Source of the DNA: Vreelandella sulfidaeris | Lineage (GTDB): Bacteria > Pseudomonadota > Gammaproteobacteria > Pseudomonadales > Halomonadaceae | Length of the DNA: 64,000 nt | Assembly: GCA_007182875.1 (NCBI GenBank) | Contig: AP019514.1 | Coordinates: forward strand, 930,001 to 994,000 | Direction of reading: 5' to 3' | Shown: positions 1 to 64,000 of the stretch, piece by piece | How the letters are laid out: each line of letters starts with the position of its first letter | Numbering within the stretch: the first letter of the stretch is position 1 | Notes under the pieces: model-generated | The model's input: the letters and a program-made list of their open reading frames with translations, nothing else | Told to the model about the DNA's origin: nothing | Databases searched by the model: none | Translations under genes and position numbers: made by a program

Positions 1-117
1 GCAATTAAGTTCTATCGCTCAATCGGGTTTGCCCATGACGGGGCAGCCGCCAAGAACTTCGAACTCGGTGGTGTGCTGCTTCAGGAAGTGCGATTTGTCT
101 CTCAATTTAGCTGTTAA
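1..117 (+). CDS. VOC/glyoxalase-fold protein, C-terminal end (cut by window edge)
   Basis: An open frame runs from base 1 to TAA at 115-117 and encodes 38 residues. The opening FYRSIGF segment and the later FELGGVLLQE segment resemble the last beta-alpha-beta module of vicinal-oxygen-chelate proteins, where the Glu or Gln near the end is often a metal ligand. The start and most of the protein lie outside the window, so no substrate can be named. The short C-terminal tail after the module is unremarkable. Confidence 0.5.
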   Translation, partial: AIKFYRSIGFAHDGAAAKNFELGGVLLQEVRFVSQFSC

Positions 118-162
118 TCATTTTTTAAAGATAACAGCAGAAGGCATTTAGCCCGGCTAAAA

Positions 163-423
163 TTACCAACCCTCACCCAGCGGTTGATCTAAAACGTGTC
201 GATAGAGATAAACGATGGCATTGGGTGCCTGGTCTTGTGTTGCCGCAGCAACGCGCCTTTCTATCGTGAGATATTCCAAAAGTTGCCGCACTTCATTGTC
301 TGCCATAGTGGCAGGAGGCAGCATTCTCTTGAAACGAATGAAAAATCGAATCCAGTAACAATAGGTTTTCTCAGTACGAAGGCTATAGCGTATTACACTT
401 AGAGTAGCTTTTTCCCGCTCCAT
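163..423 (-). pseudogene. intI: Truncated integron integrase (IntI-type), N-terminal SAM-like domain only
   Basis: From the ATG at 423 the frame gives 86 residues that resemble the N-terminal core-binding domain of integron tyrosine recombinases: YSLRTEKTY, WIRFFIRF, VRQLLEYLTIERRVAAATQ and a final IVYLYRHVL. The protein stops at TAA (163) before any catalytic-domain box (no R, HxxR or Y), so it cannot recombine DNA. The frame also extends upstream to 546, but those residues do not look like integrase. Its minus-strand orientation, pointing away from the palindrome and the plus-strand ORF at 659, is the usual integron layout. Family assignment is from remembered sequence similarity. Confidence 0.72.
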
Positions 424-568
424 TGGTTGCCCCCGCCTGAATACATTAATTGTATTTATATACAGCATTCTTAAGAATGGCAAGTCGCGCAAGCATGCGA
501 ATTTTGGATATGTAACCAAAATTGGCTTTGCTCTTAAGGGAGTCAATGGGGTAGATTTGATCAGGGTG

Positions 569-618
569 GCTGCATAACCTCAATGAACGCGCCGGCGCGT
601 TCATTGAGGTTATGCAGC
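569..618. repeat. Perfect 50-bp palindrome (two 25-bp arms, no loop)
   Basis: Bases 569-593 are the exact reverse complement of 594-618; 568 and 619 do not pair. The outer arms contain GCATAAC on the left and GTTATGC on the right. These differ by one position each from the integron attC R boxes as I remember them (RYYYAAC and GTTRRRY). It lies between the integrase relic and the start of a short plus-strand ORF, where an attI or attC site would be expected. Unlike functional attC sites it has no unpaired bases, so a terminator or other hairpin remains possible. Confidence 0.9.
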
Positions 619-658
619 GGGTATATAATCACTGTTATATTTTACGGAGACTCCACAC

Positions 659-803
659 ATGGCTGTAAACCAAGTAGAGCGAGCGTTCCGGGCATGGCCA
701 GTATTAACTGGTGTCGCGAAACAACGTGGAACAATCACTTACGGCGAATTAGGTGCTGCGATTGGGGTTCACCATCGAGCAATCCGCTACGTGCTTGCGA
801 CGT
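659..803 (+). pseudogene. Small cassette-like ORF, N-terminal part, interrupted by an IS3 element
   Basis: ATG at 659 follows a GGAG ribosome-binding site (about 644-647). About 48 residues are host-encoded before the reading frame enters the insertion sequence near 804; the nominal ORF continues to 862 inside the element. The segment includes TITYGELGAAIGVHHRAIRYVL, which looks like a winged-helix or helix-turn-helix unit seen in small hypothetical proteins. The rest of the gene does not resume beyond the right end of the element, so the insertion was probably followed by deletion. Function is unknown. Its place just after the palindrome fits a former gene cassette. Confidence 0.5.
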
Positions 804-814
804 CCCCCCCTTTC

Positions 815-1680
815 TCAGTAGCAGCCGGGTTTAGAGCCAGAAGTAACTTTATCGTGTTTTAACACCAGTTGCTCGGCGTAGGCTGAAGGTGTCAGTCCGC
901 CAAGACTCTTCTTCGGTCTCTCTTCGTTGTACTCCCGCCGCCATGCTTCGATAACAACCTTGGCGTGATGAAGGCTGGTGAACCAATGCTCATTCAGACA
1001 TTCATCGCGAAAGCGCCCATTGAACGATTCTACGTAGGCGTTTTGATTGGGTTTTCCAGGTTCAATTAAAAACAGGGCAACGCCCCGTAGATGAGCCCAT
1101 GACAGCATGGCGCGCCCGCAGAATTCCCTTTCCATTATCCGTACCGAATGGCGCTAGGTAAGCCACGTTGTAAAGCCAGATGATCCAGAATACGTGTTAA
1201 AAACAGTCCACCAATGGCACGTTCAGGCACGATAGCGACGGCTTCATGGGTAGCGTCATCGACAACGGTGAGGTTCTTTAACACTCGCCCGTCTGCCGTG
1301 CGGTCAAACACAAAATCCATTGACCAGACCTGATTGGCGGCACCAGGGCGGCCAAGGGGCTTTCGCTCAGACGTGGGAACCTTCTTGCGCTTGCGACGCT
1401 TCACCTGCAAGCGAGCTTCGGCATATAGACGCTCAACACGCTTGTGATTGACCGGCTCTCCGGCCTGACGTAGCTTCAGATAGATCATGCCCGCCCCATA
1501 GCGACGGTGCCGATGCGCAAGCGCCAGGATGCGTTCGCGTAAGCCCTGGTTGCGGTCCGGCATTCGCTGATAGCGTAACGCGCTGGCACTCATCCGGATG
1601 ACACGCAGTGCTCGGCGCTCGCTCAGGCCACGTGACACCATAAAGCGCACCACGTCTCGGCGTGCAGGGGCACTCACCAC
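815..1680 (-). CDS. IS3-family transposase OrfB (DDE integrase domain), frame broken near 1130-1143
   Basis: The first part (1135-1680) has the HTH_21-like region and the integrase core start with the first catalytic Asp in [10 protein letters not shown]. The second part (815-1135) has the catalytic Glu in [16 protein letters not shown] and the typical end [12 protein letters not shown]. The second Asp lies in a TDNGKEF-like box in the short stretch between them, where two small indels near 1130-1143 interrupt the frame. The element is therefore either inactive or affected by base-calling error. Expressed normally as an OrfAB fusion through the heptamer at 1680-1686. Confidence 0.88.
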
Positions 1681-1943
1681 TTTTTTCTCAGTGCCTCGCG
1701 AGTGACCTCCATCTCCAGTAGCGACTCAGCGAGCAGCTTTTTCAAGCGTCCATTTTCGGCTTCGAGTTCTTTGAGTCGCTTGGCATCGGGAACACTCATG
1801 CCGCCAAACTTGCTGCGCCAAAGGTAATAGCTGGCTTCCGAAAAACCGTGCCGACGGCATAGGTCCTTGATGGGCAGTCCCGCTTCTGCTTCGCCCAGAA
1901 AACCAATGATCTGTTCTTCGCTGAACCGCTTCTTCATGTCCAA
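1674..1943 (-). CDS. IS3-family transposase OrfA
   Basis: An 89-residue protein of the usual OrfA size. An N-terminal helix-turn-helix (RFSEEQIIGFLGEAEAG, DLCRRHGFSEASYYLWRSKFGG) is followed by a leucine-zipper-like stretch (LKELEAENGRLKKLLAE) used for multimerisation. It binds the element ends and, as an OrfA-OrfB fusion, carries out transposition. The gene ends at TGA (1674-1676), a few bases after an A6G slippery heptamer, from which a -1 shift joins it to orfB. The reading frame is intact. Confidence 0.93.
   Translation of the reverse strand: MDMKKRFSEEQIIGFLGEAEAGLPIKDLCRRHGFSEASYYLWRSKFGGMSVPDAKRLKELEAENGRLKKLLAESLLEMEVTREALRKKW
1680..1686 (-). promoter_or_regulatory. Programmed -1 frameshift heptamer between orfA and orfB
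   Basis: Minus-strand AAAAAAG lies just before the orfA stop. Slipping back one base links the ALRKK end of OrfA to VVSAPARR of OrfB in one continuous frame. This is the classic IS3-family arrangement. Confidence 0.85.
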
Positions 1944-2019
1944 TCTCCTTACGCATAGGATCAGACTCTAAAGTGTAGCGCTACTCAATCCGGGGTGACG
2001 TCGCGGCGTTAAATCAGTT

Positions 2020-2125
2020 CTAATGCCGAAGCTGGGCAATTTGCAAAGCGTCATTCCTGACTTTGTATACCATTCGGTGCTCTTCGATGGTTCGCCGAGA
2101 TCAGTAACCGGCACTGCTCACCATA
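2020..2125 (-). pseudogene. yoeB: YoeB/Txe toxin relic 1 (C-terminal end, nonsense-mutated)
   Basis: The minus strand reads AGY-stop-SRRTIEEHRMVYKV and then NDALQIAQLRH before TAG at 2020. This matches the C-terminal half of YoeB-type mRNA interferases, in which AGYWSRRINEEHR is typical. TGA replaces the expected TGG (Trp), and little is recognisable upstream of GEQ/SSAGY. The toxin cannot be made. It lies about 0.9 kb beyond a damaged yefM on the same strand, with an outer-membrane protein gene between them on the opposite strand. Confidence 0.7.
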
Positions 2126-2371
2126 TTGATGAACCGTTTTCAGCGCTAAGTCGATGACCGAAACGCCCCTACCTTCCCGGTAGAGGCACTTTTTATCATA
2201 TAAAGTTACCTTTCGTAACCGAACCCTCCTTGTTTTCGAACAGTGTTCTGCCTATGTTTATACATGTGAATCAAACGACTGTCACATTGCGTGAATCACG
2301 GCAGGATAGCCTTTAAATACCATGACGATTCCTAGAATCGTTCACAGCAAGTCGTCACAAGGAGAATACAC

Positions 2372-2977
2372 GTGAAACTCAGAACCCTACTTACCGCCTC
2401 GTTTGCCTCTACCGCTCTGCTCGCTGCTGCACCGTCGGCATTCGCCGCACCCAATGCTGATGGCCTTTATCTGGGCATTGGTACCGGTTTCAGCTCGCTG
2501 GAGAACGACGACGACGAAGTCGGCGATTTCATCTCCGATGGCGCCGAAGACTTTGATCTGGATGATGACGAAGACAACGGCTTTAAAGGTTTCGTCGGCT
2601 ACGAATTTAATCCTTACTTCGCTACCGAAATCTTCTATGCCGATCTTGGTCGTACGCGCCTGAGGGGTAACAGCGACGCCAATACCGATTTAGAATCCAG
2701 CGCCTACGGGGCGAGTCTGGTCGGTCAATTGCCCATCACCTCCTGGTTTACCGCCTTCGCTAAGGCCGGTGTGGCCAAGTGGCAAACCGACGTCGACGGT
2801 AACCTTGGCGGGGCTAGCGTTGATCTTGAAGATCAGGACGGTACCGATCCGGTCTACGGTGTCGGCGCGCAGTTCAACTTCGACCCCTTCCTGATCCGTG
2901 CCGAATACGAGCGCTACGACTTCGACAGCGACTATAAGATCGACAGCTTTACCGCATCAGCCGGTTTCCGCTTCTAA
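2372..2977 (+). CDS. Outer-membrane beta-barrel protein (OmpA-N/OmpW-like porin family)
   Basis: GTG start at 2372 behind AAGGAG (about 2359-2364). The 201-residue product has a clear Sec signal peptide (residues 1-25, ending AFA). About eight amphipathic strands follow, with a strongly acidic loop near residues 40-66 (many Asp and Glu), and the protein ends in Phe as BAM substrates do. There is no OmpA peptidoglycan-binding domain, so it is a stand-alone small barrel of the OMP_b-brl class. The acidic loop fits a halophile. The role is unknown; possibilities include a small porin or an adhesion or stress protein. The frame is intact and a terminator follows. Confidence 0.85.
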   Translation: MKLRTLLTASFASTALLAAAPSAFAAPNADGLYLGIGTGFSSLENDDDEVGDFISDGAEDFDLDDDEDNGFKGFVGYEFNPYFATEIFYADLGRTRLRGNSDANTDLESSAYGASLVGQLPITSWFTAFAKAGVAKWQTDVDGNLGGASVDLEDQDGTDPVYGVGAQFNFDPFLIRAEYERYDFDSDYKIDSFTASAGFRF

Positions 2978-2988
2978 CCGTCAATTTA

Positions 2989-3285
2989 TTTAACCATGTT
3001 CGATATCAGCGCCGGGGCTCGCCCCGGCGCTGCCGTTTTCAAGAAGTTTGTTTTGCTGACCACCACCTTGTTCCAGCTCGATAACGGATTCCAGCAAACG
3101 ACGGGCGCTCTTAGTGCGCGCAGGAGATAGACTGTCTCTTGTAGCGCCTCATAGTCTTCGAGAGAGATCATTACCACAGGCTGCGCCTTGTTGCGGGTGA
3201 TGTTCATTGGTGAATGGTCTTCACAGACCTGCTCCATGGTTTTTGCTAGATTGGATCTAGCGGACGTGTAGCTAATGGCATCCAT
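2989..3285 (-). CDS. yefM: YefM/Axe-type antitoxin, frameshifted and without its toxin
   Basis: The first about 60 residues are typical YefM: MDAISYTSARSNLAKTMEQV, NITRNKAQPVVMISLEDYEAL, ETVYLLRA. YefM binds the YoeB toxin and represses the yefM-yoeB operon. After YLLRALR a one-base loss shifts the frame; in the other frame the expected ARRLLESVIELEQGGGQQ tail is present and then runs on to TAA at 2989. The usual stop is missing, so the tail is longer than normal. No intact yoeB follows, only relics at 2020 and 7121. Confidence 0.78.
3008..3037 (+). terminator. Intrinsic terminator after the outer-membrane protein gene
   Basis: A perfect 10-bp stem (3008-3017 with 3022-3031) around a CTCG loop is followed by GCCGTTTT. 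It sits 30 bases past the stop at 2977. It overlaps the 3' end of the damaged yefM on the other strand. Confidence 0.75.
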
Positions 3286-3320
3286 AAGGCTGATCCCACG
3301 CGTTAAACGGTAAGATGTAG

Positions 3321-3866
3321 ATGAACCAAAACCTTGCAGACGAGCTAGTCATGGTGATGCGCGAAGACCAGCACTTGTTGCAGCAGCTCTTCGATGCTGG
3401 CGAACTGCCCGCTGAGTCCTACCATCCCCGAATGAAAGCCTTGCACGAGCAAAATACTGCCCGTCTGAAAGAAATCATTAGCGTCCACGGTTGGCCTGGT
3501 ATCCCGCAGGTTGGTGAAGAAGCTGCCAAAGCGGCATGGCTGATCGCTCAGCATTCTGTATCAGATATTGATTTTATGACGGAGTGTGCCGGCCTGCTGA
3601 AAGAGGCGGTTGCCAGAGAAGAGGTAGCGGGGTGGCAGTTGGCATTTCTGCAGGATCGGGTGCGTACCTTATCTGGTAAGCCTCAGGTTTACGGCACCCA
3701 GTTCGATGTTGATGAAAGGGTTGGCCAATACCGTTCCCCATCGCAGATGCGGCGGCGGTGAATGAACGTCGTGCGCCTCGGGCTGAACTCCCTTGAGGAG
3801 CGCCAGGAGCAAATGGTTGAGCAAGCGCAGAAACGCCGCGCCAATATCGAAAAATGTTCACTATAG
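3321..3866 (+). CDS. DUF6624-like protein of unknown function (frame broken twice near its 3' end)
   Basis: The first 133 residues are clean: MNQNLADELVMVMREDQ, HEQNTARLKEIISVHGWPG, GEEAAKAAWLIAQHS and YGTQFDVDE. This pattern matches the family annotated DUF6624 as I remember it. The last part is recovered by allowing two indels near 3715 and 3770: WPIPFPIADAAAVNERR and then LGLNSLEERQEQMVEQAQKRR, ending at TAG 3864-3866. The protein looks soluble and helical with no signal peptide. The ORF as printed would stop at 3761. No catalytic residues can be named. Confidence 0.65.
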
Positions 3867-3911
3867 GCAACGCTTGCACCGGCCTATCGGCATTAAATGA
3901 CAGAGGAAGCT

Positions 3912-4231
3912 ATGCTGGAAACTGCCAACACCCCCTGAACCTCCGTACTATGCGGTGATTTTTTACCAGTTGCCGTACGGAAGGTGACAACGGATATGCC
4001 GAGATGGCGGCCCGCATGGTCGCATTAGCCACTAAGCAACCAGGCTTTTTGGGTATCGAGTCTGCCCGGGAGGGCCTGGGTATTACCGTATCGTACTGGG
4101 CTAGCCTTGAGGCAATCAGCCACTGGAAGAAGAACGCTGAGCATCTTGAGGCCCAGCGCCTGGGTCACCAGCAATGGTATGCAAGCTTTCGGGTTCGGGT
4201 GGCGAAGGTTGAGCGTGAATACGGTATTTAA
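3912..4231 (+). CDS. Antibiotic-biosynthesis-monooxygenase-fold (ABM) protein
   Basis: The product is a small ferredoxin-like-fold protein. The clean part, 4004-4231, contains MVALATKQPGFLGIESARE, ITVSYWASLEAISHWKKN and the final YASFRVRVAKVEREYG, the typical ABM layout used by cofactor-free monooxygenases and many proteins of unknown role. The N-terminal strand (MLETANTPEPPYYAVIF and then TEGDNGYAEM) is recovered by repairing a C run near 3932 and a T run near 3958. The start ATG 3912 follows AGAGGAAG. Substrate unknown. Confidence 0.72.
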
Positions 4232-4276
4232 CAACCGTATTCACCTGGGCTGAGTACAGCATTGGAGTGACCAGTA

Positions 4277-4503
4277 GATGTGGTGGTCGCTATGCTTCCA
4301 GTCGGTGCTATTGCCGGTTCCATAATGACTATTGATATGCGCGACTTTTATCTTAATGATTTAACGCCCATTGGTTGCACGGCCTGGAATGAACCGATTT
4401 TGAGAATCTGATTGGTTATATTGAAAAGGGTGAAATACGCACGTTAGTGACTAAAATATTTGAACTAAGTGATATAGTAAGTGCGAGAATAGAGTATTCT
4501 TAA
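4277..4503 (+). pseudogene. C-terminal fragment of a zinc-type (MDR) alcohol dehydrogenase
   Basis: The plus strand reads DVVVAMLPVGAIAGSIMTID, then MRDFYLNDLTPIGCTAWNEP and, after one frame change near 4400, ENLIGYIEKGEIRTLVTKIF with a TAA at 4501-4503. This matches the last third of quinone-oxidoreductase-like MDR enzymes (end of the Rossmann domain and C-terminal helix). There is no catalytic domain or start upstream, and the preceding bases belong to the ABM gene. It is most likely a deletion remnant. Confidence 0.6.
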
Positions 4504-4645
4504 TGATACGTATTTTGGCAACTTTGTGCTTATGCCACCGTTATAGTCGCTAACGGCCTAGTTAAAAGTTGTTAACCATAAAGGCCGTTGTTAACCATAT
4601 TGTTAACAATAGACGCTTAGGCATGGGGTTGGTTACAATGGCACG

Positions 4646-5215
4646 TTACACCAACCCCGTATGTTCCAACACGACCATCACACCAATCCCGATTAACACT
4701 AAGCCGCCGATCAGTTCAGCCCAGTGGCCCACATACTTGCCGAGCTTGTGGCCAAGTAGCGTGCCCATGGAGGCCATCACAGTGGTGGCCAGACCAATGG
4801 CAAGACTGGTGGTAATGATGTTCACATCGATAAACGCAAGGCTGGCGCCCACGGCCATAGCATCCAGGCTGGTAGCGGTAGCCGTCAGCACCAGCAACCA
4901 GAAGGTCTGCTTGCGATGTGCTACCTTTTCCTCTTTTTTCAGCCCTTCATGCATCATGTGCAGGCCAATAACGGAAAGCAGAGCAAAGGCGACCCAGTGG
5001 TCCCAGGCTTCTACATACTGCTGCGATGCCTTGCCCGCCACCCAGCCCAGCACGGGCGTCATCGCTTCAATAATGCCAAATACCAGGCCAATGGCCACGG
5101 CATGACGGAAGCGGGGTTTGGTTAGCTTAGCGCCTTTGCTGAGGGAGGCGGCAAAGGCATCTGCCGACATGGAAACCGCTAGAAATAGCAGGGCAACAGG
5201 CGTCATGAAGTACAC
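4646..5215 (-). CDS. mntP: Manganese efflux pump MntP
   Basis: A 189-residue, six-helix membrane protein of the MntP family that exports Mn2+ from the cytoplasm. Two internally similar halves each carry the conserved acidic signature: AVSMSADAFAASLSKG (about residues 13-28) and TATSLDAMAVGASLAF (about 111-126), which provide the Asp residues of the metal path. Start is either GTG at 5215 (MYFM) or ATG at 5206 (MTPV); a GAGAG lies just upstream of the GTG. The frame is intact. In other bacteria it is controlled by MntR and a yybP-ykoY riboswitch, but no such element could be recognised here. Confidence 0.95.
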   Translation of the reverse strand: MYFMTPVALLFLAVSMSADAFAASLSKGAKLTKPRFRHAVAIGLVFGIIEAMTPVLGWVAGKASQQYVEAWDHWVAFALLSVIGLHMMHEGLKKEEKVAHRKQTFWLLVLTATATSLDAMAVGASLAFIDVNIITTSLAIGLATTVMASMGTLLGHKLGKYVGHWAELIGGLVLIGIGVMVVLEHTGLV

Positions 5216-5729
5216 ATCTCTCGATGAAGAATCCGCGTATAAGAAACTATTAGTATGGTGCTAAGCACTCATGCTTGAGTGTAAAAGTCGGGTATTAAAG
5301 TGAGATGAAGCCTACCACGGATGGTTAAACAAACAAGGGATTGTTCTAAAAATAAAGTTTGTAATAGCGAACTAATATAGCCTTGGCTAACAATGTATTT
5401 GTTAGCTGATATCGTTGTGTTTGGGTTAGTTGTCGGTATCCCATGCTCTTTCACTTTAGTCGGTAAAGTCGAGGATGCCGTCCGCTGGCACTCCTGCCTC
5501 TACCTTGTGATCCAAAGTGCGGCACTTATTCTGTGAACCCAGGAAGAAAGAGAAGTATCTCCTAGATGAAATCGACAAACTTACAAAAAAATGAACGAAG
5601 CAAAGAGCGGTAGACAGGCATTCCCAAAGAACTGTTCTGGTGATTAGCTCTCTGGTTTGATGTTTAAAGAATAATAGAGACAGGAAAACGTTACCCTGTC
5701 CCTATTCCCCCCGTTCCCCGTCTAACCCC
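5216..5729. other. Non-coding stretch upstream of mntP, nothing recognised
   Basis: About 510 bases, AT-rich in the part nearest mntP. Open frames here have no recognisable family content. It must hold the mntP promoter and the end of the SDR transcript, but no riboswitch, terminator or repeat could be supported. Confidence 0.5.
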
Positions 5730-6463
5730 CTAAACCTGCGCGTAGCCCCCGTCAACGAACACCTCGCTCCCTGTCATAAAGCTGCTGTCGTCGGACGCCA
5801 GGAACGCCACCGCGCCCGCGGTTTCCTTGGGATCGCCCAGACGCTCAAGTGGTACGGTCCGTTTCATCTCGCTCAGGGCTTCGGACGGGAGCAGTTCCAT
5901 CAGCTTGTCTGTTTGGGTCGGGCCAGGAGACATGACGTTCACGCGAATGCCGGTGCCCCTGAGGTCATGGGCCCAGCTGCGCGCCAGATTGCGGACGGCC
6001 GCCTTGGAGGCGCTGTAGATACTCATGGCCGGGGTGCCCATGCTGCCCACCGTGGATCCAGTGAGGATGATGGAGCCGCCGTTCGTCATCAGGGCAGGGC
6101 CTTCTGGACGGTGAAGAGGGTGCCTTTGACGTTGATGTCGAAGATGTAGTCGTAGTGCTCCTCGGTGATCTGTCCCAGGCTGGCGAATTCGCCGACGCCC
6201 GCGTTGGCCACCAGTACGTCCAGGCGCCCTTTCTCTTTCTGCACTGTCTCGAATACGCGGTCAAGATCCTCCGGCTTCGTCACATCCGCCTGGAGACCCC
6301 GGGCGTTAGGGCCCAGTGCCTCCGCCGCGTTGTCGAGGACGTCCTGGCGCCGTCCGACAATGAAGACAAAGGCGCCTTCGTCGATCAGGCGTTGGGCCGA
6401 GGCTAGGCCGATGCCGCTGGCTCCGCCTGTGATTAGTGCGATTTTACCGTTTAGCCGACTCAT
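5730..6463 (-). CDS. Short-chain dehydrogenase/reductase (SDR) family oxidoreductase
   Basis: The ATG at 6463 gives MSRLNGKIALITGGASGIGL with the NAD(P) glycine motif TGGASGIG at about residues 12-19. NAG at VANAGVG, a catalytic Ser (IILTGSTVGS), and YSASKAA (Tyr-x-x-x-Lys) follow; the end is SFMTGSEVFVDGGYAQV, normal for classical SDRs of about 245 residues. One base is missing near 6090 (CCC run), splitting the gene into two frames. Substrate unknown; glucose or acyl-type alcohol substrates are possible. It is divergent from an HxlR regulator across 93 bases, which suggests control by electrophile or redox stress. Confidence 0.88.
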
Positions 6464-6556
6464 GGTTGGGTCTCCGTGTGTGTTGACTCGATTCGCTTTC
6501 ACGATATATAAACCACTTACAATGTTCAAGTATGCACCTTTTGGTAAGTACCCTTT
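6464..6556. promoter_or_regulatory. Shared divergent promoter region of SDR and HxlR genes
   Basis: Ninety-three bases separate two divergently transcribed genes of a common regulator-enzyme type. It is AT-rich in the middle (around 6500-6530). HxlR proteins normally bind here, but no clear palindromic operator could be picked out by eye. Confidence 0.5.
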
Positions 6557-6921
6557 ATGGCGAAAGAAAACTCAGAAATCCCACGTTTCATTTGTGGCCT
6601 GCATGCGACGCTGCACGTGATCTCCGGGAAGTGGAAGCCTTTGATTCTGTTCTTTTAAACAAGGGCCCGACGCGTTACGGCGAGCTCAGGCGAAGCGTCC
6701 AGGGCGTGAGCGACAAAATGTTGATCCAGCAGTTGAAAGAGCTGGAGTCCGACGGCATCGTCCAGCGAACCGACTATGGGGAGATCCCGCTGCGCGTCGA
6801 CTACTCGCTGACGCCCTTCGGGGCGAGTCTGGTGTGGGCTATGGAGCCGCTTTGCGGCTGGGGCGAGGCGCACGAAGAGGACATTGCCGCGGCGATGGAC
6901 CGCCGGAAAACCAGCCGGTAA
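6557..6921 (+). CDS. HxlR-family winged-helix transcriptional regulator
   Basis: The true start is ATG 6557 (MAKENSEIPRFICGLHATLH, then VISGKWKPLILF), which gives the conserved CGL...GKWKPLIL pattern of HxlR proteins. Cys13 may be the redox-sensing residue seen in several members. A base is lost near 6650 (T run). The rest reads NKGPTRYGELRRSVQGVSDK, MLIQQLKELESDGIVQRTDY, VDYSLTPFGASL and ends RKTSR. About 120 residues, normal length. Most likely represses or activates the divergent SDR gene in response to aldehydes, quinones or oxidants (inference from family and context). Confidence 0.87.
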
Positions 6922-6949
6922 AAAGCGAAGTCGGCAATGAATTACCAAA

Positions 6950-7008
6950 GGGGGCAGATCTATTTATTTTTTAAGCAAACTGAGTAGCTTTAAATCGTTC
7001 TGACCCCA
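6950..7008. repeat. Possible REP-like imperfect inverted repeat
   Basis: GGGGCAGATC at 6951 onward and its approximate complement GTTCTGACCCC near 6998-7008 flank an AT-rich core. Similar ends flank REP-associated transposase genes in other gammaproteobacteria as I remember them, but no transposase is present. Confidence 0.3.
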
Positions 7009-7120
7009 TTGTGATTATTTATGAAGTCAACACTTAACAAGGTGGTCAACGGGACGCCAACTACGCTGCACTCCGTTGGCACCCATTACCACTGGCGTTA
7101 AAACAGAAGTGATACCGGTG

Positions 7121-7345
7121 CTAGGCAATAAGCAAAGCGCCATCTGTGATTTTGTAAACCATTCGGTGTTCTTCGTTGATCCGCCGAGACCAATAACCGG
7201 CGAGGCTGTGTTTGAGAGGCTCTGGTTTGCCGACTCCTTCAAATGGCTCTCGTTTGGTCTCTTTGATTAGCTTGTTAATTCGGTTAAGAACTTTCTTATC
7301 GATTTTCTGCCGCTTAAAACCAGCGGCTGAGCCCAGGCGGGAAAC
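7121..7345 (-). pseudogene. yoeB: YoeB/Txe toxin relic 2 (nearly full C-terminal half, premature stop)
   Basis: The minus strand reads KIDKKVLNRINKLIKETKRE, PFEGVGKPEPLKHSLAGYWS and RRINEEHRMVYKI, then TDGALLIA followed by TAG at 7121-7123; beyond it HRYHF is still visible, the usual YoeB tail, so the stop is a mutation. The N-terminal part upstream of 7320 is degraded. Conserved Glu and His of the RNase site (EEHR) remain, but the terminal His and Tyr (RYHF) needed for activity are cut off. No yefM lies next to it. Confidence 0.72.
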
Positions 7346-7403
7346 GGCAAATTGTCGATAAACCAGAGCCTTCTACACGTTCCCTATCGAAGATGCTGCG
7401 GCG

Positions 7404-8087
7404 CTATCGCTTGGAATCAATACTTTTCCAGACCAGCCCAACCAGCGCAATAGCCAGTACGGCGAACAGCACGTTGGCACTCGTCGAATCCAGCGCTTGC
7501 AACGTTAGGCCTGACACGACCAGCCAGAGCGCTGGAATGAGGGCGGCGATCCAGAGGGCGAACCCACGAAGCATAATAAGCAGCAGGCCCAGCGTGGTCG
7601 CCGCCGTAGGGTCGGCATGAATGCCGAATACTTCCGCTTGGTACCAGGAGCCGCCGCTTAGCGGCGCTATTAGCGGCATTAGCGTTGGCATAAGTACGAG
7701 GCCGAAGAGGGTGATGGCGATGCCTATGGCAACCGGTGGGTGTGTTGCGCGTGGTGCGTTATCCATTCCCCATCCGGTTAGCGCCATCAGTACTAGTAGC
7801 ACGGCCTGGGCTATGAAAGCATCGCCAATATAGCCCCCGGCCCAGTTGAGTTCTGCATAGCGCTGAATGAAAAACGCGACGGCGACAAAGGCCCAGAGCG
7901 GGGCGGGTAGCAGGCAGGCGAATTGCGTGCGGTGTCTCAGCGCCAGTGCCAGGGTGGCGGCGCCGAGGGCGAGGGTCAGCAGATGCAGCGGCCAGAAGGT
8001 TTCGCCCATGCGCTCAAGCAGGCGAAAGTAAATCTCCGCCGTGAAGGGAATAAAGTCCTGTAGCTGGTAGCTCGTCCACTCGTTCAT
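7404..8087 (-). CDS. DUF6064-like multi-pass membrane protein
   Basis: A 227-residue protein with about seven hydrophobic helices. The opening MNEWTSYQLQDFIPFTAEIY, then YFRLLERMGETFWPLHLLTL matches the family annotated DUF6064 as remembered. Tryptophans in the WNWAGGYIGDAF-type loop (AELNWAGGYIGDAF) are family features. Its ATG overlaps the stop of the upstream Tat-secreted reductase gene (TGA/ATG at 8084-8087), so translation is probably coupled. It may anchor or serve that enzyme, or simply share regulation. Function unknown. The frame is intact, unlike most of its neighbours. Confidence 0.75.
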   Translation of the reverse strand: MNEWTSYQLQDFIPFTAEIYFRLLERMGETFWPLHLLTLALGAATLALALRHRTQFACLLPAPLWAFVAVAFFIQRYAELNWAGGYIGDAFIAQAVLLVLMALTGWGMDNAPRATHPPVAIGIAITLFGLVLMPTLMPLIAPLSGGSWYQAEVFGIHADPTAATTLGLLLIMLRGFALWIAALIPALWLVVSGLTLQALDSTSANVLFAVLAIALVGLVWKSIDSKR

Positions 8088-9041
8088 AGCGACTCAATGT
8101 AGTCGGCCATCCGCTGCCTGGCAGTGGGCGAGGGCATGGGGTGTGGCCAGCGCGCATGTTCTCGCGCATATGTTCGACCTGGGTGGTGGCGGGAATGGCA
8201 CACGTTATCGCCGGGTGACTGACGATAAACTTCAGCAGAAAGTCCGCCCAGGTGGTGCAACCGCATTCCGCGTTGGTCCATTCGGGCAGTGGCGCGTCAC
8301 GGCGCTTGAGGGTCTTGATCAAGCTGCCGCCATCGTAAGGTCGGTTGGCGATCAAGCCGATGCCCCGCTCTTCTGCCAAGGGCAGTAGCCGGTTTTCGGC
8401 CCTCGCGGTGGGCGATGTTGTAGGTCAGCTGAACGAAGTCGATATCCTCTGATGTCATGATCTGCTCAACCTCGCTGTGGCGGCGCCCGTGCGAGGTGGT
8501 AATGCCAATATGGCGGATGATGCCTTCGGCTTTCATTTCCTGCAGCGCGGCTAGGTGCTCGCGCCAGTCCGTCAGGTTATGTACCTGCACCAGATCGAAA
8601 TGCTCAACCTTCCAGCGGTCTTCAAGCTCGGCCACTTGCTCGCGGGCTGAGCCACCGGCGGGGCTCCAGACCTTCTCAGCGGCAAACAGGCTCTCGGGCG
8701 TGCCCAGCTGCTGTAGGGCATAGCCCATCACATCCGGTGCCGAGCCATACATGGGCGATGAGTCGATCAGGCCGCCGCCATGCTCGAAGAATGCCTTGAC
8801 CACCTCAGTGCGGGCATCAAGCAACTCAGGGTCGTTGCCGACATTGAACGTGCGCCAAGTGCCCATGCCAATCACGGGCAGCTTTTGTCAGTGCCCGCAA
8901 AGGCCTTCAGGCGAATCCCGTTGGTGTTGGCAAAAGCGATGCGGTGGGGAGCGCCATGGCGGCGAGTGTGGCGCCGATGAGCGTAAGGCTTTGTCGGCGC
9001 GTAATGCGATGCTTGATGCGATGTTTGACGTGATGCTTCAT
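8084..9041 (-). CDS. Tat-exported aldo/keto reductase-like protein (frameshifted)
   Basis: ATG at 9041 follows GGAGCGACCGCT and opens a Tat signal: TRRQSLTLIGATLAAMALP, after a His/Lys-rich n-region. The mature protein has the aldo/keto reductase barrel: VIGMGTWRTFNVG, GGGLIDSSPMYGSA (Asp and Tyr of the tetrad), FDLVQVHNLTDW (His), and GIGLIANRPYDGGSL, ending ARQRMADYIESL. Breaks lie near 8880, 8395 and 8150. A periplasmic family member is uncommon because NADPH is not expected outside the cytoplasm; Tat export would suggest cofactor loading before transport. It sits between two membrane-protein genes with ATGA overlaps on both sides. Confidence 0.8.
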
Positions 9042-9448
9042 AGCGGTCGCTCCTTCCGATTTTTGAATCGGCACCGTGGAAGCCAACACCAGTACAAAGC
9101 ATGTCAGCACAAACACCTTATTCACAAACCAGTTGGTGCGCCAGATCGACCACTCAGGGTCGTCGAGAAAACGCACGAACAGGGTGGCGATGATGAGGAT
9201 TTCAAAACGGACATGCCCACCGCCAAGGCACGCGTATAGCGAGGCTGCTTTAGCAGCGCCCAGCCTAGCCAGACGTGCGCCAATGGCCATAGATCCCAGT
9301 AAATATACCGCGCCCAGGGCTCGTCGTAGGCCAGCGCATACCCCACGGGAAACAGGTATTTAATGAACAGCGTCCACGCCGCGAGGATAAACAGCAGGTG
9401 GGCAAGGAAGCTGATCCAGGCATTGGATTTTGGGGCGGGCAGTGACAT
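9038..9448 (-). CDS. Small multi-pass membrane protein upstream of the Tat-reductase (frameshifted)
   Basis: MSLPAPKSNAWISFLAHLLF starts at 9448, followed by four likely helices: FILAAWTLFIKYLFPVGYAL, WDLWPLAHVWLGWALL, ILIIATLFVRFL and VFVLTCFVLVLASTV. A break near 9210 shifts the frame; a further one in the A run near 9060 would place the stop TGA at 9038-9040, overlapping the reductase ATG. About 136 residues. It is unrelated to any family I can name. The operon (membrane protein, Tat reductase, DUF6064 protein) suggests a membrane-linked periplasmic redox unit. Confidence 0.6.
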
Positions 9449-9485
9449 GACAGCGCTCCTGTCCTAGTCCGTTAATCCTGGGCCG

Positions 9486-10322
9486 TTAATGGCGCCTCCT
9501 CACACCATCTTCAAAGAGTGCTTGCGCGTTGGCGGGGGGATAGGCGGCGTCGATTTGTGCCAGGTCATCTTCGTCGAGTCTGACGTTATCTGCATCAAAG
9601 TTCTGTTTGAGATGATCCAGATTCACGGCTTTAGGAATAGCGATCACGCCGGGTGGCGCAGTGCCCAGGCAAGCGCCACTTGCGCGGTGGTAGCGCCGTG
9701 TTTGCCGGCGATGCGTTGCAGGGTTGCGTCATGCAGTAGCGCGCCGCCTTGCCCGATGGGGCAATAGGCCATGAGCGGCATGTGTTGTTGTGCCTGCCAG
9801 GGCAGCAGGTCGTATTCAATGCCCCGGGCTTCGGGGTTGTAGAGCACCTGATTGGTGGCGCAAGCGGGCGCGTCGAGTTCTGCCAAGTCGTCAATGTCGA
9901 AGTTCGACACGCCCCAGCGCAGGATCTTGCCCTGCTCGCGCAGCCGCTCAAAAGCTTCGACTGTTTCGCTCAGCGGATACTGGCCGCGCCAGTGCAGCAG
10001 GTATAGATCGATGGTGTCGGTGCCCAATCGGCGCAGGCTGCGCTCGCAGGCGGCTTGAACACCCTGGGTGCTGGCGTTATGCGGGTAGACCTTGCTAACC
10101 AGATACACCTCATCGCGCCGGTCACGGATCGCTTGGCCAACAATCTCTTCAGCGCCGCCTTCGGCATACATCTCGGCGGTATCGATCAGCGTCATGCCCA
10201 TGTCCAGCCCCTTCGCGCAGCGCCCTGACCTCCGCCCGACGCTGCCCGGCATCCTCGCCCATATGCCAAGTGCCCTGGCCGATACGGGGTACGCTGTCGC
10301 CACCTAGCTTAATCGTCTGCAT
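9486..10322 (-). CDS. Aldo/keto reductase (cytoplasmic, AKR5/YeaE-like)
   Basis: Start ATG 10322 gives [20 protein letters not shown]. Catalytic residues are visible: Asp and Tyr in [14 protein letters not shown], Lys in [13 protein letters not shown], His in [14 protein letters not shown]; then [14 protein letters not shown] and the cofactor-loop end [18 protein letters not shown]-like before TAA 9486. About 278 residues, normal length. Two single-base losses, near 10210 and 9655. It reduces aldehydes with NADPH; the exact substrate (methylglyoxal or 2,5-diketogluconate type) cannot be told. Confidence 0.87.
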
Positions 10323-10489
10323 ATTCTATCCCCGGTTGTGATGCTGTGGACTCATGTTTATTAAACGTAGGCAACACCAACCTCGCCGCCAGCAACAGCC
10401 ATACCGACTCAATCGCCATCGAGGCAACGCAAAGCAGTGCTTCAATACTGACCAATACCAGCACGTAGGTCAGTCAGCGAGTAGGTCAT
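10309..10489 (-). CDS. Small hydrophobic protein at the end of the permease operon
   Basis: ATG 10487-10489 overlaps the TGA of the permease (ATGA). After an apparent 4-base duplication (TGAC repeated near 10475) the frame reads LTYVLVLVSIEALLCVASMA, then IESVWLLLAARLVLPTF, and ends at TAA 10309, inside the next reductase start. This gives about 58 residues with two helices. I do not recognise it. Tight coupling to the permease suggests a subunit, but the damaged frame leaves this uncertain. Confidence 0.45.
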
Positions 10490-11723
10490 GCCATTAGCGG
10501 TGCCACTAGAAGGCCTCCGGCCAGCCATACCGCCGCAATAACGACAAAACCTCGCAGTACCCAAGTACCAGCTCCTGCGCCGCCGCCATGGTCATGATGA
10601 TGCTCATGGCCCGAGTTGGCATGTTTGGCCCGATACCAAAAAAACACCAGAACCGCGGATATCGCGATGAATATCAGATTGAGTATGAAACCGTAGTCCA
10701 TCTTGAAATGATCGCGTTCCGTTGCCGTTTGCACAGTGCTTGCATCCGGTAGCATGCCGAATGCCGCGAAGCCGTAATGCATGATCAGAGAAGCAAATAC
10801 CAGCCCACTAAGCAGCAGTGCGAGAATATACAGCGACATCTTCCAGCCATAATATTGCGCATTAATTCTCAGAACCGGCAGTACCACCAAATCCGAAAAA
10901 TAAAGGCCATTACGCCCGCGAAGCTGACGCCGTTACCGAAAAGCACAGCAGCCAAGGGAATATTCCCCATGGAACCAATAAAGGTAAAAAAAGGCTGCAA
11001 AAGGACCGATTAAGGTTTGAGCTAGCAGAGAGAAAGCCCAGTTCACCTTCTGTCTGGCCAGCGCCAGGAAAAAGCCCATGGAAGAAACTTTCAGGCACAA
11101 AGGCGGCAATCACGCCAGCAACGGTAAAGCCGATTAATACATCCTTCCATACCATCTGCCATTCCATGACATAGGTCATGCCGATCTGCTGCCAACCCCT
11201 CACGGCTGGTCAGTTTTGACTTCCAGCTCTTTTGTTCACCGCCATGCTGATGATCTTCCTCATTCTTATCAAGCCGATCTCTGGCCTGTTGAATAAGCTT
11301 TTGGGATTGGTGACCCGAATGAAAAGCCAGGCAAATAGGATCAGTAAGATACCGCCAATGTATTCAGCTACCACAAACTGCCAAGCCAGGAATATCGAGA
11401 TGACGATACCCAGCTCAATCACTAGGTTGGTGGAGGCGAGAAGAAACGCAATGGAAGGCGCTAATCCAGCCCCCTTTTTGGAACAGGCTTCGCGTGGTAG
11501 CCAGCGCGGCAAAGCTGCAAGAACTGGAGATAAAACCAAAGAAGGTGCCTAGCGCCATACTGCGCGGGCCGGTTTTACCCATGGCTTTCTGCATACGTTC
11601 CTTCGTTACAAGCACTTGTATCAGGCTGCTGATGACGTAACCCAGCACGAATGCCCAAAGGGCCATCCAGAAAAAACCGGTGCTGGTCAGCGCTGCCTGG
11701 TGCCAGAGACTGAAAAATTCCAT
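10486..11723 (-). CDS. UPF0718/YraQ-type permease (ArsP/SO_0444-like), frameshifted
   Basis: ATG 11723 opens MEFFSLWHQAALTSTGFFWM. The family signature in the first half is GTFFGFISSSCSFAALAT (a Cys in the membrane) followed by LASTNLVIELG; the second half has VLIGFTVAGVIAAFVPESFF, GNIPLAAVLFGNGVSFAGV and SDLVVLPVLRINAQYYGWK. A His-rich cytosolic or periplasmic loop, HANSGHEHHHDHGGG, comes before the last helix and probably binds metal. About four frame breaks (near 11455, 11215, 11030 and 10910). Relatives export organoarsenicals or unknown substrates; no ars gene is nearby. The His loop suggests a metal-linked role. Confidence 0.82.
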
Positions 11724-11873
11724 ATTAGCTCCGGTGGGTTAAAAGCAGATGAGATGCTAGTAAAAGCTAGCAGGGATTCGCTGAGTCAACAAAGGCGCCT
11801 ATCGCTTGCAGCGTTTTTCTTCAGGGGGCCTTCATCCCGGCCCATGTCCCCTCAGTTGAGCGTGTTTAGGCTA

Positions 11874-12363
11874 TTACCCAAGAATCTGCGGATTGAGCTG
11901 CCAGGTACTCCAGGTGAGGGCGCAGGCCAAGCTCACCCAGGCGAGGTAAGGCGCAAGCAAAACGCCAGCCAGTGGTTTGAGGCGCCAGAACATCACTAAA
12001 GTAATCAGTATCAAAGCCCATAGCACCAGCGTGCCGATAAAGGCAATAGCGCCCAATTGCCAGACGAAATAGAGCCAGCTCCACAGAGCGTTAAGTGCTA
12101 GTTGCACCAGAAACATCACCAGTGCCGGTCGCGCACCCCGGTTCGCGCCAGGCAAGCCAGGCGGCGATACCCATCAGGCCGTAAAGCGTTGTCCACATCG
12201 GCCCGAACAGCCAGGCCGGCGGCGCCCAGGCGGGCTGCTGGAGCGTTTCGTAGAAGGCAGCCGCATTGACAGAGGCGATAGCGCCAATGGCGGCGGCAAG
12301 GTAGGCCAGCACCAGCCAACCGATGAGGCCTTTGATCTGTTGACTGCGGGAGAGCTCACGCAT
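11874..12363 (-). CDS. tspO: TspO/MBR family protein (tryptophan-rich sensory protein)
   Basis: Five helices in about 163 residues, starting MRELSRSQQIKGLIGWLVLA. Hallmarks of the TspO family are visible: FYETLQQPAWAPPAWLFGPM, then WTTLYGLMGIAAWLAW, ALNALWSWLYFVWQLG and LAPYLAWVSLACALTWSTW. Tryptophans and the WAPP loop shape the porphyrin- or cholesterol-binding pocket. One frame break near 12140. TspO acts in tetrapyrrole binding or degradation and stress control; no haem genes lie nearby. Confidence 0.92.
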
Positions 12364-12668
12364 GAATGTTCCTAGCTAGGTTTGTGAAAAATGCTTCAAG
12401 GGTAGTGCAGGGTGGTGAATTCGGCTATGAGGGGTGCTCCTCTTATGGGAGAGGCTTCAGCGAGGATATCGGCGCAACGACAGCGCCAACAGGGTGAAAG
12501 AGGCGCATGGCACTTTCTGGGGCGGTTACGCAGGATACTTTCAATATCCCTGATCAACCCTATGGAAATTGTATGGAATTCCTGGCGTTGGTTGACTTGA
12601 TGGCAATCCTTTGCCGCTTTCAGACTCCTTTCTGTTTGCATTGCTATGTCCCACGATAACTAGCTACT
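12364..12668. other. Intergenic region between tspO and the symporter small subunit
   Basis: About 305 bases. Two open frames cross it but neither has recognisable content. It must hold the tspO promoter and the 3' end of the symporter transcript; no convincing hairpin plus T run was seen. Confidence 0.4.
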
Positions 12669-12800
12669 TCAAACTAGCTCCCGCTTCTCGCGACGAGCTA
12701 CGCGAATGTCTTTTACAGTGGCGAAGCCGATAATCGCGAAGATAGCGAGTGAGGCCAACGGCCAGATAAGTACATATAACGCGAGTATAAAGGTTTGCAT
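12669..12800 (-). CDS. Sodium:solute symporter small subunit (43-residue membrane protein)
   Basis: ATG at 12800 follows AAGGAAAGCAC. The product is one hydrophobic helix (ILALYVLIWPLASLAIFAII) followed by a basic tail (VKDIRVARREKRELV). The same mini-protein is annotated 'putative transporter small subunit' next to solute:sodium symporters in halophilic gammaproteobacteria as I remember it. It lies 70 bases downstream of the symporter on the same strand, so it is probably co-transcribed and may stabilise or target the transporter. Confidence 0.8.
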   Translation of the reverse strand: MQTFILALYVLIWPLASLAIFAIIGFATVKDIRVARREKRELV

Positions 12801-12870
12801 GTGCTTTCCTTTTTTTCTGGCTGGTGCGCGATGGCGCACCAGCTGACGGAGTGTCCGTGCGACACAGGGC

Positions 12871-14521
12871 TTAGGCCTGGGTAGCAGGCTTGGCTGGGTC
12901 GTAGTTGATGACGTTCTGGTCAATTTGCGAGAAGTCGAACTTGCTGGAACTCATCAGGCTGACGCCGATGCAGACAATGGTGCTGACGCCATAGGCCATC
13001 AAAGAGGCCATCAGTACCGTGTAGTCCTGCAGGAAGCCGATAAAGAAGTAGGCCAGTACGATAGCGCTGAGTGCACCCACAATTAAACCGACCCGGCGCC
13101 CACAGAAGCCGAAGGCCATCAGGCCGAGCACAACCCCGCCTACGGCGGCGAGTAACTCAAACAGCCCGGCGATCACACCGACCATGGGCAGCAGCTCAAA
13201 GCGCGCGACGCAGAACATCAGCAGGCCCGCAATCACTGCCGAGGTGAAGGCCGCATTGGTTACCCGGCTCCAGAAACAGCTGGCGATGACCGGAATACAA
13301 TCGCGCCCCACAGCGCGCCAACGAAGACCAGCATGATCAGAATATCCATCGAGAAGCTGGCGAGAATTACCCCGATTAACGTCGCGACAATCATGGTCAG
13401 CCTGCCGATGAACAGCATCTTGGTCGGGTCGGGCTTGTTTTTAGCGATGTTCTTGCCGTACACATCGGCCATTACGATCGCGGACATAGCGGAAAGGTCC
13501 GAATCGGCAGTCGAAGAGAGCGAGCCAATGACCAGGATAAAGAACAGCCCGATAAACATCGGCGAGAGGTACATTGATACCATCTGCGGGATCAGGTTAT
13601 TCATGTCGCCATTGATCGGCTCCATGCCGGTCATTAGTGCCATCAAACCAATCATACCCAGGCCGATTACGATCGCGCCGTAACCAATGGTGGCGGTAAT
13701 AAAGGTCGGTTTAATGTGGTCTTCACGCACGGCAAATAGCCGCTGGGAGATGGTCTGGTTACCAATGGCGTAAGCCAGCACCGCCACGAAGAAGGGAGCA
13801 CCCTGATTGAGAATGGCGTCCATCGAGAACAGATTCGCCTGCTCTGGCGTGAGGGAGACTCATGCCATCCGACAGCGTTTGTGGGCCGCCAAGTGCGAAC
13901 ATCACCGCTGGAATAATCAGGATGGCAACGGCCATCATCGCCATTAGCTGGGCAAAGTCAGTCAGCACCGAGGCGCGGAAGCCCGACCACAGCGTATAGC
14001 AGAGCACCCCGACCCCGGCGATGACGACACCGGCCTGGAAGGAGAGTGGCGAAAGTACCGAGACCAGTGCACCGGAAGCCGTGAAGTTAACCATCAGGCT
14101 AATGATGCTGCCCAGGATGTTGGAGGAGGCGAGAATCAGCTGGCTGGAAGAACCATGGCGGGCGTGGATAAGCTCACCCAGCGTATGCGCGTTGGGCGCC
14201 AGCTTGCGAAAGCGGCGTCCAAAGGGATAGATAAACAGAATCATCAAGGCGCCCCACAGCCCGTAAATGCAAGGGGCCGGAAATCCCGTAGGTGTAACCC
14301 GAGGTAGCGGCGCCGTAGAAGGAGGCTGCCCAGATCCAGGTAGCGGTCATGCTGGCCGCGCCAAGGCCGAAGCCGATCTGATGATTGGAGACCATGAAGG
14401 CGTCGGTATTTTCCTTTTTCTTCTTGATCAGCAAGGTCAGCAGGTAAGTGCCGCCGTAAAAGGCTCCTAGCAAGGCGAGCACGGTCAGGGTCGAGAATTG
14501 ATAGAAATTTTCTTCGTTCAT
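12871..14521 (-). CDS. Sodium:solute symporter (SSS family), frameshifted
   Basis: Start ATG 14521 (MNEENFYQFSTLTVLALLGA). The fragments join into a protein of about 550 residues with about 13 helices: TDAFMVSNHQIGFGLGAASM, ATWIWAASFYGAATSGY, FGRRFRKLAPNAHTLGELI, HARHGSSSQLILASSNI, GSLSSTADSDLSAMSAIVM (the Na+ site helix with Ser and Asp) and YGVSTIVCIGVSLM near the end. Breaks lie near 14250, 13850 and 13290. Resembles the urea/short-chain-acid branch of SSS transporters; the substrate cannot be fixed. The small subunit at 12669 follows. Confidence 0.87.
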
Positions 14522-17239
<2,718 letters not shown>

Positions 17240-17281
17240 GCCTCAAGTCCGCGCTGAAAAGCGCGGACCATTGTATAATTG

Positions 17282-17322
17282 CACCCCGAACATTGGATAT
17301 CATCCAACGTCCGGGGTGTTTT
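17282..17322 (+). terminator. Intrinsic terminator after katG
   Basis: A long, slightly imperfect stem (CACCCCG... at 17282 with ...CGGGGTG ending at 17318, joined by ATCC/GGAT inner pairs) is followed by TTTTAT. A second smaller hairpin with a 9-bp stem lies just before it (17247-17268). Confidence 0.85.
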
Positions 17323-17355
17323 ATGTAAGGTTGAGAGTGTTGTTAGTTCACTTCA

Positions 17356-18313
17356 CTAGGCGGTTGCTGAGACCGCCGCGACGCCCCTTAACTGGGTAAC
17401 ATCGGCACGCGGCGGGGCGCCGAACATGCGGCTGTATTCGCGGCTGAAGTGTGAGGGGCTTTCATAACCCACCCGGTAACTGGCGGTAGCCGCGTCCAGT
17501 CCTTCGGCGAGCATTAATCGCCGGGCCTCAAGCAGGCGTAGCTTCTTTTGATATTGTAGCGGCGACATTCGCGTGACTTGCCGAAAGCTGTGATACAGGG
17601 TGGATTCGCTCATGTTAGCGGCGGCTGCCAGCTCGCTGATTTTTAGCGGCTGGGCGTAGCGCTCTTTAAGGAGTAGATAACCCGCGCAATGCGGTGCGCC
17701 TGAGAATCCGTGGCGGTGAAACGGCGCATCCGCGGCCCTATTTCCCCATCAGCGCTCGGTAGATCAACTCCCGCCGGGCTATGGGAGAAAGCACCGGAAT
17801 GTCTTCCGGGGAATCGAGCAGGCCCAGCAGCCGATAGAGCGCGCCCTGCATGCGATCATCCATGGGCGCCGAAATAAGCCCGCAGTCCATCTCGGGGCAG
17901 ATGGAGTCAGTGCCTGCTGGCGGTGCCTTATCGCCGAGCTCCAGTATTAGCCCGGCCACCTCTTGGGGATCCACCGAGACTTTTACTGCAAGGTAAGGCT
18001 GCTCAGGTGTCGCATGGTCAATTCTACCGAGCATGGGTAGATGAACGGCGCTTGCCATATAACTGAGGCCGCTGTAGACGATTTCTTTATCACCCAGTTG
18101 CACGGTCTTACTACCCTGGATGACAAAGCACAGGCAGGGTTCATACACGGCACAATGAAAGCTAGTGGCGGTGTCAGCGCGTATCAGTTGGACCTCGGCA
18201 ATCGCCGTGTCCTGAAGCGCTTCCAACGGCGCCCAGCGACGGGCGACTTTGCTCAATTGCTGCGGCAGGCTGTCGCTGAAATGGGCGATTTGCTCAGGTG
18301 CGATAACGGTCAC
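17356..18313 (-). CDS. AraC-family transcriptional regulator with AraC_N domain (frameshifted)
   Basis: ATG 18313 opens MTVIAPEQIAHFSDSLPQQL. The N-terminal cupin-type sensor has EVQLIRADTATSFHCAVYEP and CLCFVIQGSKTVQLGDKEIVY; the C-terminal double helix-turn-helix has LKISELAAAANMSESTLYHSF, MSPLQYQKKLRLLEARRLM and SYRVGYESPSHFSREYSRMFG. Breaks near 17735 and 17670. About 318 residues. Its start faces the RND efflux genes across 398 bases, so it probably regulates them. It converges with katG at its 3' end. Confidence 0.9.
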
Positions 18314-18711
18314 GGGCTCTCCTCCTTAACACCTAGCAGTATAGGCCTCCGTTTCATGAATCGGTGGCTTTTTCATCTGGTTTTGCAGAATCAGGCAAGC
18401 ACCCCGTAGAAACCGACAATGCCAACCGCGTGTCATCGAATCGTCATTATGCCTAGGCATGGCAATCAGCCGACATCTCGACTAGCCAGCCGGTTTAACG
18501 CTGTCACTGCTTCGACAGGATTGGGCAATTTTTCCGTAGGAACCTGATACCTCCCACCTTCTCTCTTCACCTATGTTAGCTGATATCCGGTCGGTGCTTG
18601 GTCCCTGGTCGAATCCGGCACTGCTTAACCGACTACATAACTGCCAACGCGATACTCATCTAAATAACGAACGCTGCTATCGAATGCCGATAGCCATGGG
18701 AGCAAGTCATC
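18314..18711. promoter_or_regulatory. Divergent regulatory region between AraC regulator and RND efflux operon
   Basis: About 398 bases. A perfect 12-base palindrome, ATGCCTAGGCAT, occupies 18449-18460 and is a possible operator. A weak ORF crosses the right half but has no recognisable content. Promoter boxes could not be assigned with confidence. Confidence 0.45.
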
Positions 18712-19913
18712 ATGGGAAGTTTGTCTCAAAGAGCCCGCTTTGCAAGCAGCCGAGGGGTGATTCCGTTTTTGCTAATAATGACCTTACTGGCTGGTTGCGA
18801 GGCCAAGAGCGAGGAGGCGATAGCGCCTTCCTCTCCGCCGCCTCCGGAAGTCGACGTAGCGCAAATCGTCGCTCAGCCGGTGGTGTTAAGTGAATCGTTT
18901 ACCGGGCGGGTGGAAGCCGCAGAAACGGTTGAATTAAGGCCTCGGGTCAGCGGCTATATCCAGGAGGTAGCGTTTGAAGAGGGCGAGCTGGTAGAGCAAG
19001 GGGCTCTATTGTTCCTGATCGACCAGCGGCCTTACCAGGCCCGGGTCGGCGCCGCCCAGGCGGATCTTGCCCAAGCCAGGAGCCAACTGGCCCAAGCGGG
19101 AAGCGAAGCCGAGCGCGCCCGCGTGTTATTGGGGCGCCAGGCCATTTCCCAGGAAGTGCATGACCAGCGTCAATCGACCTTGAACAATGCCCGCGCCATG
19201 GTGGATGCCGCGCAAGCAGCGTTAGAGTCTGCCGAGCTGGACCTTGAGTACACCCGTATTACGGCGCCGGTTAGTGGCCGCGTCGGTCGGGCCATGGTGA
19301 CGCTGGGCAATCTGGCTAACGCTGATCAGAGCCTGCTGACTACCCTTGTGAGCATTGATCCGGTTCACGTTTACTTTGAAGCCGATGAGCAGGCCGCATT
19401 TGCCAGCCAGACACTATTGACCGGTGACGCGCCGAACAACTTGACGATCGAGTTAGGCGGCGACCCGCAGCGCCAGTACAAAGGCACCCTGGATTTTATC
19501 GACAACCGCTTAAACCCCAATACAGGCACCCTGCAATTCCGGGCGGTGCTGGCCAACCCAGATGGACGCATTCGCCCTGGGGAGTTTGCTCGGGTCGACA
19601 TGCCTGTCGCGCGTTTAGAACAGGCGGTGTTGGTGGACCGCAAGGCAGTGTTGACCAACCAGGATCGCCGCTATGTCTATGTCGTTGATGAGAACAACTT
19701 AGCCGAGCGGCGCCAGGTAACGACAGGACGCCAAGTGGCCGAGCGAACGGTCATCACCAAGGGGCTCAGCGCCGGTGATCGAGTCATTGTTAACGGTGTG
19801 CAAAAGTGTTCTTCCCCGGAATGGAAGTGAGCCCGCAAAGCGTAGCGGCCGCCCCGGCGGCTGGTACCCCTATTTCCGCCGATCAGCCCACCATTGCTGC
19901 CAGGGAGGATTAA
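18712..19913 (+). CDS. RND efflux periplasmic adaptor (MexE/AcrA-type lipoprotein)
   Basis: The signal peptide ends in a lipobox LLAGC (Cys29), so it is an inner-membrane-anchored lipoprotein. Domain order is normal: lipoyl half (FTGRVEAAETVELRPRVSGY), a helical hairpin of about 60 residues rich in AQA repeats, second lipoyl half (LDLEYTRITAPVSGRVGR), beta-barrel and membrane-proximal domain (SAGDRVIVNGVQKV). One base is lost near 19806; in the next frame the tail FFPGMEVSPQSVAAAPAAGT runs to TAA 19911-19913. About 400 residues. Six bases later the pump gene starts. Confidence 0.94.
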
Positions 19914-19919
19914 ACCGCC

Positions 19920-22900
19920 ATGAACTTCTCCCGTTTCTTCGTGGACCGACCGATCTTTGCAGCGGTGCTGTCGATTATTATTCTGGCGGTGGGGCTGATC
20001 TCTATTCCCAACCTGCCGATTAGCGAATACCCGGACGTGGTGCCGCCCTCCGTGGTGGTACGTACGGTTTACCCTGGCGCCAACCCGAAGGAGATCGCCG
20101 AAACAGTCGCTACGCCGCTGGAAGAAGCCATCAATGGCGTCGAGGACATGATGTACCTCAAGTCCGTGGCGGGCTCTGATGGCGTGCTGCAAATGACCGT
20201 CACCTTCCGCCCTGGTACCGATGCTGAGCAGGCCGCCGTCCGGGTGCAGAACCGCGTTAGCCAGGCCGAGGCGCGGTTGCCGGAAGCCGTGCGTCGTCAA
20301 GGTGTTACTACCCAGAAGCAGTCGCCGACGTTTCTGATGGTTGTTCATTTGACTTCGCCCAGCGGTGAATACGACACCCTCTACCTGCGCAACTATGTGC
20401 GGCTGAATGTCCGTGATCGTCTTGCCCGGCTTGAAGGGATAGGGGACGCGCAAATATTCGGCGGAGGTGACTACGCCATGCGGGCGTGGCTTGACCCAGA
20501 GCGTATAGCCGCCCGTGGCCTGACCGCCAGTGATGTGGTGGGCGCTATGCGGGAACAGAACGTGCAGGTCTCAGCCGGGCAGTTAGGCGCCGAACCCATT
20601 GAGGAGAGTGACTTTCTCACCCTGATCAATGCCCGTGGGCGGCTGGAAACGGTGGAGGAGTTTGGCGACATCGTATTAAAGCGTGGCGAAAACGGCGAAA
20701 TCCTTAGGCTTTCCGATGTGGCGCGGCTGGAAATGGGCGCCGGGGACTATACGCTGCGCTCGCAGTTGGACAGCAATAACGCGGTGGGTGTGGGGATATT
20801 CCAGGCGCCGGGTGCCAATGCGCTGGAGATACGTGAGCAGGTGATCGCCACCATGGATGAGCTTTCCGAGCAGTTCCCGGAAGGCGTTGAGTACGAAGCG
20901 GTCTACGACACCACGATCTTTGTTAACGACTCTATAAAGTCAGTGATAGCCACCCTGCTGGAAGCCGTGCTGCTGGTGGTGCTGGTCGTCACGCTGTTTC
21001 TGCAGACCTGGCGTGCGTCTATTATTCCGTTGCTTGCGGTACCGGTCTCGGTGATCGGCACCTTTGGGGCGCTCTATTTGCTGGGTTACTCCATTAACAC
21101 GCTGACCCTGTTTGGTCTGGTGCTCGCCATCGGTATCGTGGTGGATGACGCGATCGTGGTGGTGGAAAACGTCGAGCGCAATATTGAAGAGGGCCTAAAG
21201 CCCCAGGCCGCCGCTCATCAGGCTATGCGGGAAGTCTCCGGCCCTATTATCGCTGTAGGCCTAGTGCTGTGTGCGGTGTTTATTCCTATGGCCTTCCCTA
21301 TCGGGGGGTGACCGGTCAGTTCTATAGCCAGTTCGCGGTGACGATTGCCATTTCCACGGTGATCTCCACCATTAACTCGCTGACCCTGTCGCCTGCGCTG
21401 GCAGCGATGCTGCTCAAGCCGCATAACGCGCCTAAAGATCGGCTCACCCGCGTGATCGATAAGCTGTTTGGCTGGATTTTCCGTCCTTTCAACCGTTTCT
21501 TTAATGCCAGCTCGAGCAAGTACCAGGGCGGCGTGGCCCGCTCCCTGAAGCATCGTGGCGCGGTGTTTGTAGTCTACGCGCTGTTGCTGCTGGGCACCGG
21601 CGTAATGTTCAAGGCGGTGCCGCCCGGGTTTATTCCGGTGCAGGACAAGCTCTACTTGATTGCAGGTGTCATTCTGCCGGAAGGAGCCTCTGGAGCGAAC
21701 CGACCAGATGCTCCAGGATGTGGTGGACATTGCCATGGAGACCGAAGGGGTGGAGCATGCCATTGCCTTTCCTGGTTTGAATGCGCTGCAGTTCACCAAC
21801 ACCTCCAATACTGGGTTGTCCTTTCTCACCCTCAGCGCTTTTGGTGAGCGTAGCCTGAGCGCTGCAGAGATAAACGCCCGCATCAATCAGGGCATTAGCG
21901 GTTTGAAAGAGGGGTTTGCCTTCTCCTTTATGCCGCCCCGATTCTCGGGCTGGGCAATGGTTCAGGGTTTCAGCTGTTTATTGAGGACCGCGGCAACCTT
22001 GGCTATGGGGCATTGCAGGAGGCACTTAACCAACTCCAGGGCGCGATTGCGCAAACACCGGGCATGGGCTTTCCGATCAGCAGCTACCAGTCTAACGTGC
22101 CCCAGTTGGATGCCGAAGTGGACCGGCTGAGGGCCAAGGCCCAGGGTGTGCCGTTGACCGAACTGTTCGACACCCTGCAGACTTATCTTGGCTCGACCTA
22201 TGTGAATGACTTCAATCGCTTTGGCCGAACCTGGCAGGTAATCGCCCAGGCGGATGCCCCTTACCGGAGCAGCGTGGAAGACATCGCTCGGCTGCGTACC
22301 CGTAATGATCAGGGAGAAATGGTGCCGATTGGTACGATGGTGGATATCAGGCAAACCTTCGGCCCGGACCCAGTGTTGCGCTACAACGGCTATCCGGCGG
22401 CGGACTTGGCTGGCGAGTTCGACCCCGAGTGCTCTCTTCCGCGCAGGCAATGGACGCCATTAATGCGCTGGCGGAAGAAGTGCTGCCCCGGGCATGGCGC
22501 TGGAGTGGACCGACCTGAGCTACCAGCAGTCCACTCAGGGTAACGCCGCGCTGTTGGTTTTTCCGCTGTCGATCCTGCTGGTATTCCTGGTGCTGGCGGC
22601 GCTTTATGAGAGCTGGACGCTCCCGCTGGCGGTGATTCTGATCGTGCCCATGTCGATGCTGGCAGCGCTGATTGGCGTCTGGTTTGGCGGGGGTGACAAC
22701 AACGTCTTTGTCCAGGTGGGGCTGGTGGTGCTGATTGGCCTGGCGTGCAAGAACGCTATCCTGATCGTGGAGTTTGCCCGTGAGCTGGAACTGCAGGGTA
22801 AGGGCGTGGTGGAAGCGGCCCTGGAAGCCTGCCGGTTGCGGCTAAGGCCGATTATCATGACCTCGATTGCCTTCACGGCGGCGGTGTTGCCTTCGGTCGT

Positions 22901-23120
22901 TGCTACCGGCGCAGGTGCAGAGGTACGGGCGGCGCTGGGTACCGCGGTATTTGCCGGCATGATCGGTGTCACCCTGTTTGGCTTGTTCCTCACACCGGTG
23001 TTCTACGTGGCGCTGCGCAAGCTGTCAGGTCCTCTGGTCAGCCATCACAGCGCTACGTTGGATACCCTCTCAACCTGCCAGCCATGCCCAGAGTTGATGA
23101 TAGAGCGGAATACCAATTAA
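19920..23120 (+). CDS. RND multidrug efflux pump (MexF/AcrB-type, HAE-1), frameshifted
   Basis: The repaired protein is about 1065 residues, normal for HAE-1 pumps. MNFSRFFVDRPIFAAVLSI opens TM1; the proton relay Asp pair is in LAIGIVVDDAIVVVENVERN (TM4); porter-domain landmarks include VYPGANPKEIAETVATPLEE and FRPGTDAEQAAVRVQNRV; C-terminal TM10-12 hold GLACKNAILIVEFARELE and LFGLFLTPVFYVALRK. Breaks near 21305, 21690, 21950, 22430 and 22490. Exports drugs or solvents with the adaptor at 18712. No outer-membrane factor gene accompanies it here. The last about 30 residues overlap the convergent SbtA gene and may be out of frame. Confidence 0.93.
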
Positions 23121-24010
23121 CACGTTGAAAGGGAAGGTGAGCCCCAAAGATGCCAGCATGGCAAGGCCAATGTTGGCATCTGGAATGGCGGCCCGAACGG
23201 CAACGGGGCTGCAATGTAGGAGGCACTGGCGGTAAGGCTGGCCAAAATAACCGCTGAACCAGCGGGCAGCCCCAGCCAATACGCCATTAGTAGGCCAAAG
23301 CAGGAAAGCACGATAGGTGCCGCTAGCGCGAACATAATCAGGCGGCTATGCCCCCACCGCAGGCTGCGTAGGGTTTCCGCTGCGACCAAACCCATTTCCA
23401 ACAGGAAGATGGCCAGGATGCCGTGGAAGGCGTTGGTATACAGACCGGTAACCGATTCACCGGCATCAGGGCCGTAAAGCCAGCCAATAAGCACACCGCC
23501 TACCAATAGAATGACACCGCGATTGGTTAACGTTTCGTGCCATAGCCCCGACGTTGCGGCATTAGTGCCATTACGGCTGAGCCGCCGGTAGAGCATAAGT
23601 CCCAGCATGATAGCGGGTAGCTCAAGCAGCACTAAATAAAGCGTGACTTGGCCACCGGTAACCAGGTTATGTGCCTCTGTATAAGCTAGGGCGACCGCAA
23701 AGGTCCCGGCGCTAACCGAGCCGTAGTGTGCTGTGAGACTAGCGCTATCCGCCAGGGAGAGCCGCACCAGATAGCGAACGACCGGGAAGATAACCAAGGG
23801 GATCATTATCCCCAGCAGGGTGACCCCGGCCAGTTCAATAAGCAGTGCAGTATTTAAACTGCCGTGCAGGGCCATGCCGCCTTTAAGACCAATGGTCAGC
23901 ATTAGCAGCAGGCTTAGTATGTCGTAAGCGGCTTTGGGAATACTGAGATCGGAGCGCACCACACCGGCCACCACACCCAACACAAAGAACATCACCACAA
24001 TATCCGGCAC
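23070..24010 (-). CDS. SbtA-like sodium-dependent bicarbonate permease
   Basis: About 313 residues with some ten helices. The opening MPDIVVMFFVLGVVAGVVRS, then LSIPKAAYDILSLLLMLTIG and LKGGMALHG match the SbtA/DUF897 family; the second half has VSAGTFAVALAYTEAHNLV, LASLTASASYIAAP, and, after a break near 23200, ANIGLAMLASLGLTFPFNV followed by IGIPLYHQLWAWLAG. SbtA imports HCO3- with Na+ in cyanobacteria; homologues in heterotrophs are poorly studied and may feed carboxylases. Divergent from a LysR gene, which probably controls it. Confidence 0.85.
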
Positions 24011-24118
24011 GGAAAATCTCCTAATGGGTTTTAAAGCGGTTACTTTAGCGACTCAAAGAGATTGATTAAAAAAAATAGAATTTATAGTGTTATAGATAAT
24101 TACCTATGGATGCTAGTG

Positions 24119-25075
24119 ATGAAAGTACGCCAGCTTACATTTCGCTTGCTGCAGGTTTATGCAGACGTCGTACGCACAGGCTCTATTACCGCCACGGCAA
24201 ATCGACTCCACCTGACCCAGCCAACCGTTTCCCAGCAGTTAAAAGACTGCGGGAAATCGTCGGCGAACCTATTGTGCGTCAGGAGCAGGGACGCATCGTG
24301 CCCACTGAGGTTGGTCAGGCGCTTTATCAGCTAAGCCAAGACTTGCTCAGCCGGGCAGATGTGTTTAGTCAGTACCTTGACGAATACAACAGCGGCGGGC
24401 GAGGTCACTTTAGTATTGGCTTGGTGAACACAGCACAGTACGTTTTAACTCGGCTTCTGGGGCCATTCAGTCAGGCTAATCCACAGGTAGATATCACCGT
24501 GGAGGTTGGTAATCGCCAGCAGATGCTCAATCGGTTTGAGCGTCATGAAGACGATATTTATGTGTTTAGCCATCCTCCCGCGGACGACGACGTGTTGGCA
24601 GCGCCTTTTGAGCAATCCTCTGGTCGTCGTGGGTCCTGAGAATTGTCGCTGGGCCGAGGAGGAAGGCATCACGATAGAAGCGCTCAAAGAAGAGCGGTTC
24701 CTGCTGCGAGAGCCGGGTTCCGCGACTCGGCATACGTTTGATGCTTGGCTTTATAGTGAAGGTATTGAGCTGCGCTCAACCCAGCAGATTGCCAGTAACG
24801 AGGCGATCCGCCTGGCGGTGGCATCCGGGATGGGTCTGGCGGTGCTATCGCGCCACGTGATCGCGGATTCTCCCAAAGGCGTTCAAGAGTTGCCGCTTCA
24901 GAGTTTCCCGCTGCAGAGTCGCTGGCACTTTGTGGTGCGGCGTGAACGACGACCGCCGCCCGCCGCCTATCGATTTTTAAGTTTCGTTCAAGGTTCGCTG
25001 GTACAAGCATTTGACGAGCCGGAAGGGGAAATAGCCGTTGCGAAACTGCTTCAAGCGTTGAGGGCTGAACGGTGA
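24119..25075 (+). CDS. LysR-type transcriptional regulator (divergent from SbtA)
   Basis: The start chosen is ATG 24119 (MKVRQLTFRLLQVYADVVRT); an ATG at 24110 is also possible, and neither has a strong ribosome-binding site. The winged HTH reads GSITATANRLHLTQPTVSQQ and the effector domain has GHFSIGLVNTAQYVLTRLLG, LVVVGPENCRWAEEEG and IRLAVASGMGLAVLSRHVI. Two breaks, near 24245 and 24610. About 318 residues. CbbR- or CmpR-like regulators often control carbon-uptake genes, which suits the neighbouring bicarbonate permease, but the effector is unknown. Confidence 0.9.
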
Positions 25076-25108
25076 CGCTTTACTTACAAACAGCTTCAAT
25101 CACTCTCT

Positions 25109-25152
25109 TTGGAAAGATATAGCCCATGCTTTGGAAAGATATAGCCCATGCG
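25109..25152. repeat. Tandem duplication of a 22-base unit
   Basis: Bases 25109-25130 and 25131-25152 are identical; the unit begins CTTTGGAAAG and ends ATAGCCCATG. It lies in the 260-base gap after the LysR gene. It could be a slippage duplication or paired protein-binding sites. Confidence 0.9.
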
Positions 25153-25333
25153 CCAAGCTGTTTGGCAGAGGGATTGATTGCTGTTAGGAGCCTGGCTTTG
25201 AAGCCGCATTGCAGAAAACAAGTTGCAGAAAAGCTAGGGAATAACGCTGATTTGACTATAGTTAGTAGAGTACCCAGCTTATGCGGTTACACTTAGACAC
25301 ATGTCTTTGGTGATCGCCGCAAAGGAGGCAACT

Positions 25334-25803
25334 ATGCTGCTGGAAGGATCATGCCATTGCCAGGCAGTTACGTTCAGTGTGAAATCCCATCACCCCTACC
25401 CATTCAACCGCTGTTACTGCTCTATTTGTCGTAAAACGGCGGGCGGTGGTGGTTACACCATCAACCCTCAGCGGAGATAGCAGGACACTTAAAGTCAGTG
25501 GAGAGGAGCACATCACCATCTACCGTGCCCTTATCAAAGGCGAGCGGAGTACGGGGAAAGGAGTTTCTGCAAGCACTGCTCTTCATCGCTATGGCTTTAT
25601 GATCCCGAATGGCCTGAGCTTGTCCATCCTTTCGCCTCAGCGATCGACACTGCCTTGCCTACGCCCCCAGACGGACACATATGATGTTGGGAAGCAGGGC
25701 GCCATGGGTCGAGATAAACGCACAGTTTCAGGATAAGTGCTTCGATGAATACCCCGATGAAAGCCTTGCTGAATGGCATCAGCGTCTGGGGTTAGAGCGC
25801 TAG
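25334..25803 (+). CDS. GFA/CENP-V-family zinc protein (frameshifted)
   Basis: ATG 25334 follows a strong AAAGGAGG. The fold of glutathione-dependent formaldehyde-activating (GFA) proteins is shown by its zinc cysteines: GSCHCQAVTFSV near residues 6-17, NRCYCSICRKTAG near 31-43, and a CKHCSS-like third pair recovered after frame repair near 25575. The end HPFASAIDTALPTPPDG, then DESLAEWHQRLGLER is typical. About 156 residues; three breaks. Members bind two Zn2+ and some react with glutathione adducts; the actual role is unproven. Confidence 0.85.
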
Positions 25804-26015
25804 GGTTGAAGCGTTCACCGTTAAGCAATGCGGCTTGCTTCGCTTGCCCTGGGGAGTAATTGTTCTATCTTTCTAAATGAGTTCTATCGCAACTCTAAAT
25901 ACAGATTTTAATGCATAAGTACAGCTTTTAACGCATAGGTAATTGGACAAGTAGTACAGCCATGCCAAGTTGTATAGCCATACTATGACCATATTATGAA
26001 AAGGAGGGTAGAGAG

Positions 26016-26342
26016 ATGGAATTTGAAAAGTACAAGTCGTGTATTGAAGCGTGCAACGTGTGCCGTTTACTGTGATTCTTGCGCAACTGCCTGCTTGCAA
26101 GAAGACGATGTAAAATGATGGCTGAGTGTATCCGTTTGGATATTCAATGTGCGCAAATATGTCGTTTAGCTGCCTCATTTATGGCCCAGGGTAGTGAATA
26201 TGCCAAGGATATCTGCCGAGTATGTGCTGATATTTGTAAGGCATGCGGCGATGAGTGCGCCAAGCACGATGCTCAGCATTGTCAGGAGTGCGCCAAAGTA
26301 TGTCATCGTTGCGCCGATGAGTGCGCTGCTATGGCTTCCTGA
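26016..26342 (+). CDS. Cys-rich four-helix-bundle copper-binding protein (DUF326/Csp-type)
   Basis: ATG 26016 sits behind AAGGAGGG. After repair of two small deletions (near 26065 and 26115) the product is about 110 residues with more than 15 cysteines in CxxC and CxxxC spacing: YKSCIEACNVC, AVYCDSCATACLQ, ECIRLDIQCAQICRLA, VCADICKACGDECAKHD and HCQECAKVCHRCADECA. This is the cytosolic copper-storage protein pattern (Csp3-like), in which Cys line the helix bundle and hold Cu(I). No signal peptide is seen, so it is predicted to be cytosolic. A terminator follows at 26378. Confidence 0.88.
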
Positions 26343-26377
26343 GAACGCTTAGAAAACTAAGTCTAACGACTTTAATT

Positions 26378-26415
26378 GAGCCAGCTTTTATACACATTAA
26401 AAGCTGGCTCTTTAG
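26378..26415 (+). terminator. Intrinsic terminator after the copper-storage gene
   Basis: A perfect 13-bp stem (26378-26390 with 26398-26410) with a seven-base loop is followed by TTTAG. Located 36 bases past the stop. Confidence 0.88.
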
Positions 26416-26488
26416 TTTATTTTTATAGTTAACTTAGGTTTTGGTTAATTTAAACTTTTATTTTTTTTACCTGCATTAATCGCCGGAT

Positions 26489-27196
26489 TTAAAAAAGATA
26501 GGTTAAAAGCAGTATCTTAAAAAGATAATCTAAAAACGATAGTTTAAAAGAGTCAGCACTCTGCAGCAGGCTGATCACCTCCTCATCGCTGGTTTGAGTA
26601 AAGTCCTGGTAGTGCATACCAACAGCGATAAAAGGTTCGGGAGTGGCTAGACAGATCAAATCATCGACTTCGGTGGCTAATTCATCCAGTGTCGACTGCG
26701 GGGCAACAGGCACAGCCAGGGTGACAGTGGTGGCATTGGCTTGGCGAAGTGCTCTGGCAGCTGCTTTAGCGGTTCCGCCTGTGGCGATACCATCATCCAC
26801 CAGCAGTACGCGCCTTTCGCTAACGTTAATCGGCGCACGGCTACCAATGTAGACGTGGCGTCGACGGGTTAACTCGCTTAGTTGTCGTTGTATTTCCGCT
26901 TCAAGGTAGCTTTCAGATGGCTGGAAAATCTTTAGTGTCTCCTGATTCCACACTACCTGTGGTGGCTCGCCATCGACCACCGCGCCTAACCCAAACTCGG
27001 GTTGTCCTGGAGCGCCAATCTTACGCACGATCACGACATCAAGCGGAAGTTTAAGGTGGGTGGCTACTTCGTAAGCGACCGGCACCCCGCCACGGGGTAG
27101 AGACAGCACCACGTCATAACGATCACTGGATAAGGCGTGGGCAAGCTGGCGCCCTCCATCCCGCCGATTCTCGTAAAGCTCTGAACGCTTGTGCAT
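26489..27196 (-). CDS. Phosphoribosyltransferase-family protein
   Basis: ATG 27196 opens MHKRSELYENRRDGGRQLAH. The PRPP-binding loop is VLLVDDGIATGGTA (residues 130-143, the two Asp and the Thr/Gly of the type I PRTase motif); the dinucleotide-type start VVLSLPRGGVPVAYEVA and GAPGQPEFGLGAV are typical of this stand-alone branch. The usual end is near DEEVISLLQ; the printed protein has a further hydrophobic tail (FLDYLFKILLLTYLF) that looks like read-through into AT-rich DNA. It is paired with an erythromycin-esterase-like gene; in other bacteria the two domains can be fused. Substrate unknown. Confidence 0.88.
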   Translation of the reverse strand: MHKRSELYENRRDGGRQLAHALSSDRYDVVLSLPRGGVPVAYEVATHLKLPLDVVIVRKIGAPGQPEFGLGAVVDGEPPQVVWNQETLKIFQPSESYLEAEIQRQLSELTRRRHVYIGSRAPINVSERRVLLVDDGIATGGTAKAAARALRQANATTVTLAVPVAPQSTLDELATEVDDLICLATPEPFIAVGMHYQDFTQTSDEEVISLLQSADSFKLSFLDYLFKILLLTYLF

Positions 27197-27253
27197 GCTT
27201 CGCTCCTATCCTCCAAGCTGCCTAAACCCCAAACGGCCTAAATACCAAAAAGC

Positions 27254-28590
27254 CTAGACACCAAAAGGATACGTGTCGGGTACGCCGTGGGGTTTTGCAC
27301 TCGGCAATGGCGTTACGGCGGTGGTCTCATCGAACCACACATAGGCATCAAACTGCTCCGCTAGAGACGCCTTGAAGTAATGGCTGAAATATTCGCTTTC
27401 GGGGCGATAGATAACACCAATAGCACGCTCCAGGCGTGTTTGACTTAGATGTTCCTGAGCATCCGAATGTGGGGATTGCTCAATTCAATTAAGGCACGTG
27501 GCAGCTGCGTTTCATGGAATATCCGTTCAAAGGAGTCCGCACGTGACGGTACGACCTGCTTGATTCGCATAGGAGAATCCCAATCGTCGGCCGCCGCCAC
27601 GCTCCCCCGTGTGTACCGAAACCGATAAGAACTGCTTTATCGCCATAGGCGGTACGACATAGCTCGCCGATATTGAATTGTCCCTTCCAGCCCATCTCAG
27701 TGGCAGACGCATCGCCGATATGAGAATTATGCGCCCAGACCACTGCCTTGGCGTTGGGGCCTTTGCCTGGAGGAGCTGCTGCAGCGTATCGAACATGTGC
27801 CGGTCTCGCAGGTTCCAAGATTGGGTAGAACCACGGTACATAAGCCGGTAATACTGTTCGGCGGCTCTCACTACGCGGGCGTTCTGGGTCGCATCGAAAT
27901 AGTTTTCTTCGTTGTCATTAGCCATGTATTCGAGCCGGTGATCCAGTAGCGCCTGGAGTTGCTCAACCACCGCCTCTTCACAAGTGTCTCGCTCACCTCG
28001 TAATACGGCGTGACCGTACATGGCCGGTTCGCTATGCCAGGGTGTTAAACAACCATAACGTTGGCGGGCAACCTTAGCGGCCTCAGGGTCGGTTTGGTCC
28101 AGGTAATCAAGCACCGCAAAAGAGAGGCACGCAATGAATAGATATCCAGACCGTGAAAACTGGTGCGTTGGTTGAAGGGCAGCCCTGCATTATGTTGGCG
28201 CAACCATTCAGTAAAGGTATCTACTTCAATGTTGTGCCACATCCAGGAAGGAAATCGAGTAAACGCCTGTTGTTGATTACTGTCTGCAGGACGATGTCTA
28301 ACATGTCGATCGATTTGAGAGGCATCGGGCCAGTCCGCTTCAACCGCCACAATATTGAAGTTATGTCGCTCGATGAGTCGCCGTGTAATAGCGGCACGTG
28401 CCCGATAGAATTCTGAGGTGCCGTGGGACGCCTCGCCTAGCAATACGATGTTGGCCTCACCGAAACGATCGAAGTGAGCGCCGAATGCTTCTTCCTCTTC
28501 CAAGCTTGGCAGGGGTTCGCAAGCTTCAGCAATGGCTTGGGCTGTTTGCTGGGCGGAAGGGAAGGTAGTTGTCGAGTGATCCTGATCCAT
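27254..28590 (-). CDS. Erythromycin-esterase-family hydrolase (frameshifted)
   Basis: Start ATG 28590. Family landmarks include NIVLLGEASHGTSEFYRARA (Glu and His of the proposed active site), VAVEADWPDASQIDRHVR, then KAVVWAHNSHIGDASATEMG (second His) and IGELCRTAYGDKAVLIGFGT. The end DTYPFGV meets TAG at 27254. About 440 residues; four breaks (near 28105, 27785, 27590 and 27480). EreA/EreB inactivate macrolides, but most chromosomal members do not; with the neighbouring phosphoribosyltransferase it more likely forms an unknown metabolic or stress pair. Confidence 0.87.
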
Positions 28591-28747
28591 GTGAATCTCC
28601 CGGAACGCGTAGGAATAGCTTGAAAATTACTATAGTAAAGAGGAACTGGCTTATTCAAGCTCGTATTACCCGAGTGGCTAAACGCCGCACCGCCTCCCCT
28701 TCACATTGTGGTGGTTCCGCAGCGCGGATCGTTAGAACCGCAGTGCT

Positions 28748-29485
28748 CTAGACACGTTTTGCCTGCCGGTAAAGCCACCAAACATCAAACCCAAACGAGT
28801 ACAGCAATGAGAGCAACGCGCTGATGGCAAGCAGGCTGGACATGAGGTGAGAGGTGAGGGGCGTTAGCGCCAGTAGCAGCGCGACCACCTGCCATACACA
28901 AATGGCTTTACGACGGAAGCTTTCAAACAATGGTTTTGAGAGCCATGAGACCCACCAACCGGCCGCCACGAACAGGTAGCGCATACCGCCAATTAGTAGC
29001 ACCCACAGGCCCAGTGACTCCAGTCGCAGCAATCCCGCACAAAGCAGCAAAATCAGCAGGGCATCCAGCTCCATATCAAAACGAGCGCCGAACATCGTAT
29101 GACTCTTGGTGCGCCTTGCAATCCAGCCATCGACGCCATCTAGCAGCAGAGCGATCACCGCAAGAGCCAGCCATTGCCATATGGCCGCTACGAACGCATT
29201 GGCGGCGAGTGCGCCGGCCATAAGTGAAACCAGTACGGCACGCAGCAGTGTGACTCTGTTTGCCCAGCCCAGTGAGCCGTAGGGCCAGAAAGTGATGACT
29301 AAGAAAGATATGCACGTGTATAAGCCAGCAGCAATCCACCCGTTAGCCGGGTCAGCTATTAATAATGGCAGGCTTTTGCCCAGTGCCATTAACAGCAACC
29401 CCCTAAGAATAGCTCTACAGCGCTGTAGAGCCGTTTGGTCAGAGTGTACAACGAGGCGTCGGAAAAAGGCGGCATGGTGGCTCAC
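28748..29485 (-). CDS. CDP-alcohol phosphatidyltransferase
   Basis: 245 residues, about six helices. The catalytic signature DG-x2-AR-x8-G-x3-D-x3-D is complete: DGVDGWIARR and FGARFDMELDA at about residues 116-142. The enzyme transfers a phosphatidyl or related group from a CDP-alcohol to an alcohol in the inner membrane. The extra N-terminal 60 residues with two helices differ from PgsA and Pss. Frame intact. It lies next to the pterin-like cluster and, from memory, can accompany it elsewhere; the acceptor is unknown. Confidence 0.9.
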   Translation of the reverse strand: MSHHAAFFRRLVVHSDQTALQRCRAILRGLLLMALGKSLPLLIADPANGWIAAGLYTCISFLVITFWPYGSLGWANRVTLLRAVLVSLMAGALAANAFVAAIWQWLALAVIALLLDGVDGWIARRTKSHTMFGARFDMELDALLILLLCAGLLRLESLGLWVLLIGGMRYLFVAAGWWVSWLSKPLFESFRRKAICVWQVVALLLALTPLTSHLMSSLLAISALLSLLYSFGFDVWWLYRQAKRV

Positions 29486-29834
29486 GAAGCGGCGTCGTTG
29501 TCCGCAGTTGAAATAAATGATGCAAATAATTTTATATGTACCATTCTTGTAGAAGAAGGTAGGGTTGTCTATGAGAACAAGAAAATAGGCTAGTTAGTTT
29601 CCTGTGTTCCAAAAGTTAATCGAATATTTTCTTTTCAACCGCTACGCTGAAATAGGTGAGTCATTGAAAACTTTACTGTATGAGGCCATTCAGTACGTGA
29701 CGAACCAGTGTGCGACCGTACCAAGATGCTTGATGTGCATTTTAATAATAGTTCGCAACGCCATGGTGCCACGCCACCTTCAAAGGATTGAAAAGAGCTC
29801 GAAATACATGGGCTCCAAACGAAAAGGAATGCTC
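29486..29834. other. Divergent intergenic region before the dehydrogenase-led cluster
   Basis: About 350 bases, AT-rich at 29520-29660, between the divergent phosphatidyltransferase and dehydrogenase genes. It must contain both promoters. An ORF crosses it in frame with the dehydrogenase but its content upstream of 29835 is not protein-like. Confidence 0.45.
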
Positions 29835-30814
29835 ATGTCGGCGCCTGAAACCGCAACGGCCTTCTGGGTAGTAAACCCTACGAAAGGTGAGCTGCGGCGT
29901 GAAAAATTAACGTCTCCTGCCCACGATGAAGTGCGCGTACGCACCTTGTACAGTGGTGTCAGCCGTGGCACCGAATCATTGGTGTTCAACGGCCGCGTGC
30001 CCGAAAGCGAATTTTCGCGTATGCGTGCGCCCTTTCAGTCGGGGAGAGTTTCCTGCCCCGGTTAAGTACGGCTACTGCAGCGTTGGTCGCGTTGAGCAGG
30101 GCCTGACGCGTTATTAAACAAAACTGTTTTTGTTTGTATCCCCACCAAGACCACTACGTTGTGCCTGCTTCGGCGGTACTAGAAGTGCCCGACGACGTAC
30201 CCGCCAAGCGCGCTGTATTGGCCGCCAACATGGAAACGGCCATTAACGGCGTTTGGGATGCCGAGCCTATGTTGGGCGAGCATATTTGTGTCATTGGTGC
30301 AGGTGTCGTAGGCACACTGGTCGCTTACCTATGCGCACAAGTGCCCGGCGTTAACGTGCAATTGGTTGATATTAACCCAGAGCGTCGCCAGCTAGCCGAG
30401 CAGCTAGGGTGGCATTTGCTACCCCGGAACAAGTCCCCCATGACCAGGACTGTGTCATCCACGCTAGCGGCCATTCTGCAGGCTTACGCCAAGCCCTTGA
30501 ATGGGTTGGCAGTGAAGGGCGCATTATCGAAATGAGCTGGTTTGGCGAAGGGGATATCTCGATTCCGCTAGGTGGCGCGTTCCACCCCAACGGCTCACGA
30601 TCAAGGCCAGCCAGGTAGGCCAACTGCCAATGAAGCTGCGCCCTCGCTGGAACTACCAGCGCCGCCTTCGATTAGCGCTAAGCTTATTAGTGGATAAACG
30701 ATTGGATGCATTGATCAGCGGGGAAAGCGATTTTGAGGACTTCCCACGCTTGCTAATACGCTGTTTGGTCGTAGCAGCGTCGAGCTTTGTCACCGGCTGA
30801 GATATCCCCAATAG
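29835..30814 (+). CDS. Zinc-binding-dehydrogenase-family oxidoreductase (MDR), cluster gene 1
   Basis: ATG 29835 gives MSAPETATAFWVVNPTKGEL. MDR features: SPAHDEVRVRTLYSGVSRGTE, the Rossmann turn GEHICVIGAGVVGTLVAYLC (about residue 150), VQLVDINPERRQLAEQLG, and CVIHASGHSAGLRQALEWVG. The C-terminal part KLRPRWNYQRRLRLALSLL and FGRSSVELCHRLRYPQ closes the protein at TAG 30812. Breaks near 30045, 30095, 30410, 30595 and 30755. About 325 residues, without the usual catalytic Cys-His-Asp zinc set that I can see. It probably oxidises or reduces an intermediate of the pathway encoded by the following genes. Confidence 0.85.
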
Positions 30815-30848
30815 TATTACGCTGTTAACTATTTGATCAGGAGTTTTT

Positions 30849-31247
30849 ATGTTTCGTTTATGTGTTCGTGACCACTTTATGATCGCCCACAGTTTTAACG
30901 GCGAAATCTTTGGTCCCGCCCAGCGTACCCATGGGGCCACCTATGTCGTGGATGTTGTCTTCCAGCGCCCTGAGCTGGATGAGGATGGTTTGGTCATCGA
31001 CATCGGCCTTGCAAGCGAAACCGTGAAAGCGGTATTGGCGGGCTATAACTTCCAAAACCTGGATGAGATAAGCGAGTTTAACGGTAAGAACACCACTACC
31101 GAGTTTATGGCCAAAGTGATCTTTGATCAGCTAGCCAAAGCAATTGGCGAAGGCAAAATGGGCACTACCGCCCAAGGTATTACCCACATGGAGGTTAAAC
31201 TACACGAATCCCATGTGGCCTGGGCTAGCTTCGAAGGCGCGCTATGA
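30849..31247 (+). CDS. PTPS/QueD-fold protein with altered zinc/cysteine motif, cluster gene 2
   Basis: 132 residues, frame intact; the tunnelling fold of 6-pyruvoyl-tetrahydropterin synthase. In QueD/PTPS a CxxxHGH motif supplies the catalytic Cys and two zinc His. Here the same place reads AQRTHGAT (residues 24-31): the Cys is Ala24 and the second His is Ala30. His14 (MIAHSF) and His28 remain, His9 (RDHF) is a possible substitute ligand, and Glu of KLHESHVAW matches the pterin-anchoring Glu. So a normal PTPS reaction is doubtful. It overlaps the next gene by ATGA (31244-31247). Confidence 0.9.
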   Translation: MFRLCVRDHFMIAHSFNGEIFGPAQRTHGATYVVDVVFQRPELDEDGLVIDIGLASETVKAVLAGYNFQNLDEISEFNGKNTTTEFMAKVIFDQLAKAIGEGKMGTTAQGITHMEVKLHESHVAWASFEGAL

Positions 31248-33206
31248 GCCAGCGTTTTACCCTAATAGTGGCGGGCGACCCCGACCAGCGCACCGGCGGC
31301 TACCTCTACGATGCACATATTGTCGCTGCCTTACGTGATCAGGATTGGGAAATCGACGTTGTGGGCCTTGAGGGTACCTTTCCCGATGCAGACGCCGAGG
31401 CGGCCACCTCGCTGGGCCTAGCGCTTGAGAATCGGCCCGATCATTCAGCGGTAGTTATCGATGGCTTGGCCATGGGCGCACTACCTGACGTGGTCGCTCA
31501 GCACGCCCAGCGGCTGGATATTAGCGCGTTACTGCACCATCCCCTGGGCGATGAGCTTGGCCTTAATGAGGCCGATCAGCAGCGTTTTCACCGCAGCGAG
31601 TTAAACGCGCTTGCTCCTGTGGCGCGTATTATTGTCACCAGCCATTTTACCGCTCGCCGTTTACCGGTACTGGCGGCCCACTACGCCATCCCGCTTAACG
31701 CTACAGTCTCGGTCGTTGAGCCGGGCGTTGCAGAAGCGCCCATCAGCCCTGCGGCAACACCTGGAGAGGCACTGCGCTTGTTATGTGTGGCGACGCTAAC
31801 GCCGCGTAAAGGGCAGGATATCCTTGTCCAGGCGCTGGCGGGGTGACGGCTGACCACTGGCAGTGTGATTGCTATGGCGGGGCACGCGACGCTGCGTTTA
31901 CGCAACGTGTGCAACAACTGATCGAACAGCACGGCTTGCAGCAGAAAGTACGCCTGCACGGCGAGTGCGATAGCGAGACGCTGGAAGCGGCCTACCGGCA
32001 CGCCCATGCGCTGGTGCTTCCCTCCTGGTACGAAGGTTATGGCATGGTGGTCACCGAAGCCTTGGCCCACGGGCTGCCGGTAATTACGACCACCGGTGGC
32101 GCGTTACGCGACACCTTGCCTGAAGGCGCCGGGTTGAGCGTTGAGCCGGGCGATAGTGCAGCACTTCAGGATGCCTTGAACCGCTTTTGCAACGATGCCG
32201 AACTGCAACACCAATTGCGCGACGGGGCTGTACAGGCGCGCGGCCAGTTAAGTGATTGGCAGGCGGCGGGTGAGGCGTTTGCGGCGGCTTTAACCGCGCC
32301 GAGTGATTCAAGCGCCGCGCCTACCTTGCGTGCCGGTAGCCAGTTTGAATCCGATTGGCTGACCCTGCGAGAAACGGCCGACTTCGCCTCACGTAGCCAA
32401 CGCTTGGCTCAATTCGCGTCTGAGTGGTTGGGCGCGCAGACCCCAACGCCCTTGATAGTGGATATTGGCTGCGGTCGGGGCAGCAATATGCGCTTTTGGC
32501 CCCGCGTCTGAATGGTCGCCAGCGCTGGAAACTGATCGATCACGATGCCACCTTATTAGCACAAGCGTATCAGCGAGCGGTCGGATTAAGCGATAGCCAG
32601 GGGCAGCCCGTGGCGGTTGAAACTCACTGCGTATCGTTGCAGCCATTTAACGCTGTACCGGTGAACGATGCCCACTTGGTGACCGCATCAGCGCTATTGG
32701 ACCTGGTCTCCCAGCAATGGATTGATACATTGATGAGTCGCTGTGCCAAGCAGCAGCAAGCGCTACTAATAGCGCTGAGCGTGACCGGCGAATGGCATTT
32801 TATCGACACGCAAGGCGACCCGGTGTTGGACGAAGAAGACCAATGGTTGCTGGCCATGTTTATTGCCCACCAACAGCGCGATAAAGGCTTGGGCGAGGCA
32901 TTGGGCGGTCAGGCCCACGGGGCGTTAGTTGCTGCGTTAGAGCGAGCCGATTACCAGATTGAGCAAGCCGACACACCCTGGCAGCTTACCGCGGGTGATC
33001 ACGATCAGCAGCCGTTAATGATGGCGTTGCTTGCAGGCTGGGCCGAGGCCGCCACCGAGCAAGCCCCTGAAGCAGCCTCGCGTATTGCTACTTGGTTACA
33101 GCAGCGCCAACAGGCGGTAGCAAACGGTGCACTGGGTATTTGGGTAGGCCACCGTGACCTGTTCGCTATGCCAAAGGAATCCTCTATACCCAAGGAAAAG
33201 GCATAA
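31244..33206 (+). CDS. GT4 glycosyltransferase fused to a class I SAM methyltransferase, cluster gene 3
   Basis: Residues about 1-350 are a GT-B family 4 glycosyltransferase: AGDPDQRTGGYLYDAHIVAA, LRLLCVATLTPRKGQDILVQ, and the E-x7-E sugar-nucleotide site in SWYEGYGMVVTEALAHGLPV. With no stop or start between them, the frame continues to a methyltransferase whose SAM motif is LIVDIGCGRGSN (about residue 408) and ends PKESSIPKEKA. Breaks near 31845 (a C lost) and 32503 (a T lost). About 654 residues. A fusion is read directly between the two breaks, so it is probably real, though adjacent separate genes elsewhere are possible. Would glycosylate and methylate one product. Confidence 0.82.
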
Positions 33207-33210
33207 GCCT

Positions 33211-34267
33211 ATGGGGTTGCTCAGACGTTGTGCACTCGGCTAGGCGCGTATATCCAAAGCCCATGGCTACGGCGTTTGGTGATTAGTACTGCCTTGCTGG
33301 GTGCCGTGTTGCTATGGGTTGAACCCCAGGCCATTGTGGCCGAGGTGCAGCGGCTCTCCGCCGGTGGGTCGCGCTGGCGCTAGCGGTAAGCACGCTACAA
33401 ATCATGTTATGTGCCTGGCGCTGGCAGTTTACTGCCGGGCTTATTGGTGTACCGCTGCGGTTTTCCTACGCCCTGCATGAATATTATCTGGCGCTGCTGG
33501 TCAATCAGCTCTTGCCCGGTGGGGTGTTAGGCGATGCCGGGCGGGCACACCGTCATGCCAGCCAGGCGCAGTCACGTGGTCGTGCATGGCGGGCGGTCAT
33601 TATCGAGCGCGCGTCAGGGCAGGTGGCTGTAGCAGTGCTAACGCTAACGGCGCTGCTGCTCTCACCTTTGTGGCATAACGCGCTGAGTGTCACAGCGCTT
33701 ACGGTGGTTGGTCTAAGCGTGGTCGGGCTGGCGATGATAGTCGCCATCGGCCTGCTTCAGCGTCAGCGCTTAAGCAATGGGTTGTCACGGATGCCGCACT
33801 GGAGCCAAGCCTTGGCTGGCGATATAAAGCGCGGTTTGTTACGGCGCAGCGTGTGGCCCCGGCAGTTGCTGTCGTCACTGATGATTGTGCTGAGTTATGG
33901 CTTAGTGATGGTGTGCGCCGCGCGGGCAATTGGCGTTGCTCTTCCGGCACTCGAGGTGCTCGCACTCGCACCGGTGTTGCTACTGGCGATGCTGATTCCG
34001 TTTTCAGTCGCTGGCTGGGGCTACGTGAAGGCACCGCCGCCGGTGTCTGGATGTTGGTAGACTTACCGCCTGCCCAAGGAGTGGCGGTGTCGATGGCCTA
34101 TGGTGTTCTGGTCTTGCTGGCTAGCCTGCCGGGTATTTGGGTGGCGCTTAACCGCCGTCAAAAGCGCAACCCTCAGGTGGGGGTTCCCTCAGCCGCATGT
34201 CAAACAGCGTGTCGTCACCACAGCGGAAGGTTCGCGTGGGCGGGCGCAGCGCACTCGAGCGTCTTGA
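33211..34267 (+). CDS. Lysylphosphatidylglycerol-synthase-TM/flippase-like membrane protein, cluster gene 4
   Basis: Starts 4 bases after the fusion gene (ATG 33211). After repair near 33240 and 33372, about eight helices appear: RRLVISTALLGAVLLWVEP, VALALAVSTLQIMLCAWRWQ, YALHEYYLALLVNQLLPGGV, LGDAGRAHRHASQAQSRGRA, and LEVLALAPVLLLAMLIPFSV. This is the PF03706-type TM domain (AglD/MprF-like, UPF0104). Such proteins flip or transfer lipid-linked material, so it may move the product outward. The 3' end is uncertain: breaks near 34025 leave a stop at about 34267, overlapping the convergent RibD-like gene by about 120 bases. Confidence 0.78.
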
Positions 34268-34998
34268 TGGGCGTCATTTTAAGCCCCGGCCTGCCGGAGC
34301 CGATCAGCAACGGGGCGACCAGCAGGTGCAGCCGGTCAACGGCCCCCGCTTCGATAAACTGAGAAACAGTAACGCCGCCGCCCTCTACCAATACCCGAGG
34401 CAAGCCTTTATCGGCGAGCAGGGCGATGACATCGTGAGGGTTGAAATGCCCGCTGGCATTCAGCGGCAGCACACAGTGCTGAACATGAGCAGGAGTGACC
34501 GCTTGTGCGGCCTCCGGCCCCACAATAAGCAGCGTCGGGCGGTATCGCTGCGCAGCAGTGTCAAGTCATTCGGTATACGCCCTCGCGGGTCCAATACTAC
34601 CCGCGTCGGGTGGGTGCCACTAACATGGCGCACGGTCAGTTGCGGATTGTCGGCACTAGCGGTACCGGCGCCGACCACCACTGCGTCGACCAGTGCACGC
34701 AGGCGGTGCAGGTGAACCAAGCTTTCATGACCGTTGATGTAGTGGAGTGGCCGCTTTCCGTCGCAATACGGCCATCCATGCTCTGTCCCAATTGCGCCAC
34801 GACCCAGGACGGGCGACTGGCCAGCGGCGTCAGGCAGTCGAGCAGCTCGCGCGCTTCAGCGCTGACCGTCTGAAGGGTTTGCCATTCGCCGTTAGGCGTC
34901 AAGGTGATTGTTGTATCGCAAGGGCGCTGATGACGCAGCCCCAGCAGCCATTCCCAGGCATCGGCCAGTTCAATCGTGTTGATAGAGGAGTTGGGCAT
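34148..34998 (-). CDS. RibD C-terminal-type (DHFR-fold) reductase, cluster gene 5
   Basis: ATG 34998 opens MPNSSINTIELADAWEWLLG. The core is a RibD_C domain: PSWVVAQLGQSMDGRIATES, HLHRLRALVDAVVVGAGTAS, DNPQLTVRHVSGTHPTRVVL, RVLVEGGGVTVSQFIEAGAV and LLVAPLLIGSGRPGL, with NADPH-loop Gly residues. There is no deaminase domain, so it is a stand-alone reductase resembling the enzymes acting on 2,5-diamino-6-ribosylaminopyrimidinone phosphate. Breaks near 34745, 34515 and 34235; after the last the usual end FRCGDDTLFDMRL is seen, to TAA 34148. Divergent from ribA. Confidence 0.85.
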
Positions 34999-35113
34999 GA
35001 CGCCTCCGCGCTAAAACATTCGCTTCATCATGCGGGACTTACTTGTTCCAGAGCAAGTTGGTCCAGAGCAAACACATAATATCCCCCACGCCAGGGAAGC
35101 CAGGGAGGCCTCT
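34999..35113. promoter_or_regulatory. Divergent promoter region between RibD-like and RibA-like genes
   Basis: 115 bases between divergent starts. A direct repeat AGAGCAA occurs twice (in CCAGAGCAA near 35049 and 35063). GGGAGGCCTCT just before ATG 35114 supplies the ribosome-binding site. No FMN riboswitch is present, arguing against ordinary riboflavin control. Confidence 0.5.
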
Positions 35114-36217
35114 ATGTACAAGATTGAACGCGCTATTTTCGATATTCGTCGTGGATTGCCAGTGGTGGTGAATGCTGGTGAGCAGCGGTTGCTGGTACAG
35201 GCGTTGGAAGGCAGTGAGTCGGTAGAAGCACTTGCTCAGTTAGCTGGCGAACGGCCTTCGTTAGTGCTTACCCGCCACCGCCTGACGGCGATGGGAATGA
35301 GCTTAACTGCTGAGGCGGCAAGCGTTCCTTTAGCGGCAAATATCAACACCCATGAGTTGCATGGCTTGGCCTCGGCGGAAATGCTTCCGCAGCCCGCCGG
35401 TGGTTTGCTCAGCGGCTTAAAACCAGCGAGTCTGGCCGAACTTGGTGCCATTACGCTAATGCGCCGTGCGCTGCTAATCCCCGCCGCGCTATGTGCCTTT
35501 GTCAGCGAAGAATCTGCTGAGGATATTGAACAGCAAGTGGCTGAAGGGCGGCTGCTGGAAGTCGATGCAAAAGAGGCTGAGCAGTGCTTAGCGGGGGCCC
35601 AGGGCATGCTTAAGCGTGTCAGCGAAGCGAATATTCCTCTTGAGGATGCGGCTGACAGCCGCTTCGTACTTTCCGGGAGCCCGATGGCCTGCGCGAACAC
35701 GTTGCTGTGGTGATTGGTAAACCGGAGCGCTGGGAAGGTGCGGTGCCTCTGCGCATGCACTCGGCGTGCTTAACGGGTGATCTGTTCGGCAGTTTGCGCT
35801 GTGACTGCGGTGAGCAGCTGCGCAATGCGGTGGCAGATATACAGTCCATGGGCGGCGGCGTGCTGCTTTATTTGGCACAAGAGGGACGGGGTATTGGCTT
35901 GGCCAACAAGCTACGCGCCTATACCTTACAAGATGGCGGCCTGGACACCGTGGATGCCGATCAAATGCTTGGTTTTGGAGACGATGAGCGCCAGTACGCG
36001 GTGGCGGTGGATATGCTTAACGCGCTCGACATTAACCAAAGTGCAGCTGCTGACCAACAACCCGTTAAAAATAGAGGCGCTGCGCCAAGGCGGTATCGAG
36101 GTGGTGGCACGCCAAGCACTGTATGGCAGTGTCACCGACCACAACCAACGCTATCTCAATGCCAAGGCAACCCGAGGTGGACACTTGTTGGAAGATGTCT
36201 TAAGCGGCCAGCGCTAA
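35114..36217 (+). CDS. GTP cyclohydrolase II with long N-terminal extension, cluster gene 6
   Basis: ATG 35114 follows GGGAGG. The C-terminal about 180 residues are GTP cyclohydrolase II: LRMHSACLTGDLFGSLRCDC holds the three zinc Cys, then GGGVLLYLAQEGRGIGLANK (with Gln-Glu-Gly-Arg-Gly), and TNNPLKIEALRQGGIEVV. The N-terminal about 185 residues (MYKIERAIFDIRRGLPVVVN, LVLTRHRLTAMGM, GLLSGLKPASLAELGAITLM) are not the DHBP synthase of RibBA by any motif I can see. Breaks near 35675 and 36043. 367 residues. Would open GTP to a diaminopyrimidine, here feeding a special pathway rather than riboflavin. Confidence 0.88.
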
Positions 36218-36296
36218 ATCCGAACGTCGCGGGCCAAGGAGCCTCGCGCTGGTGAAGCAGTGTTAGCAAGTGAGCAGTTTTAGTTAATGAGCAATT

Positions 36297-37069
36297 TTAG
36301 TTGGTTAGCGGTGGCAGCTGGGCGGTTTCGGTTACCACTATCGCTAACTGGCGGGCATAGTGCCTCACTAGCCGCTCGCCTAATGCGGCGCTGGCGTGGC
36401 TGGCATCCCCGGCCACGCCTTGGGCGCTTAAGTCTTCCGCTAGCCAGGAATACGCGGCCGCACCCTCTGCACTCACGAGGGCATCGCCTAAGGGCGCTGC
36501 GGGCGGTGCGGCTTGGTACTCCTCCAACTGGACCAGCGTTGGCGCTAAATAGCACATCATCGCGGTTTCGAGTAACCCCCCGTGCAAGCCGTAGCGTAAC
36601 TCTTCAAAAGCTATGGCGTCTGCTAATGGCGGTAGTCGGGTATAGGTGGCTTTTACGACACGCATGCCATGCCGTCGCCGCAGGGTGAGCCCTGCTAAAT
36701 CCATGACCGCTTTATTGCCGCCGTGGCTATTCAGCAGTACCAGGCGGCGAATACCTGCCCTGGCTAGGCTGTCGCCATACGCTTCTGCGTGGCAATCGCC
36801 AATGGCGCCGGCAGGCTGAGTGTGCCGGGAAAACTGGCGTGCTCATCGCTGGCACCCACCGCTATGGGCGGCAGGCAGACAACATTCATTGCGGGATCAA
36901 GCTGCGCCAGCATAGCCGCCTGTAGGCCTTCGCCAATGGTCAGGTCGGTGGCTAAAGGGAGGTGGGTGCCGTGCTGTTCAATGGCGCCGAGTACCAGCAC
37001 CGCTACCGGGTCGCGTTGGGCGAAGTCGGCTAATTGCGGGGCGGTGAGCGTTTGCCAGTGATGTATCAT
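36297..37069 (-). CDS. Creatininase-family amidohydrolase, cluster gene 7
   Basis: ATG 37069 begins MIHHWQTLTAPQLADFAQRD. Metal site motifs: LGAIEQHGTHLPLATD (Glu, His and Asp ligands), GASDEHASFPGTLSL, LVLLNSHGGNKAVM and HGGLLETAMMCY. One break near 36790. About 257 residues. Creatininase-fold enzymes include ArfB, a formamide hydrolase that acts after a GTP cyclohydrolase in archaeal flavin and F420 synthesis, so with RibA and RibD neighbours a pyrimidine formamide or amide substrate is plausible. Its ATG overlaps the stop of the FkbM gene (TAATG). Confidence 0.9.
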
Positions 37070-37914
37070 TAAGTGATATGCCTATTGAGTTGTAAAGGAT
37101 CAAGGAGAGCCCCTAGTAGCGGGTGGTCCGAGCGGCAGGCATAAAGGTCACCAGACGGTATCCCCTCGGCCCCAGCCCTTAGCCACTCGGTCATGGCCTG
37201 CGGGGTTTGCCATTCGTTCCAGCGAAAATGGCGCTGTTCGCCCGCTACCGCGTTGTAGCGATAGTCGCCAAGACGGTTTAGATGGTGGATGCAGGCGTGG
37301 CTAACCTCTAGTGCACCGACAACGAACTCCACTGAAAGCGCTGCCACCGGACAACTGAGCCCTGCTAGCACCTCCGCCTCAAAGCCCTCGACGTCAATTT
37401 TAATAAAACTGGGTTCGCCATACTCTTCAATTAACGTATCCAGTGTGGTGACCGGTACCTGTAAGCGTTGCTCCCAGCGAACATGACTAAAGCTGGCGTT
37501 ACGGTCGCCGATCTGCTCGCGCCAACCGGAGGCGAGGGTAGAAAGAGTAGGGTTGCCGGGGCTGATAGCAATCTCAGCAAACCCCGCCGCCGGGCCAGCC
37601 GCAAGCGGTAGCAGCGTAATGCTCGGCGGCCTTACCAAACGCTTAAACCACTTAGCGAGATCAGGCTGAGGTTCAAGTGCCACTACCTTGGCGCCTAGTG
37701 CATGAAAGGCCGCACTGCGGTCACCTAGGTGAGCACCGATATCGAAAGCGACGGCGCCGGGCTGAATAAACGGTTGGTAAAGACGCTGTAGCCCGCGTTG
37801 GCGCCCTGGCCGCCAATAAATAAACAGCGAACGGATGAGCCCGCCTGCGCTACTTAGCCGTTGCAGCGCCAAACGCCGCATTCGTTGGGTTCCCTGAATA
37901 TCTTCATTGGTCAT
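37069..37914 (-). CDS. FkbM-family SAM-dependent methyltransferase
   Basis: 281 residues, frame intact. The SAM-binding start is GAVAFDIGAHLGDRSAAFHA (about residues 53-72), followed by VVALEPQPDLAKWFKRLV, and the FkbM signature FIKIDVEGFEAEVLAGL. FkbM proteins O-methylate sugars or polyketides. It overlaps opgG/D upstream by 11 bases and the creatininase gene downstream by one, forming a tight minus-strand unit. It could modify a glucan or the product of the pterin-like cluster. Confidence 0.92.
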   Translation of the reverse strand: MTNEDIQGTQRMRRLALQRLSSAGGLIRSLFIYWRPGRQRGLQRLYQPFIQPGAVAFDIGAHLGDRSAAFHALGAKVVALEPQPDLAKWFKRLVRPPSITLLPLAAGPAAGFAEIAISPGNPTLSTLASGWREQIGDRNASFSHVRWEQRLQVPVTTLDTLIEEYGEPSFIKIDVEGFEAEVLAGLSCPVAALSVEFVVGALEVSHACIHHLNRLGDYRYNAVAGEQRHFRWNEWQTPQAMTEWLRAGAEGIPSGDLYACRSDHPLLGALLDPLQLNRHIT

Positions 37915-39402
37915 TGGGATACCACACGTAATTCCAGGTTTCGCTTATCGGTTCTTCATTTAGGGTCAGCCTGAGGCGAACATCGCTGGGTTGATGGCTA
38001 TCGGGCAGCCTGAAGCTAGCGCGCCAGCCTTTGTTAGGGAGCGGAGTGACCTGAGGCAGTAGTACTTCGCCTTGCTGGGCGTTGATAACTAACTCGACGG
38101 GTTGGTCGGCAGCGATATCATCTAACGCGCCCCCTTGGAAATCGACGATGAACTGGCGCTGCCCTTGCAACGTCGAATCAGCTTGTCCCGGTATGCTTGC
38201 GCGGCCATGGCGGGTACGGATTGCACGCCCAAGGCTATGCGCTTCTGGCTGTGTGTTGAGCGTATGGGTTAGGTAATGGAGGCGGCGGGACTCGCCAGCC
38301 TCCAACGTGTCGTCCGCTACCCAGTAGGCGACGATATTGTCGTGGGTTTCATCAGGCGTTGGAATTTCGACCAACTCCACCGGCCGGGGCCCCAGTCATC
38401 TAGCGGCATGACCCATTGGCTGGGGCGACGATGGTATTGGGCTTCGATATCCAAATAACGGTTAAAGTCACGCTCTCGCTGCATCAAGCCAAACCCTTGA
38501 GGTGCACTATCCATGAATGTTGAGATGCGCAGATGCTCGGGGTTGGTCAGCGGGCGCCATATCCATTCACCGCTCCCGGTCTGCATCAGCAGACCGTCAG
38601 AGTCATGTACCTGAGGGCGGAAGTCGTCGGGACGTTTACGGCTTGCCTCTCCATAAGTGAACATGCTGGTGAGCGGCGCTACGCCCAGCTTGGCGATATC
38701 GTTGCGAGCAAATAATGCCGCTTCGACCTCTACTTGGGTATTTTCCCCAGGCTGGATGATAAACCGATAGGCGCCGCTGATAGAGGGCTATCCATTAACG
38801 CTAATAGCTCAATATGCTCGGCATCTGCGTCGGGCTTGTACATCCAAAACTCACGAAACGCCGGAAATTCCTCGCCAGTGGTTGAGGCTGTATCGATCGC
38901 TAGCCCTCGGGTCGACAACCCGTAAGCTTGGTTGCGCCCCACGATTCGGAAGTAGCTAGCACCGGAGAAAAACGGCAAACTCATCGTCATATTCCTCGCT
39001 ATTCAGAGGATAGTGAAGACGAAAGCCCGCGTGGCCGCTACCGGTTAAATCGTGCTCTTTTAGCTTTGCGGCATTGCCGTCGTAAGAGAAATCCTCTGCC
39101 GAAAAGGCAGCGGGGTGACCGTGTCGTTTTCAATGACATTCAGGGTAATTGGAGTCGGAAGAGAAAACCGCTGTGAAACAGCTGTAAGCTAAAGGGGCTT
39201 TCGTCCTGCCAATAGGCGTGGGCGGGATTAAAGCGAATTTGTCGGTAGGTATCGTAGTCGAGCTCACGTAATACCTTGGGCAGTGACTCTTCGGGGGGTG
39301 ATAAGCCTCTGCAGCCAGTTGCTGGGCTCGTTCAATGACGGCACTGAAATGCTTATCGTCTTCGGCTAAGGCCGGTAAGGCTAGCGTACAGCCAATTAAC
39401 AC
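37904..39402 (-). CDS. Osmoregulated periplasmic glucan biosynthesis protein (OpgG/OpgD, MdoG family)
   Basis: About 500 residues of the MdoG fold. The signal segment ends [15 protein letters not shown]; upstream in frame lies RRWFVLIG, which resembles a Tat motif, as in OpgD, so the true start may be a GTG near 39460 instead of the GTG at 39402. Conserved stretches: [80 protein letters not shown] and [20 protein letters not shown]. Breaks near 39290, 39180, 38990, 38780 and 38390. Acts in the periplasm on beta-glucan backbones; usually made under low osmolarity, notable in a halophile. Confidence 0.88.
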
Positions 39403-39727
39403 GAACCATCTACGAACTAACCACCCACCGACATGCCATCTGTCGCCTTGCCACCTACGAACCTGCCGCCAAGAAATTGGGCACCTAGAAAACAGTTACA
39501 ACGCATGGACGAAATCCTTTCGAGTGAAGGCCGCAAATGCATGGAGTTGAGCCAAACAACACGTTAAAATTTTAAACAATAACTATACGAATGATAGCAG
39601 CAGTACATGATTGGTGCGTTTTTCAGCAGCCTTTTCTTTGCTCCTCATCTAGTCTTTCACCGAGATCCATCGTTGCAAGGGCATATTTTCAACACTGTAA
39701 TCTAAAGCAGGCACAAATGAGAACGCG
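39403..39727. other. Divergent region between OpgG/D and sulfatase-fold genes
   Basis: About 325 bases. The left 60 bases may be the true 5' end of the OpgG/D gene. Degenerate direct repeats around 39405-39475 (GTTCGTA/GGTGGCA-type on the minus strand) and an AT-rich zone at 39560-39600 that likely holds promoters were seen. No RNA or ORF supported. Confidence 0.4.
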
Positions 39728-41297
39728 ATGAGTCGATTATTAATACTGGTCCTGATACTAAATTTCTTACTTATCGCGCCGCTGTGGTGGCGTTTTGGTG
39801 AGATTAATGAGTATTTGGTCGCTTGGGAGGCACTTATCATTGTGCCGCTTATGCTATTGCTTCCTGTTGGCCAGGCACGCCGCTTAGTGGGTGTTGGGTT
39901 AGTCGGTTGGATGATGCTGGCAACCGCCGCCAATCTCGGTACGGCGGCCACCCAAATGGCGTTTGCCCGGCCAATCAATCTCTACCTTGACTTACCCCTG
40001 CTGCGCTCCGTCTATCATTTGTTGGTAGGTAATGTAGGCCAGTTTTGGCAGTGTGCGCTATGCTGGCGGGGCTCGCCGTGCTGCTGGGTATCAGCGTGGG
40101 CTTAGCGCGGTTGTTGCTTCCACCGGTCGCCTACTCGATTAAACGGCTACCCGGAGCAGTCGCATTAACGCTGCTCGTTGCTGCCACCAGCGGAGCGGCA
40201 CTAGCGTTTAACGGGGTGCGGCTGGTAAACAGTGCGCACTTGCCATTGTTGGACAGTACACGGTTTCAGTGGCAGCAAATTACCGCTACCCATGCTGCGC
40301 GTGTTGCCTTTACTGAACAGTTGGAAGCTACGCCGCTGGAAAACAGCCGCTGCCGGGGTTGGCAGGGCGCAATGTACTGCTGACCTTTATCGAGTCCTAT
40401 GGTGTGTCGGCGCTGACTACCCCGCGTTATGCAGAAACTCTGCTTCCCACCCTGGCCGATATGCAGCAGCGCCTAGGCGAACATGACCTCCACGTAGTGT
40501 CTGGACTGCTGGCGTCACCAATTCGTGGTGGGCAATCCTGGCTAGCCCATGCAACAACGCTCAGCGGCCGATGGATCGACAATCAGCTGTGGTATCAGCT
40601 GATGTTGAGCAGTGGGCATTCCACATTGATCGATGATTTTCGTGCTACAGGGCAACGTTCGCTGGTTGTGATGCCCGCCATCACGATGGCATGGCCGGAA
40701 GGCGAGGCTTATGGTTTCGATGAAATTGCTGCGGCGAAAGATATCGATTACGCCGGGCCTGCGCTCAACTGGGTGACCATGCCCGATCAGTTCACCCTTG
40801 ACTACACTCAGCGTCACTTGCTCGGCGATACACCGGTGTTTGCTCAGTTGGCCTTAATCTCTAGTCATGCACCCTGGACGCCGATTTTGCCGGTATTGGA
40901 TGATTGGTCATCCATTGGCGACGGACGTATTTTGCTCCTTGGGAGAGTGCTGGTGACCCGCCGGAGGTGTTGTGGCAGGACATCGAGCGTATTCGTGATC
41001 ACTATGCCTGGTCGGTGGACTACGCTGTTAAAGTCACCGGTCGCTGGGCAGAGCGCGTGGCGGATGACAATACGTTGATGATCGTGTTGGGTGACCATCA
41101 AGCCGCGCCGCTGATCACTGGCGATGACGCTAGTGCGGCGGTGCCTGTGCATATTATCAGCGGCGATCGTGCATTATTAGCACCCCTTTCTAAAGCGTGG
41201 CTTTGTGCCCGGCACGTTGCCTGCGCTCGAAGAAGCAAACGATGTGCCCCGCATGAGCCAACTGCGCCACTGGCTGCAGGATGATTTTGGTGAGTGA
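39728..41297 (+). CDS. LtaS-like membrane protein with alkaline-phosphatase/sulfatase fold
   Basis: ATG 39728. The N-terminal about 170 residues form four to five helices (LLILVLILNFLLIAPLWWRF, LIIVPLMLLLPVGQARRLV, AVALTLLVAATSGAALAFNG). An extracytoplasmic sulfatase-fold domain follows: GRNVLLTFIESYGVSAL (first metal acid), SPIRGGQSWLAHATTLSGRW (Ser/Thr nucleophile region), LALISSHAPWTPILP and MIVLGDHQAAPLI (Asp-His). Breaks near 40055, 40365, 40935 and 41205. About 520 residues. Relatives transfer phosphoglycerol or phosphoethanolamine to glycans (OpgB/LtaS type); next to an OpgG/D gene, glucan decoration is likely. Confidence 0.82.
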
Positions 41298-41348
41298 ACA
41301 GACAATGCAGACACTCTCTGATACAAGGACGACCACAAGGACGCAGCA

Positions 41349-42754
41349 ATGATTCAGCCGGTGATTTTAAGTGGCGGTAGCGGCACGCGGCTTTGGCCGC
41401 TTTCTCGTGAACAGATGCCGAAACAGTTTTTGCGTTTAACCTCGTCGCAAAGTCTGTTGCAACAAACGCTTAGTCGTTTAAACGGGCTAACCGATGCTGT
41501 GCCAATGCTAATGGGCCACCACAGCCACCGCTTTTAATGGCCGAACAGCTGCGCGAAATGGACCAAGCTGCCACCGTGGTGCTCGAGCCGGAAGGGCGCA
41601 ATACCGCCCCGCGATCGCTTGCGCGGCGCTGCTGGCATGCGATGCTGGCGATGATCCATTATTGCTGGTACTGCCTGCAGACCATGTGATCGGTGATGTG
41701 CAAGCGTTCCAATACAGCGTTTCACTTGCCGCGCCGCTAGCGGAGGCAGGCTATCTCGTCACCTTTGGGGTCGTGCCGACGCAGCCTGAAACCGGCTACG
41801 GTTATATTGCCTGTGGTGAGGCGTTGGAAGGTGGCCATCACCTTGCGGCCTTTATTGAAAAGCCCAATGCTCAGCGTGCCGCTGAGTTGGTCGAAAGCGG
41901 TGATTACTTATGGAACAGCGGCATGTTTCTGCTGCGCGCCTCAAGCTATTTAGACCAGTTACAACGGCTGCAGCCGGATATGTTAGCGGCCTGCGAGGCG
42001 GCGGTGAGCGCTGCGCATCGTGATTTGGATTTCCTGCGCTTGGGCGAAGCGGCGTTTCTTAGTTGTCCGGCGGATTCCATCGATTACGCGGTGATGGAGC
42101 ACTGTGAGCACGCCGCTGTGGTGCCCTGGCCGCTGAATGGAGTGATATCGGTAGTTTCGATGCGCTTTGGGCAACCGTCGAACCTGACATTGCAGGCAAT
42201 GCCACCAAAGGTGATACGTGGCTCACCGACACACAGGATTCGTTGGTGTTTGCCGAACATCGCCTGGTCACGACATTGGGCGTGCAGGATCTGGTTGTCG
42301 TGGAGACATCGGATAGCGTGCTGGTAGCCCACCGTAATCAAGCCCAGCAGGTTAAACAGCTGGTGGCGTCGCTTACTCAGGCGGGACGCAACGAACCTTG
42401 CTCTGCCCCCAGGTACAGCGCCCCTGGGGCAGCTTTCAAGCGATGGATAGCGGCGAACGCTATCAAGTCAAACACATTACCGTGAAGCCCGGCGGGCGGC
42501 TCTCACTGCAGCGTCATCATCACCGCGCTGAACATTGGATCGTGGTGAAGGGCACTGCGCGGGTAACGCTTGAAGAGCGCAGCTTTTTGGTGAGTGAAAA
42601 CCAATCCACTTATATCCCCATCGGTGCGCTACATCGTCTGGAAAATACCGGCAAAATTCCTCTTGAACTGATCGAAGTGCAGTCGGGGAGCTATCTGGGT
42701 GAAGACGATATCGAACGCTTGGACGATGTTTACGCACGGGATAACAATGGGTGA
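41349..42754 (+). CDS. manC: Mannose-1-phosphate guanylyltransferase/mannose-6-phosphate isomerase (type II)
   Basis: ATG 41349. The nucleotidyltransferase domain has [20 protein letters not shown] and KQF (GTP site), [36 protein letters not shown] and [11 protein letters not shown]. The C-terminal cupin isomerase domain has [42 protein letters not shown] (His metal ligands) and [15 protein letters not shown]. 468 residues, normal for ManC/AlgA/CpsB. Breaks near 41535, 41615, 42140 and 42400. Makes GDP-mannose for exopolysaccharide or capsule. Confidence 0.95.
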
Positions 42755-42762
42755 GGGTGGGC

Positions 42763-43109
42763 TTACCAAAGCCAGCTCGCGGGCGTGCCGGGGCGACCTT
42801 TGCGCACATCAATCCACCCCAGCACGCAGCGCACACCTAGCCACACCGCAAGCAGCGGCCAGAGGAGGGTGCCGACCATGACAATGCTGAGCAAAAGGCG
42901 ATGCAGGCATACAGGGTGCCGATCCAGAAGGTACGAATCAGGTAACGGTAGTGCGGCTGTAGCCACAGCGCTGCGTCTTTGCGATAGACATAAGCAATCA
43001 CAACGCCAATCAGCAGAGTGATATTGGCGGTAACGATACCTGCTAGGTAGAGCGCGTAAATAATCTGCGGCGGGCGGATCTCATCCCGAGATAGGTCGTT
43101 TTGAGTCAT
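42763..43109 (-). CDS. Small membrane protein (DUF4870-like), copy 2
   Basis: ATG 43109 gives MTQNDLSRDEIRPPQIIYAL. Pattern: helix (IIYALYLAGIVTANITLLIG), VVIAYVYRKDAALWLQPHYR, then RTFWIGTLYACIAF and, after a frame break near 42900, VMVGTLLWPLLAVWLGVRCV. About 115 residues. It is clearly paralogous to the gene at 44090 (shared GVIIAYVY, HYRYxIRTFWIGLLY). Both flank the lipid A acyltransferase in one minus-strand unit. Function unknown. Confidence 0.78.
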
Positions 43110-43154
43110 ACGTATACTCTAATTAATAAAGCCAAGGATTAATAAAGCCGATGA

Positions 43155-44088
43155 TCAATAAAGCCGGTAGTCGCGGTAGTTAGCTAGCTTTTGCTGTTCT
43201 TGAACCACTTTACGGTAGCGCTTGTACTCCCACTGATACTGCGCAGGCTCCAAGTCTATTGCGGCTTCCACGCTGGCATTGACGCCGGTGGCCGATGTTT
43301 GGTCATCGGGGCTGTAAACACGCTCATCGGCATCTAGAAAATGAATGGCAAACCCTTTGCCGGGTACCCGTAGCGCGACCCCGGTGACCACGCGCGCCTG
43401 GGTGCGCGCCACCAGTTTTGGCAGCAAGGTGGCGGTGTAGGCGTCGCGGCCAAAGAACGGCGCAAAAACGCCGCTGCCCCAATCGGGTTCCTGGTCGGGT
43501 AGTATGCCGATGGCCTCGCTGCGCTTAAGCGCTTTAAGCAACGCAGCGACGCCGCGCGGATTAGTAGGAACGAGGCTTGCTCCCATGCGCTCACGGCCAT
43601 GTCGGATCACCGGGTCAAGGGCGGTGATTTTGGGTGGCTCGTACATGGCGGTAAAGGGAAATGGCTCGATAGCCAAAAGTTAAGCACTTCCCAGTTGCCA
43701 AAATGCGGGCGAGTACGATCACGCCCCGCCCTTCGCTCCGAGCATTATCGAGTTTATCGCGACCCTGCACCGTTAAAATACTGGCTTCAACTTTACTCGG
43801 TTCCGCCATCCAGGCGTGGCCCAGTTCCAGCATCGTGGCGGTTGAGTGTCGCAAACTCTGCCGGGCAAGGGTTTGACGTTCAGCGTTAGCAAGGTCGGGG
43901 TAAACAACCGTCAGGTTGCGCTCGGTTACCTCACGCTCGCGCTTGTTAAAGCGGTATATGATTGGCCCCAACGCTGAGGCCATGCGCCATAGCCACTTTA
44001 GAGGCCAGCGTGAAAGCCGACACCATAGCCAACTAATCGCACTGGCTTTGGAAAAGCGCTCACTGGTATCACCTGTTTGTTGCGCCAT
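43155..44088 (-). CDS. Lipid A biosynthesis acyltransferase (LpxL/HtrB family)
   Basis: ATG 44088. One N-terminal anchor helix, then the acyltransferase: REREVTERNLTVVYPDLANA, RGVIVLAPHFGNWEVLNF (His-x4-Glu-type motif; one base lost near 43685 hides it), NPRGVAALLKALKRSEAIG, LPDQEPDWGSGVFAPFFGRD, and YQWEYKRYRKVVQEQQKL at the end. About 311 residues. Adds a secondary acyl chain to lipid A at the inner membrane. It starts one base after the stop of the upstream membrane-protein gene. LpxL versus LpxM cannot be decided. Confidence 0.9.
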
Positions 44089-44089
44089 T

Positions 44090-44479
44090 TTAAAACAGCC
44101 AGGTGTCTACGTTAGAAGGGGCGCGTTTCTCTTGCAGCCCTTTAAAGCCTTTAACGCAGCGGATGATTAGCCAAACAGCGAGCGCTAACAGTAGCGGGAA
44201 ACCAATCACTACCAGGGTCAAGATCGAAAAGACCACACCGTACAGCAGCCCTATCCAGAACGTACGAATCTGGTAGCGGTAGTGTTCGTCCAGCCATGCG
44301 GGCCCTTTACCTTTATAGACGTAGGCGATGATCACACCGATAAGCGACGTAAAGCCGAGGAAGAAACTAGCCAAATAGAGTGCATAGATTACCATTGCCA
44401 TCGTGGTGTCAGGCGGATGGCGTTGCTCTTCGCTGATGACTTCGCCATTAAGGGACGCATCATTGGCATCTTCACGCAT
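44090..44479 (-). CDS. Small membrane protein (DUF4870-like), copy 1
   Basis: 129 residues, frame intact. The hydrophilic start MREDANDASLNGEVISEEQR is followed by MAMVIYALYLASFFLGFTSL, IGVIIAYVYKGKGPAWLDEH, YRYQIRTFWIGLLYGVVFSI and LALAVWLIIRCVKGFKGLQE. Paralogue of 42763-43109. It is the first gene of the unit that includes the lipid A acyltransferase. Function unknown. Confidence 0.82.
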   Translation of the reverse strand: MREDANDASLNGEVISEEQRHPPDTTMAMVIYALYLASFFLGFTSLIGVIIAYVYKGKGPAWLDEHYRYQIRTFWIGLLYGVVFSILTLVVIGFPLLLALAVWLIIRCVKGFKGLQEKRAPSNVDTWLF

Positions 44480-44622
44480 AACGTTTCCTTTCGATAAAAC
44501 CGTATATAAAGCTGAATGGTAGCGACTGAAAGGATCAGCACTTGCTAACGCATCGCAGCGGTGCTGCTAAGGGCAACATGATACCGTGTGCGATTTGCCT
44601 TATCACTAACGAAAACGGGGCA

Positions 44623-45007
44623 CTAACGCGAGGCGGGACGGCAAATCTCTAACAGGTTGCCGTCTGGGTCGCGTAGGTAGATCGACTCGATAGGCCCATT
44701 GGCGCCTTGACGGGCCACGGGGCCTAGCTCTACGTCAATAGCCAGCGCATCCAGGTGTTGCTTGAATTCATCCAGCGGCAGTTGGCAACGCAAGCATAAA
44801 TCCAGACTGCCGGGGGTGGGGGTTGCTGAGATAGGCGCAATGTCGGTGTCGGTTTGATGTAGGCGCAATGCGGTATCACCGAGCATTAAATCGACTCGTT
44901 GGGCATCGCGGTAACGTACATCTAACCCCTAAAACGCGTGAGTAAAAATCGACGGCGCGACCCATATCGGTCACTGTTACAACAAGATGATCCAGACCTG
45001 ATAGCAT
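44623..45007 (-). CDS. VOC-family (glyoxalase-like) protein
   Basis: ATG 45007: MLSGLDHLVVTVTDMGRAVD, then FYSRVLGV, with the metal His at DHLV. After one break near 44930 comes VDLMLGDTALRLHQTD, PGSLDLCLRCQLPLDEFKQH, ANGPIESIYLRDPDGNLLEI with the closing Glu ligand. About 128 residues, two beta-alpha-beta-beta-beta modules. Such proteins include bleomycin/fosfomycin-resistance-like and dioxygenase-like enzymes; substrate unknown. Its start lies 40 bases from a divergent methyltransferase gene. Confidence 0.87.
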
Positions 45008-45047
45008 GCCACCTTCCTTAATACAAAACGATAAGCCAGAGAATGCG

Positions 45048-45691
45048 ATGATGCGCCGCTGCCCGCTATGCGCGGAATCCACCAATGCGCTCTACCACCG
45101 TGATCGGCGTCGTGACTACTACCAGTGTGCCACGTGCAAGCTGGTATTTGTCCCCCTTGCGCAGCATTTGAGCGCTGCTGCTGAAAAAGCTGAATATGAT
45201 AAACATCAAAACTCGCCGCATGATACGGGATACCGGCGCTTTTTAGGGCGTTTATTTACCCCGCTAGTGGCAAAGCTCGCTCCTAACGCGCGTGGACTCG
45301 ATTTTGGTTCTGGGCCTGGACCGACGCTATCGGTGATGTTCGCAGAGCAAGGCTACCCGATGGCGATATACGATCCATTCTACGCGCCTGATGCCTCAGT
45401 GCTTACCCAAACGTTTGATTTTATCACCGCAACAGAAGTCGTCGAACACTTGTCACAGCCTGGCCAAGTGCTGACTCAGTTGGCGGCGCAGCTCGCCCCT
45501 GGCGGTTATCTGGGGTTGATGACGAAACGGGTTACCTCCCTGAGGCCTTTGCCCGCTGGCACTATATTAGTGACCCTACGCATATCAGCTTTTTTAGTGA
45601 AGAGACCTTTCGTTGGTGGGCACGAAAGCATAGTTTGGTAGTGGAATTTCCTGGGCCAGATACGGTTATTCTATATAAAACGCTAACGTGA
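45048..45691 (+). CDS. Class I SAM methyltransferase with N-terminal zinc ribbon
   Basis: Two ATGs in tandem (45048, 45051). A zinc ribbon opens the protein: RCPLCAEST and YYQCATCKLVFVP (CxxC twice). The methyltransferase core has NARGLDFGSGPGPTLSVMF (motif I), FDFITATEVVEHLSQPGQVL and LAPGGYLGLMTKRVTS. After a break near 45540 the end is SFFSEETFRWWARKHSLVV, to TGA 45689. About 213 residues. Similar proteins are annotated simply as methyltransferase-domain; substrate unknown. Confidence 0.85.
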
Positions 45692-45847
45692 ACAATTGTA
45701 ACGTTAGAAAAGCATTGACTTTGTTCCCTTGGGGGCAATAATTGCGCGCCGATATTCCTGCCTGACTCGATGTGCCAGGTGAGATGACGGTTTTTTTGCT
45801 CTCGTTTGGCAATGGTTTTTACTTCTACAGGCAAGGTGAGGTTTTTC

Positions 45848-47219
45848 ATGTCGCGGCAACTGCTGGCCATGGCGCTGGCGCCCCTTTTAGGGCTATTCAT
45901 TCTCGGGATTGGCAACGGTTTTCTTGCCACCTTAATTACCGTGCGCCTGGATGCCGCCGGCGAGTCGGCCACGGTGGTCGGTATTGTCTCGTCGGCTTAC
46001 TTTATCGGCCTTGCGTTAGGCGCAATGGTGAATGATCGCCTGTTACTGCGCATCGGCCACATCCGGGCCTACGGTAGTTTTGCCTCGTTAGTGGCCGTCA
46101 CGGTGCTACTACAAGGATTGTTCTTTGACCCCTGGGCCTGGTTTGTCCTGCGCTTGATTGGCGGCTGGGCCACGGTCGGGGTTTATCTGGTAATTGAAAG
46201 CTGGCTGTTAACGTCTGGCGACCAGAAAGTCCGTGGCCGCCTGCTGGCGCTGTATATGATTTCGCTGTACGCCGCCGGGGTGTTGGGGCAATTGCTGCTG
46301 GGCGTGACCAATGCCATGGGCGTGACCGCACCCTTTATGGTGATCGGCCTATTGGCGTCGCTCTCTGTGCTGCCAATGGCGATGATTCCCCGCGTGTCGC
46401 CGATCATGGAACACGCTGAACCGCTGCCACCCCATCGACTGATCACCCTAACGCCGACCGGCGTGATGGGCAGCTTGGGCTCCGGCATGGTAGTGGCGGC
46501 GGCGTACACGCTACTGCCGCTTTATCTTCAACGTAATGGCATGAGCGTGAGCCAGGTGGGCCAGATGATGGCGGTCGTCATCATGGGTGCCATGCTGCTT
46601 CAGTACCCGATTGGCCGCTGGTCGGATCGTCACGACCGGCAAATGGTGCTAATTGGTATTAGCGGTTTCTGTGTGCTGATCTCTGCAGCTATGTTGTGGC
46701 TACCCCTTTCTACACCATTGTTGGCGGTGTTGCTGTTCCTGCTCGGCGGCGGTGTGTTTGCGCTCTACCCGGTGGCAGTGAGTCACGCCGCAGACCGTGC
46801 ACCCGCAGGGGCACTGGTGCGCATGAGCCAAGGTCTGCTGTTAATCAACTCGATTGGTGCGACCATCAGCCCGCTGTTGATTTCCCCGGTCATGACCGCG
46901 ATGGGTGATGCGGGTCTGTTCTGGGCCTTCGGTTCAATGAGTCTTTTCTTTGTGATGTTCTTCTCCTGGCGTCGTCATGTGCGTCCTGCGCCGCTGCCGG
47001 TGGCGCCGTTCACCCCACGACACCCATGACCGCTGCCGGTGCCGAGCTAGTGGTCACTGAAGAGTTGATGCAGGGGCGCTAGAGCACGAACACCTGGAAG
47101 ATCTTTCCGATGCCGTGTGGGACGTTGACGCCGCCGAGCCCGTGGTCGGGCCGCCGGCGGAAGATGAGAGTCATATCACTTATTATGATGATGTGGAGCA
47201 AGCGGGCGTGCGAAAGTAG
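45848..47219 (+). CDS. MFS transporter (YcaD-like)
   Basis: ATG 45848 after AAGGTGAG. Twelve helices; cytoplasmic loop 2-3 reads GAMVNDRLLLRIGHIRAYG and the second-half loop RWSDRHDRQMVLIG. The membrane part closes with SLFFVMFFSWRRHVRPA. After the membrane domain the printed frame stops at 47029; repair near 47010 and 47075 adds an acidic tail of about 55 residues (LVVTEELMQGALEHEHLEDL, ESHITYYDDVEQAGVRK) to TAG 47217. Halophile-like acidic tails of this kind are normal for YcaD-type MFS in Halomonas as I recall. Substrate unknown. Confidence 0.87.
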
Positions 47220-47344
47220 CCTCGGGTGAGGGCGTTGAGCGGTGGCGGCTGATACCTTGGGCTAATGGTGTAGGCGGGTGAGTATTACTACTATCCACCT
47301 TAGCCTTTCAAACATTTGTTTCATTTTTCAGCCCGAGGTTCGCC

Positions 47345-49132
47345 ATGAATGTTTACGCCGCGCCGATACGCGATTTGCGCTTTGTGCTCGAAGAGCTACT
47401 AGCGCACCGCTCGCTTAGCCTACCGGGCTTTGAAGAGGCCACGCCCGATTTGGTTGAGGCGGTACTCGAAGAGGCGGCAAAACTCGCTGGTGACGTCTGG
47501 GGGCCGCTCAATGCTAGCGGCGATCGACAGGGGGCCAAGCGCCACACAGATGGCAGCGTGACCACGCCGGAAGGTTTCGCGGCAGCTTATCAGGCGTATG
47601 TCGAGGGTGGCTGGAACGGCATTGGCGTCTCCGAGGCACTGGGTGGGCAGAACCTGCCGGAAGTAGTTGCCAGCGCAGTACAAGAGATGCTTCACGGTGC
47701 CAATATGGCGCTGGGCCTCTGCCCTATGCTAACGGCTGGTGCTATTGAGGCGTTGGCCCATCACGGCAGCGATGACTTAAAAGCGACTTACTTGCCCAAG
47801 TTGGTGGAAGGCACCTGGACGGGCACCATGAACCTTACCGAATCCCAAGCGGGGTCGGATCTCTCCCAAGTGCGCACTCGCGCCATCCCTGAAAACGACC
47901 ACTACCGTATCAGCGGCCAGAAGATCTACATTACCTGGGGCGAACACGATGCCGCCGAAAACATTATTCACTTGGTGCTGGCCCGTAAGCCCGATGCACC
48001 GGAAGGCAATAAAGGCATTTCGCTGTTTCTGGTACCCAAGTTCCTGGTCAATGAAGACGGCTCTCTGGGTGAACACAACGATGTGACCTGCGCCTCCATT
48101 GAGCACAAGCTGGGTATCCACGGCTCACCTACTTGTACCTTGAGTTTTGGTGAAAACGGCGGTGCGATTGGCTATTTGGTGGGTGAAGAGGGCGTGGCCT
48201 TAATCACATGTTCACCATGATGAACGAGGCGCGTCACAAAGTCGGTATTCAGGGCATCGGCGTGGCCGAGCGCGCTTGCCAGCATGCGTTTGCCTATGCG
48301 CTTGAACGTCGACAGGGACGTGCCCCGAAAACACGCGGCGGTGCCGAGTGTAGCATCAGCGATCATTTAGACGTGCGACGCATGCTACTTTCGATGCGTG
48401 CGCGTACCGATACGCTGCGCGCACTGGCGTTGTATTGCGCTGCTGAACTGGACGCCGCCCGCCATGCGGAAAGTAGTGACGTTCGCCAAGCCGCCCAGGC
48501 ACGCGCCGACATTTTAATCCCCTATCATTAAGAGTTTCTCCACCGACCAGGCGGTAGATATTGCCTCGATGGGTATTCAAGTACACGGCGGTATGGGCTA
48601 TGTGGAAGAGACCGGCGCTGCACAGCTACTCCGCGATGCGCGAATTGCCCCCATTTACGAAGGCACTAACGGTATTCAGGCGCTTGATCTGGCGGGTCGT
48701 AAGCTCCAACGCGATAACGGTGAAGCGCTAACCGCATTACTGAGCGACGTTGCCGTCACCGTGAAACAGCTTAATGCCGACCCGAACCTGGCTTCCTTGG
48801 GCAGTAGCTTGGCTGCTGGCTTGGAAGACCTAAAAGCCGCCCAGGCGATTGTACTAGAGCAAGGTACCGATTCTGACAAGGGCGCAGATGCGGTGCAGGC
48901 CTATGCCACGCCGTTTCTTAACTTAGCGGGCCACGTGCTGTGCGCATGGCAAATGGGCCAGGCCGCGCTAAGCGCCCAAGCCGCGCTTAATAACGGCAGC
49001 AATGATCCCTTCTATACTTCCAAGTTACGCAGCGCCGAATTTGCCATCACTCAATGGTTACCGGTAGGCCGTGCCCAGCGCGCGGTGATCGAGGCGGGAA
49101 CACAGTGTTTAAGCGAATTTGAGGTTTATTGA
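47345..49132 (+). CDS. Acyl-CoA dehydrogenase with C-terminal extension (DmdC-like)
   Basis: ATG 47345: MNVYAAPIRDLRFVLEELLA. FAD/acyl-CoA motifs: TGTMNLTESQAGSDLSQVRT, HYRISGQKIYITWGEHDAAE, IEHKLGIHGSPTCTLSFGEN, GIQVHGGMGYVEETGAAQLL, and RDARIAPIYEGTNGIQALDL with the catalytic Glu. The extra C-terminal 130-residue domain ends RAVIEAGTQCLSEFEVY. About 595 residues, matching the DmdC type, whose founder oxidises methylmercaptopropionyl-CoA; many members are general. Breaks near 48208 and 48535. First gene of a beta-oxidation-like set. Confidence 0.92.
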
Positions 49133-49149
49133 CGTTAATACACGAGTCA

Positions 49150-49182
49150 GCACCGCCGCCCTAGAGGCGGCGGTGCCGTTTC
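49150..49182 (+). terminator. Hairpin after the acyl-CoA dehydrogenase gene
   Basis: A perfect 11-bp stem (49150-49160 with 49166-49176) with a CTAGA loop is followed by CGTTTCTG. T run short, so termination may be partial. Further on (49200-49240) a TTAAAACGAT-like unit is repeated three times. Confidence 0.6.
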
Positions 49183-49263
49183 TGGGCAATCAAAACAACT
49201 ATTTAAAACGATCTCTTAAAACGATCCCTTAAAACGGATGCTTAACAACAACAGGAGCCGACC

Positions 49264-50885
49264 ATGGCCGCTATTTTCGAGCAAGGCTTGCCTAAATCCG
49301 CCGCTAACCACGTACCGCTATCACCGCTGACCTTTATCGAACGCTCGGCGTCGATTTATCCCGATTACCCTGCCATTGTACATGGCAGCACCCGGCGCAG
49401 GGGCAAACCTGGGCGCGCTGTCGCCAGCTTGCTTCTGCGTTCGAAAAGCGGGGCATTCAGCCAGGCCAAACGGTGGCGGCGATGCTGCCTAATATCCCGG
49501 CAATGTTCGAGGCGCACTTTGGCGTGCCGCTGGCGGGCTGCGTGCTTAACACGCTTAATATTCGCCTGGATGCTGAGGCAATCAGCTATATGCTCGAGCA
49601 TGGCGAAGCCAAAGCCATTCTGGTCGATCCCGAGTTTGCTGAGGTTATTCAGCAAGCCGTCGCCAAGCTAACCAATAAACCGCTGATCATTGATGTGGCC
49701 GATGTCGAGTTCCTTGGCGATACCCAGGGCATTGGTGAGATCGAGTACGAAGCGCTGCTAAGCGAGGGCGACGCCGATTTCGCCTATCAACTGCCTGCGG
49801 ATGAATGGGAGGCGATCTCGCTGAACTACACCTCTGGCACGACCGGCAAACCCAAGGGTGTGGTGTATCACCACCGCGGCGCTTATCTAAACGCGGTGAG
49901 CAATATCATGGAGTGGGCCATGCCCCACCACCCGATCTACCTATGGACGCTGCCGATGTTTCACTGCAACGGCTGGTGTTTTCCCTGGACGATTGCCGCT
50001 AACGCGGGGGTGAACGTCTGCCTGCGCCGCGTCGACCCGAAGAAAATTATGCAATTGATTAGTGATGAGAAAGTCACTCACTTCAGTGGCGCGCCCATTA
50101 TTCTCAATGGCTTGGTGAATCTGCCCGCCGAAGATAAGCGCCAATTCGATCACCCGGTGAAAGTCACTACCGCCGGTGCCGCGCCGCCAGCCTCGGTCAT
50201 TTCCGGGGTTGAGAAACTGGGCATTGAAGTCACTCACGTCTATGGCCTCACCGAAGTGTACGGGCCGGTAACCGTGTGTGCCTGGCGTGAGGCATGGGAT
50301 GAGCTACCCATCGAAGCACGCGCCAAAATCAAAGCCCGCCAGGGCGTGCGTTATCACATGCTCGAAGCACTGTGTGGCCGACCCACTGACCATGGAGCCA
50401 GTACCCAAAGATGGCCAAACCATGGGGAGATAATGATGCGCGGCAATAACGTTATGAAAGGGTACTTAAAGAACCCTGAGGCCACTGAGCAAGCACTGGA
50501 AGGCGGTTGGTATCACACAGGCGACTTGGCTGTGTGGCACTCGGATGGCTATATCGAGATCAAAGACCGCTCCAAGGACATTATTATTTCCGGTGGTGAG
50601 AATATTTCGACCATCGAAGTGGAAGACGCTATTTACGGCCATCCCGCGGTTGAAGAAGCCGCGGTGGTGGCTAAACCTGATGAGAAGTGGGGCGAGACGC
50701 CCTGCGCGTTTGTAAAGCTTAAAGTCGGCTACGGCGAAGTCACCGAGGCCGATATTATTGCCCACTGTCGCGAGCATTTGGCGGGCTATAAAGTCCCCAA
50801 AACAGTCATTTTTAGCGAGTTACCGAAAACCTCAACGGGCAAAATCCAGAAATTCGTACTGCGTGAAGAAGCCAAGCAGCATTGA
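49264..50885 (+). CDS. AMP-dependent acyl-CoA ligase (DmdB/medium-chain type)
   Basis: ATG 49264 after AGGAG. The adenylation core reads YTSGTTGKPKGVVYHHRGAY, TLPMFHCNGWCFPWTIAANA, YGLTEVYGPVTVCAWREAWD, HTGDLAVWHSDGYIEIKDR and DIIISGGENISTIEVEDAI, ending with the catalytic Lys of KTSTGKIQKFVLREE. About 540 residues. One break near 49395; further, two compensating shifts between about 50375 and 50415 turn the expected VADPLTMEPVPKDGQTMGEI-like stretch into an alien 15-residue patch inside an open frame. Activates fatty or thio-acids for the dehydrogenase upstream. Confidence 0.93.
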
Positions 50886-50924
50886 GAATTTCGACGTATT
50901 AAACTCTGATAGAGGAGAGCATGC

Positions 50925-51769
50925 ATGAGCGACAAAAATCGGCGTTGTAGGGGCAGGCACTATGGGGCAAGGGATCGCTCAGGTGGTGGCTGTCAGTGGC
51001 TTTCAAGTGCACCTTTACGATGTGTCTGAGGAGCAGCTTGGTCGTGCCAAAGCGAACATCGATAAAGGCTTGGGCAAGTTGGTCGCTAAAGAGAAAATCA
51101 GCGAGTCCGATAAAAGGCTGCGTTGGAGCGCCTTTCTAGCACGACAACACTCAATACTTTGAGCGACTGCACGGTGATTATCGAAGCGGCCCCGAACAGC
51201 CCGAACTCAAAGAGAAACTGTTTCGTGACCTAAGCCAGTTGAGCAGCACCGCCATTCTGGCCTCCAACACTTCATCGCTGTCGCTTACCCGCTTGGCGGC
51301 GGTGTGTGAGCAACCAGAGCGCGTGGTAGGCATGCATTTCTTTAACCCGGTGCCGGTGCTCAAATTGGTGGAAGTGATTCGCGCCGAGCAGACCTCTGAT
51401 GCAACCGTAGCCGAGATTGAAAGCCTCGCCAAGGCGCTGGGCAAAACAGCTGTTCCAGTCGGCGACGCGCCTGGGTTTGCGGTGAATCGCCTGCTGGTGC
51501 CGATGATTAACGAAGCGGCGTTTATCGTCCAGGAAGGCACCGCAGCGCCTGAAGCAGTGGATGAAGCCATGAAACTCGGCGCGGCTTACCCCATGGGCCC
51601 ACTAGCGCTGGGAGATTTGATCGGCCTGGATGTGTGCCTAGCGATTATGGAAGTGCTTCAGGAGGGCTTTGGTGACCCGAAATACCGCCCCTGCCCGTTG
51701 CTCAAGCGCATGGTGGCCGCGGGTTATCTAGGCCGTAAGAGCGGGCGCGGCTTTTATCATTACGACTAG
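50925..51769 (+). CDS. 3-hydroxyacyl-CoA dehydrogenase (HbdA/PaaH type)
   Basis: ATG 50925 after GAGGAGAGC. The NAD-binding N-terminal half reads IGVVGAGTMGQGIAQVVAVS, GFQVHLYDVSEEQL, and ILASNTSSLSLTRLAAVCEQ, PERVVGMHFFNPVPVLKLVE (catalytic His and Glu), then DAPGFAVNRLLVPMINEAAF and YLGRKSGRGFYHYD. About 281 residues, normal for the short monofunctional type. Breaks near 50937, 51115 and 51185. Third step of beta-oxidation. Confidence 0.93.
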
Positions 51770-51887
51770 CTTGCGCTGACGATAAGAGCGCGGCATAAAG
51801 AAGTCATTGCCACTCAACCAAGCGTTCGCTAGGGGTTGAGGGGTGTTCACTGTCATGTTCAATAACAAATCGAATAAGGAGTCCGCC

Positions 51888-52659
51888 ATGAGCGAAGCTG
51901 TGATCGAGAAAGTAGATAACGACGGGATGGTGCGGCTGACCATCAACCGTCCTAAAGCATTGAATGCTCTAAACAGTGAGGTATTAGCCGCGCTGGAAGC
52001 CCATTTGGTTGAGCTTGAAGCTCATCCGAACCTACGCGCCGTGCTGATTACCGGTGCGGGTGAAAAATCCTTCGTGGCCGGTGCCGATATCACCGAAATG
52101 CGCGAAAAAACACCCGAAGAGGCGCGGGCTTTCGCCAGCCAAGCGCTGCGTACTATTAAGCGCCTAGAAACACTGCCCGTGCCGGTGGTCGCGCTGGTGA
52201 ACGGGTTTTGCCTTGGCGGTGGCTGCGAATTGGCGTTGGCCTGCGACTGGGCAGTAGCCAGCGACAACGCTGTATTTGGTCAACCGGAAGTACTGTTGGG
52301 GTGATTCCCGGTTTTGGCGGTACACAACGCCTGCCACGTCGCGTTGGGCCAGCCATGGCGATTGATCTGGTCACCACTGGGCGCAAAATCGACGCTCAAG
52401 AAGCGCTACGTATTGGCCTGGTGAACCGAGTTATGCCGCAAGCGGAGCTGGAAAACTACGTTGAAGAGCTCACCAAGCAGCTTAAAGGCAACGGCCCCCA
52501 GTCGGTTCGCGGTGCCAAACAGGCGGTTCACGACGGAATGGACCAGGACCTGGATAGCGCCCTGGCGTTGAAACCAGCCTGTTCGCCTTCTGCTTTGCCG
52601 GTGACGAACAGAAAGAGGGCATGGCGGCCTTTGTCGAGAAGCGTAAGCCAAACTTTTAA
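51888..52659 (+). CDS. Enoyl-CoA hydratase/isomerase (crotonase family)
   Basis: ATG 51888. Crotonase landmarks: MVRLTINRPKALNALNSEVL, VLITGAGEKSFVAGADITEM (oxyanion-hole Ala-Gly-Ala-Asp), NGFCLGGGCELALACDWAVA (second oxyanion Gly and the first catalytic Glu region), then PGFGGTQRLPRRVGPAMA carrying the second Glu position as Gly-Gly-Thr. The end is EKRKPNF at TAA. About 257 residues. Breaks near 52300 and 52582. Hydrates enoyl-CoA for the dehydrogenase at 50925; the four genes from 47345 form a pathway set. Confidence 0.93.
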
Positions 52660-52715
52660 CATCAGGTGCTAGCACTGAGCATCTAGGGTTTAATTTATTC
52701 CGCTTTTGCTTATTT

Positions 52716-52745
52716 AGGGGTGGCGCTTGCGTCACCCCCGTTTTA
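52716..52745 (+). terminator. Intrinsic terminator after the crotonase gene
   Basis: GGGGTG (52717-52722) pairs with CACCCC (52733-52738) with further inner pairs, followed by CGTTTTATT. Located about 60 bases past the stop. Confidence 0.82.
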
Positions 52746-52805
52746 TTCTCGAAAGCATCACTGGTTAGCTAATTGTGGTTCACCTCAACACCCAAGGAGC
52801 GCTGC

Positions 52806-53506
52806 ATGTTTGACCTCTATATTGCCAATAAAAACTACTCTTCTTGGTCACTGCGCCCTTGGGTGTTGATGAAGGTACTGGAGATTCCGTTTAACGAACA
52901 TCTCATGCCGTTCGAAGGTGGTTTTGGCGCGAGCCATGACACTTTATTCATTTTTCACCTTCAGGCTTAGTGCCTTGCCTAGTGGATAAAGCGGTCGGCG
53001 ATGGGGTGGCGGTGTGGGACTCATTAGCCATTACCGAGTATCTGGCCGAACAGCACACCAACGTGTGGCCAACGGATAAGATCGCACGTGCCTGGGCGCG
53101 TTCAGCCACCGCTGAGATGCACAGCGGCTTTGGTGCACTGCGCGATGAATGTTCCATGAACTGCGGTGTGCGAGTTGAGCTGAACAGCCTGTCAGCAAAG
53201 CTCAAGGCGGATTTAACCCGCCTGGATGCGTTATGGCAGCAGGGGCTTGAACGCTTTGACGGGCCTTTTCTGGCGGGTGAGTACTTCACCGCCGTTGATG
53301 CGTTTTATGCGCCCGTCGCTTTTCGCGTACAGACGTTTAACCTGCCAGTGAGTGAACACTCCCAAGTGTATGTCGAGCGCTTGCTGGCGCTGCCAGCGAT
53401 GCAGGCGTGGTATCAAGCCGCGCTCGAAGAGACGTGGCGCGAGCCCATGCATGAAGATGAAACGTTGAAAAATGGCACGCTGAGTGCTGATTACCGGCAT
53501 GCTTAA
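52806..53506 (+). CDS. Glutathione S-transferase family protein
   Basis: ATG 52806: MFDLYIANKNYSSWSLRPWV, with the SxxSLRP start in which Ser (NYSSWSLR) is the likely glutathione-activating residue. After a break near 52955 come SGLVPCLVDKA, WDSLAITEYLAEQH, and the helical C-terminal domain to ETLKNGTLSADYRHA. About 233 residues. Frequently found in marine and halophilic proteobacteria; substrate unknown. Confidence 0.88.
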
Positions 53507-53568
53507 CTTCCGCACAATTCGCCCGTGGCATCGGGTACACTAGCGCAAATTTTCGTTTGGACACGTTC

Positions 53569-54108
53569 ATGGCTCTTAGCGCAACGCCCTACAAAGTGGA
53601 TATTAACCTCACCGATCTGGATCGTGGCGTTTATGAAACGCTGCGCTTTACCGTGGCGCGTCACCCGTCTGAGACGGAAGAGCGCATGACTGCACGCTTG
53701 CTTGCCTATGTGCTGTGGTATAGCGAGTCGCTGGCTTTTGGGCGCGGTCTTTCCGATGTAGACGAGCCGGCGTTATGGGAGAAAAGCTTAGATGGACGCT
53801 TGCTGCACTGGATCGAAGTAGGTCTGCCAGATGCCGAGCGCATTACATGGTGCTCACGTCGGGCGGAGCGTGTATCGCTGCTCGCCTATGGCCGGGTAGA
53901 TCTATGGGAAAGCAAAGTGCTGCCCAATGTAACGTCACTGAAAAACGTCCATGTGGCGGGACTACCACAAGAGGCTCTAGCGACCATTGCTAAAGACCTG
54001 CCAAGAGCTATTAATTGGGCCATTATGATCAGTGAAGGTTCGCTGTATATTACCGATGAAAATGGCCAGCATGAGATTACGCCGCAGTGGCTGTTGCGCG
54101 ATCGCTAG
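53569..54108 (+). CDS. yaeQ: YaeQ family protein
   Basis: The ATG at 53569 (MALSATPYKVDINLTDLDRG) is preferred; an upstream in-frame ATG at 53557 is also open. The protein is 179 residues, frame intact, with VYETLRFTVARHPSETEERM, ARLLAYVLWYSESLAFGRGL, WIEVGLPDAERITWCSRRAE and ITDENGQHEITPQWLLRDR. YaeQ has a PD-(D/E)xK nuclease-like fold; its role is unknown, with an old link to RfaH-type transcription. A terminator follows. Confidence 0.95.
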   Translation: MALSATPYKVDINLTDLDRGVYETLRFTVARHPSETEERMTARLLAYVLWYSESLAFGRGLSDVDEPALWEKSLDGRLLHWIEVGLPDAERITWCSRRAERVSLLAYGRVDLWESKVLPNVTSLKNVHVAGLPQEALATIAKDLPRAINWAIMISEGSLYITDENGQHEITPQWLLRDR

Positions 54109-54165
54109 CAATTATCAGACTTTCGTCTACCCTATTAAGCTAGCAACATAAGCATTAGACAGACA

Positions 54166-54195
54166 AAAGGATGGCCGATGGGCCATCCTTTATTT
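54166..54195 (+). terminator. Intrinsic terminator after yaeQ
   Basis: A perfect 11-bp stem (54166-54176 with 54181-54191) with GATG loop, followed by ATTTT. Confidence 0.88.
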
Positions 54196-54308
54196 TACAG
54201 TATGCTTGCTATCTTTTGCACAATTACATACAATCAACAATGTTTGTGGGAGATCATGTTGGTTGGTGGTATCTCAATCGTCTCAAGGACAATCTCAAGG
54301 AATGAGCA

Positions 54309-55298
54309 ATGAAAGGTAACTCCCTTCTACGCTGCCAGCTGTTCCCGCTGGTAGCTGCTATTAGTTTGATGCCTATTTTCGCACAGGCAGACGATAGCGT
54401 ACTGTCCATCAAGCATGAAAACGATGGTATGGCCAGCAGTGACGATGGCCACTTTACCAGTGGTTTTGAGCTTAATTGGGCATTTGAGCCCGAAGCGAAA
54501 AGTTGGACACAGCACTTGGCCAAGGCTATCCCTGATAGCATTATCGGCAACGCCGATATGGCAGCTTTCCGGCTGGTGCACCAGATTTATACGCCCAACA
54601 ATATTGAAAAGCGTGCGTTAATTGAAGATGATCGCCCCTATGCAGGGATCGTTTACGGCGGTCTTTCGCTTTATGAAGACGTGCCAATGGGTAATTGGCG
54701 CCAATCGACCGACCTGCATTTAGATATTGGTTTGGTTGGGCCATCATCGCTTGCCGACAGTATTCAGCGCGAAGTGCATCGCATCACCGATAGTGACCGC
54801 CCGAACGGGTGGGATAACCAACTGGGCGATGAAGCGATAGTGAATGCGACCATGCGGCGCCAATGGTGGCATAGCTCCCCGTTTCTTGGTAAGCAGTTCG
54901 CCCATGGCCCTAGCGTAAGTGCCGCGTTGGGCAACCTCTACACCTATGCAAGCGCAGGGTATAGTGTGCGCTGGGGCGACGAAGCCCCGGGGATCCCTAC
55001 GCTGACCCCCAATCCTGGTAGCCGCCACTATATGACGGGTAAAGAGGGATGGCAGTGGTATCTGTTTGCGAGCGTAGACGGCTACTACATGGCACAAAAC
55101 CTAACGCTAGATGGTAATACCTTCAGGGATAGCCACTCGGTTGATCGGAAAGAATGGGTCGGCGATGTTTCAGCAGGACTGGCGTTAGCCTGGGAAGATT
55201 GGCAGGTCACTTACGCCGCTGTACAGCGTTCACGTGAATTCGACGGCCAGGAAGAGCAAGATAAATTTGGTGCCTTAACGCTATCCAAGCGTTTCTAA
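54309..55298 (+). CDS. lpxR: LpxR-type lipid A deacylase (DUF2219 outer-membrane protein)
   Basis: 329 residues, frame intact. A signal peptide ends AQADD (about residue 28). SVLSIKHENDGMASSDDGHF contains the Asn-Asp pair and TSGFELNW the Thr/Ser region of the LpxR calcium and catalytic site; DRPYAGIVYGGLSLYED and DIGLVGPSSLADSIQREVHR (with the catalytic His) follow, and the barrel ends in KRF. LpxR removes the 3'-acyloxyacyl group of lipid A at the outer membrane. Function by family; some DUF2219 members are uncharacterised. Confidence 0.9.
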   Translation: MKGNSLLRCQLFPLVAAISLMPIFAQADDSVLSIKHENDGMASSDDGHFTSGFELNWAFEPEAKSWTQHLAKAIPDSIIGNADMAAFRLVHQIYTPNNIEKRALIEDDRPYAGIVYGGLSLYEDVPMGNWRQSTDLHLDIGLVGPSSLADSIQREVHRITDSDRPNGWDNQLGDEAIVNATMRRQWWHSSPFLGKQFAHGPSVSAALGNLYTYASAGYSVRWGDEAPGIPTLTPNPGSRHYMTGKEGWQWYLFASVDGYYMAQNLTLDGNTFRDSHSVDRKEWVGDVSAGLALAWEDWQVTYAAVQRSREFDGQEEQDKFGALTLSKRF

Positions 55299-55347
55299 CT
55301 AATTAAGAGCGATTTGAGAGTGAGCGTCTTTCGGGAGGAGTGTCGTG

Positions 55348-55668
55348 ATGACAAATAAACACCCTCACACTCCCGATGGGCGCTATTTCGTTGCCAAAAA
55401 TCGGCTCTGGCGCTGTACAAATCCACACTTAAGTGAAGATGAGAAGCGCTTTTATATCAAGGCGCTAATGAAGGCCCGCCGGTCAGTGAGAACCGCCCAG
55501 CAGCAAGGTGATGATGATGCACTTCGCCAAGCCCGCGACGCAGTACAAACCGCTAAAGAGGCGCTAGGGGAGCGTGGTCCCGTATGGTGGGATGATAATG
55601 CCCCTGATGAAGGAGGCTTGGCCCCGCATAACAGCTCCTATGCCGAGTGGTGGAATAGCCAGCACTAA
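55348..55668 (+). CDS. Conserved hypothetical protein (about 106 residues)
   Basis: ATG 55348 (a GTG at 55345 is also possible) behind GGGAGGAG. The product, TNKHPHTPDGRYFVAKNRLW, RCTNPHLSEDEKRFYIKALM, then QARDAVQTAKEALGERGPVW and WDDNAPDEGG, is soluble, charged and helical, and belongs to a widespread family sometimes mislabelled 'biopolymer transporter Tol'. No catalytic motif. Frame intact. Confidence 0.78.
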   Translation: MTNKHPHTPDGRYFVAKNRLWRCTNPHLSEDEKRFYIKALMKARRSVRTAQQQGDDDALRQARDAVQTAKEALGERGPVWWDDNAPDEGGLAPHNSSYAEWWNSQH

Positions 55669-55765
55669 ATGACTCCTTCCGTATACAACAGAATCAGGGC
55701 TGCTAGCCTAGGCAGTGAGGTATGTTATGTTTAAATAACGCTGGCGTTTAAGGGAGTATGAGCAC

Positions 55766-56285
55766 ATGGAAGCGTATTTTTTTAATGGTTGGGGTAATTT
55801 ACTGCGAGTTATCGTGGTTGGGATACTGGCTTACGCGGCTCTCGTTTTTTCTTGCGAATATCGGGCAATCGCACGCTTTCGAAGATGAACGCCTTCGATT
55901 TAATTGTAACGGTAGCCCTTGGTTCCACATTGGCCACGGTTCTCTTATCTAAAAACGTAGCGTTATCTGAGGGCGCTGTGGCGATGGCGCTACTGATTTC
56001 TCTTCAGTTCATCATTACTTGGTTCAGCGTACGAACCGCCTGGGTACGTCGGTTAGTGACCGGCGAGCCACTGATGCTGCTTTATCGAGGGAGTTTATTA
56101 CCACCTCCATGCGAAAAGCACGGGTTACTCAAGATGAAGTTCAGTCAGCTATTCGCGGCAGTGGTATTGCTGATGTGAAAGCTGTGGAAGCCGTGGTACT
56201 GGAAACGGATGGTTCCATAAGTGTTATCAAGCAGAATGCAGAGAGCAGCCATTCGAGTTTAGAGGGTGTTCGTGGCCCCCGTTGA
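55766..56285 (+). CDS. DUF421 membrane protein (YetF/YcaP-like)
   Basis: ATG 55766 (MEAYFFNGWGNLLRVIVVGI) after AAGGGAG. After a break near 55850: RISGNRTLSKMNAFDLIVTV, ALGSTLATVLLSKNVALSEG, LISLQFIITWFSVRTAWVRR and, after a second near 56093, the cytosolic DUF421 domain FITTSMRKARVTQDEVQSAI, ending VRGPR. About 173 residues, three helices plus domain. Function in the family is unknown; some affect spore or envelope traits. Confidence 0.87.
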
Positions 56286-56385
56286 TGCAGTTCGTAGCTC
56301 ATATTCCTAAGTAATATTAATTTTTACGTTCACGTTTGCGCTTGGCGGTGGTATTCTTCGCCACTGCTAATTTTAAGGACGCAAC

Positions 56386-56700
56386 GTGAATATCAAAGCT
56401 GATCTTTCCATCCTCGATATTATTGGCCATCTGATTATTTGGGTGGTACTCAGCATCGTTACTTTTGGTATAGCGCTATTTTTCTTCCCCTATTCGTTTT
56501 CACGGTTTGTGATTAACCGTACTTCGGTAGTGGATGCTGCTGGGGTAGAGCGAAAAATGGTTTGTGATATCAACCTGTTCAGTAACATCGGTCATATTAT
56601 TCTCTGGATGCTGATTTCGCTGATCACCTTTGGGCTGGGGTATATTTTCTACTTCTATCGAGTATGGAACTATGCTTTGAATAACTCACGGGTTGAGTAG
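56386..56700 (+). CDS. Small membrane protein with two repeated helix pairs (DUF6693-like)
   Basis: 104 residues, frame intact. Internal duplication is clear: LDIIGHLIIWVVLSIVTFGI matches FSNIGHIILWMLISLITFGL, each followed by an aromatic stretch (FFFPYSFSRFVIN and YIFYFYRVWNYALN). Each half is NIGH-I-W-LS-TFG, a hairpin unit. Resembles DUF898/DUF6693 proteins as I recall. Function unknown. A terminator follows. Confidence 0.82.
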   Translation: MNIKADLSILDIIGHLIIWVVLSIVTFGIALFFFPYSFSRFVINRTSVVDAAGVERKMVCDINLFSNIGHIILWMLISLITFGLGYIFYFYRVWNYALNNSRVE

Positions 56701-56726
56701 CCTTAGCCTGTAAGCTGGAAGCTACC

Positions 56727-56766
56727 AAGAGCCTACGCTGAGAGATTAAGCGTAGGCTCTTTTTTG
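56727..56766 (+). terminator. Intrinsic terminator between convergent genes
   Basis: A perfect 13-bp stem (56727-56739 with 56749-56761), nine-base loop, and a run of T ending in GGG. It lies between the stop of the small membrane protein and the stop of yghU. Confidence 0.92.
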
Positions 56767-56772
56767 GGCTAC

Positions 56773-57643
56773 TTACTCACCATCAGCCAGCTTATCCTGG
56801 GTTTTATGCGTAAAGTCGCTAGCGTCGTGGCGCTCATGCAACTGCTCGTGAGGCTCGCCCCAGGTGCGATTCACCATACGGCCGCGTTTTACAGCGGGAC
56901 GTTCATCTATCTCTTCGGTCCAGCGTAGGACGTTCTTATAAGTGTGAGCTTCCAAGAACTCGGCTGCTTCGTAAACGCGGTTTTTTACCAGCGCGCCGTA
57001 CCAGGGGTGAATGGCCATATCGGCAATGGTGTACTTATCGCCTGCCATATAGCGATTTTCCGCCAAGTGACGATCAAGCACATCCAACTGGCGCTTTACT
57101 TCCATGGTGTAGCGATCAATCGGATACTGATACTTTTCCGGCGCATAGGCGTAAAAATGACCAAAACCACCACCCAGCATGGGTGTGCTGCCCATTGCCA
57201 AAACAACCAGGAGAGGCACTCCGTGCGCTTCGCTGGCTCGCTAGGTAAGAAAGCGTCAAACTTTTCAGCTAGGTAAAGCAGGATGGCGCCGGATTCAAAT
57301 ACCCGTTGTGGTGGATTGACTGAATGATCCATCAGCGCGGGAATTTTGGAGTTAGGGTTTACCGCTACAAAACCACTGCTGAATTGATCGCCTTCGCCAA
57401 TTTGGATCAAGTGAGCATCGTACTCGGCGCCTGCTATTTCTTTTCCAGCAACTCTTCGAGCATCACGGTCGCTTTGACACCGTTGGGCGTGGCAAGGGAG
57501 TAAAGTTGCAGAGGGTGTTTGCCTACCGGCAGTGTTTTGTCATGGGTAGGGCCCGCAACCGGGCGATTGATATTGGCAAATTTACCGCCATTGCCAGGCT
57601 CCCATTTCCAAACACTGGGTGGGGTATAGGTGTTGTCGCTCAT
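56773..57643 (-). CDS. yghU: Glutathione transferase YghU
   Basis: ATG 57643: MSDNTYTPPSVWKWEPGNGG, then KFANINRPVAGPTHDKTLPV, the N-terminal extension typical of YghU. Glutathione-site features: YSLATPNGVKATVMLEELLE, FVAVNPNSKIPALMDHS, RVFESGAILLYLAEKFDAFL. C-terminal domain: FGHFYAYAPEKYQYPIDRYT, MEVKRQLDVLDRHL and YTIADMAIHPWYGALV. About 289 residues, normal. Breaks near 57434 and 57205. Members have disulfide-bond reductase activity with two bound glutathiones. Confidence 0.94.
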
Positions 57644-57793
57644 TGTTTCCTCGCTATTACGGTTAACAGTATTGAGGTAATCCTAGCTTTTGTGCGGCTA
57701 TTCTAGAGTTATGGGGGTGATGAAAGGAGCTGCAAGGGTAGTCTGGAGATTAGCCTGTTAATAAAGTAGTTCATTTTCCATAGGGGGTGGCGG

Positions 57794-58500
57794 ATGCGTG
57801 TGATTGGCATACTGGGCGGCATGAGTTGGGAGTCGACCCAAGGGTATTACCGAGCTTTAAACGAAGGCGTTAAAGCAGCGCTTGGCGGCTTTCATTCGGC
57901 CAAGATTGTGATGGTGAGTGTTGATTTTGCCGAGATTGAGGCGATGCAACAGCAGGGGAGATTGGCAGGCAGCCGGTGATCTGCTGGCCCGCGCCGCCCA
58001 AAGTGTGGAGTGTGCGGGTGCCGAGTGCCTACTAATTGCCACTAACACTATGCATAAAGTGGCGCCCGCTGTTGAACAGGCTATTGCGATTCCGCTACTG
58101 CATATTGCTGATGCCACTGCTGAGCAACTAAAAGCCGATGGGATCTCTCGGGTGGGCCTATTAGGTACACGCTTCACCATGGAGCAGGACTTTTATATTG
58201 GTCGGCTAGAAGAGCATTTCGGTATTGAAGTGGTCGTGCCCGACCGGGCTGAGCGCGACATTGTTCACCGGGTGATTTTCGAGGAACTCTGCCAGGGGCG
58301 CATTGAAGAGGGGCTCCCGCCAGCGCTATTTGGCGATCATTGATTCGCTCTATGCTCAAGGTGCTCAGGCGGTAATTCTTGGCTGTACCGAAATCGCCAT
58401 GCTAGTAAGCCAACAAGATACAGCGGTGCCGCTATATGACACCACCGCGTTGCATGCACAGAAAGCGGTGGCGTGGGCACTAACTGATTCGTCTAGTTAA
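57794..58500 (+). CDS. Aspartate/glutamate racemase family protein
   Basis: ATG 57794: MRVIGILGGMSWESTQGYYR. The racemase fold has AECLLIATNTMHKVAPAVEQ, where the usual first catalytic Cys is Thr, and AQAVILGCTEIAMLV with the second Cys. The Thr/Cys pair matches the EcL-DER (YgeA) subgroup of Glu/Asp racemases as I remember it. About 235 residues. Breaks near 57962 and 58315. Acts on amino-acid stereochemistry in the cytoplasm. Confidence 0.9.
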
Positions 58501-58504
58501 TGGG

Positions 58505-58937
58505 CTAGACCAGCGTCAGGGTGACATTAATATTGCCACGGGTGGCGTTGGAGTAGGGGCAAACGGTATGGGCTTTATCAATCAGCTGCTGAGCGACATC
58601 TTGCTCCAGGCCGGGAAGGCTGATTTTTAGTTCAACCTCGATACCGAATCCAGTAGGAATGGCGCCGATACCGACATGGCCATCGATTTTTGTCTCCGGG
58701 GGAAGCTTTACTTTTCCTGGCTTGCCACGTGTTTCAGGGCCCCTAAAAAGCAGGCCGAGTAGCCTGCCGCGAAGAGCTGCTCTGGGTTAGTGCCATCACC
58801 ACCCGCGCCCCCAGCTCTTTTGGTGTGCTGAGTTTTACATCCAGTGCGCCATCAGATGATTTAGTTTGGCCTTCCCGGCCACCTGTAGCGGTAGCATGGG
58901 CGCGATAAATGACTTTCTCGATAGTGGTTGTCGTCAT
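58505..58937 (-). CDS. ohr: Organic hydroperoxide resistance protein Ohr
   Basis: ATG 58937: [20 protein letters not shown]. The two reactive cysteines are in [17 protein letters not shown] and [14 protein letters not shown], the Ohr signature. In between, [14 protein letters not shown] and [20 protein letters not shown]. One break near 58780 and another near 58740. About 143 residues. Reduces organic hydroperoxides with lipoyl partners. OhrR is encoded just upstream on the same strand. Confidence 0.93.
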
Positions 58938-58985
58938 GGCATATCTCCTGTCAGTGTTTTAATTCAATGCTGTTAATCATGTGTT

Positions 58986-59005
58986 TGCGCTTTAAATTTA
59001 GCGCA
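58986..59005. promoter_or_regulatory. Candidate OhrR operator upstream of ohr
   Basis: An inverted repeat TGCGCT-N8-AGCGCA (arms 58986-58991 and 59000-59005, AT-rich spacer) lies about 50 bases upstream of the ohr start, in the short gap below ohrR. OhrR binds such dyads in promoter regions; sequence varies between species. Confidence 0.5.
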
Positions 59006-59008
59006 GCT

Positions 59009-59512
59009 TTATTTTGCGCGCAATATAAATAGGCAATTAAATGGGAAGCCCTTTGCAACAAAGCGAAGGGCTACTGACTTTTGCAAGCTATCGCGTAGTC
59101 GGACTAGATCCTCTTTCAGCGTCGTCAGCGCCTCGATGGACTGCTCGCTGGCATGCACTACGCAGCTAGGGATGTGATAGGCCTGTTCACGCAGCGCTTT
59201 TCCTTTATCGGTAAGGTAAAGCTCTACGACACGTTCGTCCTGGTGACTGCGTTTACGATTCAATAGTTGATCGGCTTCAAGGCGTTTAAGCAGCGGTGTA
59301 AGCGAACCTGGATCGGTCAGTAAACGCTTACTCATTGCGCCCACTGTAATGCCGTCGTTTTGCCACAATACCAGCATGGCAAGGTATTGCGGGTAAGTAA
59401 GCCCCAACTCCTTAAGTAGCGGTTTATACACCTTGGTCATCATCAACGACGTTGAATAGAGCGCAAAGCAGAGCTGTTGATCGAGTTCTAGTTCACTGCA
59501 GGATGGTTGCAC
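59009..59512 (-). CDS. ohrR: OhrR-type MarR-family peroxide-sensing repressor
   Basis: ATG 59512: MQPSCSELELDQQLCFALYS, where Cys15 in LDQQLCFALYS is the peroxide-sensing residue and Tyr pair residues follow (ALYS, VYKPLL). The winged HTH reads YPQYLAMLVLWQNDGITVGA, GSLTPLLKRLEADQLLNRKR and DERVVELYLTDKGKALREQA. 167 residues, with a tail (VAKGFPFNCLFILRAK) slightly longer than usual. Represses ohr until Cys15 is oxidised. Confidence 0.93.
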   Translation of the reverse strand: MQPSCSELELDQQLCFALYSTSLMMTKVYKPLLKELGLTYPQYLAMLVLWQNDGITVGAMSKRLLTDPGSLTPLLKRLEADQLLNRKRSHQDERVVELYLTDKGKALREQAYHIPSCVVHASEQSIEALTTLKEDLVRLRDSLQKSVALRFVAKGFPFNCLFILRAK

Positions 59513-59765
59513 AAGTAGGGGTGCTCCGAAACGAAATACGTAGGCTAATGTAGCGTGATGACGTGTCAGTGGCTAGATCTAGACGTTGGTCGTAAATTGG
59601 CAGTTTTGTTTTGACACGCTTCAGGCAGGTCGATAGCCTTCGCTTACTGAATGTTACCGGTAACAAGTTGCCGTTCATTGAAGCTTCCATTAACGACTCA
59701 GCTATTTACACCCAAGTCATTAACAACCCAGTCATTTACAACAATGAGTATTTGGAGATAACGCT

Positions 59766-60840
59766 ATGACACCTATTTGGCGCAACACACTGACCTTAGT
59801 CGGCGCGACCACGCTGACATTGGGTATGGCTCATGCTCAAAGTCCAGAGCTTTCTGACCCACCGGAAATTGAAGGTGAGGGTGGTGGGAGACCACGGCTC
59901 ACATACCCTGCGCATGGGCATTGGACTTGCTGAAAGTTCGCCACAGTACCTATCCAGCCAATACTTTGGTGAAATCCTGGAGCAGCGGACCGACGGCCGT
60001 ATTACCGTTAATGTTTTCCCTAACAGTCAGTTAGGCGACGACGTGCAGATGATGGAAATGCTGCAAACCGGTACGCTGGATATGACCTACCCGTCTAGCT
60101 CCGCGACCACTGGCTACGTTGAAGAGCTGGCTGCTTTCGACCTTCCATTCCTGCTGCCTAGCCGTGAAGCAGCCATTGCTGTTATGCAAAGCGATGTGGC
60201 TCAGAATATGCTGGACGCCTTTGACGGTACCGGCCTTAAAGCCTTGGCCTTCTCTGAAAATGGCTATCGTCAGCTTTCTAACAGCGCTCGCCCGGTGGCT
60301 AGTCCTGAAGATGTTGCAGGCATGGACGTACGTGGTTTAAGCGTGCGTACTATGGAAAACCCGGTGCACCTGGCGATATGGGAAGCCCTCGGCGCCAATC
60401 CTACGCCGATGGCATTCGGTGAGCTGTTCTCTGCGATGGAGCAGGGTGTCGTTGATGGCCAGGAAAACCCGTGGAGCACCATTCTGACTTCTAACTTCCA
60501 CGAAGTGCAGGATTACGGTACCGAAACACGTCACGTCTACACACCGTTCATCATGATGCTTTCCGAACGTACCTGGGAGCGTATGGCGCCCGAGTATCAA
60601 GAGCTTGTGCTAGAAGCTGCGCGCCAGTCTGCTGAATACGAAATTCAGCTGTCCGCTGAGTACGATGATTGGTCACGCGACCAGCTAGCAGAGCGTGGTA
60701 TGGAGATTACTCGCTTGGACGACGAGCAGTTAGCCGCTTTCCAAGAGGCTGTTCAGCCGGTATATGAAGAGTGGGCGCCGCGTATTGGCGAAGACTTGAT
60801 CGCCGACATTCAGCAAATTGTTGAAGAGAGCAGCAACTAA
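59766..60840 (+). CDS. dctP: TRAP transporter solute-binding protein DctP
   Basis: ATG 59766 (MTPIWRNTLTLVGATTLTLG) after TTTGGAGAT; signal peptide ends MAHAQ (about residue 23). After a break near 59875: GIGLAESSPQYLSSQYFGEI, FPNSQLGDDVQMMEMLQTGT, GLKALAFSENGYRQLSNSAR (with the sugar-acid-binding Arg), NPTPMAFGELFSAMEQGVVD and GQENPWSTI. About 358 residues. Binds a carboxylated sugar or dicarboxylate in the periplasm; the Arg in the fifth strand (DVRGLSVRTMENPV) salt-bridges the carboxylate. First gene of the TRAP-gluconokinase unit. Confidence 0.94.
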
Positions 60841-60859
60841 ACCTTACGTTTAGCGCCAC

Positions 60860-60889
60860 CGTCGGGCAGGCCTTTGCGCCTGCCCGACG
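60860..60889 (+). other. Strong hairpin between dctP and dctQ without a T run
   Basis: A perfect 12-bp stem (60860-60871 with 60878-60889) and six-base loop lie in the 70-base gap. Lacking a T run, it probably protects the dctP mRNA 3' end or partly blocks transcription, so that binding protein is made in excess of the membrane subunits, as in other solute-binding operons. Confidence 0.75.
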
Positions 60890-60910
60890 TGTCAGTGCCC
60901 TGGAGTTCTT

Positions 60911-61513
60911 ATGTCACTCTCCTCTACACCGCCTAATCCCTCTCATAAGCCCACGCCGATTGAAGACCCATCGGTGTATCTTGACGACCCCAACCGCAAG
61001 CTATTAGAGATTGATACCGATACCCGCCAAGGACCGGCGTTGTTCCGCTGGCTTACCTTGGGGATGGAGTATGTGATCGGAGCTATTTTAGTTGCGTTGA
61101 TTGTGTCTGTTTCCTGCAACGTGGTGGGGCGTGCGCTGTTTAATCATTCGCTGCCATGGGCGGATGAGCTAGCACGCATGTTGTTTATTTGGTTGGTATT
61201 TATCGGCGCTGCGGCGGCGTTTTCTCGCTACGAGCACATTGCGGTTGATGCGCTGGTGCGGCGCCTGCCGCTGCGCTTGGCGCATATGCTTTATATGCTG
61301 CAGCACCTGATTATTACCTGCTTGATGGGGGTAATGATTTGGGGTGGATACCAAGTGCTGGCGCGCTCTAGTGGGCGTTCGGCGATTATGGATGTGCCGC
61401 TGAGCTTTATCAGCCTTTCGCTGGTTCTATGCGTCATTTTTATTGCGGTGGTTTCGATTTGGCGAATGTGGGTCAGCTTGAACGTTATTCGTCACCCTGA
61501 GCGGGAGCGCTAA
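60911..61513 (+). CDS. dctQ: TRAP transporter small permease DctQ
   Basis: 200 residues, frame intact. A long acidic N-terminal cytosolic part (PIEDPSVYLDDPNRKLLEID) is followed by four helices. Conserved DctQ pattern: SCNVVGRALFNHSLPWADEL, ARMLFIWLVFIGAAAAFSR, YEHIAVDALVRRLPLRLAHM and WGGYQVLARSSGRSAIMDVP. Ends HPERER. Starts 21 bases past the dctP hairpin and stops 2 bases before dctM. Forms the membrane complex with DctM. Confidence 0.95.
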   Translation: MSLSSTPPNPSHKPTPIEDPSVYLDDPNRKLLEIDTDTRQGPALFRWLTLGMEYVIGAILVALIVSVSCNVVGRALFNHSLPWADELARMLFIWLVFIGAAAAFSRYEHIAVDALVRRLPLRLAHMLYMLQHLIITCLMGVMIWGGYQVLARSSGRSAIMDVPLSFISLSLVLCVIFIAVVSIWRMWVSLNVIRHPERER

Positions 61514-61515
61514 TC

Positions 61516-62795
61516 ATGCTATGGATTTTCCTGGTTATTTTGTTGGTCTCTATCATTATTGGGCTGCCCATCGCCTTTGGCCTAGGCGTTGCAGCGTTAG
61601 TGATGGCAGTGCTCTCGGATATTCCGCTGTCGATCATGATCGAGCAGTCCATCCGCGGGGTAAACAGCTTTCCATTGCTGGCGATTCCGTTCTTTATTTT
61701 AGTCGGTGAGGTGATGAGCAATGGCGGTATCGCTCGTCGCTTGATGGAACTGGCGGGCGCACTAGTCGGCTTTATGCGCGGCGGGCTAGGGCAAGTTGCT
61801 ATCACCGGCTCTATGTTCTTCGGCGGCATTAGTGGTTCGGCAGTTGCTGATACGGCTGCCACCGGTGCAATGATGATTCCCTCCATGAAAGAGCAGGGCT
61901 ATACCGCAGCCAATGCCACCGCGATTAATACCGTGTCCTCGGTGATCGGGATCATTATTCCGCCGTCAATTCCTTTGATTCTCTACGGCATCGTTACCGA
62001 AACCTCGATTAGTCGCCTGTTTATCGCGGGTATTATTCCGGGCCTTCTGATTGGCTTTGCACTCATGGTGACGACCTATATTCTTGCCAAAAGAATGGTG
62101 GCGGCGTACGTCAGTTCCGCTGGGATCGCCTCTGGAAAGCCTTCAAAGATGCCTGGCTTGCGCTGGTGTTACCGGTGATTGTGATTGGCGGCATTATCGG
62201 CGGTGTTTTTACCGCGACCGAAGCGGCCGTAGCGGCATTGCTCTATGCGCTGGCTATTTCGCTGGTGGTCTATCGCGAATTCAAGCTTAAAGAGCTGGGC
62301 GGTATGCTAATTCGCACAGCGCGTTTGACCGGTATGGTGATGATGCTGCTAGCGTTTGCGACGGTCATTGCCTGGTTCCTTACCATCAATATGGTGCCGC
62401 AAACCTTGGTCAGCCAAGTGCAGGCAATCACTGAGGATCCCTTCCTGCTGCTATTGATCGTGGCTTTCTTGCTGCTGTTGGTGGGGTTTGTGATGGACTT
62501 GACCCCAGCGATGGTCATTATGGCGCCGATGCTGGCACCTATTGTCACCTCGGTGGGTGTTGATGCAGCATACTTCGGCGTGCTGATGGCGTTTGTATTG
62601 GGCATTGGGTTGTTAACACCGCCTGTGGGTACCTGTCTTTATGTCGGCTGCGGGGTGGGTAAGGTCTCGATGGAGTCGTTGGTCAAAGCCATGCTGCCTT
62701 ACTACGCGGCGCTGTTGGTGGTGTTAGTGATTTTGATCGCCTTCCCAGGCATTGTCACTTGGCTGCCGGACCTCACCGCTGTACGCGGCAATTAA
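61516..62795 (+). CDS. dctM: TRAP transporter large permease DctM
   Basis: ATG 61516, two bases after dctQ stops. About 426 residues, twelve helices: IIIGLPIAFGLGVAALVMAV, NSFPLLAIPFFILVGEVMSN, GITGSMFFGGISGSAVADTA-type Na+ site (FFGGISGSAVADTAATGAM), IGIIIPPSIPLILYGIVTET, and second-half GLLTPPVGTCLYVGCGVGKV. One break near 62105. Sodium-driven import of the ligand bound by DctP. Confidence 0.95.
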
Positions 62796-62808
62796 TAGGA
62801 GAGCCTCT

Positions 62809-63335
62809 GTGAAGACCCTCTCGCATCGTATTTTAGTGATGGGCGTGTCCGGTTCAGGAAAGTCGCATATTGGCCGGCAACTGGCGCTCACCATGGGGGC
62901 CACATTATCGATGGCGATGATCATCACTCGCCCGCCAATGTGGCCAAGATGGCGAGTGGCACTCCGCTCAATGATGATGACCGGCGCGAGTGGCTGGATA
63001 CGCTGGCGGCGCTATTCGCTGAGTACCGGGCACGGGATGCGTCGTTGGTGATTGCCTGCTCGGGATTAAAAAAACGTTACCGAGAGCAGCTTCGCCAAGG
63101 TGACCCAGCACTGAATATTCTCTATTTAGAGGGCACGCGCGAGCTTCTGCTGCAGCGCCTAGAGACCCGGGCAGGCCACTTCTTTAAAGGCGATACCATG
63201 TTAGCCAGCCAACTGGTCGACTTGGAACCCCCGGTGAAGAGGGAGGCGTTTAACGCCTCCATTACTTTGTCGCCTAACCAAATCGTTAATCAATTTGCTG
63301 CCACGCTGCGATTAACCTGCCGTACGCTAAGTTAA
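62809..63335 (+). CDS. gntK: Gluconokinase
   Basis: GTG 62809 after TAGGAGAG. P-loop VMGVSGSGKSHIGRQLAL (Walker A), then, after breaks near 62900, DGDDHHSPANVAKMASGTPL, NDDDRREWLDTLAALFAEY, VIACSGLKKRYREQLRQGDP and YLEGTRELLLQRLETRAGHF. About 175 residues, normal for GntK. Phosphorylates D-gluconate to 6-phosphogluconate. Starts 13 bases after dctM, so the TRAP ligand is predicted to be gluconate or a similar aldonate. Confidence 0.93.
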
Positions 63336-63349
63336 AGAAAGGAGTAGGC

Positions 63350-64000
63350 ATGGGGGCCACCCATTGGGTAGGGTAGGCCTCAATGCACCCTCGTTGCACA
63401 AGGCAGTCACCCTTTTGAAGAAAAAACGCCCTACCTTACAGGATATTGCCGACCACGTAGGGGCTACCAAGATGACGGTAAGCCGCTGTCTGCGCGACCC
63501 AGAAACGGTCTCGGAAGGTCTACGTGAACGCATCTTCTCGATTGCCGAACAGATAGGCTATATCCCCAATCGCGCGCCTGATTTACTCTCCAGGGCGACC
63601 AGCCATTCGATAGGCGTTCTGGTGCCGTCGCTCACTAACCAAGTATTTGCCGATGTAATTGTAGGGATCGAGACGCTAACGGAACCGGCCGGTTATCACC
63701 TGATGCTCTCTCACTATGGCTATAGTCCCGAGCTTGAAGAGCGCAGCTTGGCCTCGCTGCTCTCCTATAACGTTGATGGGGTCATCCTTTCTGACCGCGA
63801 CCATACGCCACGCAGCCTGCGTATGCTGGAAACCGCCGGTATCCCCATTGTGGAAATCATGGATACCCACCGCCCTCCGCTACAGCAGGCGGTGGGCTAC
63901 GACAACGTTCAAGCCGCCTACGACATGGTCAGCGAGATGATTATACGGGGGCGACGTCAGGTGATTTATCTGGCGGTGCGTTTGGATGAGCGTACCCGGC
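63350..64000 (+). CDS. gntR: LacI-family gluconate operon regulator GntR (cut by window edge)
   Basis: ATG 63350 follows AAAGGAG; one base must be removed or added in the G run near 63352-63356 to join it to the main frame. The HTH is KKRPTLQDIADHVGATKMTV, SRCLRDPETVSEGLRERIFS; the effector domain begins ATSHSIGVLVPSLTNQVFAD, VIVGIETLTEPAGYHLMLSH and contains YNVDGVILSDRDHTPRSLRM. Open to the last base. LacI-type GntR represses gluconate genes until gluconate binds; location next to gntK and TRAP genes supports this. Confidence 0.92.

Follow-up and report, generated by a model that had tools for sequence, protein, structure and literature searches.

Streptomyces studies reportedly found SCO6650, a PTPS homologue, to lack both zinc and the catalytic triad and to show no PTPS activity; SCO6655, which we take to be the GTP cyclohydrolase II (GCHII) at the end of the SCO6650 neighbourhood, reportedly produces the formamide FAPy owing to a Met at its switch position. 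GTP is opened by RibA to a diaminopyrimidine, and diaminopyrimidines are known products of the combined chemistry of RibA and RibD_C. The toxoflavin cluster is a ToxA-ToxE set with RibA and RibD paralogues. In Sinorhizobium, BrbF, which was first annotated as a creatininase, takes formate off a formamide intermediate of RibA chemistry (PMC9478397). PMC5041015 describes the COG0720 subfamilies PTPS-I (QueD) to PTPS-III by motif, CxxxHGH or ExxHGH, and PMC5683033 describes the addition of sugars to pterins by a cyanobacterial UDP-glucose:tetrahydrobiopterin glucosyltransferase and by CtPGT of Chlorobium.

Here we describe a locus in a 64,000-nucleotide window of the Vreelandella sulfidaeris genome (contig AP019514.1, positions 930,001 to 994,000) which, in the reading we prefer (probability roughly 0.55), would encode a single conserved pathway that starts from GTP and yields a 2-amino-4-oxo-pyrimidine or pterin, to which a sugar and a methyl group are added before its delivery to the cell envelope. 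What was observed directly is the set of genes, their co-occurrence and the active-site features. Our search of the open-licence full-text literature found no paper on this gene combination.

All of the genes named in an earlier note on this DNA were found in their places at 28754-37069 by Pfam and by tblastn of the intact L032 proteins, most of them broken by frameshifts. The source assembly is 4.48 Mb in length and 74.6% complete, and its frameshifts split most genes of the locus into two to five frames; the frames of the PTPS-fold and FkbM proteins are unbroken, and the window RibA contains an internal stop and continues as a second piece. Intact gene versions were taken from genus relatives such as L032. 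The features are as follows.

28754..29475, minus strand: CDP-alcohol phosphatidyltransferase, divergent (Pfam PF01066, 4.4e-15; tblastn of the L032 protein; motif)
29853..30808, plus strand: MDR-family dehydrogenase in five frame pieces, elsewhere annotated as zinc-binding alcohol dehydrogenase (tblastn of the intact L032 protein; subfamily alignment A8; AlphaFold; Foldseek)
30849..31247, plus strand: PTPS-fold protein of SCO6650 type, signature AQxxHGA, intact (Pfam PF01242, 7.5e-26; profile to PDB 3d7j; residue census)
31244..33206, plus strand: fusion of GT4 glycosyltransferase and class I methyltransferase in three frame pieces (Pfam PF00534, 5.4e-24; intact 645-aa ORF in L032; tblastn)
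33213..34164, plus strand: LPG_synthase_TM / flippase-like membrane protein in three frame pieces (Pfam PF03706, 4.2e-26; tblastn)
34184..34998, minus strand: RibD_C reductase without deaminase domain, in four frame pieces (Pfam PF01872; nearest structure 6p8c; tblastn)
35114..36217, plus strand: GCHII with a degenerate RibB-like N-terminal domain and Tyr at the switch position (Pfam PF00925, 2.6e-42)
36297..37069, minus strand: creatininase-family hydrolase in two frame pieces (Pfam PF02633, 1.4e-30 and 2.3e-24; tblastn)
37114..37902, minus strand: FkbM-family methyltransferase, past the right edge of the earlier note's region (Pfam PF05050, 2e-17)
37907..39426, minus strand: OpgG-like periplasmic glucan protein, a possible extended neighbour (tblastn)

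The profile of the PTPS-fold protein matches PDB 3d7j with an E value of 2.2e-58 over 131 positions, where the aligned sequence reads AQRLHGA, and by this match the protein is of the SCO6650 type, with the same residues missing as in 3d7j. In a residue census of 135 loci, with motif positions assigned on the subfamily alignment and the motif definition taken from PMC5041015, the pterin-anchoring Glu was kept in 135/135, the catalytic Cys position was occupied by Ala in 134 and by Gly in one, HGH was replaced by HGA in 133 with loss of one zinc-ligand His, and a His following LD was found once. The cluster protein has the fold and the anchoring Glu in common with QueD and the other PTPS-I to PTPS-III proteins, whereas it reads AQxxHGA where these read CxxxHGH or ExxHGH, and neither the QueD nor the PTPS-III motif occurred in the census.

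RefSeq names this protein 6-carboxytetrahydropterin synthase with a queuosine term, a label which would place the locus in a known COG0720 pathway for queuosine, tetrahydrobiopterin or folate. We regard such an assignment as barely tenable. Besides the absent motifs, it is contradicted by a control set of 20 loci centred on other members of the PTPS family (weak PTPS-family matches, 11 of them with the QueD CxxxHGH motif by regex), none of which contained the dehydrogenase, glycosyltransferase, methyltransferase, CDP-alcohol transferase, flippase or creatininase and one of which contained RibA together with RibD_C, a control that is narrow because 18/20 of its genomes belong to a single family. 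In addition FolE (23/38) or FolE2 (16/38) was found separately in 37/38 cluster genomes, G265 having neither, so that these genomes do not depend on the cluster for pterins in general, a point that also counts against our preferred reading; the cluster as general source of folate pterin was rejected on this ground. In one locus (L074) the core is adjoined by FolE2 and a PTPS of the ExxHGH kind. Replacement of the RibD_C and dehydrogenase steps by FolE2, considered for L074 and L075, was rejected since the RibD_C and dehydrogenase genes are present elsewhere in the L074 genome and in G373.

The window GCHII itself reads Tyr at the switch position. Among eight genus sequences the zinc Cys triad was present in the stretch CLTGDxFGSLRCDCG (8/8, one with G to A), as was RAYTLQD (8/8), the Tyr of which aligns to residue 105 of E. 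coli 2bz0. The N-domain, placed by profile search (an AlphaFold model of the cluster RibA had a mean pLDDT of 51 and was not used), matches RibB/RibBA structures weakly, 5.6e-5 at best, gives an hhalign probability of 33% against the genome's own RibBA and is missing the DDEDRENEGD stretch of that protein; by sequence the enzyme is not a bifunctional RibBA. Switch residues were then compared in 68 loci, the single Leu locus (L195), whose GCHII looks like a different, degenerate one, being left out and 66/135 loci yielding no GCHII residue. The residue was M, H or Q in 12 loci, all labelled Actinomycetota and all with a creatininase. A strict tie between creatininase and non-Tyr GCHII proved half true, as creatininase also accompanied the Tyr type in 24/56 loci, where a deformylase should be superfluous, and this counts against our preferred reading. 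The creatininase-family protein scored 19.3 bits with the ArfB model against a cut-off of 180, and stood closer to the models for MftE and creatininase, likewise under their cut-offs; its likeness to the BrbF/ArfB formamidases is at family level only.

The nearest solved structure to the RibD_C protein is 6p8c, a diaminopyrimidinone phosphate reductase (1e-44), and of the NCBIfam models the bacterial RibD C-terminal one (129 bits) scored above the archaeal diaminopyrimidine reductase (105.6), both below cut-off, a ranking that weighs against our preferred reading. The protein covers positions 141-340 of the 343 in TIGR00326 only, the N-terminal deaminase domain being absent. In a quick GCHII/RibD_C tree the cluster copies were not clearly set apart from the housekeeping ones, and the tree was not relied on. 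The earlier note had raised against its own proposal that RibA and RibD here might be the only copies in the genome; separate riboflavin genes are in fact present (RibA at 3939655, RibD at 1233976, RibBA at 1235463).

Paralogues of RibA and RibD_C in the cluster could also point to an additional, inducible supply of riboflavin or of a secreted flavin, and a separate RibBA of Sinorhizobium is reported to serve flavin secretion (PMC9478397). We consider this very improbable, given a RibD_C gene without the RibD deaminase part and partners that are, most constantly, the dehydrogenase, PTPS, glycosyltransferase and methyltransferase. Moreover, as the earlier note had stated, no lumazine or riboflavin synthase was found among 20 ORFs scanned with Pfam, and no FMN riboswitch in 26000-41000 (zero Rfam matches at gathering thresholds). 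A different product, a glycosylated ribityl-diaminopyrimidine or flavin-like compound rather than a pterin, with the PTPS fold merely carrying or binding it, is unlikely in our estimate. In its favour, RibA and RibD_C yield diaminopyrimidines by known chemistry, and neither the catalytic Cys of PTPS/QueD nor one of the zinc-binding His residues survives in the PTPS protein. Retention of the Glu that anchors a 2-amino-4-oxo ring in all loci of the census speaks against it, but this residue does not tell the two readings apart because a diaminopyrimidinone would fit it too.

Zinc-dependent MDR alcohol dehydrogenases carry a zinc-ligand Cys and a GHE motif. The dehydrogenase of the locus, called zinc-type in the earlier note, does have the MDR fold (AlphaFold pLDDT 90.5; Foldseek matches include threonine, L-idonate, gutB-named and xylitol dehydrogenases), but the zinc-ligand Cys and GHE were not among the invariant or 90% columns of alignment A8, the subfamily reading SGISRGTE and KYGY at the equivalent stretches. 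Judged from these residues, the term is a fold label only. The fusion of glycosyltransferase and methyltransferase is real within the genus, as seen in the intact L032 ORF. Two of ten PDB matches of the glycosyltransferase are pterin glucosyltransferase structures, 5ze7 and 5zer (2.3e-7), but other glycosyltransferases are closer (6kih, 6.2e-17; enzymes acting on inositol-phosphate and phosphatidylinositol-mannoside), and for this reason the acceptor cannot be read from the sequence; that the pterin enzymes are just some of several GT4 matches counts against our preferred reading. The flippase-like protein scored slightly above the TIGR00374 cut-off in L032. The CDP-alcohol phosphotransferase motif is DGxxARx8GxxxDxxxD, and the window reads DGWIARRTKSHTMFGARFDMELD; the motif regex gave doubtful matches over whole loci (e.g. 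L205) and was used for the window only.

To follow the gene set beyond the window we used a sample of 397 Pseudomonadota genomes, in which the PTPS subfamily was present in 32 (1.7e-47 or better; next match 5.5e-14). The dehydrogenase subfamily was found in 31, that is in every PTPS-bearing genome except the frameshifted own genome, and the RibD_C subfamily in 28, all inside those 31. Confinement of both to genomes with the PTPS subfamily supports one set. Two genomes (G097 and G373) lack the dehydrogenase at the PTPS locus and have one copy elsewhere. Eight genomes have PTPS loci without RibD_C; five of the seven searched carry a cluster-type RibD_C elsewhere (7.5e-79 or better), and the other two (G722, G712) gave weaker matches only.

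In 38 sampled loci outside the genus the most constant partners of PTPS were the dehydrogenase (36), glycosyltransferase (37) and methyltransferase (35), with RibD_C in 30, the CDP-alcohol transferase in 18, the flippase in 15, RibA in 14, YceI in 14, OpgH in 10 and creatininase in six. These counts were drawn from tblastn because greedy ORF clustering had inflated the CDP-alcohol transferase cluster with other ORFs. FkbM, present in 12/15 genus loci, was near the cluster in 6/38, and OpgH rather than OpgG (1/38) recurs outside the genus. Among named loci (50 of 80 used, 30 shorter than 18 kb dropped) RibA lay within the locus in 29 and RibD_C in 24. That RibA and RibD_C are missing from part of the loci in both samples counts against our preferred reading. 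Glycosyltransferase and methyltransferase domains share one ORF in 16 ORFs among 134 loci, and outside the genus they are mainly separate, adjacent genes.

With the RibA N-domain as marker the cluster was found in 21/24 genus relatives and the own genome and in 0/13 genomes of the order's other families. The genus-only distribution which this marker alone suggested was overturned by the PTPS marker, which finds the cluster in many families. The earlier note had named conservation in distant taxa as support and restriction to close relatives as the contrary outcome; the grouping occurs in Actinomycetota as well as in three groups of proteobacteria (alpha, beta and gamma). The order dehydrogenase-PTPS-glycosyltransferase-methyltransferase is common to Streptomyces and other Actinomycetota and was also seen on plasmids and in four genomes only about 1 Mb in size. 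Chance does not account for the grouping, and that the genes form one pathway is well supported.

Since creatininase, CDP-alcohol transferase and flippase are each found in fewer than half of the sampled non-genus loci, the genes for the envelope may differ between lineages. There might even be two modules that are often neighbours: a cytoplasmic pathway from GTP (RibA, RibD_C, dehydrogenase, PTPS, glycosyltransferase, methyltransferase) and a module for the envelope (CDP-alcohol transferase, flippase, FkbM, Opg, YceI, cytochrome b561) with no functional relation to it. The CDP-alcohol transferase and flippase are indeed mainly in gammaproteobacterial and actinomycete loci, and OpgH mainly in alpha- and betaproteobacterial ones. 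We hold this division to be distinctly unlikely, as the CDP-alcohol transferase and flippase flank the core in an order that Streptomyces shares with the window's genus, and one Rhizobium plasmid carries the full island, core, CDP-alcohol transferase and flippase together.

In Streptomyces seoulensis (L205) the PTPS, glycosyltransferase, methyltransferase, flippase, creatininase and GCHII genes are consecutive, an order which fits the numbering SCO6650 to SCO6655 of Streptomyces coelicolor. The GCHII in the window differs from SCO6655 (Met) in its Tyr, its RibB-like N-domain and the RibD_C alongside.

From these observations we infer the reactions of the preferred single pathway, their order, the product, its location and its lipid attachment. 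RibA would convert GTP to 2,5-diamino-6-ribosylamino-pyrimidinone phosphate; in Actinomycetota a RibA variant would halt at the formamide, whose formyl group would be taken off by the creatininase-family enzyme. RibD_C, working without a deaminase partner, would then reduce the ribosyl to a ribityl chain, although it was found in only 3/15 actinomycete-type loci, none of the three Streptomyces, which counts against this step there. The MDR dehydrogenase would oxidise a side-chain alcohol, and the PTPS fold, with the known PTPS/QueD catalytic residues lost and the anchoring Glu kept, would bind and reshape the ring or side chain. The GT4 enzyme would add a sugar and the methyltransferase a methyl group, after which the CDP-alcohol transferase and flippase may attach the product to a lipid or move it to the periplasm, often together with YceI, sulfatase-fold, FkbM or OpgH proteins or cytochrome b561.

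A more specific and speculative version, which we think improbable, is a FolE-independent route in which the ribosyl of the GCHII product is reduced by RibD_C and its 2' alcohol then re-oxidised by the MDR dehydrogenase; ring closure to a dihydropterin by the 5-amino group could follow with no need for the Amadori step that GTP cyclohydrolase I performs. The altered PTPS fold would shape this pterin, which would be glycosylated, methylated and linked to phospholipid by the CDP-alcohol transferase, giving a redox-active, membrane-anchored pterin that faces the periplasm and acts together with YceI and cytochrome b561.

A four-gene core of dehydrogenase, PTPS, glycosyltransferase and methyltransferase which is present in at least two phyla and kept at a genome size of about 1 Mb should matter to its hosts, yet RefSeq files its marker gene under queuosine although the active site of the queuosine enzyme is missing from it. 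The pathway would explain why Streptomyces has a PTPS homologue, presumably inactive, beside a GCHII which we take to be an extra copy. With the genes and the likely precursor now named, the product can be sought directly. Pterins act as periplasmic signals, and PMC13259868 states that no efflux system for pterins is known; if the product of this locus is exported, it would bear on how pterins reach the periplasm.

The V. sulfidaeris assembly (4.48 Mb, two contigs) was rated 74.6% complete; the window spans bases 930001-994000 of its contig C1, and window positions 28754-39426 were found to contain many frameshifts, with genes lying in two to five frames. The dehydrogenase was in five frame pieces, RibD_C in four, the glycosyltransferase-methyltransferase (GT-MT) fusion and the flippase in three each and the creatininase in two; the PTPS and FkbM genes were unbroken. 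Because the assembly is so rich in frameshifts, readings of this genome based on open reading frames mislead. Pfam recovered in the window the gene families named in the earlier note, except the dehydrogenase and methyltransferase pieces, which fell below its cut-offs (too broken or too divergent) and were located with intact proteins from a genus relative (L032). The dehydrogenase, PTPS, GT-MT, flippase, RibD_C, RibA and creatininase were each present in all 15 genus loci fetched, the CDP-alcohol phosphatidyltransferase (CDP-PT) in 14 (the contig of the exception, L044, starts at the dehydrogenase). FkbM was present in 12 of the 15 (absent from L036, L037 and L038).

Outside the genus, the neighbours of the SCO6650-type PTPS gene were counted by tblastn at 1e-6 in two sets of loci.

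Loci with each neighbour: 38 sampled non-genus loci; 50 named loci of at least 18 kb, from the 80 of 585 most similar to one alphaproteobacterial PTPS (an uneven sample)
Core, glycosyltransferase: 37; 47
Core, dehydrogenase: 36; 47
Core, methyltransferase: 35; 48
Core, RibD_C: 30; 24
RibA: 14; 29
CDP-PT: 18; 14
Flippase: 15; 11
YceI: 14; 1
OpgH: 10; 31
Cytochrome b561: 7; 17
Creatininase: 6; 14
FkbM: 6; 11
Sulfatase-fold: 3; 3

At 20 control loci around other PTPS-family genes (18 of them from one family, 11 with a QueD motif) no dehydrogenase, glycosyltransferase, methyltransferase, CDP-PT, flippase or creatininase was found, and RibA occurred together with RibD_C in one. The best 80 of 585 included Roseibium, Bradyrhizobium, Rhodoplanes, Polynucleobacter, Ca. 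Methylopumilus, Xanthomonas, Streptomyces, Amycolatopsis and Pseudonocardia, with one Gemmatimonadetes and one Thermoleophilaceae MAG contig. Plasmid-borne copies were found in 18 of 72,556 records; on a Rhizobium sp. SL42 plasmid sulfatase, flippase, FkbM, CDP-PT, RibA, dehydrogenase, PTPS, GT, MT, RibD and cytochrome b genes are adjacent. In many alpha- and betaproteobacterial loci an MdoH-like glucosyltransferase (OpgH; L121:11128-13104 and similar) is divergent from the core, which suggests a tie to periplasmic glucans. The locus of a MAG labelled Bordetella parapertussis (L155) is arranged as in Alcaligenaceae and Polynucleobacter contigs, and the label is probably wrong.

The earlier note had proposed co-occurrence within 15 kb as a check on a single pathway. 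Among 397 Pseudomonadota genomes the PTPS, dehydrogenase and RibD_C subfamilies share genomes. The PTPS subfamily is distinct, with 32 genomes matching at E 1.7e-47 or better and the remaining 32 matches at 5.5e-14 or worse. Searches detected the dehydrogenase subfamily in 31 genomes, namely the 32 minus the frameshifted V. sulfidaeris genome, and RibD_C in 28, all within those 31 (G479, G712 and G722 were without; E up to 1e-50, with the top 5 and the top 7 candidates of each genome scored, respectively). The chance of all 31 falling within 32 of 397 is about 2e-45, a figure far too small since kinship is ignored, yet the positives span 12 families. A core gene absent beside PTPS was usually located elsewhere in the genome: G097 and G373, with loci lacking the dehydrogenase, carry one copy on another contig, and of eight genomes with no RibD_C at the locus, seven were searched, five of which have a cluster-type copy at another site (4.9e-85 to 7.5e-79). 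The other two, G722 and G712, gave only weaker matches (6.4e-30 and 8.7e-27), comparable to those of housekeeping RibD; in the eighth, G175, the locus is cut by the contig. In a class sample PTPS was found in 21 of 370 genomes from nine families; four of the 21 are about 1 Mb in size. Four such genomes (L082-L085, from G162, G342, G405 and G262) retain the core, with FolE2 about 20 kb away and common neighbours that by eye resemble molybdopterin genes.

The nearest solved structure to the cluster PTPS is SCO6650 (3d7j), a protein reportedly without zinc, triad and PTPS activity. All 135 loci retained the pterin Glu, two His and the Asp. At the catalytic Cys position 134 loci had Ala and one had Gly, 133 had Ala in place of the third zinc His, and the residue following LD was Glu at 65 loci, Asp at 46 and His at one. 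All four records examined (L256-L259) name this altered protein as the queuosine enzyme 6-carboxytetrahydropterin synthase, probably a widespread misannotation.

That the cluster RibA and RibD might be the sole copies, serving riboflavin, was answered by further genes in the same genome: RibA at 3939655, RibD at 1233976-1234628 and RibBA at 1235463, with a second PTPS-family gene at 2265730. The RibBA (L003:850-2016) has the RibB motif DDEDRENEGD and a GCHII half without the CDC zinc motif; the working RibA is likely that at locus L001. The GCHII domain of the cluster RibA aligns along its length with E. coli RibA and has Tyr at position 105, and its N-terminal domain, judged from sequence, is a decayed RibB; searches with this domain matched 21 of 24 genus relatives and V. 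sulfidaeris itself, and none of 13 genomes that represent other families within the order.

SCO6655 is said to yield a formamide product owing to Met in place of this Tyr. The switch residue was obtained in 69 of the 135 loci: Tyr in 56, Met, His or Gln in 12 and Leu in one, the last left out of the comparison. All 12 Met/His/Gln loci are from Actinomycetota, judged by record title, and all have the creatininase, versus 24 of the 56 Tyr loci (Fisher p 2e-4, kinship ignored). Together with a creatininase-like formamidase of Sinorhizobium, described as acting on the RibA formamide intermediate (PMC9478397), this pairing supports GTP being opened in two steps in Actinomycetota; it does not account for the creatininase in Tyr-type loci, the window included. 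RibD_C was found in three of 15 actinomycete-type loci and in none of the Streptomyces ones, so this branch either borrows the housekeeping RibD or skips the reduction step.

The cluster RibD_C is the reductase half alone. The solved structure nearest to it is that of a diaminopyrimidinone phosphate reductase (6p8c), though in NCBIfam the bacterial RibD C-terminal model outscores that of the archaeal reductase. The dehydrogenase is an MDR protein and weakly BchC-like (7.7e-17, below cut-off), with no recognisable zinc site found in its sequence; Foldseek neighbours of its predicted model (pLDDT 90.5) include threonine and polyol dehydrogenases. The glycosyltransferase is a generic GT4 with a pterin glucosyltransferase among its matches, and no solved relative of the methyltransferase was found at 0.01.

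The gene set fits a pathway from GTP to the envelope, of which the genes, their co-occurrence and the residues are the observed part. GTP would be converted to a diaminopyrimidine, followed by ribityl reduction, side-chain oxidation and a pterin-fold step, and the product would then be glycosylated, methylated and delivered to the envelope. By our own chemical reasoning, oxidation of a ribityl chain beside the 5-amino group could lead to closure of a dihydropterin ring. FolE or FolE2 was found in 37 of 38 cluster genomes (neither in G265, rated 100% complete, at E 0.001; its congener G344 differs), so any such dihydropterin route would serve a special product and not folate. Lipid attachment is putative, based on the complete motif of the CDP-alcohol transferase and on the flippase, neither of them universal. 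No paper on this gene combination was found among the open-licence papers searched; the Streptomyces version has been partly studied, in the SCO6650 structure and the reported SCO6655 chemistry. As the earlier note had inferred, the cluster fits a predicted role in GTP-derived pteridine or pyrimidine biosynthesis.
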